A program made the position numbers and the translations under genes. A stretch of 64,000 bases of DNA from an uncultured Pelagibacteraceae bacterium. Lineage in GTDB: Bacteria; Pseudomonadota; Alphaproteobacteria; Pelagibacterales; Pelagibacteraceae. The notes under the pieces were generated by a model that saw only the letters and a program-made list of their open reading frames with translations, was not told the DNA's origin and searched no databases. Below, in pieces: positions 1-64,000 of the stretch; the stretch's first letter is position 1, and every line of letters starts with the position of its first letter. The DNA is taken from contig CACEQR010000001.1 of assembly GCA_902561765.1 (NCBI GenBank), forward strand, positions 1 through 64,000, given 5' to 3'.

Positions 1-867
1 ATTATAGTTGCTAAAGAAAAAATTGTTAAACAAAGATTAAAAGAAATTGGATATGGAAAAAATCTTGATATTAAAATCGTTAATTCAACTGATAAGAAAA
101 TGAGAGATAAATATGTAAAGTTTCTCTTTGAGAAAATGCATAGAAAGCAAGGTCTTCTTGAAAGAGATTGTGATAGAATGATCAGAAATGACAGAGTAAT
201 TTGGTCATCTTGTATGGTTGAATGTGGAGATGCAGACGCAATGGTTACAGGAAATACAAGACGATACTCCCAATCATTAGAAAAAATTAAAAAAGTAATA
301 CCACCTCGAGAGGGTGAAATAATGTTTGGCTTAAATATGGTAGTTAGTAAAGGGAAAACAGTATTTATTGGAGATACATCTGTAAATGAATATCCAACAT
401 CTGAAGAATTGGCTGATATTGCAGTCTCAGCGGCAAGAGTTGTAAGACTATTTGGATTTAATCCAAAAGTAGCTTTCTTATCTCATTCAACGTTTGGTCA
501 ACCTATAACAAGTAGAACTAAACATATAAGAGATGCTGTAGAATTATTAAAAAAAAGAAAGGTAGATTTTAAATTTGATGGCGACATGCAACCTGATGTA
601 GCTCTTGATGAGGAATACTCTGATTTGTACCCATTTTCAGAAATAGTCGGGAATGCAAATATTTTAATAATGCCTGGCCAACATAGTGCAGCTATATCCT
701 ATAAAATTATGAAAACTTTAGGCGGTGCTAAAGTTATTGGTCCACTGTTAATAGGTCTTGCACAACCTATTGAAATTGCTCCATTAAGATCTTCCACATC
801 TGAAATACTAAATTTAGCTTCTGTTGCCGCTTATTCAGCTGGAGTAATAGATTACAAAAAAAAATAA
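1..867 (+). CDS. maeB: NADP-dependent malic enzyme, C-terminal part (partial at window start)
   Basis: The frame is open from base 1, so the ATG at 100 is internal and the gene begins outside the window; 288 residues are visible. They match the phosphotransacetylase-like domain that follows the malic enzyme domain in large MaeB proteins, with 'PPREGEIMFGLNM' and the ending 'IAPLRSSTSEILNLASVAAY' typical of it. The full enzyme decarboxylates malate to pyruvate with NADP+; the PTA-like tail is usually regulatory and not catalytic. A stand-alone phosphotransacetylase is less likely because of these MaeB-type features, but the malic domain itself cannot be seen. Confidence 0.85.
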   Translation: MIVAKEKIVKQRLKEIGYGKNLDIKIVNSTDKKMRDKYVKFLFEKMHRKQGLLERDCDRMIRNDRVIWSSCMVECGDADAMVTGNTRRYSQSLEKIKKVIPPREGEIMFGLNMVVSKGKTVFIGDTSVNEYPTSEELADIAVSAARVVRLFGFNPKVAFLSHSTFGQPITSRTKHIRDAVELLKKRKVDFKFDGDMQPDVALDEEYSDLYPFSEIVGNANILIMPGQHSAAISYKIMKTLGGAKVIGPLLIGLAQPIEIAPLRSSTSEILNLASVAAYSAGVIDYKKK

Positions 868-874
868 AAAAATA

Positions 875-1468
875 TTATTTTTTAACTACTCTTAAATCAT
901 CAACTAAAAAAATACTAGTTGTTACATCTTTAACATCCAAAATTTGTTTTGCCTCTTTAGTCACCTCATCTCTCTCGGTTTTATTTTGAGATATTCCATA
1001 GATATAAATTTTCTTTTTATAAGTATCGATATTATAATTAACTGATTTAATTTTTTTATTACTAATTAGAGCTGCTCTTAGCTGTGAAGTTATAAGTAAA
1101 TCTTTTGCAGATCTTTTAAAATCAAATTTTTCTTTAATTTGTAAATCATTATTAACTGATCTAGCACCTTTTATTTCCCAAGCTAACTTTGTAAGTTTAA
1201 GTTTATCCTCAACCGAATTTACTTTTCCCGTAAGAAATATTCTTCCATCTAAAATTTTTGTTTTTACAGAAATAATGTACCTTTTGTCTGTAGATAATAA
1301 TTTTGCTCTTAAATTTTGTTGCATTATGGAATCGTCTATTTGTGTGCCAAAACTCCTTGGATCTAATGCAATTGAAACTCCAGTTCCCAAAACGCCTGTG
1401 GAAGAGTAGCCAACACATCCTGTGAGAATTAAAAAACTTATAAGTATTATAATTTTTTTAATTCTCAT
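875..1468 (-). CDS. BON-domain lipoprotein (DolP/YraP-like)
   Basis: A 197-residue protein with a signal peptide and lipobox 'LTGC' near residue 18, so it is probably a lipoprotein. Two BON-type repeats follow (about residues 50-112 and 120-190), each with an alternating beta pattern such as 'ILDGRIFLTGKVNSVEDK'. BON proteins bind phospholipid and act in the envelope; DolP/YraP is the E. coli relative. Its start overlaps the end of rsmI by 11 bases, so the two are probably co-transcribed. The rsmI / LpoA-like / BON neighbourhood resembles the yraL-yraM-yraP region of E. coli, which supports the call. Confidence 0.75.
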   Translation of the reverse strand: MRIKKIIILISFLILTGCVGYSSTGVLGTGVSIALDPRSFGTQIDDSIMQQNLRAKLLSTDKRYIISVKTKILDGRIFLTGKVNSVEDKLKLTKLAWEIKGARSVNNDLQIKEKFDFKRSAKDLLITSQLRAALISNKKIKSVNYNIDTYKKKIYIYGISQNKTERDEVTKEAKQILDVKDVTTSIFLVDDLRVVKK

Positions 1469-2309
1469 TCTTAATTTCTAGACAATATTTATATACAAAT
1501 TTTTTTGAAATATCTCTATCTTCAGAAACTTTTTTTACAATATCTTTAATAGACATATTTTTAATTAATTTTTTAATTAATTTTTTATCTGATTCTTCAA
1601 GTTCTTTGAAACTTAAATTTTCTTTTTTTGGTTCAGAAATAACCACAGTTATCTCACCTTTTCTTGAGAAATTTAAATTCGTTAATTCTTCTATTGGGGT
1701 TCTAATATATTCTTCGTGATATTTCGTAATTTCTCTACAAATTAAAATATCTCTATTTAAAAAATATTCTTTAATTTCATTAATTTTTTTATTTAGTTTA
1801 TTGGGTGATATGAAAAATACAATTGATCCATTTAACAATGATAAATTTTTAAATAATTTTTTAACTTGATTTTGTTTTTCAGGTAGAAATCCACAAAAAT
1901 AGAAATTATCAGAGAAACCACTTATTGATATTGCAGTGCTTACCGCTGAAGCACCAGGGATTGGAAAAATATCTATTCCATTTTTCACACACTCTTTAAT
2001 TAAAATTCTACCAGGATCCGATACTGCTGGAGTTCCTGCATCCGAAATTAATGATATTACTTTTCTATTTTTTAGAAGTTCTAATACTTTCTCTAAATTT
2101 TTATTTTCATTAAATTTATGATTTGAAATAATTTTTTTATTTATTTCAAATTTTTGAAGAATTTTTTTAGAAACTCTTGTATCTTCACATAAAATTAAAT
2201 CTGACTGCTTTAAAGTCTCAATAGCTCTTAAAGTAATATCACCCATATTACCTATAGGTGTAGCAACACAATATAGCCCAGGTTTAAATTTATTATTATT
2301 TACATTCAT
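1458..2309 (-). CDS. rsmI: 16S rRNA (cytidine(1402)-2'-O)-methyltransferase RsmI
   Basis: A 283-residue SAM-dependent tetrapyrrole-methylase-fold protein. It has the family start 'GLYCVATPIGNMGDITLRA', the 'CEDTRVSKKIL' motif, 'SDAGTPAVSDPG' and 'PIPGASAVSTA', all hallmarks of RsmI, and the normal family length. It methylates the ribose of C1402 in the decoding centre of 16S rRNA. It is divergent from the LpoA-like gene with only 36 bases between them and leads into the BON lipoprotein gene on its own strand. Confidence 0.95.
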   Translation of the reverse strand: MNVNNNKFKPGLYCVATPIGNMGDITLRAIETLKQSDLILCEDTRVSKKILQKFEINKKIISNHKFNENKNLEKVLELLKNRKVISLISDAGTPAVSDPGRILIKECVKNGIDIFPIPGASAVSTAISISGFSDNFYFCGFLPEKQNQVKKLFKNLSLLNGSIVFFISPNKLNKKINEIKEYFLNRDILICREITKYHEEYIRTPIEELTNLNFSRKGEITVVISEPKKENLSFKELEESDKKLIKKLIKNMSIKDIVKKVSEDRDISKKFVYKYCLEIKNEN

Positions 2310-2345
2310 ATGAATAATTTATTTAAATATATTATTAAAACCTAA

Positions 2346-3497
2346 ATGAAAACTTTTATTAAATTAATAATATTTGTAGCCATAACTATATGTGCATTTA
2401 ATCAAAGCACATATGCACAAGAAAAGATTAAAATTGGACTAATCGTTCCTTTAAGTGGCGATAATTTTTTAATTGGAGAAAAAATTATTAAATCAATAAG
2501 AATGGCGATAAATAAAATAAATGATGAAAAAATTGAAATAATTCCTAGAGATACAAAATCAAATCCAATTGATACACTAAAAGTATCCAAAGATTTATAT
2601 CAAGAAGGTGTAAGAATAATAATAGGGCCGGTATTTAATGAAAGTACTAAATATCTTGATGAGCTTGAAGAAGTAACTTTTATTTCATTTACAAATAAGT
2701 TAATTGATAATCCGAAAAATGTTATAAGTGCAGGAGTAAATGCTATATCGCAATTACAAACAATTAAAAAATTTAATGATAAAAATAATTTATCAAAAAG
2801 TATTTTTTTGATTCCAAGATCTGAATTTAAAAAAGAAATAGAAATTGCAATAAATAAAACAAATATAAAGCATAAAAAGGTATTCTATTATGATAGAGAG
2901 CCTACAAAACTTACTAAACAAATTGAAGATTTAACAAACTATCAATTAAGAAAAAAAAATCTTGAAGATGAAATAAAGAGATTAGAGGGCTTATCTTTCA
3001 AAGATAAAGAAAGAAAAATACAAAATTTAAAAAAAAAAGACTCGCTTGGTAATATTGATTTTGACTCTGTTGTAATTGCTGATTTTGACGAAAATTTAAA
3101 AAGTGTTGCCACATCACTTCTTTATACAGATGTGTCTTCAAAAAGAATTTCATATATAACCTTAAATCAGTGGTTTGATGAAAGCCTTTTAAAAGAAACC
3201 TCATTACATCCAATATACTTTCCATCAATTAATAAAAAAAATTATGAATTATTTATGAATAATTTTAAAAAAACTTATGACCTTAGTGGAGATCAGCTTT
3301 CATTTTTAAGTTATGATTTATTTGGTCTGGTTTATTTTTTAATTTATAAAAATGATTTTAAAGTTTCAAAAAAAATATTTTATAAAAAAAATAAATTTAA
3401 AGGAAAAATTGGAGTGTTTGAAATTAACAAAAATACTATTACTCATCAACTAAACTTTTATAGTATTGAAAATAATAAATTTAAAAAAATTTTTTAA
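2346..3497 (+). CDS. Periplasmic binding-protein-like lipid/PBP activator (LpoA-like)
   Basis: A 383-residue exported protein: an N-terminal hydrophobic signal ending near 'STYAQ' is followed by a type 1 periplasmic-binding fold ('KIGLIVPLSGDNFLIGE'). A lysine- and glutamate-rich insert lies around residues 195-235. Next to rsmI such proteins are usually penicillin-binding protein activators of the LpoA family, although the TPR half of E. coli LpoA is absent. A branched-chain amino-acid binding protein is the alternative, but no ABC transporter genes lie nearby. The 3' end overlaps the convergent rdgB by 17 bases. Confidence 0.6.
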   Translation: MKTFIKLIIFVAITICAFNQSTYAQEKIKIGLIVPLSGDNFLIGEKIIKSIRMAINKINDEKIEIIPRDTKSNPIDTLKVSKDLYQEGVRIIIGPVFNESTKYLDELEEVTFISFTNKLIDNPKNVISAGVNAISQLQTIKKFNDKNNLSKSIFLIPRSEFKKEIEIAINKTNIKHKKVFYYDREPTKLTKQIEDLTNYQLRKKNLEDEIKRLEGLSFKDKERKIQNLKKKDSLGNIDFDSVVIADFDENLKSVATSLLYTDVSSKRISYITLNQWFDESLLKETSLHPIYFPSINKKNYELFMNNFKKTYDLSGDQLSFLSYDLFGLVYFLIYKNDFKVSKKIFYKKNKFKGKIGVFEINKNTITHQLNFYSIENNKFKKIF

Positions 3498-4083
3498 TTT
3501 TTTTAAACGCATTAAAACGGTGATCAATTCTGTATTTTTTTTGAGGTTCTATTTCTGCGAAGGTTAACTTTTTTCCTTTTGGAATGAAAATTGGATCATA
3601 ACCAAAGCCATTTTTTCCTTTTTTAGAATTGGATATTCGACCTTCTATTTTGCCAGTTTTACTTATAAATTTTCCATTTGGCCAAAATATTGTCAGTACA
3701 CAAATAAATCGTGCCTTAATTTTCTTTTTTTTCCAATTTTTGTCTTTTTTAAAAATTTCACGATAAACTTTTTTAATAGCTAAATTAAAATTTCTTTTTT
3801 TTCCGGACCAATCTGCTGAGTATATACCTGGTGCTTTATTTAAAATATCAATCTCAATTCCAGAATCGTCAGATAAACAAATTTTATTTGTTTTTTTGGA
3901 AAAATATTTGGCTTTTAAAAGTGAATTTTCTTGAAATGAAATTCCTGTCTCTCTAGGACTTTTTATTTTAAAGTCTAAATTTGAATAGATTTTTAAGTTT
4001 TTGGGTAATAGATCAGCTATTTCCTTAAGTTTTCCTTTATTATTTGAACCAATGAATATTTCTTTAATTTTTTTTTTAGGCAT
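3481..4083 (-). CDS. rdgB: Non-canonical purine NTP pyrophosphatase (RdgB/HAM1)
   Basis: A 200-residue Ham1-family protein with 'GSNNKGKLKEI' at the N terminus, the acidic 'SDDSGIEID' motif, 'GFGYDPIF' and the C-terminal 'DHR' motif. It hydrolyses dITP, XTP and ITP to the monophosphates and keeps deaminated purines out of DNA. It is convergent with the LpoA-like gene and divergent from grpE. In many alphaproteobacteria rdgB lies next to grpE or hrcA, which fits here. Confidence 0.93.
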   Translation of the reverse strand: MPKKKIKEIFIGSNNKGKLKEIADLLPKNLKIYSNLDFKIKSPRETGISFQENSLLKAKYFSKKTNKICLSDDSGIEIDILNKAPGIYSADWSGKKRNFNLAIKKVYREIFKKDKNWKKKKIKARFICVLTIFWPNGKFISKTGKIEGRISNSKKGKNGFGYDPIFIPKGKKLTFAEIEPQKKYRIDHRFNAFKKIKKFF

Positions 4084-4119
4084 CTAGAAATTACGTATTT
4101 TCTTACCATATAAAGATAT

Positions 4120-4770
4120 ATGGACAAGGAAGAATTAAAAGAAAAAACAGAAAATATCACTAATACAGATAGTATTTCTGATGAAGAAGATAAAGCAAAA
4201 GAAGAATTAAACCAAAAGGATGGGGAAGAAAGTTCAAATGTAGAAAAAGAAGAAGAAAAGAAATTAACGCCAGAGGAAGAAATAGAAACACTTAAAGATA
4301 AGTTGGCAAGAACATTTGCTGAAATGGAAAACCAGAGAAGAAGATTTGAAAAAGAAAAAGATGATGCATATGAATATGGAGGATATTCTTTCGCAAAAGA
4401 GGCCTTAAACCTCCTCGATAATCTCGAAAGATCGAAAGCTGCATTAGAGAATGATGATAATTTAAAAAATACAGAAGCACTAAAAAAAATAGTAGATCAC
4501 TTAAATATTATAAATGACGATATGTTATCTATTTTCAAAAAAAATAATATTGAGCCTATTAAATCAATCGATCAAAAACTCGACCCAAATCTTCATCAAG
4601 CAATGATGGAAATAGAAGATGAGTCAAAAGAACCAGGAACGATTGTTCAAGAAATTCAGAAAGGTTTTATGATGAAGGACAGATTATTAAGACCTTCTTT
4701 AGTAGGAGTTTCAAAAAGAAAAGTGGAAGAAATCAATAAAAATGAGCAAAAAGATGAAAAAAGTCAGTAA
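4120..4770 (+). CDS. grpE: Nucleotide exchange factor GrpE
   Basis: A 216-residue protein with a long, very acidic coiled-coil N terminus (to about residue 60) followed by the GrpE core 'LARTFAEMENQRRRFEKEK' and the C-terminal beta domain ending 'GFMMKDRLLRPSLVGVSK'. It releases ADP from DnaK and sets the chaperone cycle. It is the first gene of grpE-dnaK-dnaJ; dnaK follows after 77 bases. Confidence 0.96.
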   Translation: MDKEELKEKTENITNTDSISDEEDKAKEELNQKDGEESSNVEKEEEKKLTPEEEIETLKDKLARTFAEMENQRRRFEKEKDDAYEYGGYSFAKEALNLLDNLERSKAALENDDNLKNTEALKKIVDHLNIINDDMLSIFKKNNIEPIKSIDQKLDPNLHQAMMEIEDESKEPGTIVQEIQKGFMMKDRLLRPSLVGVSKRKVEEINKNEQKDEKSQ

Positions 4771-4847
4771 AAACGGTAAAAATTTAAATTTTATAGGCGG
4801 TTGTAGTCTAAAAATAAGCACTTATATGATCGAAAGGTAATGCAATT
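4771..4847 (+). promoter_or_regulatory. Intergenic region before dnaK with a weak promoter candidate
   Basis: This 77-base gap is the longest inside the chaperone operon. It contains TTGTAG and, 15 bases on, TTATAT (or TATATG with 16), which could be -35 and -10 elements for separate dnaK transcription. The match to a heat-shock consensus is not clear. The assignment is tentative. Confidence 0.25.
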
Positions 4848-6767
4848 ATGAGCAAAGTAATAGGAATAGATTTAGGAACAACAAATTCTTGTGTAGCAGT
4901 AATGGAGGGTACGCAAGCAAAAGTTTTAGAGAACGCCGAAGGTGCAAGAACAACGCCGTCAGTTGTTGCATTTTCAGAAAATGATGAAAAGTTAATTGGT
5001 CAACCAGCAAAAAGGCAAGCAGTAACTAATCCTGAAAATACAATATTTGCTGTCAAAAGATTGATAGGAAGAAATTTTGATGATCCATCAGTTAAGAAGG
5101 ATGTAGAAACTGCTCCATTTAAAATCGTTAACTCAGAGAAAGGAGATGCATGGATTGAAGCTAAAGGAAATAAATATTCTCCTTCTCAAATTTCAGCTTT
5201 TACTCTTCAAAAAATGAAAGAGACTGCTGAAAAATATTTAGGTCAAGAGGTTTCTCAGGCTGTAATAACTGTTCCAGCTTATTTTAATGATGCACAAAGA
5301 CAAGCTACTAAAGATGCTGGAAAAATTGCAGGTTTAGAAGTTTTAAGAATTATAAATGAGCCAACAGCAGCTTCACTTGCTTATGGCTTAGATAAAAAAA
5401 CAAATAAGAAAATTGCTGTTTATGATTTAGGTGGAGGAACTTTTGATGTTTCTATACTTGAACTAGGTGATGGAGTTTTTGAGGTTAAATCAACAAATGG
5501 TGACACATTCTTAGGTGGAGAAGATTTTGATAACACGATCGTAGAATATTTACTGTCAGAGTTTAAAAAAGAAAACGGTATCGATCTAAAATCTGACAAA
5601 TTAGCTTTACAAAGACTAAAAGAGTCTGCGGAAAAAGCAAAAATTGAATTATCTTCAGCTGCACAAACCGAAATTAACTTACCATTTATAACTGCAGATA
5701 AAACTGGTCCAAAACATATTAATATGAAAATGACTAGAGCAAAACTTGAGGCACTTGTCGAAGACCTTATTTCTAGAACAATTCCACCATGTGAAACAGC
5801 TCTTAAAGATGCTGGACTAAATGCGAGTGAAATTGAAGAAGTAATACTTGTTGGTGGAATGACAAGAATGCCTAAAGTTATTGAAGAAGTAAAAAACTTT
5901 TTTGGTAAGGAACCAAACAAATCTGTAAATCCTGATGAAGTTGTAGCAATGGGTGCTGCGATTCAGGCTGGAGTATTACAAGGTGACGTCAAAGATGTAT
6001 TATTACTTGATGTGACACCACTTTCACTTGGTATAGAAACTTTAGGTGGAGTTTCAACTAAATTGATAGAAAAAAATACAACAATACCAACAAAAAAAAG
6101 CCAAGTTTTTTCAACAGCGGAAGATAACCAACCTGCAGTTTCAATAAGGGTTTTGCAAGGTGAGAGAGATATGGCTTCAGATAACAAAGTTTTAGGGAAC
6201 TTTGAACTAGTAGGTATTGCTCCTGCACCTAGAGGTGTGCCTCAAATTGAAGTTACTTTTGATATAGATGCAAATGGAATTGTAAATGTTTCTGCAAAAG
6301 ATAAGGGAACTGGTAAAGAACAAAAAATTCAGATTCAGGCCTCAGGTGGATTAAGTGAGGATGAAATTAATCAAATGGTTAAAGATGCTGAGACAAATAA
6401 AGAAGCTGATAAAAAGAAAAGAGAGGCGGTTGATGCTAGAAATCAAGCAGATACTTTGCTTCATTCTACTGAAAAGAATTTAAAAGAACACGGTAGTAAA
6501 GTTTCTGATGCAGATAAGAAAGCTATCGAAGATGCATCTGCTAATGTAAGAAATGCATTAAAAGGAACTGATGTAGAGGAAATTAAGAAGAAAACTCAAG
6601 ATTTGGTTCAAGCTTCTATGAAATTAGGAGAAGCTATTTACAAATCACAACAAAGTACTAAACCTGGCGATGCACCTAAAGATGCAAAAGATGAAGGGAA
6701 AAAAGACGATAATGTTGTTGATGCAGACTTTGAAGAAGTAAAAGAAGATAAAGAAAAGAGCGCCTAA
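4848..6767 (+). CDS. dnaK: Chaperone DnaK (Hsp70)
   Basis: A 639-residue Hsp70 of normal length. The ATPase begins '[17 protein letters not shown]', with phosphate-2 loop '[16 protein letters not shown]' and adenosine motif '[12 protein letters not shown]'. The linker '[13 protein letters not shown]' leads to the substrate-binding domain, and the tail ends in an acidic '[11 protein letters not shown]'. It folds and refolds proteins with DnaJ and GrpE, whose genes flank it. Confidence 0.98.
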
Positions 6768-6795
6768 ACTATCAACCATTTGTCTATAACTAGTT

Positions 6796-7923
6796 ATGGC
6801 AAAAAGAGATTATTACGAAGTATTAGGTGTTGAAAAAAGTGCTAGCTCAGATCAAATAAAAGCAGCTTACAGAAAACAAGCAGTCAAATATCATCCTGAT
6901 AAAAATAAAGGCGACAAAGGAGCTGAGGAAAAATTTAAAGAAGCTTCTGAAGCGTATCACGTTTTGTCAAACTCAGAGAGAAAACAAAATTATGACAATT
7001 TTGGACATGCAGCTTTTGAAAATGGCGGAGGTGGCAGAGGAGGTTTTGGAAACTTTGATTTTTCTGGCTCTTTCTCAGATATTTTTGAGGACTTTTTTGG
7101 AGAAGGTTTTGGTGGAGGTGGAAGAAGATCAAGAAGATCTAATAATAGAGGGTCAGATTTGAGATACGATCTCTCAATAAGCCTAGAGGAGGCATACACT
7201 GGAAAAAAACAAGATATTAAATTTTCAACATCTGAAAGATGTGATACATGCAGCGGTTCAGGATCAAAACCTGGCCATAACGCAAGTTCCTGTTCAATGT
7301 GTGGTGGTCACGGACAAGTTCGATCTAGTCAAGGTTTTTTTACAGTTCAGCAAACATGCCCACAATGTGCAGGATCTGGTGAAGAAATAACACATCCATG
7401 CTCAAGTTGTAGTGGTCAAGGAAAAAAACAAGCAAGTAAGAGACTTTCAGTAACTATTCCTAAGGGAGTTGATGATGGTACCAGAATAAGATTATCAGGC
7501 AAAGGTGAAGCAGGTTCTAGAGGAGCAAGCAATGGTGATCTTTATTTGTTTATCAATGTTGAGTCTCATGAACTTTTTAAACGATCGGAAGTGAATTTAT
7601 TTTTTGAATTTCCTATTTCTTTTACAGATGCAGCATTAGGAACAACTATTGAAATACCTACTATAGATGGAGGAAAAGCAAAAATAAAAATTCCAGATGG
7701 GACTCAAAGTGGAAAACAATTTAGATTGAAGGGTAAAGGAATGCCATTTATGAGAAGAGGAGACTATGGAGATTTATATGTACAAGTAAATACAGAAGTT
7801 CCAGTATCTTTAAATAAAGAACAAAAAGAATTACTTGAGAAATTTAGAAAAATTGAAAATGAAAGATCAAATCCGAGTATTAAAAAGTTTTTTCAAAAAG
7901 CAAAAAATTTCTGGAAAAATTAA
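6796..7923 (+). CDS. dnaJ: Chaperone DnaJ (Hsp40)
   Basis: A 375-residue class A J-protein. The J domain carries HPD at residues 33-35, then a Gly/Phe-rich segment, four zinc-binding CxxCxGxG-type repeats ('CDTCSGSG', 'CSMCGGHG', 'CPQCAGSG', 'CSSCSGQG') and the two C-terminal beta domains. It delivers unfolded clients to DnaK and stimulates its ATPase. It follows dnaK after 28 bases, and a tiny membrane-peptide ORF begins immediately after its stop codon. Confidence 0.98.
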   Translation: MAKRDYYEVLGVEKSASSDQIKAAYRKQAVKYHPDKNKGDKGAEEKFKEASEAYHVLSNSERKQNYDNFGHAAFENGGGGRGGFGNFDFSGSFSDIFEDFFGEGFGGGGRRSRRSNNRGSDLRYDLSISLEEAYTGKKQDIKFSTSERCDTCSGSGSKPGHNASSCSMCGGHGQVRSSQGFFTVQQTCPQCAGSGEEITHPCSSCSGQGKKQASKRLSVTIPKGVDDGTRIRLSGKGEAGSRGASNGDLYLFINVESHELFKRSEVNLFFEFPISFTDAALGTTIEIPTIDGGKAKIKIPDGTQSGKQFRLKGKGMPFMRRGDYGDLYVQVNTEVPVSLNKEQKELLEKFRKIENERSNPSIKKFFQKAKNFWKN

Positions 7924-8025
7924 ATGAAAAAAAAAATTAAATATATTATCTTTGGCATTGTTTATGTTTTGGCAATTTTAATATTGGGTGCTTATTTTTA
8001 CAAAGAAGGCATAGGGATAATTTAA
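7924..8025 (+). CDS. 33-residue single-span membrane peptide (small ORF)
   Basis: Absent from the ORF track because of its length. The ATG begins on the base right after the dnaJ TAA and the frame runs 33 codons: lysine start 'MKKKIKY', one hydrophobic segment of about 20 residues, then 'FYKEGIGII'. A positive N terminus plus one membrane span is a plausible micro-protein, translated by re-initiation after dnaJ. I recognise no family. It could be a chance ORF, though the hydrophobic composition and exact abutment argue modestly against this. Confidence 0.45.
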   Translation: MKKKIKYIIFGIVYVLAILILGAYFYKEGIGII

Positions 8026-8061
8026 TTGTCTTTTATAAGAAAAATATAATAAAATAATTAA

Positions 8062-8838
8062 GTGAGCAAAGTAAATTTAGCGATATCTGGTTGCATGGGA
8101 CGAATGGGCCAACAACTGGTAAAATCTTCTAGAGCAGATAAAAATTTTAAATTAACAACACTCACAGAAAATAGACTAATTAAAAAAAAAATAGCTGGCA
8201 TAAAACCTAGTTTGAATGATGAAAATTCTTTTAAAAACGTTGATTTAATTATTGATTTCACAATTCCTAAATGTACTTTTCAAATTCTTAAAATAGCTAC
8301 AAAGCTAAAAAAAAGGGTTGTTATTGGTACAACTGGATTCTCTAAAAAAGAAGAGATTTTAATTAAAAAATTTTCAAAAAAAATACCTATTTTAAAAGCT
8401 GGCAATATGAGTTTAGGTATAAATTTATTAATGTATTTAACCGAAATTGCTTCTCAAGCATTGGGTAATAATTTTTTAAGTAAAGTATATGAGGTACATC
8501 ATAAGCATAAAATAGATCATCCATCTGGAACTGCATTGATGTTGGGCAAAGGTATAGCTATTGGTAAAAATAAGGATTTTTATAATTTAATTGGAAAAAA
8601 ATATCTAAACAAAAAAAAATTTCCTTATGGAAAAAAAATTAATTTTAACTCAATTCGTAAAGGTAAAACTGTAGGTGAACACGAGGTAAAGTTTTCTAGT
8701 GGTAAGGAAATTATAACACTTAATCATGAAGCGTTTGATAGAGCTTTATATAGTGAAGGAGCTTTAACAGCTGGAAAATGGTTAATGAAAAAGAAACCTG
8801 GTTTATATTCTATGCGCGATGTTTTAAATTTTAAATGA
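8062..8838 (+). CDS. dapB: 4-hydroxy-tetrahydrodipicolinate reductase
   Basis: A 258-residue protein starting with GTG. It has the dinucleotide motif 'ISGCMGRMGQQL' and the catalytic signature 'EVHHKHKIDHPSGTAL' of DapB. It reduces hydroxy-tetrahydrodipicolinate with NAD(P)H on the way to diaminopimelate and lysine. Its TGA overlaps the ATG of nth by four bases. Normal length. Confidence 0.95.
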   Translation: MSKVNLAISGCMGRMGQQLVKSSRADKNFKLTTLTENRLIKKKIAGIKPSLNDENSFKNVDLIIDFTIPKCTFQILKIATKLKKRVVIGTTGFSKKEEILIKKFSKKIPILKAGNMSLGINLLMYLTEIASQALGNNFLSKVYEVHHKHKIDHPSGTALMLGKGIAIGKNKDFYNLIGKKYLNKKKFPYGKKINFNSIRKGKTVGEHEVKFSSGKEIITLNHEAFDRALYSEGALTAGKWLMKKKPGLYSMRDVLNFK

Positions 8839-9488
8839 GCGAAAAACAAAGAGCAAAAGTTGTTCTAAGAATTTTAAACAAAATATATCCAAAAACTCCA
8901 ATACCTCTCAAACACAAAAACATTTTTACACTTCTAGTTTCAGTACTCTTATCTGCGCAATGCACAGATGTTAACGTTAATAATGTGACTAAAAATATAT
9001 ATCCTAAATATAATAAGCCAGAACATTTTGTAAAATTAGGAAGAAGAAAAATTGAGAAACTGATTAGAAGTATTGGTATTTTTAGAATTAAAGCAAAAAG
9101 TGTTTATAATTTATCAAAAACCTTAGTTGAAAAATATAATGGAAAAGTCCCAAAAACCTTTGGAGAGTTGGAAGAATTGCCAGGAGTTGGGCATAAAACA
9201 GCTAGCGTAGTGATGTCTCAAGGATTTGGATACCCTGCTTTTCCAGTGGACACTCATATACATAGACTCGCACAACGGTGGGGTTTAACTAACGGAAAAA
9301 ACGTTGTTCAAACAGAAGAGGATCTAAAAAGGCTTTTTCCAAAAAAGTATTGGAACAAGTTACATCTTCAAATAATTTATTATGGAAGAGAATACTGTAG
9401 GGCAAGAGAGTGCTATGGTTTATCTTGTAAAATCTGTACTACTTGTTATCCTAATAGAAAAAAACCACTTAAAACAAAGAAAGCATAA
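8835..9488 (+). CDS. nth: Endonuclease III (base-excision DNA glycosylase)
   Basis: A 217-residue HhH-GPD protein with the helix-hairpin-helix 'ELPGVGHKTASVVM' followed by 'PVDTHIHRLAQRWG', which holds the catalytic Asp; the catalytic Lys lies in 'LPGVGHKTA'. It removes oxidised pyrimidines and cuts the abasic site. The C-terminal cysteines are spaced C-x9-C-x2-C-x2-C (with one additional Cys), unlike the usual C-x6-C-x2-C-x5-C of the [4Fe-4S] loop. It overlaps dapB by four bases. Confidence 0.92.
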   Translation: MSEKQRAKVVLRILNKIYPKTPIPLKHKNIFTLLVSVLLSAQCTDVNVNNVTKNIYPKYNKPEHFVKLGRRKIEKLIRSIGIFRIKAKSVYNLSKTLVEKYNGKVPKTFGELEELPGVGHKTASVVMSQGFGYPAFPVDTHIHRLAQRWGLTNGKNVVQTEEDLKRLFPKKYWNKLHLQIIYYGREYCRARECYGLSCKICTTCYPNRKKPLKTKKA

Positions 9489-9491
9489 AAA

Positions 9492-10421
9492 ATGAAAATA
9501 TTAGGAATTGGAAACGCTATTGTAGATGTAATTTGTAAAGTAGAAGATGATTTTATTACTAAAAATAATTTAACAAAAAGCACTATGAAATTAATTTTTG
9601 ACGATAAAGAATTTAAAGACTTATATTCTAATCTAAAGATTGAAAAAACTGTATCAGGAGGTTCGGTAGCTAACTCAATTGTAGGTTTGTCTCAACTTGG
9701 AAATGAAGTTGGTTTTATTGGTAAAATAAATGATGATGAACTTGGTGGTAAATATGAAGATGGCTTGAAACAGGAAAAAGTTAAATATTTTTATTCAAAG
9801 AAAAAAGAAGATTTACCAACTGGAACTTGCTTAATTTTAGTCACACCAGATTCTGAAAGAACAATGTGCACTTTTTTAGGTACAGCAGGAAAAATAAATG
9901 AAAATGATGTAAGCTCAGATGCAATTAAGCAAAGTGGTTTAATATTTCTAGAAGGATACCTATGGGATGAGGGAGAACCAAAAAAAGCTTTTGAAAAAGC
10001 AATTCAAAGTGCAAATAAAGTAGCCATGTCTTTGTCTGACCAGTTTTGTGTTGACCGACACAAGCCTCATTTTTTAGAATTAGTTAAAAATAAATTGGAT
10101 ATAACTTTTGCTAATGAACAAGAAATAATGTCGCTCATAGATGCAAAATCTTTTGATGAGGTAATAAATTTTTCTAAATCTCTTGGTAAAATTATTGTTT
10201 TGACTAGAGGAGAAAAAGGTGCAGTTGCAGTCAATGGAGATGAAATTGTTGAATGTGGAATAAAAGAAGGTCTCAAAATTGTCGATTTAACTGGGGCAGG
10301 TGACCTTTTTGCTGCAGGCTTTTTACACGGACATGTAAATGAAATGTCACTTAAAGAAAGTTTAGATAAAGGCACTGAAATGTCTTCTAAGGTGATTCAA
10401 CAAATTGGTGCTAGGCTTTAA
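9492..10421 (+). CDS. PfkB-family sugar/nucleoside kinase, probably adenosine kinase
   Basis: A 309-residue ribokinase-fold protein. N-terminal 'GIGNAIVDVICKVEDDFI' and 'TVSGGSVANSIVGLSQLG' form the substrate side. The C-terminal 'VDLTGAGDLFAAGFLHG' holds the GAGD anion hole and catalytic Asp. The 'GNAIVDV' start is typical of the adenosine-kinase-like branch found across alphaproteobacteria, so AMP formation from adenosine is the best guess. Substrate cannot be fixed from sequence alone. It is the last gene of the run that begins at grpE. Confidence 0.8.
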   Translation: MKILGIGNAIVDVICKVEDDFITKNNLTKSTMKLIFDDKEFKDLYSNLKIEKTVSGGSVANSIVGLSQLGNEVGFIGKINDDELGGKYEDGLKQEKVKYFYSKKKEDLPTGTCLILVTPDSERTMCTFLGTAGKINENDVSSDAIKQSGLIFLEGYLWDEGEPKKAFEKAIQSANKVAMSLSDQFCVDRHKPHFLELVKNKLDITFANEQEIMSLIDAKSFDEVINFSKSLGKIIVLTRGEKGAVAVNGDEIVECGIKEGLKIVDLTGAGDLFAAGFLHGHVNEMSLKESLDKGTEMSSKVIQQIGARL

Positions 10422-10436
10422 GAGATATATTGATAA

Positions 10437-10547
10437 TTATTTCTTTTTTCTTTTAAAACTTCCTTTACCTTTTTTTGGTTTTACTACTCTTTTTTTATAT
10501 TTTGGAGTAAGTAAATCTTTTGCAATATAATTTTTTTTTTTAATCAA
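10437..10547 (-). CDS. ArfA-like alternative ribosome-rescue micro-protein (36 aa)
   Basis: Too short for the ORF track. The frame reads from TTG at 10547 (preceded by an in-frame stop) to TAA at 10437. The C-terminal half 'KRVVKPKKGKGSFKRKKK' closely resembles the core of E. coli ArfA ('RVEKNKKGKGSYMRK'), which recruits RF2 to stalled non-stop ribosomes. The TTG overlaps the end of the upstream winged-helix gene by eight bases, so translation would be coupled. The first residues are low-complexity lysine and the start is uncertain; the homology is recalled from memory, not computed. Confidence 0.55.
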   Translation of the reverse strand: MIKKKNYIAKDLLTPKYKKRVVKPKKGKGSFKRKKK

Positions 10548-11103
10548 TTATATACCCAGATTTTGAACTTTTTATAAAATCATTATCTTTAAAAACATTC
10601 ATAATTTTTTTTCTCAGCCTATATATATGAGTTTCAACCGTATGAGTTTCTAACTTTGAGTTGTGACCCCAGACCTCTGTTTGTAACTTTGAAATTTTAA
10701 CTGGTTTTTTTGAATTTTTAAGAAAAAAAACAATATTTGCCTCTCTTTCTGTCAAATTTAAGAATTTATCTTCATTAAAAATTTTTCTTGAATTTAAATT
10801 TAACTTATAAGGTCCTAAATATATATCTGATTGTTGGTTATATTTTTTTTTCAAAAAATTAATATTAATATTTTCCACTAATTTTGATAATTCAATAGGA
10901 AGCTGATCAATTACTATATTATTATCTATATCTTTTATTTTTTTGTTTGAAACAACCAAAAAATTATCCATATTAAATAACTTTTGTTGGTCTAATTTAT
11001 TTTTATCTACATTTATTAATTTAAAATTCAGATAATTATCTATTTCCTTTAATATTTGGTAGAGAGTATCAAAGTCATAGATTACTAAAGTTTGATTATT
11101 CAT
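10540..11103 (-). CDS. OmpR-type winged-helix regulator with a degenerate receiver domain
   Basis: A 187-residue protein. The C-terminal part ('LTEREANIVFFLKN' through 'VETHIYRLRKKI' and 'SKSGYIID') is a clear Trans_reg_C winged helix with its recognition helix. The N-terminal 100 residues look like a shortened receiver fold, but I see no acidic pair or phospho-acceptor Asp in a normal context, so phosphorylation is unlikely. It is divergent from the L,D-transpeptidase gene with 13 bases between starts, so it may control that gene. Confidence 0.7.
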   Translation of the reverse strand: MNNQTLVIYDFDTLYQILKEIDNYLNFKLINVDKNKLDQQKLFNMDNFLVVSNKKIKDIDNNIVIDQLPIELSKLVENININFLKKKYNQQSDIYLGPYKLNLNSRKIFNEDKFLNLTEREANIVFFLKNSKKPVKISKLQTEVWGHNSKLETHTVETHIYRLRKKIMNVFKDNDFIKSSKSGYIID

Positions 11104-11116
11104 ATATAATTAAGAT

Positions 11117-11611
11117 ATGACAATTATTCTAAAAAATAAAGAAACTCTTAAATTCGACGATTTTTCTTTTAAATGCAGTATCGGAAAAAATGGATTAAGT
11201 AAGAAAAAAAAAGAAGGCGACAGGAGAACACCAATAGGTTTATTTTCATTGGGAGATCTTTATTATAGGAAAGATCGAAATCCTAAACCAAAAACAAAAC
11301 TAAGATGTTTGCCGATTCAGAAAGAAATGGGTTGGTGTGATGACAAAAGAAGTAAAAGATTTTACAATAAATTAATTAAAATAAATAAAAAAATAAAATA
11401 TGAAAAATTATATAGGAATGATTATAAATATGATTTTATAATACCAATTAATTATAATACTAAAAAGACTAAGTTGGGAAAAGGGAGCGCAATTTTTTTA
11501 CATTTAACTAAAAACTTTAAACCAACTTTAGGATGTGTTGCACTAAAAAAGAAAGATTTTTTGATATTACTAAAATTAATAGGTAAAAAAACTAAAATTA
11601 AATTGAATTAA
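11117..11611 (+). CDS. L,D-transpeptidase family protein (YkuD domain)
   Basis: A 164-residue protein with the YkuD catalytic signature: His in 'IFLHLTKNFKPTLGCVAL' and the nucleophile Cys after 'TLG'. The N-terminal 'GKNGLSKKKKEGDRRTPIG' is the conserved GDxxTPxG-type loop. Such enzymes cross-link peptidoglycan 3-3 or attach proteins to it. No signal peptide is obvious, as is common in this short alphaproteobacterial subfamily. Its end overlaps the convergent PLP protein gene by four bases. Confidence 0.85.
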   Translation: MTIILKNKETLKFDDFSFKCSIGKNGLSKKKKEGDRRTPIGLFSLGDLYYRKDRNPKPKTKLRCLPIQKEMGWCDDKRSKRFYNKLIKINKKIKYEKLYRNDYKYDFIIPINYNTKKTKLGKGSAIFLHLTKNFKPTLGCVALKKKDFLILLKLIGKKTKIKLN

Positions 11612-12270
11612 CTTCTTTGACCAAAAATATCAGAGCCAATTCTTAAATAAGTAGATTTATACTCTAAAGCATTTATATAATCTGAAGACATGCCCATACT
11701 CAATTCTTTCAAGTTAATTAATTCGTTAAGTTCTGTCATTTTTGAAAAAAATTTTGATGAATCTTCTCCAAAAGGGGGAATGCACATTAAACCTATAATA
11801 TTGAGTCCTAAATCTTTTGAAAATTGGTAAAAGTCTAATAAATTTTCCTTCATTATTCCTGATTTTTGAACTTCTTCGCCAAGATTTATTTGTATAAAAA
11901 TTTTAGGTTTTTTATTCTGTTTTTCTTGTTCGTCAGAAATTTTTTTAGCTAACTTTTCGTTATCGAGGGAGTGTATATAATCAAATATTTTTAATGCAAA
12001 CTTTACTTTGTTAGTCTGTAATTTTCCAATTAAATGTAAGTTGATTCTATCATTTTTTGTTTTGATATCTGTCCACTTTTCAATTGCCTCTTGAACCTTA
12101 TTTTCTCCATAGTCAAGATGACCATATTCAACCAACGGTAAGATATGGTCTATCTTAAATGTTTTTGAAACTGCTATTATTTTCGGTATTCTATTTTTAA
12201 TTTTTAATTCTATTAATTTAGAATTGATTGAACTTTGGATAGATATTAAGTTTTGGACTGTTTTATGCAT
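11608..12270 (-). CDS. Pyridoxal-phosphate homeostasis protein (YggS/PLPBP)
   Basis: A 220-residue alanine-racemase-fold protein. 'KIIAVSKTFKIDHILPL' holds the PLP lysine, followed by 'YGENKVQEAIEKW', 'LHLIGKLQTNKVK', 'IQINLGEEVQKSG' and 'LSMGMSSDYINAL', all diagnostic of YggS. The family binds PLP without enzymatic activity and balances vitamin B6 and amino-acid pools. Its start codon lies in an ATGCAT shared head-to-head with the ThiE-like gene. Confidence 0.93.
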   Translation of the reverse strand: MHKTVQNLISIQSSINSKLIELKIKNRIPKIIAVSKTFKIDHILPLVEYGHLDYGENKVQEAIEKWTDIKTKNDRINLHLIGKLQTNKVKFALKIFDYIHSLDNEKLAKKISDEQEKQNKKPKIFIQINLGEEVQKSGIMKENLLDFYQFSKDLGLNIIGLMCIPPFGEDSSKFFSKMTELNELINLKELSMGMSSDYINALEYKSTYLRIGSDIFGQRS

Positions 12271-12792
12271 AAAAATTATTTAAAAAAATATTACTTTATA
12301 GAAAAATTTGAGAAAAGTAATATTGATGTTCAAAAAAAAAATACAGTTATTATTTATAGAAATTATAAAAAAAAATATAAAATTAAAGAAATAATTGATC
12401 TAAAAAATTTCTGCAGAAAAAAAGGGTTAAAGTTTCTAATTTCAAATAATGTAAAGTTATCTATTAAATTAGATCTTGATGGAGCTTATATACCATCATT
12501 TAATCATGATTATCTTCATCTAAGTTATTTTTTGAAAAAAAACTTTATGCTTTTGGGATCTGCACATAATTTGAAGGAATTCAGAATTAAAGAAAAACAA
12601 AATGTAAGTGAAATATTTCTATCTTCTCTATTTAAAAAAAATAATAATTATCTTGGAATAAATAAATTTAAAATAATGTCAAATTATACAAGTAATTCTA
12701 TAATAGCATTAGGTGGTATTTCTAAACAAAACATTAGATTAATTAAGTTAACTAGAGCAACAGGATTTGCTGGTATTTCATACTTTAGATAA
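12265..12792 (+). CDS. Thiamine-phosphate-synthase-like protein (ThiE/TenI fold)
   Basis: About 175 residues from ATG 12265; the track's 12253 start is a TTG inside the divergent gene. 'FCRKKGLKFLISNNVKLSIKLDLDGAYIPS', 'LLGSAHNLKE' and 'IIALGGISKQNI' follow the TMP-synthase barrel, but several substrate-binding positions look altered and the protein is short. It could be a diverged ThiE or a TenI-like regulator. In alphaproteobacteria such ThiE-like genes often sit beside yggS. It ends at the bidirectional terminator. Confidence 0.6.
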   Translation: MHKNYLKKYYFIEKFEKSNIDVQKKNTVIIYRNYKKKYKIKEIIDLKNFCRKKGLKFLISNNVKLSIKLDLDGAYIPSFNHDYLHLSYFLKKNFMLLGSAHNLKEFRIKEKQNVSEIFLSSLFKKNNNYLGINKFKIMSNYTSNSIIALGGISKQNIRLIKLTRATGFAGISYFR

Positions 12793-12823
12793 AAAAAAAG
12801 GCCCCTAAAAAGGGGCCCTTTTT
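12791..12823. terminator. Bidirectional rho-independent terminator
   Basis: GGCCCCT (12800-12806) and AGGGGCC (12811-12817) form a perfect 7-bp GC-rich stem with an AAAA loop. An A-tract precedes it and a T-tract follows, so it works in both directions. It lies exactly between the convergent ThiE-like gene and porin gene, and is one of the few strong GC hairpins in the window. Confidence 0.92.
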
Positions 12824-12845
12824 GTATAGATTTGATTCTAATAAA

Positions 12846-13775
12846 TTAGAATGCAAATGTAAAGTTAAGCTCGTATCCAGTGTTATCTGAAGCTTCTACA
12901 CCACCCACGTTATCCATTTGAGCGTGAGTTCCAGAAATTGTCATTCCGCCAGATGTATAAGAGAAACTTATACCAGTAGCATCTTGGTCTTGTGCACTTC
13001 CTTCTTCATCAACTGTTGATTGGTTAACTGAGACCGAAAGATCATCGTTTACAGCATAAGATACACCTAATGCAGTGAAATCTTCGTCGTCAGTTCCTGT
13101 TCCATAGTCAGTTTCGTTCATTTGGTAACCAACTGAGAACGCACCTGCTGTGTAAACTACAGCAAACATTGATAAGTCAGCACTGTTTGAAGCCGCATTG
13201 TTTTCACCCATTGCAGCATATACTGATAAACCATCAATACCTGTGTATAATACACCATAGTCCATAGAACTATCTAGAGAAGATGTTCCATCAGATGGAA
13301 TGTATGATGCTTTAAGTGCTAAACCATCCATTACTGTATAGTCATACACGAATGAGTTTTGCGTGTTAGGATCGTTGTTTGCTGCACCAAATTTTGTTCC
13401 AGCAAATGTAGTTCCATGAGCTTCTTCGTTAGCTGTTGGAGTAACGTCGTCCCAAGCACCGATCGGTCCTGTAGCACCGTCACCAACGTATGTTAATGTA
13501 CCCATTCCATCAGTAGCGATAGCTATTTTGTGAGTATCGATAGCAGCACCGTCAAGCTCTACAGTGTGAGTAATGCTCATACCGTTATCCATATCACCTG
13601 ATGTTGTGAATGTAACTGAGTCAGTCATTGTCCAACCACTACCTTGGTTGTTGTTATCTTGTCCTGTGAAACCAATAGATGTTCCCATAGACACAGATAC
13701 GTCAGCAGCTTGTGCTGATGTAGCAACCAATGCAGTACCTAATGCTGTCAATCCGACTTTTTTTAGATTGTCCAT
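12846..13775 (-). CDS. Outer-membrane porin
   Basis: About 309 residues from the second ATG at 13775. I prefer this to the first ATG (13790) because AAAGGT, a good ribosome-binding site, lies six bases before it and the signal peptide then begins 'MDNLKKVGLTALGTALVA'. Cleavage is likely after 'SAQA'. The mature part has alternating polar/aromatic strands and ends in 'YELNFTFAF' with a terminal Phe, the Bam signal of beta-barrel proteins. It is acidic and Asp/Gly/Ser-rich, unlike the Lys-rich neighbours, as expected for a highly expressed general porin. Confidence 0.88.
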   Translation of the reverse strand: MDNLKKVGLTALGTALVATSAQAADVSVSMGTSIGFTGQDNNNQGSGWTMTDSVTFTTSGDMDNGMSITHTVELDGAAIDTHKIAIATDGMGTLTYVGDGATGPIGAWDDVTPTANEEAHGTTFAGTKFGAANNDPNTQNSFVYDYTVMDGLALKASYIPSDGTSSLDSSMDYGVLYTGIDGLSVYAAMGENNAASNSADLSMFAVVYTAGAFSVGYQMNETDYGTGTDDEDFTALGVSYAVNDDLSVSVNQSTVDEEGSAQDQDATGISFSYTSGGMTISGTHAQMDNVGGVEASDNTGYELNFTFAF

Positions 13776-13995
13776 ATTATTACCTTTCATGTTATGTTTA
13801 ATATTAAACAGGTCTTATTTATCAATAATTTCTAATAATTTCGTATAATTGTTATTTTTAGATGTTTATTTTATAAAAGTGTGATATTTTTACATCACTA
13901 ATAAGTCTTATTTTACATAGTTTTTTGCAATTATTAGAAGAATTTCTTTTAATTTTTAGATTTTTTAATTTATTAGTATTTTTAAGGAATTATTA
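13776..13995. promoter_or_regulatory. Divergent promoter region of porin and DUF3576 lipoprotein
   Basis: About 220 AT-rich bases between two divergent starts. It contains the palindromes AATAAG-T-CTTATT (13900-13912) and GTGAT-N8-ATCAC (13881-13898), and the word GTCTTATTT appears twice (about 13813 and 13906). These could be regulator sites for the porin, for example OmpR-type, but I cannot assign them to a factor. Confidence 0.35.
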
Positions 13996-14559
13996 ATGTC
14001 TAATTTTAAAAATTTATTTGGCATATTTTTTTTAGGTCTCGCTCTAACTATACTCAATGGTTGTGCGGGTTTTAATCAAACTGATGCACGTAAGTTCCCT
14101 CCAAATCCCGAATTAAGAGTTAAAAAAAATATTGAGGAAGGAAGGGGTTTCAGATTGGACAGTGCAATAAAAGGAAATATGAAAGGTGGAGATTTCCTTT
14201 TTGCAAGTGCCAATGAACTTTGGAGAGCTTCTCTTGACACAATAGATTTCATGCCACTTTCTTCTGTAAACTATAGTGGAGGTATAATTATAACTGACTG
14301 GTATACAGACGAAGAAAACATAGATGAGTCCGTAAAAATTAGTATACGTTTTTTAACTAATGAAGTTAGAGCTGACGCTCTTGATATTAAAGTATTTTAC
14401 AAAAAATGTAATCAAGTTGCTAGTTGTAAAATATCACAAAAAACTGGATCATTAGTTGCTGAATTAAAAAAAGAGATATTAACTAAAGCAACAATTTATA
14501 AAAAAGAAAAAAAGGAAAAAAACTTTAGAGAATATAACACGGAGATTTTTAAGGACTAA
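13996..14559 (+). CDS. DUF3576-family lipoprotein
   Basis: A 187-residue protein with signal peptide and lipobox 'LNGC' (Cys about residue 23). The body ('GGDFLFASANELWRASLDTIDFMPLSSVNYSG' split by 'IITDWYTDEE') matches the alphaproteobacterial DUF3576 family. Its genes typically sit directly upstream of leuS, as here. Function unknown; the lipobox places it in the envelope. Confidence 0.82.
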   Translation: MSNFKNLFGIFFLGLALTILNGCAGFNQTDARKFPPNPELRVKKNIEEGRGFRLDSAIKGNMKGGDFLFASANELWRASLDTIDFMPLSSVNYSGGIIITDWYTDEENIDESVKISIRFLTNEVRADALDIKVFYKKCNQVASCKISQKTGSLVAELKKEILTKATIYKKEKKEKNFREYNTEIFKD

Positions 14560-14612
14560 TTTGAATAATTCCTTAGAAATTAAACTAAAAACCTAACTTA
14601 AAAAATTAAAAA

Positions 14613-17168
14613 GTGACTTCCACAGAAAGATATAACTTTAAAACTGTTGAACAAAAGTGGCAGGAAAAATGGCATAAATCAAAGGCTTTTTCATCTAAAA
14701 TAGACAAGGATAAAGAGAAATTTTATTGTCTTGAGATGTTTCCATATCCATCAGGAAAAATACACATGGGCCATGTCAGAAATTATACAATTGGAGATGT
14801 TTTATCTAGATATAAATCTTTAAAAGGTTTTAATGTTTTGCATCCAATGGGATGGGACGCGTTTGGTATGCCGGCTGAAAATGCTGCAAGAGAAAATAAT
14901 TTAGATCCAAAAGAATGGACTAATAAAAACATAGCAACCATGAAGGGACAATTACAAAGACTTGGGCTTTCGATAGATTGGGATAGAGAAATTTCAACAT
15001 GTTCAGAAGAATATTATAAACATCAACAATTATTCTTTTTAGAGCTTTACGAGAAAGGTTTAGTATACAGAAAAGAAAATTATGTAAACTGGGACCCAGT
15101 AGATCAAACAGTGCTTGCCAATGAGCAGGTAATCGATGGAAAAGGTTGGCGATCAGGAGCAACAGTTGAACGTAAAAAATTAAATCAATGGTTTTTTAAG
15201 ATTTCTAAATTTTCACAAGAACTTCTTGATGATCTAGAGAAGTTAGAAGAATGGCCAAACAAAGTTAAAATAATGCAAAAAAATTGGATAGGTAAATCTT
15301 TTGGATGTGAAATTTCTTTTCAAACAGAAGGGGATCTACCTGTTAAAAATATTAAGTGTTTCACAACAAGACCAGACACTTTATTTGGTTTTTCTTTTCT
15401 GGCCCTTTCGGTTGATCATGAAATTTCTAAATACTTTTCTGAAAGTAAAGAATTTCAAGAGTTTAAAAAAGAATGCTCTAAAACTGGAACTACCGAAGAG
15501 GCAATTGCGATAGGAGAAAAAATAGGTTTTAAAACAAATTTAATGGCAATTAACCCATTAGATCCAAGTCAAAAAGTTCCGGTTTTCTTTGCAAATTTCG
15601 TATTAATGGATTACGGATTTGGAGCTGTATTTGGATGTCCAGCGCATGATCAAAGAGACTTTGATTTTGCATCAAAATATAAACTAGAAATTAAAACTGT
15701 TGTAAGACCTCTTGAAGAAAGCGATAAATATAAAGTTCAAAATGAAGCATATACCGGGACTGGGGTGATAATAAATTCAGAGTTTCTTAATGGATTAAAG
15801 GTTCCAGGAGAGTCAATTCAAAAGACAATTGATATTTTAGAAGAAAAAAAAATTGGTAATAAGAAAATTAATTTTAGATTAAAAGATTGGGGGGTTTCAA
15901 GACAAAGATATTGGGGATGTCCAATACCGATGGCGTACGATCAAGATGGAAATATAACTCCAATCCCAAAAAAAGATTTACCAGTAAAACTTCCTGAAAA
16001 TGTAAATTTAAATTCTAAAGGTAATCCATTAGACTCTATAAATGAGTGGAGAAATATCGAGATTGATGGAAAAAAATATATTAGAGAAACTGATACACTA
16101 GATACATTTGTATGCTCATCTTGGTATTATCTGAGATTTTGTTCTCCTCAAGAAAAAAATTACGGGTACAATAAAGATGATATTGATTATTGGATGCCTG
16201 TTGATCAATACATAGGCGGAGTAGAACATGCAATTTTACATTTGCTATATTCGCGTTTTTTTATGAAAGCATTGGGATACAAAAATGTAGAATTTAAATT
16301 TAATGAACCATTTCATGGATTATTTACTCAAGGAATGGTTTGCCATGAAACATACAAAGATCAAAATAATAATTGGCTAAGTCCAGATGATGTAGAATTA
16401 ATTGGTGACAAATTCCAAAAAAAAAATGATCCTAACAATAAAGTAAAAGTCGGTCCATCTGAGTCTATGTCAAAATCAAAGAAAAATGTAATAGATCCTG
16501 AAAATATAATTAATAGTTATGGAGCAGATGCAGTTAGGTTATTTATATTATCCGATAGTCCACCTGCAAAAGATGTGCAATGGTCAGAACAAGGAATGGT
16601 TGCATCTTATAAATTTTTACAAAAGTTGTGGACACTACATGGCAAAATCAAAAAAAAGTTAGAGATAAAAGAAAAATATAATGACGAAAATAATAATTTA
16701 GAAAAGTTTACCAATCAAATGATTAGTAGAATAACTAATAATTTAGAAAATTTTAATTATAACGTGATCATAGCAAATATTTATGAAACATATAACTTTT
16801 TAAATAAAGAAATTGAAAAGAAAATGGATATTAATAATCTTAAAACAAATTATATTAAATTGTTAATATTGTTTTCTCCTGCTGTACCACATTATACTTC
16901 GGAATGTCTTGAGGAAATCAATGGTAAAAATACAATAAGTTGGCCAGAGGCTAATAAAGATCTTTTAGTAGAAGATAAAATAGATTATGTAATTCAAATA
17001 AATGGAAAAAAAAGAGCTATTTTAAATGAAAATAGAGACATTGATCAAGAAAGCCTTTTAACTAAGTTAAAAACTAATAAAGTATCTCAAAAATATTTAA
17101 AAGATAAATCTATCAATAAAATAATTTTTGTTAAGAATAGATTAATTAACCTTTTAATAAATGAATAG
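14613..17168 (+). CDS. leuS: Leucyl-tRNA synthetase
   Basis: An 851-residue class I synthetase of normal length starting with GTG. It carries the HIGH-type motif '[13 protein letters not shown]' near residue 50, the editing domain with '[12 protein letters not shown]', 'CSSWYYLRF', and the KMSKS loop 'SMSKSKKN' near residue 618. It charges tRNA-Leu and edits mischarged products. The last codons overlap the lptE start by eight bases. Confidence 0.98.
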
Positions 17169-17643
17169 ATTAATAATAAAAATAATATTTCTAATTTATA
17201 TTTCTTTCAGTCTTTCTTGCTCCTATGAGCCACTTTATTCTGGAAAAAGTTATAATTTTGGAATTGAAAAAATAAAGTTTGAGGAAAAGGGCGAAAAGGA
17301 TGCAAATAAAATAATAGAGAACAAATTTAAACTTATTCAAGAAGTAAATGATAAAAATTTTAGAAAATATACGCTTTTAATAAAAACTTCAAAAATTAAA
17401 AAAATAGTTTCAAAGGACTCCAAAGGCGATCCAGTAAAATTTGAATTAGTATTAATTGCAGATTTTGAGGTTATAGAAAATGAAAAAATATTATTAGACA
17501 AGAAAATCGAAAGAAAAAATATATACGATAATAAATCTGATAAGTTTAAACTAGAACAAACAGAAAAAATTATAATAGAAAATCTTGCTAGTAGTATTAG
17601 CGATATGATACTTTCTTCAATAATAATCCTTAATGATAATTAA
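17161..17643 (+). CDS. lptE: LPS-assembly lipoprotein LptE-like
   Basis: A 160-residue protein with a signal peptide, a lipobox around 'SLSC' (Cys about residue 20) and the 'YEPLYSG' that follows the acylated Cys in LptE-type proteins. Similarity is otherwise low, but the order leuS-lptE-holA is conserved in proteobacteria. It would plug the LptD barrel that inserts lipopolysaccharide in the outer membrane. It overlaps both neighbours by about ten bases. Confidence 0.7.
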
Positions 17644-18610
17644 AAGTTTTGAATTAGAAAAACTCAAATCGACTGAATTAGATATACACTTAATTTATGG
17701 AAACAATGATGGTATAAAGAGAGATATTATAAATAATTATTATTTAAAAAATTTTAAAGGTGATATTTTAAAGTATGAAGAACAAGAAATTTTACAAAAT
17801 AATGAAGAAATAATATCAAGTTTATTAACTAAATCTCTTTTCGAAAATAGTAAAATAATTATAATTTCAAGAGCTACAGATAAATTACTAAATTTTGTTC
17901 AAGATATTTTAGAAAGAGAAATATTAGAAACTAAAATTATAATAAAATCACCAAATTTAGACAAAAAATCTAAACTTAGAAATCTATTTGAAAAAGATAA
18001 AAAGGTAATATGCACACCAGTTTATGAAGATGATATTAGATCTCTTAGCTCTGTACTACAAAACTTTTTAAGAGATCATAAATTGAGTATATCTCAAGAG
18101 ATGAAGAATATATTAATCGAAAGATCAAAAGGAGATAGAATTAATTTAAAAAATGAATTAATAAAATTAAAAAATTTGTCTTTAAGTAGAAACAGACTTA
18201 ATGCTGAGGATATAATTAAATTATCGAATTTAGCTGAAAATTATAGTGTATTTGAATTATCCGATAATTACTTAGCCAAAAATTCAAAAAAAGTTTCTAA
18301 TATTCTAAATGAAAACAATTTTTCATCAGAAGATTGTATTTTAATAATTAGAACAATATTAAGCAAATTGAAGAGGCTTTTAAAATTAAGAACTAAAATT
18401 GACAATAATGAAAATATAAATGAAATTATATCTAGTTTTAAACCACCAATTTTTTGGAAAGAAAAAGATATTGTTAAAAAGCAAGTTCAATCGTGGTCTA
18501 CTGAAGAAGTTAAAGAAAAGATAATTAAAATAAATGGTTTAGAAACCTTGGTTAAGAAAAATTCAGTAAATTCAATGCTTTTTGTGTCAGATTTCGTAAG
18601 CAATTACTAA
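17633..18610 (+). CDS. holA: DNA polymerase III subunit delta
   Basis: A 325-residue protein with the HolA pattern: 'IHLIYGNNDGIKRDI' at the start, 'SLFENSKIIIISRA', and a C-terminal collar domain with 'ILIIRTILSKLKRLLKLR'. Delta opens the beta clamp within the clamp loader. It follows lptE, overlapping it by 11 bases, and is convergent with parB with a four-base overlap. Confidence 0.87.
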   Translation: MIIKSFELEKLKSTELDIHLIYGNNDGIKRDIINNYYLKNFKGDILKYEEQEILQNNEEIISSLLTKSLFENSKIIIISRATDKLLNFVQDILEREILETKIIIKSPNLDKKSKLRNLFEKDKKVICTPVYEDDIRSLSSVLQNFLRDHKLSISQEMKNILIERSKGDRINLKNELIKLKNLSLSRNRLNAEDIIKLSNLAENYSVFELSDNYLAKNSKKVSNILNENNFSSEDCILIIRTILSKLKRLLKLRTKIDNNENINEIISSFKPPIFWKEKDIVKKQVQSWSTEEVKEKIIKINGLETLVKKNSVNSMLFVSDFVSNY

Positions 18611-19458
18611 TAGTTTTGCTTAATAATTTCAACCAGTCTGTCTAATTGATCTGCAGCTTTATATTCTAAAGTAATAGTTCCTGTATTATTTTTTTTATTT
18701 TTGACAAATACCCTCATACCAATTTTATTTGATAATTCCTCCTCTAAATTTAATATATTTGGATCCTTTCTATTGGATGAACCTCTCGAGTAAGATTTCA
18801 GGACTCTTACTAAACCTTCAGTTTGTCTTACTGATAATTTTTTTGAAATAATTTTTTTTGCTAATAAAACTGCATTGTCTAATCCTACCAAAATTTTTGC
18901 GTGCCCTTGGGATAATTTTTCTTCAATTATTAATTCTATTATTTCTTGAGGAAGAGTTAAAAGTCTTAAACAATTCGATATATGCGCTCTACTTTTTCCA
19001 ATAAATTTTGATACCTTGTCTTGATCATAACTAAACTCATCGATTAATCTTTTATAACCTTCTGCTTCCTCAATTGGATTTAAATCTTTTCTTTGAACAT
19101 TTTCTACAATTGCAAATTCTAAAGTTTTAAGATTATCAGCATTTATTACGACAACGGGTACCTCATGTAATCCAGCATATTGAGCTGCTTGCCATCTTCT
19201 TTCTCCTGCTACTATCTCAAATTGATCAATATTATCAGATGATGGTCTAACAATAATAGGTTGGATTATTCCTCTTGCTCTTATTGAGTTTGTCAATTCC
19301 TCTAAACTAGTTTCATCGAATTTCTTTCTTGGTTGATATTTATTTCTAACTAATGAACTAATTGAAACATTTTTTTTATTGTCTATTTTTTCACTATCTC
19401 CTATTAAAGAAGATAGTCCTCTTCCTAAACCTTTTTTAGATTTAAAAGGATTAATCAT
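18607..19458 (-). CDS. parB: Chromosome-partitioning protein ParB
   Basis: A 283-residue ParB/Spo0J protein. It starts with the ParA-stimulating 'KKGLGRGLSSLIGD', then the CTPase motifs 'QPRKKFDE' and 'EIVAGERRWQAAQYAG' (GERRxRA-type), a helix-turn-helix around 'KVSKFIGKSRAHISNCLRL', and a C-terminal dimer domain. It loads at parS and spreads to organise the origin region. A perfect parS lies about 1.4 kb upstream in rsmG. Its start overlaps the parA stop by four bases. Confidence 0.96.
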   Translation of the reverse strand: MINPFKSKKGLGRGLSSLIGDSEKIDNKKNVSISSLVRNKYQPRKKFDETSLEELTNSIRARGIIQPIIVRPSSDNIDQFEIVAGERRWQAAQYAGLHEVPVVVINADNLKTLEFAIVENVQRKDLNPIEEAEGYKRLIDEFSYDQDKVSKFIGKSRAHISNCLRLLTLPQEIIELIIEEKLSQGHAKILVGLDNAVLLAKKIISKKLSVRQTEGLVRVLKSYSRGSSNRKDPNILNLEEELSNKIGMRVFVKNKKNNTGTITLEYKAADQLDRLVEIIKQNY

Positions 19459-20255
19459 GCTGCGCTCTCCACTGGTTTATCTTGATTTAGAAATTCTTCT
19501 GTAAAATTAAAATAGGCTCTGCTGCCTGGGCATGTCTTATCATAAATTAAAACAGGAACACCATGAGATGGAGCCTCAGATAATCTTACATTCCTAGGGA
19601 CCGCTGTATTGTAAACTTTATCTTTAAAATAGTTTCTTGCCTCAGTTTCAACCTCACTAGATAGTTTATTTCGCTTATCATACATTGTCAGAAGTATGCC
19701 TCTTATAACTAGCGCTGGATTTAAGTTTGATTTAATCCTCTCAATAGTTTTCATCAATTGGGTAAGTCCCTCTAGAGCAAAAAATTCCGTCTGAAGAGGC
19801 ACGACTAAGGCATCAGAGGCTACTAATGCCATAATTGTAAGTAGACTTAGGGATGGCGGACAGTCTATAATGATATAATCATAAGATGGCTCAGAATTGT
19901 TTAAAATCAAGCTTAATTCGTCTTTCAATTTAAAGGCTCTCCTACTGTCACCCGCAGTCTCTACCTCCAATCCTGACAAATCAACATTTGAAGAAATTAA
20001 ATTTAAATTTTCAAAGCTCGTAGATTGAATTACCTCTGAGATTTTTTTATTTCCGTTCAGAACATTGTAGATTGTAAGATCTGAGCTGATTGTGTTGGAT
20101 AATCCTAAACCAGTTGTGGCATTTCCTTGTGGGTCAAGATCAATTACTAGAATTTTTTTTCCTTTAATAGAAAGACCAGCCGCAAGATTGATAACTGTAG
20201 TTGTCTTCCCTACTCCACCTTTCTGATTAATTACTGAAATAATTTTTCTATCCAT
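19455..20255 (-). CDS. parA: Chromosome-partitioning ATPase ParA (Soj)
   Basis: A 266-residue deviant-Walker ATPase: 'VINQKGGVGKTTTVINLAAG' near the start, 'VLVIDLDPQGNATTGLG'-type Walker A' and 'YDYIIIDCPPSLSLLT'. It forms the nucleoid gradient that moves ParB-parS complexes. It lies between rsmG and parB on the same strand, the usual order near origins. Confidence 0.97.
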   Translation of the reverse strand: MDRKIISVINQKGGVGKTTTVINLAAGLSIKGKKILVIDLDPQGNATTGLGLSNTISSDLTIYNVLNGNKKISEVIQSTSFENLNLISSNVDLSGLEVETAGDSRRAFKLKDELSLILNNSEPSYDYIIIDCPPSLSLLTIMALVASDALVVPLQTEFFALEGLTQLMKTIERIKSNLNPALVIRGILLTMYDKRNKLSSEVETEARNYFKDKVYNTAVPRNVRLSEAPSHGVPVLIYDKTCPGSRAYFNFTEEFLNQDKPVESAA

Positions 20256-20892
20256 TTTTTTTTTTTAAATTTGAAATTTTTACTACAGTTGACTCATCAC
20301 TAGTCAAACTTTTCATTTGTTCTAAGTCAAATTTCCATTTCAATGAAACATCTTTTAAAATTTTTTTTCCACTCTTACCTAGATACATGACTATGTATTT
20401 AAAATTTTTAAAATTCTTTGTTGCTATTTCAAAAATAACAGGCAAAGGTTTAAATGCTCTACAAATAATTACATCAGTAACTAAATTTTTCTCCTCAAAA
20501 ATATTTTTTTGAAAAATTTTTGCTTCTAATTTAAATTTTTTTGTCATTTCTTTTAAAAAAATGCTCTTATGGTAGCTCTTCTCATAAAAAATTAGCTTAA
20601 AACCTGGTTTTTTTGATTTCATCAAAATACCTAAAACTATACTAGGTAACCCTGCCCCTGAGCCAAGATCAGTACATACATTAATGTCATTTTTATCAAT
20701 AAATTCAATAGTTTGTGCACTATCATATATATGTCTTGTTTTTATTGACTTTTCTGTACTTGAACTTATCAAATTTATTTTCCTGTTTGTACTCAAAATT
20801 GATTGAGAATAGTCATCTAACTCACTCAATGTTTCACGTGAAACATTTTGGAGGTAAATTTTATCTGTTTTTATAATTTTAGAATCAATCAA
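20248..20892 (-). CDS. rsmG: 16S rRNA (guanine(527)-N7)-methyltransferase RsmG (GidB)
   Basis: A 214-residue SAM methyltransferase with '[18 protein letters not shown]' at the N terminus, '[13 protein letters not shown]', and the SAM motif '[17 protein letters not shown]'. It methylates G527 in the 530 loop of 16S rRNA. The codons for 'NVSRET' hold a perfect parS palindrome, a well-known arrangement of this gene. Its start overlaps the mnmG stop by four bases. Confidence 0.95.
20830..20845. promoter_or_regulatory. parS centromere site (perfect)
   Basis: TGTTTCACGTGAAACA is the exact 16-bp consensus palindrome bound by ParB/Spo0J. It sits within the first 25 codons of rsmG and within 2.3 kb of parB and parA, so it is very probably the chromosomal partition site. 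Confidence 0.95.
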
Positions 20893-22760
20893 GCTATATG
20901 CTTAATAGACTTTCTTTTGACATGAGACAACAAAATATATACTGCAGCTGGCGTAATTCCGTCTATTCTTAGTGCCTGTCCAAGTGTCTTTGGTCTTATT
21001 TCCTTAAATTTTGATTTAACTTCATTTGATAAGCCTGAAAATTGATCATAATCAATATTTTCGGGTATTTTGAGATTTTCATCCCTTTTAAATGCTAAAA
21101 TATCTGCATTTTGTTTCTTTAAATAACCTTTATAGTGAGCTTTTATCTCAATTTGTTCGTCAATTTCACGTGAAATATATTTAATTTCTGGCCAAATTTC
21201 TCTAATTTTAAGCATATTCACTGATTTTTGGCTTAAAATCTCTATTGCATTACGGTTAACACCATCTTTAGCAATATTTATACCATATTTTGTTGCTTTT
21301 GATGGAGAAATTAGTGATTTTTCCATAATTTCTATACTTTTCTTTAGCATAGAAGCTTTTTCTTTATATATATTTTTTCTTTCCTCTAAAATTAGGCCAA
21401 TATGAATACCTTTTTGAGTTAACCTTAGATCTGCATTATCAGATCTTAATGATAGTCTATATTCTGCTCTTGATGTGAACATTCGGTAAGGTTCAGCCAC
21501 TCCTTTTGTAACTAAATCATCTATCATAACTCCAATGTAAGCCTCAGACCTATCTAATATAAATGGTTCTTCACTCTTAATAGATTGAGCAGCATTGATC
21601 CCAGCAATAAGCCCTTGGGCTGCTGCTTCTTCATAACCAGTAGTTCCATTAATTTGACCAGCAAGGTAAAGATTTCTAATTTTTTTTGTCTCTAATGTTA
21701 AAAATAGTTCCCTTGGGTCTACAAAATCATATTCAATAGCATAACCAGGCCTTAAAATTTTTACATCCTCTAAACCATTGATATTATTACATATTTCTTG
21801 CTGTATTTCTGCTGGAAGTGAGGTTGAAATTCCATTAGGGTATATAGTTTTATCATTAAGACCTTCTGGCTCTAAAAAGATCTGATGTTTTTGTTTATCA
21901 GCAAATTTTACAATCTTATCTTCTATTGAAGGGCAATATCGAGGACCAACCCCCTTTATATTTCCTGAGTACATGGCGCTTCGTTTTATATTTTTAGAAA
22001 TTATTTCGTGAACTGCTTTGTTAGTATAAGTCACTCTACATGAAATTTGTCTATTAACATTTTTTTTTGTTAGGAAAGAAAAAAAATATGGATCATCATC
22101 CGCATGCTGTTCTTCAAGTTTCTCAAAATTTATTGTCGTAGCATCAAGCCTTGGAGGGGTTCCAGTTTTTAATCTTCCAATTTTAAAATTATATTTTTCT
22201 AATTGTTCGCTTAATCCTGTTGAAGGTTTTTCATTAAACCTTCCTGCAGGAGTTTTTTCTTCTCCAATGTGAATTAAACCATTTAAAAAAGTTCCAGTAG
22301 TTAGAATTACTTTAGATGAGAGTACTTTTTTACCTCCTTGAGTAATAAAACCAGTTATATTGTTTTTTTCAAATATAAACTGTATTACCGGATCAGAAAA
22401 AATGCTTAAATTACAATAGTTTGCAAGTTTTTCTTGCATATATTTCTTATATAGTGATCTATCACTTTGCGTTCTTGGTCCACGCACTGCTGGACCTCTA
22501 CTTCTGTTCAATAATCTAAATTGTATACCTGATTTATCAGCCACCTCTCCCATTACTCCATCAAGAGCATCTATCTCTCGAACTAGATGACCTTTTCCTA
22601 AACCTCCTATAGCAGGGTTACATGACATTTCACCTATAGTGTCAAATTTGTGAGTAAATAGGGCAGTATTTACTCCCAATCTAGAGGATGCAGCAGCTGC
22701 CTCACATCCAGCGTGACCTCCACCAATTACAACTACATCAAATGACATCTCATTTTTCAT
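20889..22760 (-). CDS. mnmG: tRNA uridine-5-carboxymethylaminomethyl modification enzyme MnmG (GidA)
   Basis: A 623-residue FAD protein of normal length with '[20 protein letters not shown]' at the N terminus, '[17 protein letters not shown]', '[11 protein letters not shown]', and the C-terminal '[19 protein letters not shown]'. With MnmE it installs cmnm5U at the wobble position of certain tRNAs. It lies in the run mnmE-mnmG-rsmG-parA-parB on the minus strand. Confidence 0.98.
21162..21177. promoter_or_regulatory. Second, degenerate parS-like site
   Basis: AATTTCACGTGAAATA inside mnmG shares the central 12 bases TTTCACGTGAAA with parS and 13 of 16 overall. It is about 330 bases from the perfect site and may be a weaker ParB site. 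Coding constraint could also explain it. Confidence 0.5.
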
Positions 22761-22836
22761 AGTTGTAATTTATTATCGATCTAAAAATTTACAAGAAAAC
22801 ACTTAAAAATAGCCAAAAAGTGAGTAATTTAAACAC

Positions 22837-24168
22837 TTATTTGCCTATGCAAAAATCACTAAAAATTGAACCTAATATTTCTTCTACATCTACTTTGCCT
22901 ACAATCATTCCAAGATGTCTAGTAGCTAATCTTAAATCTTCTGCAGCTTTGTCAAAATCTTCTTTGGAATTTTTTTCTTCAAAATTTTTTAAGTTTTGAA
23001 CACAAGCTTCTAAACTATGTCTGTGTCTTTCTCTGGTAATCAAAGTTTCATTTGAACTAACAAATTTATTTTTTAATTTATCTTTTATTCGATTAATTAA
23101 TTCTTCTAAGTTGGTTTCGTTTTTTATTGATATAAGAATTGGATTGAATTTTTGAATTTGTTGATTAATATTTTTATAATCAAGATCTATTTTATTGATT
23201 ACAATTATCGATTTATCACTTACTAAATCATTCAAAAAACCAGTAAAATCAACACTTTTTGGTTCTATTACAATTATATTTAAATCAGCATCTTCAGCTC
23301 TTTTTAGAGCAAGTTTAATTCCTTTTTTTTCTATCTCATCTTTAGACTCTCTTATCCCAGCTGTATCAGAAATTACAACAGGATAGCCGTCTAAATTTAA
23401 GTGTGCCTCAATAACATCTCTAGTTGTTCCTGCAATTTCAGAAACAATAGCAACATCACGATTGGAAAGATAATTTAACAAAGAAGACTTACCTGCATTT
23501 GCAGGTCCAATTATTGCAATTTTAAAACCCTCTCTTATTCTTTCACCAACTTTTTCATCATTCAAAATTTTTTCAATTTCTAATCTTATTTTTTCAGAAT
23601 CAATTTTAATATTTTTAATTACATCCTCTGGAAGATCCTCTTCTGGAAAATCAATTTTAGCCTCCACGTTTGACAAAATTTTTAAAAGTTTTACTCTTAG
23701 AGAATTAAATTTTTCTGAACTTTTTCCACTCATAATTTTAATTGCTTGTTGTCTTTGAATTTCTGTTTCAGCAGAAATTAAATCAGAAATACTCTCAGCC
23801 TTGAGAAGATTTATTTTTCCATTTTGAAAAGCCATTTTTGTGAATTCACCAGGTCCAGCTAAACGACAATTTTCAATTTTTGATAATTCATCTAATATTG
23901 CTCTAACAACAGCAATGCTGCCATGAACATGGAATTCGGCCATATCTTCACCAGTGTAGCTATTAGGACCAGGAAACCATATTAATATACCCTCATCTAT
24001 TAGATCAAAATCGTTGATTTTGTTGAATTTTTTGTTTGTTGCTATTCTAGGATTTGGAGGTTCGCTACCTGTTAATAATTTAATTACTTTTTTAACATTG
24101 TCGCCAGCAACTCTAATTACTGCAATGCCGGAAATTCCAGGTCCAGAAGAAAGTGCATAAATACTCAT
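22837..24168 (-). CDS. mnmE: tRNA modification GTPase MnmE (TrmE)
   Basis: A 443-residue protein: an N-terminal formyl-THF-binding domain ('SIYALSSGPGISGIAVIR', 'GPGEFTKMAFQNGKINL'), an inserted GTPase with G1 'GPANAGKSSLLN' near residue 220 and 'SDTAGIRES', and the invariant C-terminal 'FCIGK'. It is the partner of MnmG. Upstream, on the other strand, begins the sulfotransferase array, which separates mnmE from rho. Confidence 0.97.
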   Translation of the reverse strand: MSIYALSSGPGISGIAVIRVAGDNVKKVIKLLTGSEPPNPRIATNKKFNKINDFDLIDEGILIWFPGPNSYTGEDMAEFHVHGSIAVVRAILDELSKIENCRLAGPGEFTKMAFQNGKINLLKAESISDLISAETEIQRQQAIKIMSGKSSEKFNSLRVKLLKILSNVEAKIDFPEEDLPEDVIKNIKIDSEKIRLEIEKILNDEKVGERIREGFKIAIIGPANAGKSSLLNYLSNRDVAIVSEIAGTTRDVIEAHLNLDGYPVVISDTAGIRESKDEIEKKGIKLALKRAEDADLNIIVIEPKSVDFTGFLNDLVSDKSIIVINKIDLDYKNINQQIQKFNPILISIKNETNLEELINRIKDKLKNKFVSSNETLITRERHRHSLEACVQNLKNFEEKNSKEDFDKAAEDLRLATRHLGMIVGKVDVEEILGSIFSDFCIGK

Positions 24169-24214
24169 TTAATTATTATAGTTTTATATTAATCATAATT
24201 ATATAATTTTCTTA

Positions 24215-25069
24215 ATGATAATATGGCTTACTTCTTATCCAAAGAGTGGAAATACTTGGGTGCGTTCATTTTTAGTTTCGCTTTTATACAATAAAAAAAA
24301 TGAAACAAACTTAGAAGGATTAAATAATATACCGCAGTATCCTTTAAGATCTCATTTTAATAATCTTTTAGATAACATTGATGATATTAATGAAGTATCT
24401 TCAAAATGGATTATATCTCAAAAAAGAATTAACTCAGATAAAAAAAATAAATTTTTTAAAACACATCATGCTTTATGTAAAATTGGTAAATTTAGTTTTA
24501 CAAATTATGAAACATCTTTAGGTGCTATCCATATTGTAAGAGATCCAAGGAATATAATTAACTCAATTTTGTACCATTATTCTAAAAAAAGTTTTTTAGA
24601 GGCCAAAGAATTCATGTTAGATGAAACTCGAGCATTAGGCAAAAAGTTTGATCCAAATAGTCCATCCGTAAATCAAGATATGTTTACAGTATTAACATCA
24701 TGGAAAACTCATTATCTTTCATGGAAAAATTTTAAAAAAAATTATCTTTTAATTAAATATGAAAATTTAGTCTCTGAACCAGATAAAGAATTTCGTAAAA
24801 TTACTAAATATTTAAATGATGTTATGCATATTAAGATCAAAGAAGATAAAATTGATCATGCAATAAAGTCAAATTCCTTTGAAAATTTAAAGAAAATAGA
24901 AAATAGAGATGGTTTTAAAGAAGCAATTAAGGATAAAGGCTCAGGGGAAGTAAAGCGTTTTTTTAATTTAGGTCCAAATAATAAATGGGAAAAAATATTA
25001 GACAGTGAAATAAAAGATGAAATAGAAAAAAAATTTAATGTTGAAATGAAAGAGTTAGGTTATTTATAA
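24215..25069 (+). CDS. Sulfotransferase family protein, array copy 1
   Basis: A 284-residue Sulfotransfer_1-type protein. '[14 protein letters not shown]' near residue 8 is the PAPS 5'-phosphosulfate loop, 'HIVRDPRNIINSI' the 3'-phosphate motif, and 'FFNLGPNNKWEKIL' the C-terminal region-IV motif. It would transfer sulfate from PAPS to an unknown acceptor, probably a glycan, lipid or small metabolite. It has no membrane segment. It is the first of four abutting paralogues, placed opposite to the strand of mnmE and rho. Confidence 0.85.
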   Translation: MIIWLTSYPKSGNTWVRSFLVSLLYNKKNETNLEGLNNIPQYPLRSHFNNLLDNIDDINEVSSKWIISQKRINSDKKNKFFKTHHALCKIGKFSFTNYETSLGAIHIVRDPRNIINSILYHYSKKSFLEAKEFMLDETRALGKKFDPNSPSVNQDMFTVLTSWKTHYLSWKNFKKNYLLIKYENLVSEPDKEFRKITKYLNDVMHIKIKEDKIDHAIKSNSFENLKKIENRDGFKEAIKDKGSGEVKRFFNLGPNNKWEKILDSEIKDEIEKKFNVEMKELGYL

Positions 25070-25114
25070 ATGATAATTTGGTTAGCATCTTATCCCAAGA
25101 GTGGTAACACCTGG
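25043..25114 (+). repeat. 72-base junction repeat of the sulfotransferase array, copy 1/2
   Basis: This junction holds the last eight codons of one gene, the stop TAA and the first 15 codons of the next. Equivalent segments of the same length recur at 25904-25975 and 26750-26821 with high nucleotide identity, strongest between the first two. They are the likely crossover points for unequal recombination in the array. Confidence 0.7.
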
Positions 25115-25930
25115 TTAAGATTTTACATTATTTCATTGTTGATGGGTAAAAAAGTTGATCTAAATTTAAATCACCTTAAAGCAATTATCTCTTATCCTGA
25201 CAAAACACATTTTAAAGGTTTATTAAAAGACGTTCTTAATATTGATGAAATTGCACAAAATTGGATTGTTTCTCAAAATAGAATTAACTCAGATAAAACT
25301 TTTAAATTTTTTAAAACTCACAATATGTTTATAAAATATAAAAATTATCCTTTCACAGATGTAAAAAATACTCTAGCAACAATTCACATTGTAAGAGACC
25401 CAAGAAATGTAATAACTTCTTTAAAAAATCATTATAGTTTGCAGGATTACGAGACAGCAAAAAAATTTTTATTTTACGATAATCAAATCCTTACACCATC
25501 AGAGAAAGAGAAAGAAAAATATTTAAATAAAGAAAAACATCCTTTGCCTCAAATTGTTGGTTCCTGGAGAGCTCATTATACCTCGTGGAAAAACATGAAA
25601 AAAAATTATTTACTTGTAAAATATGAAGATTTAATAAAGAACCCATTAGATGGATTTACTGAAATAACAAATTTTATTTCCAAAGTCCTCAAAATAAAGT
25701 TCAGTAAAGATCAAATAGAAAATGCTGTAGAACTTAGCTCATTTGGTAATCTAAAAAAAATGGAAGAAAAATATGGTTTTACAGAAAGCTCAACTAATAA
25801 TGAAGGAAAAAGAAATAAGTTTTTTTATTTAGGACCAAAAAATGATTGGAGAGAAATTCTGGAGAGCAAATACTCTGAAGAAATTAGTAAAAAATATGAA
25901 TTTGAAATGAAAGAATTGGGTTATTTATAA
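25070..25930 (+). CDS. Sulfotransferase family protein, array copy 2
   Basis: A 286-residue paralogue of copy 1. '[14 protein letters not shown]', '[13 protein letters not shown]' and 'FFYLGPKNDWREIL' retain the PAPS-binding motifs. Its ATG follows the TAA of copy 1 with no spacer, so re-initiation is likely. The sequence between motifs differs a lot from its neighbours, suggesting diverged acceptor specificity and not a recent duplication. Confidence 0.85.
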   Translation: MIIWLASYPKSGNTWLRFYIISLLMGKKVDLNLNHLKAIISYPDKTHFKGLLKDVLNIDEIAQNWIVSQNRINSDKTFKFFKTHNMFIKYKNYPFTDVKNTLATIHIVRDPRNVITSLKNHYSLQDYETAKKFLFYDNQILTPSEKEKEKYLNKEKHPLPQIVGSWRAHYTSWKNMKKNYLLVKYEDLIKNPLDGFTEITNFISKVLKIKFSKDQIENAVELSSFGNLKKMEEKYGFTESSTNNEGKRNKFFYLGPKNDWREILESKYSEEISKKYEFEMKELGYL

Positions 25931-25975
25931 ATGATAATTTGGTTAGCATCCTATCCTAAGAGTGGTAATACATGG
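25904..25975 (+). repeat. 72-base junction repeat of the sulfotransferase array, copy 2/3
   Basis: Nearly the same as the 25043 junction, including 'TTATTTATAAATGATAATTT' and 'TTAGCATC', with a few mostly synonymous changes. Confidence 0.7.
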
Positions 25976-26776
25976 TTAAGAGCTTTACTAACATCATACT
26001 TATACTCAGACACTGGGGACTTTAACTTCAATCTTTTAGAAAAAATTGATTCTTTTCCAAATATAAAACATTTTCAAAATTATTTAGATAAATTTGAAAA
26101 AGTTGAAGATACTGCAAAATACTGGATAAATGTTCAGGAAAATTTAAATAAAGATAAAAGATTAAAAATTTTAAAAACTCACAATGCTTTGTTTAAAATT
26201 AATAATTCTTCATTTACTAATAATGAAAATACTCTTGGGGTAATTTATATTGTAAGAGACCCTCGTAATGTAATTACTTCGATTTGCAATCATTACCAAT
26301 TTACACTCGATCAGGCTCTTGATTTTATGATAACAAAAAAAAAGGCATTATTTTCTCGTAAAAATGGAAGATTTCTAGCTTTTCAACCTATTCTTTCATG
26401 GTCATTAAATTACAAATCTTGGGCTGATAATATTAAATACCCAACTGTTTTAATAAAGTATGAGGAATTAGAGAATGAAACTTTTTTTACTTTTAAAAAA
26501 ACATTAAAATTCATAAAAAAAATTTCTAATTCTGATTTCATAATTGACGATCAAAAAATAAAAAATTGTATTAATTCATGTAGTTTTGAAAAACTTAAAA
26601 AATTGGAAAATAATATTGGCTTCAATGAGGCTCCTATTAAAAAAGGAAGTAATGAAAGATTAAAATTTTTTAATTTGGGTAAAGAAAATAATTGGAGAGA
26701 TATTCTGAGTAAAAACATTATTGATGAAATAGAAAAAGAATTTAAAATTGAAATGAAGGAGCTTGGTTATCTTTAA
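25931..26776 (+). CDS. Sulfotransferase family protein, array copy 3
   Basis: A 281-residue paralogue with '[14 protein letters not shown]', '[13 protein letters not shown]' and 'FFNLGKENNWRDIL'. Again the ATG abuts the preceding TAA. It ends in the shared 'EMKELGYL'. The middle part (about residues 125-165) is the most divergent in the array, where acceptor-binding loops would lie. Confidence 0.85.
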   Translation: MIIWLASYPKSGNTWLRALLTSYLYSDTGDFNFNLLEKIDSFPNIKHFQNYLDKFEKVEDTAKYWINVQENLNKDKRLKILKTHNALFKINNSSFTNNENTLGVIYIVRDPRNVITSICNHYQFTLDQALDFMITKKKALFSRKNGRFLAFQPILSWSLNYKSWADNIKYPTVLIKYEELENETFFTFKKTLKFIKKISNSDFIIDDQKIKNCINSCSFEKLKKLENNIGFNEAPIKKGSNERLKFFNLGKENNWRDILSKNIIDEIEKEFKIEMKELGYL

Positions 26777-26821
26777 ATGATTATATGGCTAGCATCATAC
26801 CCTAAAAGTGGCAACACTTGG
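26750..26821 (+). repeat. 72-base junction repeat of the sulfotransferase array, copy 3/4
   Basis: Same layout and length as the other two junctions but with more synonymous changes ('GGTTATCTTTAAATGATTAT'), so it is the older or less recently converted copy. Confidence 0.65.
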
Positions 26822-27628
26822 GTTAGATCTTTTATATCCTCAATTTTATTTACGAAGGATGGTGATGTTGATTTATCTAAGCTTAAAAATATAAGTCAAT
26901 TTCCTCTCCGATCTCAATTTACTAATTATATTGATGATCTACAAGATGTTAAAAAAGTTTACCAAAATTGGTCGAATGTCCAAAATTATATGAACCTTGA
27001 TAACAAAATTAAATTTTTAAAAACTCATCATGTTAATTGTAAAATTGAAAATTTTGAGTTTACGGATGATAATAATTCATTAGGGGTGATTTATATAGTA
27101 AGAGATCCAAGAAATGTTGCATGTTCAGTTAAAAATCACTTTTCTTTAGAAAATTATGATGAAGTAAAAAATTTTTTATTTAGAGAACACAATTGGTTAG
27201 GAATTATTACAGACAAGAATATTAAACCTTTGGATAATAAAATACCAACGCTAATAAGTTCTTGGAAAACAAATTACTTATCTTGGAAAAATAAAACTAA
27301 AAATTATCTTCTTATAAAATATGAAAATTTATTAGAAAATCCATATCTTGAATTTGGAAAAATTTCTAAATATTTAGAAAATCATTTAAATGTTAAATTT
27401 GATGAAAAAAAAATAAAAAAAGCTATTAAAACATGTTCTTTTAGAAACTTACAACAGCTAGAAAAAGATGGAAAATTTAAAGAACAAACAGTTGATAAAC
27501 AAAATAAAAGTGTGAAATTTTTTCATTTAGGCCCAGAGAACGACTGGAAAAAAATTTTAGACAAGAACATTTCGAGAGAAATCGAAAATAAATTTAAAGC
27601 AGAGATGGAAGAATTAGGCTATTTATGA
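26777..27628 (+). CDS. Sulfotransferase family protein, array copy 4
   Basis: A 283-residue paralogue with '[14 protein letters not shown]', '[13 protein letters not shown]' and '[14 protein letters not shown]', ending 'EMEELGYL'. Its start resembles copy 1 in the '[13 protein letters not shown]' segment (copy 1 has 'PLRSHFNNLLDNI'), so 1 and 4 may be closest relatives. Its TGA overlaps the end of the convergent rho gene by six bases. Confidence 0.85.
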
Positions 27629-28894
27629 AGGCTTATTCATTGAATTAAAAAATTCAGCATTATTCTTTGTTGTCTTTAATTTTGAGTTAATAAAATCAAT
27701 AGCATCCATGGACCCCATAGGAGCAATAATTCTTCTTAATACATTCATTTTTTGTAAATCATTTTTATCAAAAATTAGTTCTTCTCTCCTTGTTCCTGAT
27801 TTAGTTATATCTATTGCAGGAAATATTCTTTTTTCTGAGATTTTTCTGTCTAAAATAGTTTCACTATTTCCAGTACCTTTGAATTCCTCAAAAATTACCT
27901 CGTCCATTCTGCTACCTGTATCAATTAGTGCCGTGGCGATAATTGTTAGTGAGCCGCCTTCTTCAATATTTCTAGCTGCTCCAAAAAATCTTTTTGGTCT
28001 TTGAAGAGCGTTAGCATCTACTCCTCCTGTTAAAACTTTACCAGAGCTTGGAACAACAGCATTGTAAGCTCTTCCTAATCTCGTGATAGAGTCTAATAAA
28101 ATTACTACATCTTTTTTATGCTCAGTTAGCCTTTTAGCTTTTTCAATTACCATTTCAGCAACTGCCACATGACGTTGTGCTGGTTCATCAAAAGTTGAGC
28201 TTATCACTTCACCTTTTACAGTTCTTTGCATATCTGTTACTTCCTCAGGTCTTTCATCTATTAATAGAACCATTAAATAACATTCTGGATGATTTGCTGT
28301 TATAGAGTTTGCAATACTTTGTAATATCATTGTTTTTCCAGCCTTTGGAGGAGAAATAATTAAAGATCTCTGACCCTTACCAATAGGACTCACCAAATCA
28401 ATTAATCTTGGAGTTAAGTCAGGTTTTTTTTCAATTTTATTTGACTCTACTTCCATTCCTAATTGTTTATTAGGATAAAGAGGAGTTAAGTTATCAAATG
28501 CTATTTTATGTTTAAACTTGTCTGGCTCTTCAAAATTTATTTTGCTTACTTGGAGAAGTGCGAAATATCTTTCTCCATCTTTTGGAGATCTAATAGGGCC
28601 TTCTACAGTATCACCAGTTCTTAGACCAAATCTTCTAATTTGACTTGGACTTACATAAATATCATCAGCTCCAGGTAAATAATTTGATTCCATTGCTCTA
28701 AGAAAACCAAAACCATCTTGGAGTAATTGTAAAACTCCTCCACCAGTTATTTCTTCTCCTTTTTCTGCAAGCTTTTTTAAAATTGCAAAATAAATTTCTT
28801 GTCTTCTTAATGTGCTAGCGTTTTCTATGCCAAGTTTTTCAGCTTCAGTGATCAACTTTTCAGAGCTTTTTTCTTTTAGTTCTTGAATGTTCAT
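27623..28894 (-). CDS. rho: Transcription termination factor Rho
   Basis: A 423-residue Rho. The N-terminal helical domain leads to the RNA-binding fold '[18 protein letters not shown]', '[19 protein letters not shown]', then the Walker A '[10 protein letters not shown]' near residue 181, Walker B '[15 protein letters not shown]' and the R-loop region '[20 protein letters not shown]'. It terminates untranslated transcripts. It heads rho on the minus strand next to the haem genes, a conserved alphaproteobacterial order. Confidence 0.98.
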
Positions 28895-28953
28895 GTGTGG
28901 AAGTTTTTATTAAAGATAACATAAATATATATACTGATATAAAAATTTCAACC

Positions 28954-29388
28954 CTAGATAGGCTTAAAAACTACAATGAAAACAATAAAAATAAGCAAAA
29001 CTGTAGGTATTTCATTGATAATTCTATAAAATTTTGATGATTTTTTATTTTCTTTCAATTTTAGTAAACGCATGCATTTGCCAAGATATTCATGATAGAT
29101 AGTCAATATTACGACAAAAATGATTTTAAATTGAACCCATAAATAGGCAAAACTTTCGATGCCATTAATCCAAATTAAAATTATTCCAAAAAGCCATGAT
29201 AAAATCATAGCTGGTCTCATTATATAATTGTAAAGCTTTCTTTCCATTGTCTCAAAAATTTCTGTAGCTTGTTCTTTTTCAAAGTTTTCTACATGATAAA
29301 CAAATATTCTTGGTAAATATAATAGTCCAGCCATCCAAGAAATAACCGCAATTAAGTGAAGAGATTTAAATAATAGATATCCACTCAT
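28954..29388 (-). CDS. hemJ: Protoporphyrinogen IX oxidase HemJ
   Basis: A 144-residue membrane protein with four hydrophobic segments. 'LFKSLHLIAVISWMAGLLYLPR' carries the essential His, and 'NYIMRPAMILSW' the family Arg/Lys region. HemJ oxidises protoporphyrinogen to protoporphyrin in bacteria without HemG or HemY. It lies three bases from hemH, the next enzyme of the pathway. Confidence 0.92.
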   Translation of the reverse strand: MSGYLLFKSLHLIAVISWMAGLLYLPRIFVYHVENFEKEQATEIFETMERKLYNYIMRPAMILSWLFGIILIWINGIESFAYLWVQFKIIFVVILTIYHEYLGKCMRLLKLKENKKSSKFYRIINEIPTVLLIFIVFIVVFKPI

Positions 29389-29391
29389 AAT

Positions 29392-30384
29392 TTATAAGTT
29401 TTTTGTAACTAGATGTTTTAACAACGAAATATGATCTTCACTATCGTTCAAACATGGTACCATTTCAAAATTTTCACCTCCTGATTTGATAAAACTTTCT
29501 TTTCCTTGGATCGATATTTCTTCTAGGGTTTCTACGCAATCAGATGAAAATCCAGGGCAAATAACCAAAATATTTTTTTTACCTTCTTTAGGTAGAGTCT
29601 CAAAAGTTTTATCTGTGTAAGGTTGCAACCACTCTTGAGGACCAAATCTAGATTGAAAGGTAGTCTTGATTTCAATATCTGAATACTGTTCTGAAATTAA
29701 TCTGGTAGTTTTATGGCAATAACAATGATAAGGATCACCTTTATCAAAATATTTTTTTGGAATTCCATGATAAGATGCAATTATTAAATCTGGCTTCCAA
29801 TTAATTTCACTTATCTTTTTTAAAATACTATTTTTAATCGCCTCAATGTACAATGGTTCAGACTCATAATGAGGTATTATTTTAAGATTTGGTTGCCACC
29901 TCATTTTCATTAAAGTTCTATAAACTTCATCACAAACTGTTGCTGTTGTTGCGGCAGCATACTGAGGATAAAGTGGGAGTATAATTAAATTTTCACAACC
30001 TTTTTTTTGAAGATCATGAATTTTACCTTTAATACTTGGATTTCCATATCTCATAGCGAAATCAACAATTAAAACTTCGTTGCTAATTTGATTAGATAGT
30101 TTTTCTGCTTGCCTTTCTGTAAAATATCTTAAAGGAGACATATTTTTATCTTCCATCCATATTTCTTTATAAGCTTTGGCTGTTTTAGAAGGTCTAAAGG
30201 TAAGTATAAATAAGTTAAGTATTACTTGCCAAATTAATGGATTAACTTCAATTACTCGTCTGTCTGACAAGAATTCTTTTAAATATTTCCTTATATCTAA
30301 CCAGCTCGTTGAGTCAGGTGTGCCAAGATTAACAATTAAAATACCTGTTTTGCCATAATTAATTTTTGGATGGTCTGGTGTCAT
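29392..30384 (-). CDS. hemH: Ferrochelatase
   Basis: A 330-residue protein with 'GILIVNLGTPDS', the metal and porphyrin site 'IASYHGIPKKYFDKGDPYH', and 'FQSRFGPQEWLQPYTD'. It inserts Fe2+ into protoporphyrin IX. Its start overlaps the hemE stop by four bases, making hemE-hemH-hemJ one transcription unit. Confidence 0.97.
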   Translation of the reverse strand: MTPDHPKINYGKTGILIVNLGTPDSTSWLDIRKYLKEFLSDRRVIEVNPLIWQVILNLFILTFRPSKTAKAYKEIWMEDKNMSPLRYFTERQAEKLSNQISNEVLIVDFAMRYGNPSIKGKIHDLQKKGCENLIILPLYPQYAAATTATVCDEVYRTLMKMRWQPNLKIIPHYESEPLYIEAIKNSILKKISEINWKPDLIIASYHGIPKKYFDKGDPYHCYCHKTTRLISEQYSDIEIKTTFQSRFGPQEWLQPYTDKTFETLPKEGKKNILVICPGFSSDCVETLEEISIQGKESFIKSGGENFEMVPCLNDSEDHISLLKHLVTKNL

Positions 30385-31382
30385 TTAAAATTTCTTACAA
30401 TCTTGATTAGTTCCTCAACCATTTCAATTTTAGTCTCAGGAAGTATTCCGTGACCTAAATTAAAAATGTATGGGTGATCTTTAAAAATACCAAGATATTT
30501 TTCAACTTCTATTTTAAGAGTTTTTTGATCAGTTAGTAATATTTTTGGGTCAAGACCGCCTTGTATTGGTATTTTGATTTCATTGAGTATTTTCTTTGGG
30601 TCAACATTATAATCTATATTTACAGCGTCAGGTTTAACAATTTCGCAAAAGTTTTTATAATCTTTAATACCTCTTGGAAAACAAATAACAGGAACTCCCA
30701 GTTTTTTTACATAATCTACAATATTAAGGGTAGGTATATAAATATATTCTGGGATTTTATCTTCTAATAATCCAGCCCAACTATCAAAAATTTGAATAAC
30801 TTGAGCTCCAGCCTCTATTTGATTTTTTATATGTAGTTTTAAGAATTTCTCTATTACTACTAGTAATCTATTAATTAAAAAATCATCTTTAAAGAATTCA
30901 TCCGATAAACCTTTTTTTGGAGAAGATTTATTAATCATGTAAACTAGTATTGTCCAAGGAGCTCCAACAAATCCAATCATATCCCTATTGCTCATTAAAG
31001 GGTCTTTGGAAGTCTTTTCGATTGCTTTATAAACTTTATAAATTTTTTCAGTAAAACTTATTTCATCAACATTTTTTATTATTTCTAAATCTATATCTCC
31101 TAATTTAGGTCCAAAATTTTTTTCAAATTCTACTTTTTGACCAAGGCCATAAGGTAACATTAAAATATCTGAAAATATTACAGCTCCATCAAAACCGAAC
31201 CTCCTAATAGGTTGTAGTGTAATTTCAGACGCTAAATCATTATTTAAGCAAAGTTTTATAAAGTCTTGGTTTTCTTTTCTAATTACTCTAAACTCTGGAA
31301 GATACCTTCCTGCCTGTCTCATTAGCCATATAGGATTAAATGTAGTATCTTTATTTTTAATACAATTAGTTATGGGGCTCAT
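30381..31382 (-). CDS. hemE: Uroporphyrinogen decarboxylase
   Basis: A 333-residue protein with the family signature 'PIWLMRQAGRYLPEFR' and 'FGFDGAVIFSDIL', where the catalytic Asp lies. It decarboxylates uroporphyrinogen III to coproporphyrinogen III. It starts at the edge of the predicted oriC, the position hemE has in Caulobacter and Rickettsia. Confidence 0.97.
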   Translation of the reverse strand: MSPITNCIKNKDTTFNPIWLMRQAGRYLPEFRVIRKENQDFIKLCLNNDLASEITLQPIRRFGFDGAVIFSDILMLPYGLGQKVEFEKNFGPKLGDIDLEIIKNVDEISFTEKIYKVYKAIEKTSKDPLMSNRDMIGFVGAPWTILVYMINKSSPKKGLSDEFFKDDFLINRLLVVIEKFLKLHIKNQIEAGAQVIQIFDSWAGLLEDKIPEYIYIPTLNIVDYVKKLGVPVICFPRGIKDYKNFCEIVKPDAVNIDYNVDPKKILNEIKIPIQGGLDPKILLTDQKTLKIEVEKYLGIFKDHPYIFNLGHGILPETKIEMVEELIKIVRNFK

Positions 31383-31423
31383 ATAAATAGATATATATTA
31401 TTTACTTTATTAGTATTATGTAT

Positions 31424-31432
31424 TGTGAATAA
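31424..31432 (-). promoter_or_regulatory. DnaA box
   Basis: TGTGAATAA on the plus strand reads TTATTCACA on the minus strand, an exact match to TTATNCACA, 42 bases outside the hemE start. Confidence 0.7.
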
Positions 31433-31459
31433 CGTAAATTAGTCAATTTCCACATTTAA

Positions 31460-31475
31460 TTAACTTTTTATTAAC
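31460..31475 (+). promoter_or_regulatory. CtrA-type motif in oriC
   Basis: TTAACTTTTTATTAAC fits TTAA-N7-TTAAC exactly. In Caulobacter CtrA sites in oriC silence initiation. In such AT-rich DNA the motif can occur by chance, and no ctrA gene is in the window. Confidence 0.4.
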
Positions 31476-31665
31476 AATTTTGATCTTAAATTAATAAGGT
31501 TTTTTAAGGATAAAATAGAGTTTCCAGCATTTTTATGTATTTTGTATAACTATAATCACATTTTATAATTCAGTTAATTTTATCAGAAAAAAACAAACTT
31601 CTATGCACTTAAAGAATAAATCTGCATTTTTCTTATTTTACTTATAGTTTATAAACATTTTATAC

Positions 31666-32493
31666 ATGAGAAACTTATACCAAATTTACCTAATATCTGA
31701 TTCTACTGGTGAAACACTAGATAGGATTTTTTTGGCTTTAAAAGCTCAATTCCCTAATTTTGAGTATGAGACTAACCATTTTTCTTTCACTCGTACTGAA
31801 AGCCAAACTTTAAGCATTTTAAAACAAGCTAAGAAAGATAAAAATTCTATTATTTTATATACAATAGTGAATAGTAAACTTGCAAAGTATCTTACAGAAA
31901 AAGCTTATGAAAGGGAAATACCATGTTTTGGTGTTCTTGGTGATTTAATATTAAATTTCTCAAAAGTGCTTAATCAAAAAGCTTCGCATCAGCCAAGCGG
32001 TCAACATGTTCTAAATGAAGAATACTACGATAGAATTGAAGCTATTCAGTTTACTATGAATCATGATGACGGTAATCAAACTGATGATATAGAGAAATCC
32101 GATATCATTCTTTTAGGGGTAAGTAGGACAAGCAAAACCCCAACAGCAATTTATTTAGCTAATAGAGGTTTTAAAACTTCAAATATCCCATTAGTAAATA
32201 AGAATTCGATTCCATCAAAAGTTACAGAAAAAAATTTTTCTCCCTGTGTTGTCGGTTTAGTAACTGAAGCGGAGAGATTATATGATTTAAGAAAAAATAG
32301 ATTAAATTCTCTTAAAGAAGATCAAAACAGTGAGTACGTAAATATAGATAAAATTAGGGATGAATTAAATAGTTCTAAAAAAATATTTAAAGAAAATAAT
32401 TGGCCTACAATAGATGTAACTAGAAAATCAGTTGAAGAAACAGCGGCATCTGTAATTAAAATTTATGAAATAAAAAATAAAAAAAATGCCTAA
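31666..32493 (+). CDS. Pyruvate, phosphate dikinase regulatory protein (PPSR/DUF299)
   Basis: A 275-residue protein with the P-loop 'GVSRTSKTPTAIYLANRG' near residue 151, 'YLISDSTGETLDRI' at the start and 'DVTRKSVEETAASV' at the end, all DUF299 hallmarks. These bifunctional kinase/phosphorylases control PEP synthase or pyruvate phosphate dikinase. It is the RP001 homologue that marks oriC in alphaproteobacteria. It begins the rightward operon with maf, aroE, coaE and dnaQ. Confidence 0.93.
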   Translation: MRNLYQIYLISDSTGETLDRIFLALKAQFPNFEYETNHFSFTRTESQTLSILKQAKKDKNSIILYTIVNSKLAKYLTEKAYEREIPCFGVLGDLILNFSKVLNQKASHQPSGQHVLNEEYYDRIEAIQFTMNHDDGNQTDDIEKSDIILLGVSRTSKTPTAIYLANRGFKTSNIPLVNKNSIPSKVTEKNFSPCVVGLVTEAERLYDLRKNRLNSLKEDQNSEYVNIDKIRDELNSSKKIFKENNWPTIDVTRKSVEETAASVIKIYEIKNKKNA

Positions 32494-33070
32494 TATTATT
32501 TTAGCATCAAAAAGTAGGGTAAGAAAAGAAATATTAGATAATCATAATATTAATAACAAGGTTGAAGTATCAAATGTTGACGAAGACCCAATAAAAGAAA
32601 GTTTATTAAAAGAGGGAGCTTCACCTGAAATTATTTCTAAAAACCTTGCAGAACTGAAAGCAAATAAAGTAAGTCAAAAAATTAATAATGCTTTAGTTTT
32701 AGGGGCAGATAGCGTCATAGATCTGACCGGGGAGTTAATATCAAAACCAGAAAGTAGGGAAGAGGCTTTAAATATTTTAAAGAAACTTAATGGAAAAAAA
32801 CATTCTTTGATTAGCTCAGTTTGTATATCTAAAAATGGATCGATGGTTTGGAACTATACTGACAAAGCTTATTTGACCATGAAGGATTTTTCCGAAAATG
32901 AATTAATCACTTATCTAAATAAAATAAGCGATGAAGCTTTATACGCTTATAATGTCTATCAAATTGAAGGAGAAGGAAGAGCTTTATTTTCAAAAATTGA
33001 TGGTGATGAAGACACGATAATGGGCTTGCCTATTAAAAAAATTAAGGAATATTTAGAACTTCAAAAATGA
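32486..33070 (+). CDS. maf: Maf-family nucleotide pyrophosphatase
   Basis: A 194-residue protein with 'ILASKSRVRKEIL', the acidic 'LGADSVIDLTGELISKP' and 'YNVYQIEGEGRALFSKIDGD'. Maf proteins hydrolyse non-canonical or modified nucleoside triphosphates. It overlaps PPSR by eight bases and aroE by four. Confidence 0.92.
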   Translation: MPNIILASKSRVRKEILDNHNINNKVEVSNVDEDPIKESLLKEGASPEIISKNLAELKANKVSQKINNALVLGADSVIDLTGELISKPESREEALNILKKLNGKKHSLISSVCISKNGSMVWNYTDKAYLTMKDFSENELITYLNKISDEALYAYNVYQIEGEGRALFSKIDGDEDTIMGLPIKKIKEYLELQK

Positions 33071-33858
33071 AAAAATTTTTTGTTATAGGAAACCCAATTG
33101 AACATTCTTTATCTCCAAAGTTGCATAATTATTGGATTAAATCTAATAAATTAAAAGCAGTTTACGATAAAAAAAAATTAGATGTATCAGAATTAGAAAA
33201 TTTAATTAAAGAAGTTAAAGAAAAAAAAATTGATGGAATTAACGTTACAGTTCCTTTTAAAAATTCTGTAATTCCTTTTTTAGATAAACTATCCAATGAG
33301 GCTCAAAAAACACAATCAGTAAATACTATACACTTGAAGGATGGAATGGTAATAGGTCACAATACAGATATAGAGGGATTTGAGCTGGCCATTAAACATA
33401 CAAATTACAATATCGTTGGGAAAGATGTACTAATATTGGGTGCGGGAGGAGTTTCGCCATCAATAATAGTGGCTTTAAACAATATGAATGTAAAAAAAAT
33501 ATTAATAAGCAATAGAACACAAAGCAAAGCTGAAAATTTAAAAAAAACCTTTAAGGAAATAGAAATTGTTGAATGGGGAACAACACCAGATTTTGACATG
33601 GTTATTAATGCAACTAGTTTAGGTTTGAAAAAAAATGAAAATATTATTTTGGATTATTCAAAAATAAGCTCTGAACAGTTTTTTTATGATGTCATATACA
33701 ATCCATCTGAAACTAATTTCTTACAGTCTGCAAGAAAAAATGGAAATAGAACAGAGAATGGAAAAAAAATGTTTATTTATCAGGCTCAAGCCTCCTTTAA
33801 AATTTGGAATAATTTAGATCCCCGAGTAGACGAGAAAGTTATGGAGCTTTTAAATTGA
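33067..33858 (+). CDS. aroE: Shikimate dehydrogenase
   Basis: A 263-residue protein with 'VIGNPIEHSLSPKLHNYW' for shikimate binding, the catalytic Lys/Asp pair in 'NVTVPFKNSV' and 'GHNTDIEGFE', and the NADP motif 'VLILGAGGVSPSI'. It reduces 3-dehydroshikimate in aromatic amino acid synthesis. Four-base overlaps with maf and coaE. Confidence 0.96.
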   Translation: MKKFFVIGNPIEHSLSPKLHNYWIKSNKLKAVYDKKKLDVSELENLIKEVKEKKIDGINVTVPFKNSVIPFLDKLSNEAQKTQSVNTIHLKDGMVIGHNTDIEGFELAIKHTNYNIVGKDVLILGAGGVSPSIIVALNNMNVKKILISNRTQSKAENLKKTFKEIEIVEWGTTPDFDMVINATSLGLKKNENIILDYSKISSEQFFYDVIYNPSETNFLQSARKNGNRTENGKKMFIYQAQASFKIWNNLDPRVDEKVMELLN

Positions 33859-34442
33859 TTAAAGTTGGTATTTTAGGTGACATAGGTTCAGGTAAAAGTT
33901 TTGTTGCAAAACAATTCGGTTATCCTGTTTTTAACGCTGATAAAGAAGTTAGTGATATCTACAAAAATGATAAATCTTGTTACAATAAAATTAAAAATAA
34001 ATTTCCTAAATTTATAAAGTCAAAAATTTTAAAAAAAAATGAACTTGGAAGTTTAATTAAACAGAATAAACAAAATCTGAAAAAAATATCAGACGTAGTG
34101 CATCCCATTGTTAGGAAGAGAATGCATTTGTTCTTTAAAAAAAATAAAAGAAAAAAGATGGTCGTTTTAGACATACCATTATTAGTTGAAAATAAATTAT
34201 ACGATAAAAACTTTTACTTAATTTTTGTTCAATCAAAAAGAAATGAGATTAATAAACGACTTAAAAAAAGGCCTTTTTACAATAAAGCTATTATTGCCAG
34301 TCTAAGAAAATCTCAAAGATCTTTGGGTTATAAAAAGAAAATATCTAATTTTGTTATTAAGAACAATTTTAAACTTCTAACCTTAAAAAAAAATATTAAA
34401 ATGATTAAAAGAAAAATTTTAGATGAAAGAAATAGTTCTTGA
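33855..34442 (+). CDS. coaE: Dephospho-CoA kinase
   Basis: A 195-residue protein starting with TTG in the overlap TTGA with aroE. P-loop 'GILGDIGSGKSFVAKQFG', 'VFNADKEVSDIY' and 'HPIVRKRM' and 'VVLDIPLLVENKLYDK' are CoaE motifs. It performs the last step of CoA synthesis. Lysine-rich and slightly divergent, but of normal length. It overlaps dnaQ by 20 bases. Confidence 0.92.
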   Translation: MIKVGILGDIGSGKSFVAKQFGYPVFNADKEVSDIYKNDKSCYNKIKNKFPKFIKSKILKKNELGSLIKQNKQNLKKISDVVHPIVRKRMHLFFKKNKRKKMVVLDIPLLVENKLYDKNFYLIFVQSKRNEINKRLKKRPFYNKAIIASLRKSQRSLGYKKKISNFVIKNNFKLLTLKKNIKMIKRKILDERNSS

Positions 34443-35088
34443 TACTGAAACTACAGGATTATCTGTAAGAGATGGGCATCGGATTGTTGAAATTGGATGT
34501 ATAGAGTTAGATAATTTAGTCCCAACAAAAAATATATTTCATGTTTATTTAAACCCTGAGAGAAAGGTTTCAGAGAAGGCTTTTGAGGTTCATGGATATA
34601 CCGATGAATTTTTATCAACAAAACAAAAATTTGTTGAAATTGCTAGAGACTTTCTATCCTTTATCGAGGGTAAAAAGATTATAATTCATAACGCCGAGTT
34701 TGATATTGGACATTTAAATAATGAATTATCTTTGGTTGGACTTCAAAAAATAAGCAATTCAAATGTAATTGACACATTAGAATTGGCAAGGAATAAATTT
34801 CCAGGATCGGGCATAAGTTTAGATGCGCTTTGTAAAAGATTTAGAATCGATAATTCTAAAAGGGAAAAGCATACTGCTTTAATTGACTGTGATTTATTAT
34901 CAAAAGTCTATATAAATTTAATTGGTCAAAGAGAACCCACATTAAATTTAGTTGATAATAATGAAGTTAAGGAAACATCAAATGAAGGCAAATTAGATTA
35001 TTATAAAAAAATTATTCTTCCTACTAAAGAAGAACTATTGAGTCATAGTGAATTTCTTAAAAAAAACTTTAAAAAAAACTACTTCTAA
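34423..35088 (+). CDS. dnaQ: DNA polymerase III subunit epsilon (proofreading exonuclease)
   Basis: A 221-residue DEDDh exonuclease: ExoI 'VLDTETTGLSVRDGHRIVEIG', ExoII 'IIIHNAEFDIGHLN', ExoIII 'HTALIDCDLL'. The C-terminal tail after residue 180 contacts the alpha subunit. It removes mismatches during replication. It closes the five-gene run starting at the origin and is convergent with secB with a four-base overlap. Confidence 0.96.
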   Translation: MKEIVLDTETTGLSVRDGHRIVEIGCIELDNLVPTKNIFHVYLNPERKVSEKAFEVHGYTDEFLSTKQKFVEIARDFLSFIEGKKIIIHNAEFDIGHLNNELSLVGLQKISNSNVIDTLELARNKFPGSGISLDALCKRFRIDNSKREKHTALIDCDLLSKVYINLIGQREPTLNLVDNNEVKETSNEGKLDYYKKIILPTKEELLSHSEFLKKNFKKNYF

Positions 35089-35516
35089 TTTAATCTAGCT
35101 TTATATAATTCTTCAAAATCAATTTTTTTTCCAAATTTTAAATCAGGTAGTCCTGAGTTTCTCAGAATATTTAAAAATTTTTGCTCTAACTCTGGGTATA
35201 TTTTTGTCTGTAGATCACACAATACTATTTTTTCTAGTTCATCTTTTTTAATTTTTAAGTCTAAAATATCAATTACTGTGGCGTATCTTATTTGAAAAAA
35301 ACCTGTCTCTTTTTTTTTATTTGGATTTGAATAACTTAAAGTAGTTCCGACTTCTATCATTTTCTTTTTTAAAGGCTTTGAATTTATATCAACTTTCATT
35401 TGAAACTCTGGAATTGTATTTCTTATTGTGAGTAGACTCTCAGGACTTGGTATTTCTATTGATAAATCCTGAATATAACTAACAACTATTTTATATTTAT
35501 TTTCCATCTTTATCAT
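35085..35516 (-). CDS. secB: Protein-export chaperone SecB
   Basis: A 143-residue protein with the SecB pattern 'VVSYIQDLSIEIPSP', 'EVGTTLSYSN' and the C-terminal 'FGKKIDFEELYKARLN'. It keeps preproteins unfolded and hands them to SecA. Its start overlaps the fxsA-like gene, as is common next to dnaQ in alphaproteobacteria. Confidence 0.92.
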   Translation of the reverse strand: MIKMENKYKIVVSYIQDLSIEIPSPESLLTIRNTIPEFQMKVDINSKPLKKKMIEVGTTLSYSNPNKKKETGFFQIRYATVIDILDLKIKKDELEKIVLCDLQTKIYPELEQKFLNILRNSGLPDLKFGKKIDFEELYKARLN

Positions 35517-35925
35517 CTATATCTTCATACTCACCTTCTATAAAATTTTTTCCTACGTTTTTACTTTTCTTCTTTGATGAATATTTCTTTGAATACTTAC
35601 TTAAAATAATTTTCCTTGTAACTGGAAAAATTAACAAAATTCCGATTATATCAGTTGCAAATCCTGGCAGTATTAATAGTAAAGCTGCAAATGCAATTGC
35701 TGCTCCTGATATCATCTCATAAAGAGGAACTTCATTCCTAACTAATTGAGACATTCCTGAACGTAGAGTATTAAAACCTTCATATCTTGCGTACCAAATA
35801 CCCACAATTGCCGTAATAAGTATGAGTAAAACAGTATTTAATGCCCCAATTTGAGAACCAATCTTTATGAAAAGGTAGATTTCTATAAGAGGAATACCTA
35901 AAATAAGAATTAATGCTGTGTTCAT
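35497..35925 (-). CDS. FxsA-family membrane protein
   Basis: A 142-residue protein. 'LILGIPLIEIYLFIKIGSQIG', 'LLILITAIVGIWYAR' and 'LLILPGFATDIIGILLIFPVTR' are the membrane segments and the conserved loop of the FxsA family. Its cytoplasmic tail is Lys- and Asp-rich. Overexpression in E. coli relieves phage exclusion, but the normal role is unknown. Divergent from the Tim44-like gene. Confidence 0.88.
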   Translation of the reverse strand: MNTALILILGIPLIEIYLFIKIGSQIGALNTVLLILITAIVGIWYARYEGFNTLRSGMSQLVRNEVPLYEMISGAAIAFAALLLILPGFATDIIGILLIFPVTRKIILSKYSKKYSSKKKSKNVGKNFIEGEYEDIDDKDGK

Positions 35926-35983
35926 TTGTCTATAATGTAAATTGCAGGTTGAAATTAATCAACATAGTAAATATTATTACTAT

Positions 35984-36571
35984 ATGAGTTATAGCTTCGA
36001 GTACATCGATATAATATTGTTAGCAATGATAGCTGGTTTTATTTTCCTTAGATTAAGAGGAATTTTGGGAAAAAAGACAGGTTTTGAGGAAAATATTAAT
36101 TCAAGTTTTCCTCACGATGTCCCAGAAACAAAAAATTCTCCTATTTTGAATCTTGAAACATTTGATGATCAAGCAAAAAAAGATTTTTTAAATGGTGCGA
36201 AAATAGCCTATGAGAGTGTAATAACTAATTTTTCCAAGGGAGATCTTAAAACTATAAAAAATCTTTTAGCAAAAGATGTATACGATCAATTTGATGAAGC
36301 TATCAAAGACAAAAAGACTAGAAATGTTTCTTCGGAGACTACATTTATTGGAATAAATTCAGCAGAAATTAAAGAGCATAATCAAAATAAAAACATGTTA
36401 GAAGTTAGTGTTGAATTTGTAAGTGAAATTATATCTTGCATTAAAGATAAAGATAATAAGGTTGTTTCAGGTGATCCTCAAAAAGTTAAAAAAGTATTAG
36501 ATACTTGGAAGTTCACAAAAGATAGTAATTCAAAAAATCCTAACTGGCTAATAGTAGACACCCAGGCATAG
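35984..36571 (+). CDS. Tim44-like domain protein
   Basis: About 195 residues from ATG 35984; the track start at 35942 is a TTG upstream of an unlikely tyrosine run, and 'MSYSFEYIDIILLAMIAGF' is the usual beginning. One N-terminal membrane span, then 'LRLRGILGKKTGFEE' and a Tim44 domain ('FLNGAKIAYESVITNFSKGD'). Alphaproteobacterial relatives (TimA) are membrane proteins of uncertain role, related to mitochondrial Tim44. It is flanked by secB/fxsA and Smr as in many relatives. Confidence 0.87.
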   Translation: MSYSFEYIDIILLAMIAGFIFLRLRGILGKKTGFEENINSSFPHDVPETKNSPILNLETFDDQAKKDFLNGAKIAYESVITNFSKGDLKTIKNLLAKDVYDQFDEAIKDKKTRNVSSETTFIGINSAEIKEHNQNKNMLEVSVEFVSEIISCIKDKDNKVVSGDPQKVKKVLDTWKFTKDSNSKNPNWLIVDTQA

Positions 36572-36988
36572 TTGATTAAAAAAATATCAGATAAAGATAA
36601 ACAAGACTGGCAAAACTTTATAGATAGTTCTGATAAATTAGAAAATAAAGACAATCAAACTTTCAAAAAACCCAAACAATATATTGAGAAGTCTATAGAT
36701 TTACACGGCTATACTTTAGAAGAGGCAAACCAAAAAATGAACTCATATATTGAAGAATGTTTTATTAGTGGCGTTAACAAAATAAATGTAATTACAGGTA
36801 AAGGTTTAAGGTCAAAAAATCTAAATGATCCTTATCAATCTAATAACTTAAGTATATTAAAATATTCAGTACCTGAATTTATCAAAAATAACTCTCAGTT
36901 AATGAGTAAAATTATAAGTATAGATTTTGAGGCTGTTGAAAACCCTTCCATGGGAAACTTTGATATTTTCTTGAAAAAAAAGAAATAA
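36572..36988 (+). CDS. Smr-domain protein
   Basis: A 138-residue protein starting with TTG directly after the Tim44-like stop. The Smr core is 'SIDLHGYTLEEANQKMNSY' and 'INVITGKGLRSK', ending with the 'PSMGNFDIFLKKK' strand. Smr domains are nucleases or RNA-binding; the exact role of this stand-alone form is unknown. Convergent with hslU with six bases between stops. Confidence 0.85.
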   Translation: MIKKISDKDKQDWQNFIDSSDKLENKDNQTFKKPKQYIEKSIDLHGYTLEEANQKMNSYIEECFISGVNKINVITGKGLRSKNLNDPYQSNNLSILKYSVPEFIKNNSQLMSKIISIDFEAVENPSMGNFDIFLKKKK

Positions 36989-36994
36989 TTTTAA

Positions 36995-38365
36995 TTATAA
37001 AATAAATTTCGAAAGATCTGTGTCTTTTGCAAGTTCTCCAATATTTTTTTTTATATATTCTGCATCGATACTTATTTTCTCACCAGCTCTATCAGTTGCT
37101 GTAAAACTAATTTCATCTAAAACTCTTTCTATAATAGTGTGCAATCTTCTAGCTCCTATATTTTCTACTGTTGTGTTTACCTCGTTTGCAATTGTTGCAA
37201 TGGTGTCTATTCCATCATCTGTAAATTCTAAATCTACATTTTCAGTTTTAAGTAAAGCTTTATATTGTTTGATTAAACTATTATCTGGCTCTTTCAAAAT
37301 TCTTTTAAAATCCTCACTATTTAATGCATCTAATTCAACTCTAATCGGCAATCTTCCTTGAAGTTCAGGCAAAAGATCTGATGGTTTTGCTAATTGGAAC
37401 GCGCCAGAGGCTATAAATAATATGTGGTCAGTTTTAATCGGACCATATTTTGTACTTACTGTTGTTCCTTCAATAAGTGGAAGCAAATCTCTTTGCACAC
37501 CTTCTCTTGAAACATCTCCACCAACTCTATCTGTTCTTGCAGAAATTTTATCTATCTCATCTAAAAATACGATACCATTATTCTCAGTTGTATTTTTGGC
37601 AGATTTAATAATTTTATCTTGCTCGATTAATTTATCAGATTCTTCATTTAATAATATTTCATGAGACTCTTTTACTGACATTTTTTTCTTCTTAGGTTTT
37701 TGACCCATAGATTTTCCAAGCATGTCAGAAATATTTATCATTCCAACATTTGCTCCAGGCATTCCAGGAATTTCAAATGATGGCATTCCACCACCACTTT
37801 CTGTGACAGCAATTTCTATTTCGTTATCATCTAAATCACCATCTCTTAATCTTTTTCTAAAACTTTCTCTAGTTGCAACGCTTGCTTTGTTTCCAACTAT
37901 TGCATCAAGTACTCTGTCTTCTGCTAATTTTTGTGCTTTGGCATGAACTTCTTTTCTCTTTTTTACTTTTTCCATGGCAATTGCAATTTCAAGAAGATCT
38001 CTTATTATTTGTTCTACGTCTCTCCCAACATATCCAACCTCAGTAAATCTTGTTGCTTCAACTTTTACAAATGGAGCTTCTGCTAATTTTGATAATCTTC
38101 TAGATATTTCAGTTTTACCAACACCTGTTGGTCCCATCATTAATATGTTTTTTGGAAGAACTTCGTCTTTCATATCATCATCCAAAGCTTGCCTTCTCCA
38201 TCTATTTCTCAGTGCGATTGCAACAGCTCTTTTTGCATTATTTTGTCCTACAACAAATCTATCTAACTCAGAAACTATTTCTCTTGGAGATAATGAGTTT
38301 TGAATATTATTTTCTTCTTTTTTAACTTTAGCATTAGGAAGAGTTGTGACGTTTGATTTTTCCAT
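36995..38365 (-). CDS. hslU: ATP-dependent protease ATPase subunit HslU
   Basis: A 456-residue AAA+ unfoldase. '[25 protein letters not shown]' begins it, Walker A is '[10 protein letters not shown]' near residue 76, pore motif '[15 protein letters not shown]', Walker B '[12 protein letters not shown]', and the C-terminal 'DTDLSKFIL' that docks in HslV. It feeds substrates to HslV. One base separates it from the hslV stop. Confidence 0.98.
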
Positions 38366-38366
38366 C

Positions 38367-38882
38367 TTAAATTTTCTCTATATTTAAATTATCATTTGTA
38401 AAAACACATATTTCGGATGCAACTTTAATTGCTTTTTTTGCAACTTCCTCTGCTGATAGATCTGTATCCATCAATACTTTTGCAGAAGCTAGTGCATAAT
38501 TTCCACCAGATCCTATTCCAATTACATCTCCTTCAGGCTCCAAAACATCTCCAGTTCCTGAAATAATAAAACTATTATCTTTATCACCAACTGCCATTAA
38601 AGCTTCTAATCTTCTTAAATATTTATCTGTTCGCCAATCTTTAGCTAATTCAACAGCTGCTCTTGCTAGATTTCCAGCATGTTTTTCTAATTTAGACTCT
38701 AGTCTTTCAAATAATGTTAATGCGTCTGCAGTGGATCCAGCAAAACCTGCGATCACATTTCTTTTCTCAATCTTACGAACTTTCTTAGCAGTTTTCTTAA
38801 TTACTGTATTCCCCATACTAACTTGGCCATCACCAGCAACTACTACTTCATTGTTTTTTCTCACTAAAACTATCGTTGTCAT
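38367..38882 (-). CDS. hslV: ATP-dependent protease peptidase subunit HslV
   Basis: A 171-residue proteasome-beta-like peptidase. The N terminus '[24 protein letters not shown]' is processed to expose the catalytic Thr, and '[21 protein letters not shown]' is typical. It forms the chamber of HslUV. First gene of the unit, with a divergent 91-base gap to hisB. Confidence 0.97.
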
Positions 38883-38973
38883 GGGATATAGATGGATACT
38901 AAATTCTATAGTTCAAGACCAAGGCTAGAATTATTGCCATAATTGAATAATAGATATATACCTTTTTCAGATT

Positions 38974-39564
38974 ATGAAACGTAAAGCCAAAATAAGTAGA
39001 AAAACTAAAGAGACTAATATTAGTGTTGATTTAAACATTGATGGTAAGGGTAAGTATAAAGTTGACACAGGTATAGGTTTTTTAGATCACATGCTTGAAC
39101 AATTATCAAAACACTCTTCGATGGATATGAATATTAAAGCTAAAGGCGACACGCATATAGATCTTCATCACACAACTGAAGATACAGGAATTGCAATTGG
39201 TGAATGTTTGAAAAAAGCATCTAAAAAATTTATTGGTATTAAAAGATATGCTCATGCGATGATACCGATGGATGAAACATTAACTAGAGTTGCAATTGAT
39301 GTTTCAAACCGACCTTATTTAATTTGGAAAGTGAAATTGAAAGTAGAAAAATTAGGTGAGATGGATACAGAATTATTTAAAGAATGGTTCCAAGCTTTTT
39401 CACAAGCTGCAGGAATTACTTTACACATTGAAAATATCTATGGTGATAACAGTCACCACATAATCGAATCTTGTTTTAAAGGATTAGCTAGATCATTAAG
39501 GGCTGCTTTAGAAATGGATCCAAGAAACAAAACTACAATACCTTCTACAAAAGGTTCTTTATAA
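38974..39564 (+). CDS. hisB: Imidazoleglycerol-phosphate dehydratase
   Basis: A 196-residue monofunctional enzyme with the metal-binding motifs '[14 protein letters not shown]' and '[14 protein letters not shown]', repeated later as '[15 protein letters not shown]'. It makes imidazole-acetol phosphate in histidine synthesis. First of the cluster hisB-hisH-hisA-hisF-hisE. Confidence 0.97.
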
Positions 39565-39569
39565 ATTTA

Positions 39570-40196
39570 ATGAATGTCACAATTGTTGACTACAATTCAG
39601 GGAACATAAGTTCTGTAATTAATTCGTTTAAGGAAGTTGCAAAAGACAAAGTAAACATTGAAGTAACAGCAGATCTTGCAACTATAAAAACTAGCGACAA
39701 GGTTGTATTACCCGGACAAGGATCTTTTAAAAGCTGTATTGATGGTCTTAATAGTATTAACGGCTTGGTAGATACTCTTAATGAATTTGCATTAGAAAGT
39801 AAAAAACCACTTCTTGGAATTTGTGTTGGCCTTCAAATGTTTGCAGATGTTGGCTATGAAGAAACTGAAACTAAAGGGCTGGGATGGATTTCAGGCAAAG
39901 TATCTAAAATTGACAACCAAGGGGGTAAATTTAAGCTTCCACACATTGGTTGGAATGAAATTAATATAATGAAAGAAAGTAAGATTTTTAATGGAATAGA
40001 AAACAAATCTCACATGTACTTTGTTCACAGTTATGAGTTTGTACCTGAGGATAAATCTGTAATTTCAGCAACAACTGATTACTCATCTAATGTTGTTTGT
40101 GCTGCAGAAAAAGAAAACATATTTGGAACTCAATTTCACCCTGAAAAGAGTGATAAAATTGGTCTTAAAATAATTAATAACTTCATAAGTTTATGA
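39570..40196 (+). CDS. hisH: Imidazole glycerol phosphate synthase, glutaminase subunit
   Basis: A 208-residue class I amidotransferase. 'LLGICVGLQMFADVG' holds the nucleophile Cys and 'GTQFHPEKSDKIG' the His/Glu of the triad. It supplies ammonia to HisF. Five bases follow hisB, and its end overlaps hisA by four. Confidence 0.97.
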   Translation: MNVTIVDYNSGNISSVINSFKEVAKDKVNIEVTADLATIKTSDKVVLPGQGSFKSCIDGLNSINGLVDTLNEFALESKKPLLGICVGLQMFADVGYEETETKGLGWISGKVSKIDNQGGKFKLPHIGWNEINIMKESKIFNGIENKSHMYFVHSYEFVPEDKSVISATTDYSSNVVCAAEKENIFGTQFHPEKSDKIGLKIINNFISL

Positions 40197-40918
40197 AAAT
40201 TTTTCCTGCAATAGATATTAAAGATAAGAAGTGTGTAAGGTTAATCAAAGGCAACTTTGAAAATAAAACTGAATATGACATGTCTCCAGTTGAACAAGCT
40301 GGTAAATATAAAGATCATGGATTTAAAAACTTACATGTAGTTGATTTGGATGGAGCATTAACAGGAGAGACTGTAAATATTGATATTATTGAGAAAATTG
40401 TAAGTAAATTTGACCTTAAAATTGAAATAGGAGGAGGTGTGAGAAACTTTGAAAGTATTCAAAAATATAGTGATGCTGGAGTTGAAAAAGTAATTTTAGG
40501 AAGTGCTGCAGTAAAAGATAAAAACTTTTTAAAAGAAGCTTGTCAAAAATTTCCAGATAAAATTGCTTTAGGTCTAGATGCTAAAGATGGTTATTTATCT
40601 GTATCTGGATGGAAAGAGAATTCTAATTTAAAAACTTTAGATTATTTAAAAGAGGTAAATGATTATGGAGCTAGTAGATTAATTTATACAGATATCAATA
40701 GAGATGGAATGAAGATGAGCCCAAACTTTGATGAAACAGAAGACGTTGCTAATAATTCAAACTGTCCAGTTATTATTTCTGGGGGAGTTTCTTCAATCAA
40801 TGATATTAAAATGGCCAAAGAATTAGGTAATAAAAACATTGAAGGTATTATAGTTGGTAAAGCTATATATGATGGTGATATTAAATTAGAGGAACTTGCA
40901 AAAGAGATAGATGCTTAA
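40193..40918 (+). CDS. hisA: ProFAR isomerase HisA
   Basis: A 241-residue half-barrel-duplicated TIM barrel: '[20 protein letters not shown]' with the first catalytic Asp, '[13 protein letters not shown]' and '[15 protein letters not shown]' with the second. It isomerises ProFAR to PRFAR. Overlaps hisH and hisF. Confidence 0.97.
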
Positions 40919-41666
40919 AAATAGAATTATACCTTGCTTAGATGTTAAAAATGGAAGAGTTGTTAAAGGTATAAACTTTGTTGATTTACAAGATGCAGGT
41001 GATCCAGTAGAACAAGCAAAGATTTATAGTGATGGTGGAGCTGATGAAATTTGTTTTTTAGACATAACTGCTTCAAATGAAAATAGAGATACTATTTATG
41101 AAGTAGTAAAAGATACTTCAAAAAAATGTTTTGTACCTTTAACAGTTGGAGGTGGAGTAAGAAGTGTAGAAGATATTAGTAAACTTTTAAACTGCGGAGC
41201 TGACAAAGTTTCAATTAATACCGCTGCTGTTCAAAACGCAGATGTAGTAGTTCAAAGCTCAAAAAAATTTGGTTCTCAATGTATTGTTGTTGCAATTGAT
41301 GCCAAGAAAAATGGAGATAAATGGGAAGTTTTTACTCATGGGGGTCGAAACAATACTGGAATTGATGCTTTAGAGTTTGCAAAAAAGATGGAAGAGAGTG
41401 GAGCAGGTGAGTTATTAGTCACTTCAATGGACAGAGATGGGACTCAGGTTGGCTATGACATTAACCTGATGTCAAAAATATCATCTTTGGTAAATATACC
41501 TACAATAGCATCAGGCGGGGTTGGAAATCTTGATCATTTAGTCGATGGCATCAAATTAGGCAATGCTAGCGCTGTTTTAGCAGCATCCATATTTCACTAT
41601 GGAAAATATTCTGTAAAAGAAGCTAAAGAATATTTGGACTCAAAAGGAATACCTGTTAGGATTTGA
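40911..41666 (+). CDS. hisF: Imidazole glycerol phosphate synthase, cyclase subunit
   Basis: A 251-residue TIM barrel related to HisA: '[19 protein letters not shown]' with catalytic Asp, '[12 protein letters not shown]' and '[14 protein letters not shown]'. It closes the imidazole ring from PRFAR and ammonia delivered by HisH. One base separates it from hisE. Confidence 0.97.
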
Positions 41667-41667
41667 G

Positions 41668-41940
41668 ATGCTAAATACCCTTGAGAGCCTATTTAAACTT
41701 GCAAGAGAAAGAAAATCTAAACCAGTTGATGGTTCATATACAAATAAACTTCTGAGTGATAAATCTTTAAGCAAAGCTAAAGTGCTTGAAGAAATAAATG
41801 AATTGATAGAGGCAGTAGAAAAAGATACAAATAAAATTCATGAAGCTGCAGATGTATTTTATCATCTAGCTATGTACCTTGAAGCAAATAACATTAAGAT
41901 TGAAGATGTAATGAGCGAATTAGATAAAAGAAAAAAATGA
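41668..41940 (+). CDS. hisE: Phosphoribosyl-ATP pyrophosphohydrolase
   Basis: A 90-residue all-helical MazG-like protein with 'KVLEEINELIEAVEKD' and 'HEAADVFYHLAMYLE', the metal-binding EExxE/ExxxD pattern. It performs the second histidine step. Its TGA overlaps the malyl-CoA lyase ATG, so the lyase set may be co-transcribed with his genes. Confidence 0.92.
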   Translation: MLNTLESLFKLARERKSKPVDGSYTNKLLSDKSLSKAKVLEEINELIEAVEKDTNKIHEAADVFYHLAMYLEANNIKIEDVMSELDKRKK

Positions 41941-42875
41941 GCCATAAATTTTATAAACCTGCAAGATCAAGATTACAAAGAAGTGAATTAGCAGTTCCAG
42001 GATCTTCACCAAAAATGTTTGAGAAAGCTCTAAGTTCAGCAGCGGATTATGTTTTTTTAGATCTTGAGGATGCAGTTTCACCTAATGATAAATTAACTGC
42101 TAGAGCAAATGTTATAAAATCTTTAAATGAAATGAATTGGAGAGGCAGTGGCAAAACTATTTCTGTGAGAATAAATAGTTTAGATACTCATTATATGTAC
42201 TCTGATTTAATAGAGATTGTTGAACAAGCTGGAGAAAATGTAGACACAATTTTAGTTCCAAAGGCAGGTACTGCTAGTGATGTTTATATGGTTGATTGTT
42301 TGTTAACTCAAATTGAAACAAATAAAAAATTAAAAAATAAAATTGGAATTGAATGTCTGATTGAGACAGCTTTAGGAATGTCAAACATCAAAGAAATTGC
42401 TACTTCAAGTGAAAGATTAGAGGCATTACACTTTGGTGTTGCAGATTATGCAGCAAGTTTAAGGGCAAGAACAACTGTTATAGGTGGACTTAATGAAAAC
42501 TATCCTGGGGATCAATGGCACCATGGATTATCAGAATTAGTAATGACTTGTAGAGCTTATGGCCTTAGAGCAATTGACGGACCCTTCGGAGATTTTAATG
42601 ATCCAGATGCCTATACTGCTGCTGCTAAAAGAGGAGCCGCAATTGGTATTGAGGGTAAATGGGCCATTCATCCATCTCAAATTGAGCTTGGAAATAAAGT
42701 ATTCTCACCACCTGAAGCAGAAGTAACAAAGGCTAAAAGGATTCTAGAAGAGCTAGAAAAAGCTGCAAAAGAGGGAAAAGGGGCTGCTCAGCTTGATGGT
42801 AGGATGATTGATGCTGCATCAGCTAGAATGGCTGAAAATATTGTAAACATCGACAAGTTAATCCATAATAAATAA
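41937..42875 (+). CDS. mcl: L-malyl-CoA / beta-methylmalyl-CoA lyase (HpcH/HpaI family)
   Basis: A 312-residue citrate-lyase-beta-like protein. 'LQRSELAVPGSSPKMFEKA', 'DYVFLDLEDAVSPNDK', 'RINSLDTHYMYSDL' and 'HFGVADYAASLRARTTVIGG' follow the malyl-CoA lyases of Methylobacterium and Rhodobacter closely. It cleaves malyl-CoA to glyoxylate and acetyl-CoA. The two malate-CoA ligase genes follow directly, which supports the substrate. Generic citrate lyase subunit is the weaker alternative. Confidence 0.88.
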   Translation: MSHKFYKPARSRLQRSELAVPGSSPKMFEKALSSAADYVFLDLEDAVSPNDKLTARANVIKSLNEMNWRGSGKTISVRINSLDTHYMYSDLIEIVEQAGENVDTILVPKAGTASDVYMVDCLLTQIETNKKLKNKIGIECLIETALGMSNIKEIATSSERLEALHFGVADYAASLRARTTVIGGLNENYPGDQWHHGLSELVMTCRAYGLRAIDGPFGDFNDPDAYTAAAKRGAAIGIEGKWAIHPSQIELGNKVFSPPEAEVTKAKRILEELEKAAKEGKGAAQLDGRMIDAASARMAENIVNIDKLIHNK

Positions 42876-42883
42876 ATAAAATT

Positions 42884-44047
42884 ATGGATATCCACGAATA
42901 CCAAGCGAAAAAAATACTTTCAGATTTTGGAGTAACAATTCCAAGAGGTGGAATTGTATATAGCCCTGAGAATGCTGAGAATAAAGCAAGAGAGATAGGT
43001 GGATCCAGATGGGTAGTTAAAGCTCAAATTCACTCAGGTGCTAGAGGAAAAGCTGGTGGAATAATTGTTTGTAATTCTCCTTTAGAAGTTGCCCAAGCAA
43101 CAGATAAGCTACTAGGAAAAAAATTAGTTACAAATCAAACAGGCCCTGAAGGTAAAATAGTAAATAGAATTTATATTGAAGAAGCAACAGATATAGAGCG
43201 AGAACTATATCTTGGTCTAGTTTTTGATAGAAGTTCAGAAAGTATTATGGTGGTTGCTTCAACAGAAGGTGGAATGAGTGTTGAAGAAATTTCAAAAGAG
43301 AAACCAGAAACTATAATCAGATCAAAAATTGAGGTTGCTGTTGGGATGCAAAGTTTCCAAGCTAGAGAGTTAGCATTTGGTTTAGGAATTGAACCAGATT
43401 TAATTAGAAGAGCCTCTGAAACTATTATTGGATGTTATAAAGCATTTAGCGAATTAGATGCTACTATGGTGGAAGTCAACCCATTAGTAATTTCAAAACA
43501 AAAACAAATCTTGGCTTTAGATTGTAAAATGAGTTTTGATAACAATGCAATGTTTAGAAGAAATCAAGTTTCTGAACTTAGAGACAAAACACAAGAGGAC
43601 GCAAAAGAAGTTTTTGCATCTGATAGAGGACTAAATTACGTAAGCCTAGATGGAAACATTGGTAACATTATAAATGGTGCTGGTTTAGCAATGGCATCAA
43701 TGGACATGATAAAACTAGCTGGAGGAAGTCCTGCTAATTTTTTAGATGTGGGTGGTGGTGCTACTCCAGAAAAAATAGTTAAAGCATTTAAGCTTGTTAC
43801 AATGGATGAAAAAGTAAAAGTAATTTTAGTTAATATTTTCGCAGGTATAAACAGATGTGATTGGGTAGCAGAAGGAATAGTAGAGGCACTAAAAAAAATT
43901 GAAGTGAATGTTCCATTGGTTATTAGATTAGCAGGTACAAATGTTGAAAAAGGAAATAAAATATTAAAAGAGAGTAAGATAAATTACATTGAAGCAAACA
44001 CTTTAGAGGATGCAGCTAATAAAGCGGTTGCGGCTCTAAATAAATAA
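42884..44047 (+). CDS. mtkA: Malate-CoA ligase, beta subunit (MtkA; succinyl-CoA synthetase family)
   Basis: A 387-residue ATP-grasp subunit: 'DIHEYQAKKILSDFG', 'VKAQIHSGARGKAGG', 'NFLDVGGGATPEKIVKAF' and 'VNIFAGINRCDWVAEG'. The 'CDWVAEG' and 'LALDCKMSFDNNAMFRR' segments agree with the malate thiokinase of Methylobacterium as I remember it, and the neighbouring malyl-CoA lyase points the same way. A succinate-CoA ligase role cannot be excluded without biochemistry. Confidence 0.82.
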   Translation: MDIHEYQAKKILSDFGVTIPRGGIVYSPENAENKAREIGGSRWVVKAQIHSGARGKAGGIIVCNSPLEVAQATDKLLGKKLVTNQTGPEGKIVNRIYIEEATDIERELYLGLVFDRSSESIMVVASTEGGMSVEEISKEKPETIIRSKIEVAVGMQSFQARELAFGLGIEPDLIRRASETIIGCYKAFSELDATMVEVNPLVISKQKQILALDCKMSFDNNAMFRRNQVSELRDKTQEDAKEVFASDRGLNYVSLDGNIGNIINGAGLAMASMDMIKLAGGSPANFLDVGGGATPEKIVKAFKLVTMDEKVKVILVNIFAGINRCDWVAEGIVEALKKIEVNVPLVIRLAGTNVEKGNKILKESKINYIEANTLEDAANKAVAALNK

Positions 44048-44050
44048 AAC

Positions 44051-44938
44051 ATGACAGTATTAATAGACAAAAAGAGTAAGATAATTATTCAAGGTTTTAC
44101 AGGGAAAATGGGCTCTTTTCATGCTGACGAGATGATCAAATATGGTTCAAATGTAGTTGGAGGAGTTACTCCTGGAAAGGGTGGATCAAAGCACCTAAAT
44201 TTGCCAGTGTTTAATACTGTTAAAGATGCAGTCAGTGAAACAGGAGCAGATGCATCAATTTTATTTGTACCACCAGCTTTTGCAGCAGATTCAGCGATGG
44301 AAGCAGCTGATGCTGGAATTAAGACATGTGTAGCAATTGTAGATGGTATACCTTCACACGATATGATCAGAATAAAAAGATACATGAGAAGATATACCAA
44401 AAGCTCTAAAATGACTTTGGTAGGACCTAATTGTGCAGGAATTATTAGTCCAGGTAAGTCAATGTTGGGTATAATGCCAGGACATATTTACAAAGAAGGA
44501 AGAATTGGAATCATAAGTAGATCAGGAACATTAGGATATGAAGCAGCTCAACAACTTAAAAATTTAAACATTGGATTTTCAACAAGTGTTGGTATTGGAG
44601 GAGATCCAATCAATGGAAGCTCATTTAGAGATATAATTGAAAAGTTTGAGACTGACGATGAGACAGATGCAATACTAATGATAGGTGAAATAGGTGGTCC
44701 TCAAGAAGTAGCAGCAGGAGAGTTTGCGAAAGAAAATATGAAAAAACCAGTTATTGCATACATTGCTGGATTAACTGCACCGAAAGGTAGAGTAATGGGT
44801 CATGCGGGAGCAATAGTTTCAGCTTATGGAGAAAGTGCAATTGAAAAAGTTGAGATTTTGAAAGATTGTGGAATTACAATTTCTAAAAACCCATCAGTTA
44901 TGGGAGATACAGTTAAAGCAGTACTAGAAAAAATGTAA
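44051..44938 (+). CDS. mtkB: Malate-CoA ligase, alpha subunit (MtkB)
   Basis: A 295-residue CoA-binding subunit with 'KIIIQGFTGKMGSFHADEM', 'NVVGGVTPGKGG', 'GIISRSGTLGYEA' and the phospho-His motif 'MGHAGAIVSAYGES'. It is the partner of the preceding beta subunit, three bases away. The reaction is malate + ATP + CoA to malyl-CoA, feeding the lyase upstream. Confidence 0.82.
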   Translation: MTVLIDKKSKIIIQGFTGKMGSFHADEMIKYGSNVVGGVTPGKGGSKHLNLPVFNTVKDAVSETGADASILFVPPAFAADSAMEAADAGIKTCVAIVDGIPSHDMIRIKRYMRRYTKSSKMTLVGPNCAGIISPGKSMLGIMPGHIYKEGRIGIISRSGTLGYEAAQQLKNLNIGFSTSVGIGGDPINGSSFRDIIEKFETDDETDAILMIGEIGGPQEVAAGEFAKENMKKPVIAYIAGLTAPKGRVMGHAGAIVSAYGESAIEKVEILKDCGITISKNPSVMGDTVKAVLEKM

Positions 44939-44940
44939 AT

Positions 44941-45306
44941 ATGAGTTACGACGATAATAATATATTTGCAAAAATATTGAGAGGTGAAATACCTTGTAAT
45001 AAAATTTATGAGGATGAATTCGTTTTATCCTTTCATGACATAAACCCACAAAAAAAAATTCATGCTTTAGTAATTCCAAAAGGGAAATATGTTGACCTTG
45101 ATGATTTTAGTCAAAATGCGTCAAAAGAAGAAATGGCTGGACTACTTAAAGGTATCAACTCTGTTGCAAAAATATTAAATATATCTGTTGATACTGGAAA
45201 TGGATATAGAGCATTAGCAAATATTAGTGAGGATGGAGGACAAGAAGTTCCTCACTTACATTTCCATTTGTTTGGAGGTGAGAAAGTTGGTAAAATGGTC
45301 TCGTGA
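44941..45306 (+). CDS. HIT-family nucleotide hydrolase (HinT-like)
   Basis: A 121-residue protein with 'NIFAKILRGEIPCNKIYEDE' and the histidine triad 'VPHLHFHLFGG'. HinT-type enzymes hydrolyse phosphoramidates and adenylates such as AMP-lysine. It starts two bases after mtkB and its TGA overlaps the GTG of the GNAT gene. Confidence 0.92.
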   Translation: MSYDDNNIFAKILRGEIPCNKIYEDEFVLSFHDINPQKKIHALVIPKGKYVDLDDFSQNASKEEMAGLLKGINSVAKILNISVDTGNGYRALANISEDGGQEVPHLHFHLFGGEKVGKMVS

Positions 45307-45815
45307 TTATAGACGTAGACAGAAGTTTCTTGGAAATAAATTCAATAAAAAATCTAAAACGATCAAAAAATCCAGGTCCAAATTTTAAAATAAGCGAGGT
45401 AAACCCACCTGATTTTCAATTAAATAAGTTTTTTTATAAACAAATTGGAAAAAAACATAGATGGGTAGACAGACTGGTCTGGGAAGATAAGAAATGGATT
45501 GAATTTGTTGAAAACCCAAGAGTAAAAACCTTTATTTTAAAGGATAATAACAATTTAGCTGGATATTACGAAACTATTCGTGACGTGGACAAAGATCAAT
45601 CCGAAATAGCATATTTTGGTATTTTAGAGGAATATTTTGGAAAAAAATGTGGAGGTTATCTGCTTTCTGAAGCTATAAATCAATTATTTCAGGAAGGAAT
45701 GTCAAGAGTTTGGCTACACACTTGTTCTTTGGATCACAAAAATGCAATTAAAAACTATTTAGCTAGAGGCATGCAAATATTTAAATCAGAGAAAATTAAT
45801 CTTGAGATTAATTAA
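45303..45815 (+). CDS. GNAT-family N-acetyltransferase
   Basis: A 170-residue protein starting with GTG. The core 'AGYYETIRD', 'SEIAYFGILEEYFGKKCGGYLLSEA' (acetyl-CoA loop) and 'VWLHTCSLDHKNAIKNYLARGM' is clearly GNAT. In alphaproteobacteria similar GNATs lie beside HIT genes. Acceptor unknown. Convergent with lolA with an eight-base overlap. Confidence 0.85.
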   Translation: MIIDVDRSFLEINSIKNLKRSKNPGPNFKISEVNPPDFQLNKFFYKQIGKKHRWVDRLVWEDKKWIEFVENPRVKTFILKDNNNLAGYYETIRDVDKDQSEIAYFGILEEYFGKKCGGYLLSEAINQLFQEGMSRVWLHTCSLDHKNAIKNYLARGMQIFKSEKINLEIN

Positions 45816-46365
45816 GATAATTTTGTATTGAAAAAATATTCTCTTCTAAAATAATATTAATTTTAACATCACTTATAAAAGTTTGAACTAAATTTTGATA
45901 AATATCTTTTGTTTCCCAACCAATTAAATTTAAGTTTTCTTTATCAAAAAAAACTTTTATAAAATTATTTTCATGCTCAAAATTAAATGCGTAATAAAAA
46001 GGATAATTTTGATCTTCTTTTAGGTTACTCATTTTTGAGATTAAGAATTCTTTATCAAGAATAAAATTCAAAGGAGTTTTATCTAGTGGATATCTATAAT
46101 AATTAGGTATTTTATCTGAATTGATAATAAGTGACTTACCGTTTGAAACAAGTATTTTATTATAAATGTCATAATATTTACAAAAAATCTTTTTTGGATA
46201 TGAAATTATACACTCACCTTTTTCAATATTATTGTTATCAATTTTTTGACTAAACTTAAATTCCAATGAATTTATGTCTTTAAAATGATTTATAATTTCC
46301 TGGCTTGGAGAACTATGTGCATTAAAATTAACAAATAGAATAAAAAAAATTAAACATTTTTTCAT
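45808..46365 (-). CDS. lolA: Outer-membrane lipoprotein carrier protein LolA-like
   Basis: A 185-residue exported protein: signal peptide 'MKKCLIFFILFVNFNAHSS', then 'INHFKDINSLEFKFSQKI' and 'GECIISYPKKIFCKYYDIYNK', the antiparallel-sheet pattern of LolA. It ferries lipoproteins through the periplasm. Sequence is divergent, but the order ftsK-lolA, overlapping by four bases here, is widely conserved. Confidence 0.8.
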   Translation of the reverse strand: MKKCLIFFILFVNFNAHSSPSQEIINHFKDINSLEFKFSQKIDNNNIEKGECIISYPKKIFCKYYDIYNKILVSNGKSLIINSDKIPNYYRYPLDKTPLNFILDKEFLISKMSNLKEDQNYPFYYAFNFEHENNFIKVFFDKENLNLIGWETKDIYQNLVQTFISDVKINIILEENIFSIQNYLN

Positions 46366-48449
46366 TTAAGAACTTCTCTTTTTCCAACATGGTTGGCTTG
46401 GCTTACTTCTCCATTTGCTTCCATCTGGTCAATAATTCTAGCAGCTCTATTATAACCTATTTGTAATTTTCTTTGTAAAAATGAAGTAGATGCTTTTCTT
46501 TCAGATTTAACAATTTCTAATGCAGTATTATACAATTCGTCAAGATTTTCGTTATCCTTGGAGTCATTTGGATTTTCTTTTTCATCTGCAAAATTCAGAA
46601 TTTCATCTACATAATCAGGCTCAGCTTGATTTCTTAAAAAATTATTTATTTTTTCAATTTCTCCTTCTGATACAAATGGAGCATGAATTCTAGTCATTCT
46701 ATTTGCTGAAGTCATATAAAGCATATCTCCTTTTCCAAGTAGCTGTTCAGCACCTTGTTCACCAAGAATAGTTCTACTATCTATCTTCGAGGTAACTTGG
46801 AAAGAAATTCTTGTAGGAAAATTTGCTTTTATTGTTCCTGTTATAACATCGACACTCGGCCTTTGAGTTGCCATTATAATATGTATTCCTGCTGCTCTAG
46901 CCATTTGCGATAGTTTTTGGATATAATTTTCTATATCTTTTCCAGCAACAAGCATTAAATCAGACATTTCATCGACGATTACAACAATATATGGCATAGA
47001 AATCTTATGTTTTTCATTGTATCCGTCTATATTTCTTACTCCTACTTTAGTCATAAGCTTGTAACGATTTTCCATTTCTTTTACTACCCAACCTAAAACT
47101 GAGGCAGCTTTTTTCGCTTCAGTAATCACGGGACATAACAAATGTGGAATTCCTTCATAAGTTGATAGTTCTAACATCTTTGGATCAATTAATATAAATT
47201 TACATTTTTCTGGAGAGTGTTTGTATAACAAGGATAAAATAATAGTATTTATACATACAGATTTTCCAGAACCTGTAGTACCAGCAATAAGTAAATGAGG
47301 CATTGTGCTCAAATCACCAGTTATTGGTAAACCTGAAATACTTTTTCCAAGTGCTATTGGAAGTTTTATGTCTTTCTTTTTAAAACTCGATTCTGAAATT
47401 ATTTCACTTAAAAAAACATTCTCTCTTTGTGGTTTGGGTAATTCAATTCCTATTGTATTACTTCCAGGAATAGTTGCAATTCTAGCAGACTCTGAACTAG
47501 TATTTCTAGCTATATCTTCTGAAAGATTAATTATTTTAGAAACTTTTACTCCAGGTGCTGGTTCAAACTCATATAAAGTAACTACAGGACCTTGACTCAC
47601 TTTTTTAACTTCTCCCTCCACTCCGAAATCAAGTAAAATTTTTTCTAAATTTTTTTCATCAATTTTATTTTCAGAGACATTATTATTTTTTTTTGAAGGA
47701 GTTTTTAAAAAATCTATAGAAGGTAATTTGTATTTTAATGTTCGTTTTCCAGATGATGAAATATTATTTTCAAATGCGAAGTTTTCTTGAACTCTTGTTT
47801 CATTATTAGTGTAGTTTATTTCACTAATGACATTTTCATCATAATTTTCAATTACACTTCCAGAAGATGTTTTTTTTGATTTAGTAAAAAATTTAAAAAA
47901 AGAGCTAATAAATTTAAATTTGAAATTGATACTTAAAAGAAAAAAAATTGAAATTAAAACTATTAAAATTACATAACTAATTTGATGATTAAGTAATATT
48001 ATATTAACAAAAAAAGTATCTTCAAATAAATTTCCAATAAATCCGTTATTTCCATTAACTGTTAACCAATATGTTTCTGTGTGAAACGTTGTAAAGAACA
48101 ATGTACCTGTAATTGAATATAAAATTATAAAAAATAAACTTTCAATGATATGTAAAATTTTTTTTTCTATAATTACTGATAATGATATAAAAAAAAACGA
48201 GATTGGTATTAATAATGAAATTAGTCCAATTGATTGATATAGTATATCAGCAGTTAAGCTGCCTTTAATACCTAATAAATTTTTTATTTCAGCATTCTCA
48301 GGAAAAATAAAGTTTGGATCTTCTGGGGAGTAGCTAGTTAAAGATATCAAAAGCAATATTGATGAGGCTAGCAAAATTAAACCAACTAATTCAGATAGTC
48401 TTTTAAGGACAAATTTAGTTGTATTATCTATGAAATTTTTAATTTTCAT
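46362..48449 (-). CDS. ftsK: DNA translocase FtsK
   Basis: A 695-residue protein: four N-terminal membrane spans (to about residue 175), a short linker, the alpha/beta motor with Walker A 'IAGTTGSGKSVCIN' near residue 388 and 'YIVVIVDEMSDLM', and the gamma winged helix 'SFLQRKLQIGYNRAARIIDQM' that reads KOPS. It pumps DNA at the septum for dimer resolution. Linker shorter than in E. coli, as usual in small genomes. Confidence 0.97.
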   Translation of the reverse strand: MKIKNFIDNTTKFVLKRLSELVGLILLASSILLLISLTSYSPEDPNFIFPENAEIKNLLGIKGSLTADILYQSIGLISLLIPISFFFISLSVIIEKKILHIIESLFFIILYSITGTLFFTTFHTETYWLTVNGNNGFIGNLFEDTFFVNIILLNHQISYVILIVLISIFFLLSINFKFKFISSFFKFFTKSKKTSSGSVIENYDENVISEINYTNNETRVQENFAFENNISSSGKRTLKYKLPSIDFLKTPSKKNNNVSENKIDEKNLEKILLDFGVEGEVKKVSQGPVVTLYEFEPAPGVKVSKIINLSEDIARNTSSESARIATIPGSNTIGIELPKPQRENVFLSEIISESSFKKKDIKLPIALGKSISGLPITGDLSTMPHLLIAGTTGSGKSVCINTIILSLLYKHSPEKCKFILIDPKMLELSTYEGIPHLLCPVITEAKKAASVLGWVVKEMENRYKLMTKVGVRNIDGYNEKHKISMPYIVVIVDEMSDLMLVAGKDIENYIQKLSQMARAAGIHIIMATQRPSVDVITGTIKANFPTRISFQVTSKIDSRTILGEQGAEQLLGKGDMLYMTSANRMTRIHAPFVSEGEIEKINNFLRNQAEPDYVDEILNFADEKENPNDSKDNENLDELYNTALEIVKSERKASTSFLQRKLQIGYNRAARIIDQMEANGEVSQANHVGKREVLK

Positions 48450-48512
48450 TTTGTTATTAATGATTTGTCACTTTGTATCATTTAATTTTTATTGATAAAA
48501 TTAAATAATATT

Positions 48513-49574
48513 ATGAATATTTGCCTTTTAGGAAACAATTTAACTAATCTTCTCCTTGGAAGTATCTTAACCAAGAAAAAAATTAATGTTGATATTATTT
48601 ATCAACCTACAAAATTTGAATTAAAAAACACCGCTAGAACAATTGCAATTTCAAATGAAAATTACATTTTTTTAAGAGAAAATTTTAAAGGATTTAAAAA
48701 TTTAGGATGGCCAACCGAAAAGATTAAAATTTACTCTGAGAAAAATAAGTCCTCAGAATTATTCGAGTTTAAAAATAAAAATCAAAATAATTTTTACTTA
48801 TTTAAGTATATAGAAATTTATAATCTATTAAAAAAAAATAAACTTATAAATTTTATTAGATTAAAAACTTATAATTTTGATATAATTAAAAAAAAAAATT
48901 ATAATTTAATTGTAAATTCAGATCACAATAATCCAATTACTAAAAAACATTTTCATAAAAAGATAGAAAAAAATTATAAATCTCTAGCTCATACCGCTAT
49001 AATAAATCATTCAAAAATTGAAAACAAAGTAGCTATACAAGTTTTTACAAATAATGGACCCTTGGCTTTTCTTCCTTTATCTAAGAACCAAACATCGATT
49101 GTTTTTTCAAATAATTCGTCAAAATCGATTAAAAAAAATAAATTTTTACAAATTATAAAAAAATATAATCTTAAATATAAAATAAATAACATGAGTGATG
49201 TTGAGTCTTTTAATATAAAATTTTCATATTTGAGAAATTATACTTATAAAAATATTTTGTCATTTGGAGATTTAATACACAAAGTTCATCCACTAGCTGG
49301 GCAAGGCTTCAATATGACTATTAGAGATATAAAATCATTATCGCAAATTATTGATAAGAATATTAAATTAGGAATTGATGATGGAGAAATTATTGCTCAA
49401 AGTTTTCAGGAAAATAATAAACATTTAAATTTTATTTATGGGGTAGCAATTGACTCTATTAATTCCTTTTTTAAAATAGATAGTAAATTGAATAATAATT
49501 TATCTAACCCTATATTTAAAATTTTAAAAGGTAATAAATTTTTGAATAATTACGCGACTTTCTTATCAAATTAA
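48513..49574 (+). CDS. UbiH/UbiF-family FAD hydroxylase, diverged
   Basis: About 353 residues from ATG 48513; the track start at 48492 is a TTG. The C-terminal 'NILSFGDLIHKVHPLAGQGFNMTIRD' is the FAD/ribityl motif of ubiquinone hydroxylases, and 'GPLAFLPLSKNQTSIVF' is also typical. The N-terminal nucleotide motif, however, is 'ICLLGNNLTNLLLG', so two of the three Gly of GxGxxG are lost. It may hydroxylate a ubiquinone precursor with altered FAD binding. Confidence 0.7.
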   Translation: MNICLLGNNLTNLLLGSILTKKKINVDIIYQPTKFELKNTARTIAISNENYIFLRENFKGFKNLGWPTEKIKIYSEKNKSSELFEFKNKNQNNFYLFKYIEIYNLLKKNKLINFIRLKTYNFDIIKKKNYNLIVNSDHNNPITKKHFHKKIEKNYKSLAHTAIINHSKIENKVAIQVFTNNGPLAFLPLSKNQTSIVFSNNSSKSIKKNKFLQIIKKYNLKYKINNMSDVESFNIKFSYLRNYTYKNILSFGDLIHKVHPLAGQGFNMTIRDIKSLSQIIDKNIKLGIDDGEIIAQSFQENNKHLNFIYGVAIDSINSFFKIDSKLNNNLSNPIFKILKGNKFLNNYATFLSN

Positions 49575-49590
49575 GTTATTCTTTGATTGC

Positions 49591-50232
49591 TTATTGTAAT
49601 GTTTTATTGTTAAAATTATCAACGATATAAGTATTTAAAATCTCTTCTAACTTTTCTTTTCTCATATTTAAATCTTTGCTTTCAAGTAAAACTTGTTTTT
49701 CCTCTAATGAAAAAGGTGATGCCATGGACAGAGTATTTATAGTTTGATCCAAACTTTGTTTTTCAATTTCTTTCCAATTTATTTCATAACCTTGCTTTTT
49801 AAAGAGGCCTTTTAAATTATGAAATATTAATTTTAAGTCTGAAAATTTTATTTGATCAGATTTTTCAACTAAATCGCCACTAAAATCCTCATATTTTACC
49901 TCACACTCCCTATACAAGTTATCATTGTTAACTTCTTCTTTAATTTTGAATCTACATATCCCATTTAAAATTATTAAATATCTACCATCATCTGTTTCAT
50001 TAAAACTTGTTATCTTTCCTGCGCAGCCTACGTCATATAGGTCTGGTTTTTTTAATTCTCCAGTTTTTTTTGGTTGTATCATGCCGATAATTCTACTGCT
50101 TTTCATACTTTCATCTATCATTTTTATGTATCTCGGCTCAAATATATTTAATGGAACAGTTGTTCGTGGAAATATAATAAAATTAGATAGGGGAAAAACT
50201 GGTATTATGTCAGGAAGATCTTCTTTTTTCAT
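49591..50232 (-). CDS. Lon N-terminal (substrate-binding) domain protein
   Basis: A 213-residue stand-alone LON/PUA-like protein: 'IIPVFPLSNFIIFPRTTVPLNIFEPRYIKMI', split here by family consensus 'IFPLxxxVLFPxxxLPLxIFEPRY', plus 'GRYLIILNGICRFKI'. There is no ATPase or protease domain. Such proteins are widespread in alphaproteobacteria with no firm role. Divergent from the TPR-sulfotransferase gene. Confidence 0.85.
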   Translation of the reverse strand: MKKEDLPDIIPVFPLSNFIIFPRTTVPLNIFEPRYIKMIDESMKSSRIIGMIQPKKTGELKKPDLYDVGCAGKITSFNETDDGRYLIILNGICRFKIKEEVNNDNLYRECEVKYEDFSGDLVEKSDQIKFSDLKLIFHNLKGLFKKQGYEINWKEIEKQSLDQTINTLSMASPFSLEEKQVLLESKDLNMRKEKLEEILNTYIVDNFNNKTLQ

Positions 50233-50258
50233 TACAATTAAAATATAACATTAAAGTT

Positions 50259-51902
50259 ATGAATTCAAATTATTTTGAAAAAAAAAAAGCAAAGCTTCTT
50301 AGTTCATTTAAAGAAAAAAAATATGATGATGTAATTAAAAATGGTGAAAAATTACTTAAAAAAAAAAATAATGATGCTCAATTAATATTCTTATTAGTGT
50401 TATCATTAATTAATCTTCAAAAATTTGAGGATGCTGAAGGACACTTAAAAAACTTAATATCTTTTAAAAAAACACCAGAAATTTATTATACATATGGAAA
50501 TGTACAAAAAAAATTAAAGAAATATCAAGATGCAATTTTTTCATTTAATAAAGCTATTGAATTAAATCCTAATTTTTCAGAAGCATATAATAATTTAGGA
50601 ACCACAAAAAAATTAATAAACAAGAGAGAAGAGGCGATAATATGTTTTAAAAAATCAATAAGTTTAAAAAAAAATAATATTGAAGCCTTAATAAATTTAG
50701 CAACTATATATAGAGAAAATAATAACTATGAAGATTTAATAAATATTTATAATCAAATATTAGAACTGGATACTAAAAATATCAAAACTCTTTATAATCT
50801 CGGTACTGCATATGTATTTTTAGGTGATAATTCAAAAGCTAAACATTATTTTGAGAGAGTTTTTGAAATTGATAAATCTCATATAGCAAGTTTGAGAAAC
50901 TATATAAATATAACTAAAATAGATAAAAATAACAAAATTTTCCAATATTTAAGTAAAATTAATTTTGAAAACCTTGACTATGAAAATAAAGTTTTTGCAT
51001 TTGATGCTTTAAGCAAATGTTTTTTTGATCTTGAGGATTATAAGCTTGGTTTCGAATATCTTAAAAAATTAAATATTTTAAAAAAGAAAAATTCAAATTA
51101 TTCACTAGCAACCGAAAAAGAGAAATTCAAAAATATAAAAAGTTTATTTAATGATAAGGATTATTTTAATATAAATTTTGAAATTAATACAAAAATTAAA
51201 CCAATTTTTATAATTGGCATGCCTAGATCTGGTACTACTCTATTAGAACAAATTCTATCAACTCACTCTCAAATTCATGGTGCTGGAGAACTTAGACATC
51301 TTCCAAAAATAATTGATAAGGTTGGTCTTGATACTCCAAAAGATGCTAGAGAATATTTTACTGAGATCAGGTCGTATTATTATAATAACTTATCTAAAAT
51401 TTCAGAAAAACCCTATATTATTGATAAATTACCATCAAATTTCAGGTGGTTAGGGTTAATTTTGAATTCCTTTCCTGAAGCTAAAATTATTCATATTGAT
51501 AGAAACCCAATGGCAGTTTGTTGGTCAAATTATAAAACAAATTTTGTTTATAGTGGTATGGATTATACTTTAACACAAGAAGATACAGCAGATTATTATT
51601 CCTTATATTATGATTTAATGAAATTTTGGAAAGATAAATTTGACAAAAAATTTTTTAATATAAATTACGATGACTTTGTTCAAAAGTTTGAGTTTCATAC
51701 CAAAAAAATTCTCTCATATTTAAATTTAGAATGGGAAGATAATCTAAAAAATTATGAAAAAACTAATAGGGTTGTAATTACAGCATCTTATCAGCAAGTA
51801 AGAGGTAAAATCAGAAAAAATACATCATTAGAATGGAAAAAATACGCTGAGTATTTAAATCCTATGCAAAAAATTTTAGAAAAAAATAAAATTAAATTTT
51901 AA
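50259..51902 (+). CDS. TPR-repeat sulfotransferase
   Basis: A 547-residue two-part protein. Residues about 10-225 are TPR repeats ('YYTYGNVQKKLKKYQDAI', 'EAYNNLGTTKKLINKREEAI'). From about residue 310 a sulfotransferase domain starts with the PAPS loop 'FIIGMPRSGTTLLEQIL' and continues 'GAGELRHLPKI', 'PYIIDKLPSNF' and 'IIHIDRNPMAVCWSNY'. This is the tyrosylprotein-sulfotransferase-like fusion common in SAR11. The acceptor is unknown, possibly protein or glycan. It is distinct from the 24-kb array. Confidence 0.88.
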   Translation: MNSNYFEKKKAKLLSSFKEKKYDDVIKNGEKLLKKKNNDAQLIFLLVLSLINLQKFEDAEGHLKNLISFKKTPEIYYTYGNVQKKLKKYQDAIFSFNKAIELNPNFSEAYNNLGTTKKLINKREEAIICFKKSISLKKNNIEALINLATIYRENNNYEDLINIYNQILELDTKNIKTLYNLGTAYVFLGDNSKAKHYFERVFEIDKSHIASLRNYINITKIDKNNKIFQYLSKINFENLDYENKVFAFDALSKCFFDLEDYKLGFEYLKKLNILKKKNSNYSLATEKEKFKNIKSLFNDKDYFNINFEINTKIKPIFIIGMPRSGTTLLEQILSTHSQIHGAGELRHLPKIIDKVGLDTPKDAREYFTEIRSYYYNNLSKISEKPYIIDKLPSNFRWLGLILNSFPEAKIIHIDRNPMAVCWSNYKTNFVYSGMDYTLTQEDTADYYSLYYDLMKFWKDKFDKKFFNINYDDFVQKFEFHTKKILSYLNLEWEDNLKNYEKTNRVVITASYQQVRGKIRKNTSLEWKKYAEYLNPMQKILEKNKIKF

Positions 51903-51963
51903 AATAATTTAAATTTTAACTGCCAAGAACATTATTTTAATTCAAATTAAGTAGTTTTTGTCT

Positions 51964-51987
51964 GTTGCTTAATTATTAAAAAGCAAC
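51964..51987. repeat. Small hairpin downstream of the TPR-sulfotransferase
   Basis: GTTGCTT and AAGCAAC pair as a 7-bp stem with a 10-base AT loop. No T-tract follows, so it is at most a weak terminator or RNA-stability element. Confidence 0.3.
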
Positions 51988-52010
51988 TACTTTCAATAAT
52001 TATAGACTAA

Positions 52011-52057
52011 GCGGGCATAGCTCAGTGGTATAGCGTCTCGTTTCCAAAGAGATAGTC
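52011..52057 (+). pseudogene. Truncated tRNA-Gly remnant (5' part only)
   Basis: Forty-two of 47 bases match the 5' part of the intact tRNA-Gly at 53044, including the first 20 without change. The acceptor 5' strand, D arm and anticodon arm remain, but the closing anticodon-stem pair is lost (G/A). The loop would read TCC in place of GCC, and the T arm and acceptor 3' strand are gone. It cannot fold as a tRNA. Its TATAGA box sits only four bases away, too close for a start site. Confidence 0.85.
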
Positions 52058-52160
52058 CTTCTTTTTGTCCTGTTAATCCTAATCCTTTTTATCTAACGTA
52101 AGTTCTTGGCATACTTTGATACAAAAAAAAATTTTAAATACACTTATTTAAAAAAGATCA

Positions 52161-52871
52161 TTGATATCAATAATTTTTTGGAATATTAGTTTTTATGTGA
52201 AATCAAAAAATACATTTAAAAATTTAAAGAACCATCAGATTTGGGATAGTGAAAACATTTTTTATACTAAAAGTGATATTTCAAGACTTTCCGGATTAAT
52301 TTATCATTACGAAGTTTATAAAAAAATATTAAATATTCCAGGTGAAGTAATAGAATGTGGGGTATTTAAAGGTATATCTTTGATAAAATTTTTAACATTT
52401 AGAGAAATATTAGAAAACTCTAGATCAAGAAAAATCTATGGTTTTGATGTTTTTGGAAAGTATCCGAGATCAAACTTATCTACAGACAAAAAATTTATAA
52501 AAGCATGGGAACATGAAGCAGGTGACGGTATTAATAAAGATGAATTGGAGGATATTTTAATAAAAAAAAAATTTTCAAATTTTGAACTAATTAAAGGAAA
52601 CGTTTTAAATACCTTACCTCGATTTTTAAAAAAAAAAAAGGAGTTAAAAATATCTCTCTTACATTTAGATATGGATATCTATGAACCCACTAAATTTGTT
52701 TTAAATTCACTTTTTGATAGAGTTGTAAAAGGTGGTATAATTTTAATAGATGACTATCCAACGGAATATGGAGCAGTAAAAGCTATAGATGAATTCATAA
52801 AAAAAAATAAAGAAATTAAAATTAACAAATTGGGAATTAGCTACAAGCCCTCATATATAATTAAGCTTTAA
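52161..52871 (+). CDS. TylF/MycF-family O-methyltransferase-like protein
   Basis: Up to 236 residues. The start is unclear: TTG at 52161 (track) or GTG at 52197, both without a good ribosome site. 'GEVIECGVFKGISLIKFL' is the SAM motif, 'KIYGFDVFGKYP' follows, and 'LLHLDMDIYEPTKFVLNSL' with 'GGIILIDDYPTEYGAVKAI' gives the metal Asp residues of the macrocin O-methyltransferase family. In SAR11 such genes usually belong to surface-sugar or peptide modification islands. It lies between the tRNA remnant and the intact tRNA-Gly. Confidence 0.78.
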   Translation: MISIIFWNISFYVKSKNTFKNLKNHQIWDSENIFYTKSDISRLSGLIYHYEVYKKILNIPGEVIECGVFKGISLIKFLTFREILENSRSRKIYGFDVFGKYPRSNLSTDKKFIKAWEHEAGDGINKDELEDILIKKKFSNFELIKGNVLNTLPRFLKKKKELKISLLHLDMDIYEPTKFVLNSLFDRVVKGGIILIDDYPTEYGAVKAIDEFIKKNKEIKINKLGISYKPSYIIKL

Positions 52872-53002
52872 TTTTTAAAAAGTAAATCTGTTCGCGCTAT
52901 CTTAATCATTCAAGACAATATTTTGGTATGGTATTATATTTAAAAAAATTTGCATACACTCACGACACTCTTTGTGATAAATTTTACTAATTTAACTTAT
53001 AC

Positions 53003-53031
53003 TTGCATTTCTAAAAACCGCTACCTATAAT
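53003..53031 (+). promoter_or_regulatory. Sigma-70 promoter of tRNA-Gly
   Basis: TTGCAT (53003) and a perfect TATAAT (53026) are 17 bases apart, and the tRNA begins 12 bases after the -10 box, the expected layout for a tRNA promoter. Confidence 0.65.
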
Positions 53032-53043
53032 GGTTATTAATAA

Positions 53044-53118
53044 GCGGGCATAGCTCAGTGGTAGAGCGTCTCGTTGCCAACGAGAAGGTCGTGGGTTCGA
53101 GTCCCATTGCCCGCTCCA
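53044..53118 (+). tRNA. tRNA-Gly (anticodon GCC)
   Basis: Seventy-five bases with CCA encoded. The acceptor GCGGGCA pairs with TGCCCGC, the D arm GCTC/GAGC, the anticodon arm TCTCG-TTGCCAA-CGAGA (anticodon GCC) and the T arm GTGGG-TTCGAGT-CCCAT; all stems are intact. A partial copy lies about 1 kb upstream. Confidence 0.97.
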
Positions 53119-53153
53119 TATATTGGTTATGAATATAAAATCAGTTATTTATT

Positions 53154-54281
53154 ATGGACCTTTCACTTTATAAAAATGAACTAACTGAAATAAATAAAAT
53201 TGTAAAAAGTTATAATGATAATCCGTTAAAAAAAACTTTACTATTAGCAAATTATAGTAAATCTAAATTACCAAATTTAAATAATATTCCTCAATATCAT
53301 AATATTCTTGGATTAATAAACTTAAGGCTAAATGATATTAAACAATCCATTTTAGATTTTGAGACTGCAATTAAGATAAATCCAAAATTTCATCCAGCCT
53401 ACTATAATTTAGGTTTAGCATATTTTAATAGTAACAATTTAGATTTATCTTATAGCTTTTTAATTAAAGCAATTAATCTTAAAAAAGATTATAAAATGGC
53501 TGCAGATAAATTAATCGAACTTTTATCGTTTTATGAACCAGTTAAAACTTCAGCAAACTTAATTTATGATTTAAACAAAAAAATAAAAAAAGTTAAATTT
53601 AATATAGATTTATCTAATAAAATATCAGATCAAAAAATAATCGATTATTTTAGTAGATGCAAAAAAATTGTTTTAGAAAATTTAGAGGATTTATCATATA
53701 ATAAACTTCAAATATTTCGAAAAAAAACTATTTTTCTCAACTGTGAAAGACACAAATCCATTTTTAAAAAGTACAATACTATTCCTAAATATTGTTTTGA
53801 TTGTTTTAAGGTAGTTATTGAGTCTAAAAGCTTTTATGATTTATTAAAAGTTTCTCTTCTTTTTGATCAAGTAATTTTTTTTTCTAATTTTAATAGAAAA
53901 AATATGATTGATAAAAAGTCAAAAAAAGATGTATTTAAAAGTATTATATATTGTTCAAACTTAGAACAAGTTTTTGAAACAGAAAAAAAAACAAAAGAAA
54001 TTCTTAACAGATATTTTGATAATAATTTTATAATAACAAGTAAAAGAGGTTGTTATGAATATGAACTTAAATTTCCTGAGTATAAAAAAATTAACAAAAA
54101 TCATTCTAAATTGATGAGTTTTCCTGAAAAATGGACATATAATGAAAAAGAATACGATTTAGAAAATACAAAAGATGGCTTTGAAAAAAAAATATCAGTG
54201 CATGATACAATAAAAGGAAATTCTCTACACAACTTTCTGATCATAAATAATTGGTTTAATGATCAAAAGCTACCATTGTAA
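53154..54281 (+). CDS. TPR protein with a C/H/C/C motif domain
   Basis: A 375-residue protein. TPR units ('YHNILGLINLRLNDIKQSI', 'PAYYNLGLAYFNSNNLDLS') cover about residues 45-115. After residue 165 comes an unassigned domain with 'LNCERH' and 'YCFDCFKV': C-x2-H-x13-C-x2-C, which could bind zinc. No signal peptide or membrane span. I do not recognise the C-terminal domain; the TPR part links it to other accessory SAR11 proteins. It follows the tRNA-Gly gene by 35 bases. Confidence 0.65.
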   Translation: MDLSLYKNELTEINKIVKSYNDNPLKKTLLLANYSKSKLPNLNNIPQYHNILGLINLRLNDIKQSILDFETAIKINPKFHPAYYNLGLAYFNSNNLDLSYSFLIKAINLKKDYKMAADKLIELLSFYEPVKTSANLIYDLNKKIKKVKFNIDLSNKISDQKIIDYFSRCKKIVLENLEDLSYNKLQIFRKKTIFLNCERHKSIFKKYNTIPKYCFDCFKVVIESKSFYDLLKVSLLFDQVIFFSNFNRKNMIDKKSKKDVFKSIIYCSNLEQVFETEKKTKEILNRYFDNNFIITSKRGCYEYELKFPEYKKINKNHSKLMSFPEKWTYNEKEYDLENTKDGFEKKISVHDTIKGNSLHNFLIINNWFNDQKLPL

Positions 54282-54340
54282 AATAAATTTTCTAACTACA
54301 GCTTGCTTTTTTAAAATTCAATATTTATAATAATATTATA

Positions 54341-54676
54341 ATGAATGATTTAGCTGATAAAAAATGCATACCTTGTGAAGGTGGCATTCCAAGTTTTGAT
54401 CTTGAGGAAATCCATAAATATTTAAAAAAAGTTGATGGGTGGGATGTTAAATCTGAGGACCAAAAAGATTACTACATTGTTAAAAATTTTAAATTTAATA
54501 ATTTTTTAGAAAGTCAATCATTTATTAATAAAGTCGGAGAAATTGCAGAGCAAGAAGGCCATCATCCAGACATATGGTTTGGTTGGGGATATGCAAAAAT
54601 TAAAATACAGACACATGCTATTAATGGATTGCATGAAAGCGATTTTGTACTTGCTGCAAAAATTGATAGAATTTAA
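54341..54676 (+). CDS. phhB: 4a-hydroxytetrahydrobiopterin dehydratase
   Basis: A 111-residue pterin-4a-carbinolamine dehydratase. The active site 'AEQEGHHPDIWFGWGYAKI' with the HHP motif and 'THAINGLHESDFVLAAKID' are diagnostic. It recycles the pterin cofactor of aromatic hydroxylases or has a wider pterin role. The long N terminus 'DKKCIPCEGGIPSFD' is common in bacterial forms. Convergent with purH. Confidence 0.92.
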   Translation: MNDLADKKCIPCEGGIPSFDLEEIHKYLKKVDGWDVKSEDQKDYYIVKNFKFNNFLESQSFINKVGEIAEQEGHHPDIWFGWGYAKIKIQTHAINGLHESDFVLAAKIDRI

Positions 54677-54680
54677 AATT

Positions 54681-56225
54681 TTAATGTTTAAAATGTCTTG
54701 TATTTGAAAAAACAAGAATAATACCTAATTTGTCTGCAAATTTTATAATTTCCTTATCACGAATAGAACCTGAAGGCTGAATAATGGCGCTTACTCCATT
54801 TTGAACTAAAGTTTCAATGGCATCAACAAATGGAAAAAATGCATCTGATGCTCCTAAAATCATATCATTTTGATTAATTTTTTGAAATTTTTTCATTTTA
54901 TCAATTGCTATTTTGCAACTATCTAATCTACTTGGTTGACCCGATCCAATTCCAACAGTTGTACTATTTTTTGTTAATACAATTGCATTAGACTGTACAT
55001 TTCTACAAACATTAAAAGCAAATAATAAATCATTAAAAATTTTCTTTGTTGGTTTTACCTTAGATACAACTTTAAAATTTTTACTATCAAAAATTTTGTT
55101 ATCAATGCTTTGGAATAACATGGAGTCCAAGTTACTTTTAATATTGTTAAAGCTTTGTTGTTTTAGCTTAGAAGCATCAATTAATCTTAAATTCTTTTTC
55201 TTTTTAAGAATTTTTAGAGAATTTGTATCAAATCCATTTCCAATTATTACTTCCAAAAATAATTTATTTAATTCTTGTGCAATTTTTTTAGTTACTCTAA
55301 AATTACATGAAACAATTCCTCCAAATGCACTTACAGGATCGCATCCTAGGGCTTCTCTATAGCTTTCAATATTGCTTCTATTGACTGAGACTCCGCATGG
55401 GTTAGCATGTTTAACAATTACAGTTCCAGTATTTTTTGGAAGAGTTTGTGAAATATTTAGAGCTGCGTAAATATCATTATAATTATTATAACTTAATTTT
55501 TTACCACTCAATTGAAATATACCTAAACTATTACTTTTGCTATAAATTGCTGATTTCTGATGAGGATTTTCTCCATAACGTAATATTTCAATCAAATTTC
55601 CATGTATAGTCTTTTTTTGAGTAAAATAATTATTATTTTGAACACTTAAATATTCTGAAATTACAGAGTCATAATAAGCAGTTAAATTAAAAGCTTCTTG
55701 AGAAAGCTTTTTTCTAAATTCTAAACTAGTGCTACCTTTATTTTTTTCTAAATCTATTAAAAACTCTTTGTACTGATTTGGAGATGTTAAAACAGTTATA
55801 TCATGATAATTTTTAGCTGATGCTCTCACAAGAGCTGGACCTCCAATATCTATGTTTTCGATAATTTTACTGTGATTTTTTGTAACTTTTAATGTTTCCT
55901 CAAATGGATAAAAATTAACTATTACCAAGTCAATCTCTTCATAATTGTTTTTATTAAGTTCATTTTTATGTTTTTTATTGTTTCTTTTACTTAGAATTCC
56001 AGCATATAACTTTGGATGGAGTGTTTTGACTCTGCCATCTAAAATTTCATCAGATTTTGTATATTCTGATACTTCGCTACATTTATAACCTAATTTTTTG
56101 ATCTCTTTAGATGTTCCACCTGAACTAATGATATTTATATTATATTTTTTGAGTATTTTTAAAATTAATTTAATTTCAGATTTATCTGATAAAGATACAA
56201 TTGCATTTTTAATTTTTTTATTCAT
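54681..56225 (-). CDS. purH: Bifunctional AICAR transformylase / IMP cyclohydrolase
   Basis: A 514-residue protein: an N-terminal MGS-like IMP cyclohydrolase ('IVSLSDKSEIKLILKIL', 'SGGTSKEIKKLGYK', 'GRVKTLHPKLYAGIL') and a C-terminal transformylase ('RYGENPHQKSAIY', 'VIVKHANPCGVSV', 'SDAFFPFVDAIE'). It does the last two purine steps. The heparinase-like gene upstream overlaps by four bases. Confidence 0.97.
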   Translation of the reverse strand: MNKKIKNAIVSLSDKSEIKLILKILKKYNINIISSGGTSKEIKKLGYKCSEVSEYTKSDEILDGRVKTLHPKLYAGILSKRNNKKHKNELNKNNYEEIDLVIVNFYPFEETLKVTKNHSKIIENIDIGGPALVRASAKNYHDITVLTSPNQYKEFLIDLEKNKGSTSLEFRKKLSQEAFNLTAYYDSVISEYLSVQNNNYFTQKKTIHGNLIEILRYGENPHQKSAIYSKSNSLGIFQLSGKKLSYNNYNDIYAALNISQTLPKNTGTVIVKHANPCGVSVNRSNIESYREALGCDPVSAFGGIVSCNFRVTKKIAQELNKLFLEVIIGNGFDTNSLKILKKKKNLRLIDASKLKQQSFNNIKSNLDSMLFQSIDNKIFDSKNFKVVSKVKPTKKIFNDLLFAFNVCRNVQSNAIVLTKNSTTVGIGSGQPSRLDSCKIAIDKMKKFQKINQNDMILGASDAFFPFVDAIETLVQNGVSAIIQPSGSIRDKEIIKFADKLGIILVFSNTRHFKH

Positions 56226-57850
56226 ATCTTACTTATTTTCCATTCAATTAATTGTTCATCTTTTTGAGTTATTCCCGAAATAAAAATATTTTGATTTTCA
56301 ATATATTTGTTTTTACTACCGAAATATAGCCCAGTTTCAACTCCTATCGCTCCATCATTTGAAAAGAAACGCCAACCTGAATTTTCTAATTCTATTAAAA
56401 CAGATTTGTTATCTTGTAGTTTGGTTACCTTTATATTTGGAAGAAGATGAAATCTAATTTCAAAATTTGTAACTTTAAAATTTTTTTTTTTAATTAGTTT
56501 TTCTTTACCAAAAATAATATTTTTATCAGAATAAAATTCTAAACTTCGATGATGTATCACACCGTATCTTGATAAATATCCATCATGAGAGCACTTTATA
56601 TTCCAATAATTATTATCATAAGTAACTTGATTATCGAATGTTTTAAATCCTCTACTAACAACTGATGGTCCTTTACTGTTTTTTTTAAAACTACAAACTG
56701 ATGAGTTGTCTAAAATTAATGTTGAGTGAGTAGCAGTCGATCTTGAAATTCTATTTAGTTGATGATCGTGGTCTTGAAAATAACCAGAATTAGTAATTAA
56801 TTTTTTATTTTTAAAATAAAATTCAAATGATAATGGTCCACTTTGATAATTTTCAGAGTAATTTTTTCCTGGGTTACTCCCCGTATCCATAGCAAGTATA
56901 GCATTTTTATTTTTTAAAATCGTGTAACCAGATGTTTCAAACTTATCATTTTTAAATTTATATCTAAAAAGATTTAAATATTTATCAAAATCACTATTGT
57001 CAGAATTGTTGTTCCCATTAAATAATAAACTTTGTTTTAATGATCCCCAAAAAAAAACATATGATTTTCCAAGATAAAATATTATTTCATCTAAATACTC
57101 CGGAATATCATTTAATGACTCTTTAAGAAGTTCTCTAATTAAAATAAAATATTTCAAGTAAAAAACCATTTGTCTTATATTTCTTGATTTTGGAAAGTAG
57201 TTAATATCGAAAGAAGAATTAATAATTTTTTTAAGTAGATCTAACCCATACTCTAAATATCTTATGTTTTTATATGCTATTCCAGACATAACAATAGCTG
57301 TGCATCCGATCATTTTATCATTTAAGTTTGAAGATCTGTCAATTTCATTTACTAGGTGATTTACTTGCTTGCTAATTATTTCGTTAAATTTATTTTTATA
57401 ACTATTATGTGACTCATTATAAGTTATTTTAGAATTTGAAATCCAAGCAATTACTCTTTTTGAAAGGATATCAATTTCCCAACTTCTTTTTTCGTAGTTT
57501 TGATTTTTTTTAATCCAGTTTTCTATGATTGATTGTGTAATTTTGTTAGAAGATTTAAGATCAATTGAAAATAACCAATAAAAACTATGAAGTTTTTTAA
57601 AATCTTTATAATTTAAATTATTATTTTCCCATATAGATTGAACATTAAAATCTTCAATTTTTTTTTTCTGTTTTTCATATTTTATTAATGAGCTGAGAAT
57701 ATTCAAACTTGGTTGATAAACTAAAACATTTTCACTAACCTTTGAAATTTTTTTATCATATAAAGATGAACTTAAATAGATTTTTCTTATTTGGTTTTTG
57801 AAAAAAAAATAAAATTCATTGATAAAATTAAAAGAACTTTTTAAAAACAT
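56222..57850 (-). CDS. Heparinase II/III-like protein
   Basis: A 542-residue protein with an N-terminal alpha/alpha barrel ('SFYWLFSIDLKSSNKITQSI', 'RVIAWISNS') and a C-terminal beta domain ('AILAMDTGSNPGKNYSENYQ', 'GPLSFEFYFKNKKLITNSG', 'RSTATHSTLILDNSSV'). This matches the alphaproteobacterial heparinase II/III family found between rpe and purH. Polysaccharide lyase activity is inferred by family; the real substrate is unknown. No signal peptide is obvious. Confidence 0.85.
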   Translation of the reverse strand: MFLKSSFNFINEFYFFFKNQIRKIYLSSSLYDKKISKVSENVLVYQPSLNILSSLIKYEKQKKKIEDFNVQSIWENNNLNYKDFKKLHSFYWLFSIDLKSSNKITQSIIENWIKKNQNYEKRSWEIDILSKRVIAWISNSKITYNESHNSYKNKFNEIISKQVNHLVNEIDRSSNLNDKMIGCTAIVMSGIAYKNIRYLEYGLDLLKKIINSSFDINYFPKSRNIRQMVFYLKYFILIRELLKESLNDIPEYLDEIIFYLGKSYVFFWGSLKQSLLFNGNNNSDNSDFDKYLNLFRYKFKNDKFETSGYTILKNKNAILAMDTGSNPGKNYSENYQSGPLSFEFYFKNKKLITNSGYFQDHDHQLNRISRSTATHSTLILDNSSVCSFKKNSKGPSVVSRGFKTFDNQVTYDNNYWNIKCSHDGYLSRYGVIHHRSLEFYSDKNIIFGKEKLIKKKNFKVTNFEIRFHLLPNIKVTKLQDNKSVLIELENSGWRFFSNDGAIGVETGLYFGSKNKYIENQNIFISGITQKDEQLIEWKISKI

Positions 57851-57851
57851 T

Positions 57852-58511
57852 TTACATTGATTTTAGTTTTTCAATATTATTTTTAATATCACCATTATTT
57901 TCTTTAAAGATTGTAGTTCCTGACACTAAAATGTCAGCTCCTGCTTCTAAAACCATTTTTGCATTACTAAAATTAATTCCTCCATCAACTTCAATGTTAA
58001 AATGATATTGGTTTTTATCTTTAATATTTTTTAAATCTTTTATTTTATCTAATACTTCAGGCATAAATTTTTGACCACCAAAGCCTGGGTTAACACTCAT
58101 AACTAGTACTAAATCAATATTTTTAATTTCATCAATTAGTGTTTTTATTTCAGTTTTAGGATTTAAAGAGACTCCAACTTTTTTACCAAATTTTTTAATT
58201 AAGTTTATTGATTCTTTTAAATTCTCAGTAGCTTCAGGGTGAATGGTGATTATGTCTGCTCCGGCTTCTGCATAATTTTCAATATATTTATGCACTGGTG
58301 ATATCATTAAATGCACATCAAACGGAAGTTTAGTATATTTTCTTAAATTTTTTATTACAGGAGGTCCGATTGTTAGATTAGGAACAAAGTGGCCATCCAT
58401 TACATCAACATGAATCAAGTCAGCTCCACCCTCTTCCAGTTTCTTTATTTCACTTCCTAGTTGGCTAAAATCAGCAGATAGTATTGAAGGAGATATTTGA
58501 ATTTTTTTCAT
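57852..58511 (-). CDS. rpe: Ribulose-phosphate 3-epimerase
   Basis: A 219-residue TIM barrel: 'QISPSILSADFSQLGSEIKK', 'LIHVDVMDGHFVPNLTIGP', 'VLVMSVNPGFGGQKFMPE' and 'EVDGGINFSNAKMVLEAGAD'. It interconverts ribulose-5-P and xylulose-5-P. One base separates it from the heparinase-like gene. Confidence 0.97.
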   Translation of the reverse strand: MKKIQISPSILSADFSQLGSEIKKLEEGGADLIHVDVMDGHFVPNLTIGPPVIKNLRKYTKLPFDVHLMISPVHKYIENYAEAGADIITIHPEATENLKESINLIKKFGKKVGVSLNPKTEIKTLIDEIKNIDLVLVMSVNPGFGGQKFMPEVLDKIKDLKNIKDKNQYHFNIEVDGGINFSNAKMVLEAGADILVSGTTIFKENNGDIKNNIEKLKSM

Positions 58512-58553
58512 TTGATACTAAAATATTAGTATCAATTTTTTCTTTTATTTGAA

Positions 58554-58904
58554 TTAGTTTTTACTAAATATTCTATATATTTCTCTAGCAATTTCGCTCT
58601 CAAGAGGAAACGAAAGCATCCCCATAACAGAATAACCAAGTAAATAAGGCATTAAATAAAAACGACCCATATAAAAGAACCATGCTACGTAAAGTGGTAC
58701 CAAAGGTCCAATGATAAAGCTTGGAGTTATAGGTTTAAATATTCTTATTAATGGATTTGTAAGTTTTACAAATACTTTCATAAAGAAAAACTCCGAGTCT
58801 TCTCTTTGAAAAATATTCATCGCAACTCTTCCTATCAGAGTCCACATTATAACTCCAAGAACGTAATCAATTATATAAACAAAAGGATGAAAGTTTGCGT
58901 ACAT
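58554..58904 (-). CDS. YggT-like membrane protein
   Basis: A 116-residue protein with about three hydrophobic segments. 'FFMKVFVKLTNPLIRIFKPITPS' resembles the conserved YggT loop ('LTEPLLRPIRRILP'-type) and is followed by a membrane segment. YggT proteins are linked to osmotic tolerance and division, without a firm mechanism. The match is partial. It lies between rpe and the hairpin terminator of the symporter unit. Confidence 0.6.
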   Translation of the reverse strand: MYANFHPFVYIIDYVLGVIMWTLIGRVAMNIFQREDSEFFFMKVFVKLTNPLIRIFKPITPSFIIGPLVPLYVAWFFYMGRFYLMPYLLGYSVMGMLSFPLESEIAREIYRIFSKN

Positions 58905-58917
58905 TTTTAAAATAATC

Positions 58918-58942
58918 TAGGGGCGAAATTTTCGCCCCTAGA
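58918..58942 (-). terminator. Rho-independent terminator of the symporter operon
   Basis: CTAGGGGCGAAA and its complement form a long, perfect GC-rich hairpin (CTAGGGGCGAAAATTTCGCCCCTAG on the minus strand, shown only in part here as stem CTAGGGGCGA/TCGCCCCTAG). It is followed on the minus strand by ATTATTTT. It lies 12 bases after the symporter stop codon. Confidence 0.85.
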
Positions 58943-58954
58943 AAAATATATTAA

Positions 58955-60769
58955 TTAATGTTGTTTTCCAAGTATCGTCTTACCACTTGGCACACGTACA
59001 TCATCAACCATTTTCTGTGTAGCTGCGTCTGGTGCTGCAGTAATTAAACTAACAACAATCATCGAAACTAAACTTACTAATGAACCGACTATTCCGAAAG
59101 TTAACTGAGTTATACCCCAGAAACCAGCTCCACCACTTCTTACCCAAACTAGATAAGCAGTTCCAGAAGCAAGTCCTAGAAGCATACCTGCAACAGCACC
59201 TGGAGCATTAGCTCTCTTCCACCATACACCAAGTACAAGTGGGAAGAATAGTCCAGACATCGCAAAGTCAAAAGCCCAAATTACTGAACCAAGAATACCT
59301 TGTATTTCTAGTGCAGCAATAGTAGCTCCTGCAAAACCAATTAATACAAGTAGTATCCTTGCTACAATCAATCTTTTTGCAGTTTCAGCTTTAGGATTTA
59401 TGATTTTGTAGTAAACGTCATGAGACAATGCATTCGAAATAGCTAAAACTAATCCATCTGCAGTCGACATGGCAGCAGCCATACCACCAGCAGCAACTAG
59501 TCCAGATATTACATATGGCAATCCAGCAATTTCAGGAGTTGCTAATACAACAGCACTCCCTTTCATGAAGAACTCATTTAATTCTAAAGTTCCGTTACCA
59601 TTGAAGTCACTTACAAACATCAACTTAGCTTGGTTCCAGTTTTGATACCAATCAAGTGCTTGAACATCAGCTATCGATTTACCAATAATTCCAGTAGCCA
59701 AATTAGGATCCATCAATGAAATTTTTGATAGAGTAGCTAACATTGGAGCTGAAGAGTAAAGTAGGAATATAAAGAATAACGACCAACCTACTGATCTTCT
59801 AGCTGTTCTTACACTTGGAGTAGTAAAATATCTCATCATAACGTGAGGTAATGAAGCTGTTCCAGCCATCATACACACTGCTAATGAAATAAATGCCCAA
59901 GGAGTTGCATTAACTGCTGAGTGCGGCTTAGTAATTGCAGATAATCCTTTTGGAACTGTAGCTAGATCTGCAGCTGAGTTTTTAACAAAACCAAATTGAC
60001 CTTCAAGTTCCGCAATTCTTGCAACTTCATCAGCTAACATAAAGTGCGGAAAGAAACCTGCACCAATATTGTTACTTATCCAGAATACTGGAAGCAAGTA
60101 AGCAATAATTAATACAATGTATTGAGCAACTTGTGTCCAAGTTACAGCTCTCATTCCACCAAGCATTGAGCACATTAAAATACTAGCTAGTCCAACATAT
60201 ACTGCTATTTCGAACGGAATATCCAAAGCAACAGAAGCAATTGTTCCAGTAGCATTAATTTGAGCAGTCACATATGTAAATGATGCAACAGTTAAGACTA
60301 CTACAGCACTAAATCTTGCTAAGTTACCACCATAACGAGTTCCTATAAAATCTGGCACAGTGTAACAGCCAAATTTTCTAAGATATGGTGCTAACAAAGA
60401 AGCAACTAGTACATATCCTCCAGTCCATCCAACAAGCAGAGCCATATAACCATAACCTTTAAAGTAAATACCACCAGCCATGGCCACGAAAGATGCACCA
60501 GACATCCAGTCTGCTGCTGTTGCCATTCCATTAAATACAGTAGGTACTTGTCTTCCAGCTACGTAGTAAGCATCTGTTTGAAGTGTTCTAGATAACCAAC
60601 CAATTAAAGCATAAATCAAAACTGTGAATGATACAAAAAAGATACCAATCATTTTTGCTGACATTCCAGCTTGTTCAGCTATCGCCATTATGATTATAAA
60701 TACAAGAAACCCTCCTGTATATAATCCATAGACCTTGGGTAAGTTATCTATAAATTTACCCTTAATCAT
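58955..60769 (-). CDS. Sodium:solute symporter, VC_2705 family (acetate-permease-like)
   Basis: A 604-residue SSF protein with about 13 membrane spans: 'AYYVAGRQVPTVFNGMATAADWMSGASFVAMAGG', given here in two pieces, is the sodium-site region, and 'GCYTVPDFIGTRYGG' follows. A soluble loop contains 'DFNGNGTLELNE', an EF-hand-type calcium loop. The DUF4212 small subunit directly upstream defines the two-component VC_2705 class. Acetate, lactate or pyruvate are likely substrates; acs lies 1 kb away. Confidence 0.9.
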   Translation of the reverse strand: MIKGKFIDNLPKVYGLYTGGFLVFIIIMAIAEQAGMSAKMIGIFFVSFTVLIYALIGWLSRTLQTDAYYVAGRQVPTVFNGMATAADWMSGASFVAMAGGIYFKGYGYMALLVGWTGGYVLVASLLAPYLRKFGCYTVPDFIGTRYGGNLARFSAVVVLTVASFTYVTAQINATGTIASVALDIPFEIAVYVGLASILMCSMLGGMRAVTWTQVAQYIVLIIAYLLPVFWISNNIGAGFFPHFMLADEVARIAELEGQFGFVKNSAADLATVPKGLSAITKPHSAVNATPWAFISLAVCMMAGTASLPHVMMRYFTTPSVRTARRSVGWSLFFIFLLYSSAPMLATLSKISLMDPNLATGIIGKSIADVQALDWYQNWNQAKLMFVSDFNGNGTLELNEFFMKGSAVVLATPEIAGLPYVISGLVAAGGMAAAMSTADGLVLAISNALSHDVYYKIINPKAETAKRLIVARILLVLIGFAGATIAALEIQGILGSVIWAFDFAMSGLFFPLVLGVWWKRANAPGAVAGMLLGLASGTAYLVWVRSGGAGFWGITQLTFGIVGSLVSLVSMIVVSLITAAPDAATQKMVDDVRVPSGKTILGKQH

Positions 60770-61032
60770 TGATCACCCTCTCTTTCAGTAAAACCGAACT
60801 CATCATCAATTTTCTCTTGTCGACCTGCAAACCAGAAAATTAGAATAACGAATATTGCAAGTGACCCTTGACATGTAAACCAATACGTTAAAGGATATCC
60901 AAATGGTCTAATGCTAGATTCTTGCATTTCGGCTCCGAAAAGAAAGATGCCAATTGAGAAAACAAACCATATTGCTAATGTAATAAAGAGCAAGTTTCTG
61001 GTTTTTTCCCAGTGTTGTTCTTGTTTTGACAT
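60766..61032 (-). CDS. DUF4212 small subunit of the sodium/solute symporter
   Basis: An 88-residue protein with two membrane spans ('LLFITLAIWFVFSIGIFLFG', 'QGSLAIFVILIFWFAGRQ') and the family loop 'PFGYPLTYWFTCQGS'. It always pairs with VC_2705-type symporters and overlaps its partner by four bases. The ribosome site GGGAGAG seven bases upstream of the ATG is among the strongest in the window. Confidence 0.93.
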   Translation of the reverse strand: MSKQEQHWEKTRNLLFITLAIWFVFSIGIFLFGAEMQESSIRPFGYPLTYWFTCQGSLAIFVILIFWFAGRQEKIDDEFGFTEREGDQ

Positions 61033-61049
61033 TTTTTTTCTCTCCCTAT

Positions 61050-61067
61050 AGGTTAAAGAAATAACCT
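61050..61067. promoter_or_regulatory. Palindrome upstream of the symporter operon
   Basis: AGGTTA-N6-TAACCT, a perfect 6-bp inverted repeat 18 bases before the DUF4212 start and just ahead of its ribosome site. It could be an operator or a small leader hairpin; nothing identifies the factor. Confidence 0.35.
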
Positions 61068-61153
61068 TACTGATAATCGTGCTTATTTAAACCCCTAAAA
61101 ACACTCGATATTGTGGCATTTTTACATTATATATCAATATATTAGTTATATTA

Positions 61154-61780
61154 ATGGCCCTTAAATACAGATTCAATCTGAAGGATATAAAACTTCAAGA
61201 CTTCAAAGTTTATTTAGTAGCGATGTTCAAGGGCATTCTTCCGAAGAAAAAAATCAAGAATATTGAAGATCTAAAAGAATTCATCCAACAAAAATCTGCT
61301 TGGGTATCCCAGGTGACTTTGTATAACTATTTAAAAACACGAATGGGTACAAAATGGGTTCTTCATTTTGACGATGAAAAGTTTTTAAAATCAATTAACA
61401 CAGCTAAATGGAATATTTATGCAATTTCACTTCAAGATTTGTCTTTTTATACAATATCTTACTTAAGTGTTTTCTTTAATTATCAAGAAACAAATAAAGC
61501 TTATGAAATATATAATGGCATACTGGATAAAGAATTAGAGAATGGTATGCCAAAAGAAATTGTTGATGAAGCAAGGTTAAGTTTTCAAAAAAGATTAGAT
61601 CAAATAAAATGGGATGACTATTATAAATCTTGGCCATTTAATGAGAGTGCTTTAGCTTTATATAATTGGGCTCCGGTTGCAAATGAATTAAAGACTTTAG
61701 ATAGAAAAATTATTCTTAACTCAATGATTTTAAAATGGGATAATATTAAAGAAGAGTTTTCAAAATTAATAAAGATTTAA
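61154..61780 (+). CDS. Conserved-looking protein of unknown function
   Basis: A 208-residue soluble, helical-looking protein with a few Trp- and Tyr-rich stretches ('[20 protein letters not shown]', '[21 protein letters not shown]'). No signal peptide, membrane span or known catalytic motif. I do not recognise the family, but the gene lies between the symporter pair and acs, both on the opposite strand, and its base composition is ordinary. Its stop overlaps acs by four bases. Confidence 0.7.
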
Positions 61781-63762
61781 ATATTTTTTCTGTTATCTAC
61801 CAGGCTATCTACAACAGAAGGATCAGCTAAGGTAGTAGTATCTCCTAGTTGACCATGTTCATTAGCAGCTATTTTTCTTAATATTCTTCTCATAATCTTA
61901 CCAGATCTAGTTTTTGGAAGTCCAGGAGCAAATTGTATTAAATCAGGTGTTGCTATTGGACCAATTTGTTTTCTTACCCATAACTTTAAATCTCTTTCTA
62001 AATCAAGAGTGCTTTTTTCTCCTGCATTTAAAGTTACATAACAGTAAAGACCATTTCCTTTTATATCATGTGGATAACCAACTACCGCTGCCTCTGCGAC
62101 TTTTGGATGTGCCACGAATGCACTTTCAATTTCTGCAGTTCCTAAATTGTGTCCTGAAACAATAATTACATCATCAACTCGTCCGGTGATCCAATAATAT
62201 CCATCTTTATCTCTTCTACATCCATCTCCAGTAAAATATTTTCCATCAAATTGTGAAAAGTATGTATCTATAAACCTTTGGTGGTCTCCATACACAGTTC
62301 TCATTTGTCCAGGCCATGATTGTGCAATGCACAATCTGCCTTGGGCTTCTCCTTTTAAAACCTTACCATCCTTATCAAGTATTTCAGGTTTAATTCCATA
62401 AAATGGTTTTGTTGCAGAACCAGGTTTTAAGTCAATCGCTCCTGTTTGAGGACTAATTAAAATTCCACCTGTCTCAGTTTGCCACCAAGTATCTACAATT
62501 GGACATTTACTATCCCCAACAGTTTTAAAGTACCATTCCCATGCCTCAGGATTTATCGGTTCACCAACGGTACCTAAAAGTTTTAAGGTTTTTCTAGAAG
62601 TTTTTTTAACAGGTTTATCACCTTCCCTCATTAAAGCTCTGATAGCTGTAGGAGCTGTATAGAAAATATTTACTTTATACTTATCAACTATTTGCCACCA
62701 TCTCGATGTGTCAGGATAAGTTGGTATTCCTTCAAACATAATTGTTGTTGCACCATTAGCGAGTGGACCATAAATTATATAACTATGTCCTGTAACCCAC
62801 CCTATGTCTGCGGTGCACCAATAAATGTCTTTTGGTTTGTAATTAAAAATATATTGGTGAGTCATTGAAGCATAAACCATATACCCACCTGTTGTGTGAA
62901 GAACTCCTTTTGGTTTTCCAGTTGAACCGGACGTATAAAGAATGAATAAAGGATCTTCTGCATTCATCTCCTCAGGTTCACATTTTGCAGAAACTTTTTT
63001 CGTCATTTGATGATACCAAACATCTCTATCACTAAACCAATCTATTTTTTTAGTACCAGTTCTTTTTACAACGATACATTTTTTAACATTTGGGCAACTC
63101 TGCAAGGCTTCATCTGTTATAGATTTTAACGGAATAGTTTTACCACCTCTGACACCTTCATCTGCGGTTATCACATAATCTGACTCACAATCATTAATTC
63201 TGCCAGAAATACTATCTGGAGAAAAGCCACCAAATATTATTGAGTGAACAGCACCTATTCTAGCACATGCCAGCATCGTATAAGCCAGCTCAGGTATCAT
63301 CGTAAGATAAATTGTTACTCTATCTCCCCTTTGAACACCTAAATTTTTTAAACCGTTTGCTGCTTTAGAAACTTCTTTATGTAATTCTTTATAACTTATT
63401 TTCTTTTGAATTTTAGGATCATCCCCAACCCATATAATTGCGGTTTTGTTAGCATTCTTTTTAAGATGTCTATCTATACAGTTTGCTGATGCATTTAATG
63501 TTCCATCATAAAACCATTTTATATGAACATCATCTTTACTATACTTTACGTCTTTTATTTTTTTATAAGATTTAATCCAATTAATTCTTTTTCCTTCTTT
63601 TTTCCAAAAACTATCATTATCTTTAATCGACTCATTATATTTCTTTAAATACTGTGACTTATTAACTAATGCTTTGGTTATCCAATCTTTCTTAGTTTTA
63701 TAAATCGTCTCTTTTTGTTTTTTAGAGATTACTTTTTTTTTAACTTTTTTTTTTTTAGGCAT
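61777..63762 (-). CDS. acs: Acetyl-CoA synthetase
   Basis: A 661-residue adenylate-forming enzyme: '[20 protein letters not shown]' for ATP binding, '[16 protein letters not shown]', '[12 protein letters not shown]', '[20 protein letters not shown]', '[17 protein letters not shown]' and the acetylation site '[11 protein letters not shown]'. It activates acetate. The N terminus is a Lys-rich extension, '[18 protein letters not shown]', before the family start at about residue 30. The EVE gene upstream overlaps by eight bases. Confidence 0.97.
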
Positions 63763-64000
63763 GAATTTTTTTTTTTTTAATTCTACCCATGTTCAAAATT
63801 ATTTTCCAGCTTTTAGTATCAATAGGCATGACAGATAGTCTGCTTTGTCTTATTAATGGTAGGTTCTTCAAAGCCTTTGTTTTTTTGATTTTTTCAAGCG
63901 TTATAGGTTTTGGAAGTATACTTATAAACTTAACTTTAACTGCAACAAACCTTTTTTTCTTATCTGTTGGATCAATGAAAGCCTCTTTTATAACTTCAAC
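63755..64000 (-). CDS. EVE-domain protein, C-terminal part (partial at window end)
   Basis: Not in the ORF track because its start is outside the window. Eighty-one residues are visible: '[22 protein letters not shown]' and '[20 protein letters not shown]' match the EVE fold (thymocyte nuclear protein family), which binds modified bases in DNA or RNA. It ends '[14 protein letters not shown]' with its TAA inside the first codons of acs. A run of 13 A codes the last lysines, so the exact end depends on that homopolymer. Confidence 0.78.

Follow-up and report, generated by a model that had tools for sequence, protein, structure and literature searches.

SAR11 is among the most abundant groups of bacteria in the ocean. 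We found no study in the open literature dedicated to its replication origin; an in silico DoriC entry for strain HTCC1062 may well exist. We asked whether a single gap between two genes, hemE and PPSR, is the chromosomal replication origin (oriC) of a Pelagibacteraceae (SAR11) bacterium known from a draft genome of 1.21 Mb (36 contigs, 84% complete). The window analysed is a stretch of 64,000 nucleotides from one of these contigs, and a first-pass annotation had proposed an oriC at the hemE-PPSR junction within it. The observations reported here concern sequence elements, conservation, skew position and synteny. Synteny, skew, parS, box enrichment and conservation above that of coding DNA all strongly support the proposal, and we conclude that positions 31383-31665 are very probably oriC.

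Gene setting of the interval

The interval at 31383-31665 is an intergenic gap of 283 bp that contains no genes and separates the divergent hemE (30381-31382, minus strand) and PPSR (31666-32493, plus strand; the RP001/COG1806 homologue, DUF299). Its GC content is 18.0% (82% AT), compared to 29.3% over the 203.7-kb contig, in agreement with its initial description as gene-free and extremely AT-rich. Only 1.1% of the 283-bp windows on the contig are as AT-rich, as expected of an oriC unwinding element. The gap is the fifth longest in the contig, where the median gap measures 12 bp.

Genes had been said to run leftward on one side of the gap and rightward on the other. This holds for the nearest genes but not for sulfotransferase genes at 24215-27628, which lie on the plus strand, or for the leftward genes at 35085-35925 and 36995-38882. 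The sulfotransferase genes are four in tandem, mutually similar and situated between rho and mnmE; in the relative G030, rho directly adjoins mnmE with no sulfotransferase genes between them. They are probably an insertion near the origin that is read against the direction of the fork. The hemH gene beside hemE (29392-30384) is 74-77% identical to hemH of the relatives G030 and G005 and only 29% identical to the same-place hemH of G018 and G044, sequence differences that point to a probable gene replacement within the genus.

The origins of Caulobacter (Cori) and Rickettsia are flanked by hemE and RP001 (COG1806) (PMC1914354). As in origins of this type, hemE and PPSR were divergent at both borders in 30/30 first loci, and each of the 69 hemE-PPSR intervals that were measured within the family had a gap of 261-289 bp with 13-26% GC. 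Because the location obeys the hemE/RP001 rule, the kind of origin is already known (PMC1914354), and part of the case for an origin here is an argument by analogy with other Alphaproteobacteria.

Strand skew, dnaA and parS

As the host genome is fragmented, skew was determined in three complete relatives, G018 (1,308,759 bp), G044 and G007, using 20-kb samples that covered approximately half of each genome. The cumulative GC-skew minimum was 17 kb (G018), 32 kb (G044) and 5 kb (G007) from PPSR, with amplitude p values of 0.01 or less. Since skew can arise from gene orientation alone, a leading/lagging term was included in the fit of third-position (GC3) skew to correct for gene orientation. 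At a resolution of 45-70 kb, the corrected change point included PPSR in all three relatives, and dnaA was rejected as the change point in all three, with a drop in log-likelihood of 8-11. The locus is therefore found at the GC-skew switch of the three complete relatives, as expected of an oriC. The first-pass annotation had named a skew minimum elsewhere as the result that would overturn its call, and the call withstood this test. No skew switch was observed around 31383-31665 within the window's own 204-kb contig, where the 31 kb to the left of the interval has the opposite skew sign (15 and 18 genes).

An origin at dnaA was also considered. No DnaA box within one mismatch was found in the 375-393 bp upstream of dnaA in five genomes, and this, together with the skew of the three relatives, led us to reject dnaA. 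The distance from dnaA to PPSR is about 62-73 kb in every complete genome, so that the spacing of dnaA and origin is nearly constant across genera.

A perfect parS, the only one in the genome, is located at 20830-20845 (plus strand) within rsmG, 10.5 kb from the interval, and parB and parA occupy 18607-20255 (minus strand). The parS-PPSR distance was 7-19 kb in 12/12 genomes, with a single site in all except one genome with a pair, and the sister family f2 had a parS-hemE distance of 8-13 kb in 9/9 genomes. These distances agree with the parS/parAB within tens of kb that characterize hemE/RP001-type origins.

DnaA boxes

The interval contains a perfect DnaA box, TTATTCACA, at 31424-31432 on the minus strand (box 1), as the first-pass annotation had recognized. 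One such box proves little alone, because the genome contains 52 copies of TTATNCACA and 56 of its reversed control. When one mismatch was allowed, however, the interval contained 4 boxes versus 0.75 expected from shuffles (p = 0.0045), a cluster beyond chance of the kind expected at an oriC. This contradicts the earlier statement that a dense DnaA-box cluster is absent. The interval ties as the densest 283-bp window for near-boxes within 164 kb. Four near-consensus boxes also fall within another stretch of 283 bp, inside a coding gene (G000:C1 131101-131500), and this cluster at 131.1-131.5 kb of the contig is probably due to chance.

Across 48 intervals of the same genus, TTATNCACA was enriched 21-fold and TTATNNACA 9-fold over dinucleotide shuffles, while their reversed controls were at 0.6 and 0.25, respectively; as the relatives are not independent, these figures overstate the number of events. 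Other intergenic DNA displayed little or no enrichment of DnaA boxes. The recognition helix of DnaA itself is kept (RRSR...RPRQ, RDHTTV).

Individual boxes were followed through the same 48 intervals. At box 1, a box within one mismatch was present in 38/48. Abutting it in tandem is a second, degenerate box-like 9-mer at 31433-31441 (minus strand; CGTAAATTA on the plus strand), which is the third most conserved 9-mer in the genus alignment and may bind DnaA. Three weak boxes with an 11-bp period extend over 31446-31476 on the plus strand. They start at 31446, 31457 and 31468 and were found in 15, 15 and 22 of the 48 intervals, respectively; two of them, as they stand in the window, depart from the consensus by 2-3 bases. 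A central weak pair at 31541-31561 (31541 or 31543 on the minus strand, 31553 on the plus strand) is variably kept, with the box at 31553 present in 20/48. The position at 31572-31580 (minus strand) is degenerate in the window, but most of the relatives with a box here (27/48) have TTATTAACA. Nearest PPSR, the box TTATAAACA at 31649-31657 (plus strand) was present in 31/48; after it comes a TTTATAC repeat, at the start of PPSR. In a diverged set of 23 intervals, less than 75% identical, boxes on the same strand were 11 bp apart 17 times versus 0.5 expected in shuffles, and 22 bp apart 11 times versus 0.6 expected.

A DnaA-trio module beside box 1

Wide conservation among bacteria has been reported for an arrangement of DnaA box, spacer and DnaA-trios (3'-GAT-5', with the box within 16 bp) (PMC8287927, PMC6669920, PMC8235120), which the sequence beside box 1 fits. 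How the trios should be oriented with respect to the box was taken from these papers and from the B. subtilis sequence. To the left of box 1, the plus strand of the window reads TAT-TAG-TAT-TAT, then GTAT, then TGTGAATAA. The trio repeat (31408-31419, plus strand) has a strict T-A-[TG] period of 3 bp in the 23 diverged intervals, and the 4-nt spacer (31420-31423, plus strand), GTAT in the window, is GTCC, GTCA or TACC in other lineages. Of the 23 diverged intervals, 21-23 have T at positions -7, -10, -13 and -16, 17-20 have A at -6, -9, -12 and -15, and T or G predominates at -5, -8, -11 and -14; the repeats thus keep a period of 3 and a fixed distance of 4 nt from box 1. A basal unwinding system (BUS) comprises a box no more than 16 bp from at least three NAN trios in matching orientation. 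The window has four trios at a 4-nt spacer, and at least three trios at this spacer were present in 13/23 diverged intervals. Beyond the trios, a very AT-rich flank (31383-31407) probably continues the DNA unwinding element, given its sequence and position.

The alignment of the interval among SAR11 genomes, which the first-pass annotation had suggested as a check, was performed with 62 close relatives. Identity was 98-100% in the trio/box core (99.3% for the trios, 98.4% for box 1 and 100% for the second box at 31433-31441), compared to 86-87% in the flanking coding DNA (85.6% for hemE and 86.6% for PPSR). The middle of the interval was 68% identical in these relatives, and 31648-31665 was 93.6% identical. 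The earlier suggestion of a minimal origin was not sustained, as the interval combines an unwinding module of trios and two boxes with an array of weak boxes phased at 11 bp.

Loss of border genes

Border genes have been lost from the locus in some relatives. In the genus g7 (G007 and G015), hemE and hemH are gone from the origin locus, where rho and PPSR are now separated by 353 bp (L199:5329-5681 and L200:5649-6001), and this gap retains TTATTAG-GTCA-TGTTTATAA and further boxes. In the family f2, of the same order, PPSR is gone from 25/25 genomes searched. The nine f2 loci that were read (L213-L221) have a gap of about 275 bp between hemE and maf, which retains up to TAGTAGTAGTAGTTG-TACC-TGTGAATTTGTTTATAA, with near-perfect TAG trios. 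The AT-rich gap and its core thus persist in both lineages, which supports an origin at this locus. The losses in g7 and f2 indicate that selection holds the origin sequence and not the neighbouring genes.

CtrA, IHF and GANTC motifs

The perfect TTAA-N7-TTAAC motif noted in the first reading is present at 31460-31475 (TTAACTTTTTATTAAC), but as a signal it is at chance. The window contains 4 copies versus 4.0 expected, and TTAA-N7-TTAA is 1.2-fold over shuffles in the genus; on these counts CtrA motifs do not exceed chance. It spans two boxes of the weak-box array and has the same 11-bp period, and is therefore a by-product of box phasing.

No CtrA orthologue was found in the host genome (84% complete), and eight complete relatives agree. 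The best CtrA-like protein of the host is PhoB (329.9 bits, cut-off 296.2), and the CtrA model scored 140 on the same protein versus a cut-off of 350. The best CtrA matches in nine SAR11 genomes were about 30-35% identical, compared to 52-82% where most of the other Alphaproteobacteria sampled gave a clear match. With the motif at chance and no orthologue found, control of the origin by CtrA is unsupported. Elsewhere in the window, 10540-11103 (minus strand) encodes a 187-aa protein with a PhoB-like winged helix in its C-terminal half and weak similarity to response regulators in its N-terminal half.

IHF motifs in the intervals of the genus gave no support for a role of IHF (WATCAN5WTR 1.0-fold, WATCAN4TTR 0.65-fold). 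GANTC, the CcrM target, occurred once versus 12.9 expected in 71 intervals; specific avoidance of GANTC was rejected, as the control palindromes CTNAG and GTNAC were equally depleted.

Comparison with known origins

The SAR11 interval resembles the Caulobacter and Rickettsia origins in lying between divergent hemE and PPSR/RP001, in being AT-rich, and in having DnaA boxes and nearby parAB and parS. It is about 100 bp shorter than the Rickettsia origin (383-396 bp). In contrast to these origins, it has CtrA and IHF motifs at chance frequency and a clear trio module, and the search for a CtrA orthologue found none. It also resembles the BUS known from B. subtilis and the majority of bacteria (PMC6669920, PMC8287927): two boxes lie in tandem, the spacer measures 4 nt, and the trios, repeats of 5'-TAG/TAT-3' (3'-GAT-5'), are in matching orientation; the sister family f2 carries TAG four times without a mismatch. 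It differs in that many trios of the window's genus are TAT rather than TAG, the spacer GTAT is not GC-rich, the trio-proximal box is the better match, and the origin is not beside dnaA. The low-affinity DnaA-box arrays of E. coli oriC have a 2-bp separation (PMC8488378), and the SAR11 weak boxes are likewise 2 bp apart (11-bp period) in one orientation. SAR11, however, has one array of three boxes where E. coli has two arrays of four, it lacks R2/R4-like high-affinity anchors, and its IHF motif is not enriched.

Alternative explanations

A gap between two divergent genes must hold both of their promoters, and TATTAGTATTAT resembles a -10 element on the hemE strand. The conserved blocks might thus be the divergent hemE and PPSR promoters and leaders, with the box-like matches arising by chance in AT-rich DNA. 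We consider this very unlikely. The promoter of either border gene cannot explain the core, because the core outlives hemE in g7 and PPSR in f2. Chance matches would not account for the excess of DnaA boxes, 9- to 21-fold relative to shuffles, or for the depletion of the reversed controls. Across relatives, the spacing between the trios and the start of hemE is not divisible by 3, so that hemE coding does not explain the trio period either, and both skew and parS independently indicate the interval.

We regard another site nearby, such as dnaA or a position within the parAB-mnmG cluster, as an equally improbable origin. oriC does adjoin dnaA in many bacteria, and the skew has a resolution of only 45-70 kb; against this, skew rejects dnaA in three genomes, the upstream DNA of dnaA is without boxes, and no 283-bp window in 164 kb surpasses the interval in DnaA boxes. 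The least credible alternative is an origin of the Caulobacter type, with CtrA acting as repressor at TTAA-N7-TTAAC. Although this motif is perfect in the window and 11-fold enriched in the genus g4, its frequency in the window and that of TTAA-N7-TTAA in the genus speak against it, its 11-bp period coincides with that of the TTATTAACA box array, and the protein comparisons point to PhoB and to CtrA matches far below those of most other Alphaproteobacteria examined.

Proposed mechanism and implications

With 31383-31665 as oriC, the course of initiation can be modelled on B. subtilis, H. pylori and E. coli, from which DnaA binding, unwinding and initiation are inferred. ATP-DnaA would bind at box 1 (31424-31432) and at its tandem neighbour (31433-31441), and would fill the 11-bp-phased weak boxes at 31446-31476 with help from the outer boxes near 31543-31580 and 31649. 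A DnaA filament would extend leftward from box 1, over the 4-nt spacer, onto the plus strand of the trios (31408-31419), and would stretch and open the AT-rich DNA toward hemE for helicase loading. Forks would depart both ways, and parS (20830) and ParAB would segregate the copied origin.

On balance, we lean toward the interpretation that SAR11 has a DnaA-only origin, in which weak boxes in an E. coli-like 11-bp array, joined to a B. subtilis-like trio module, occupy the ancestral alphaproteobacterial locus, freed from CtrA and kept in place despite the loss of border genes. A trio module with a phased weak-box array and without CtrA refines the notion of a "minimal origin", and both elements offer single-base targets for work on initiation control in a streamlined, CtrA-less alphaproteobacterium. 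Estimates of growth rate from metagenomes, which use peak-to-trough ratios, require the correct origin, and for SAR11 this very probably lies at PPSR and not at dnaA or position 1 of the deposited genomes.
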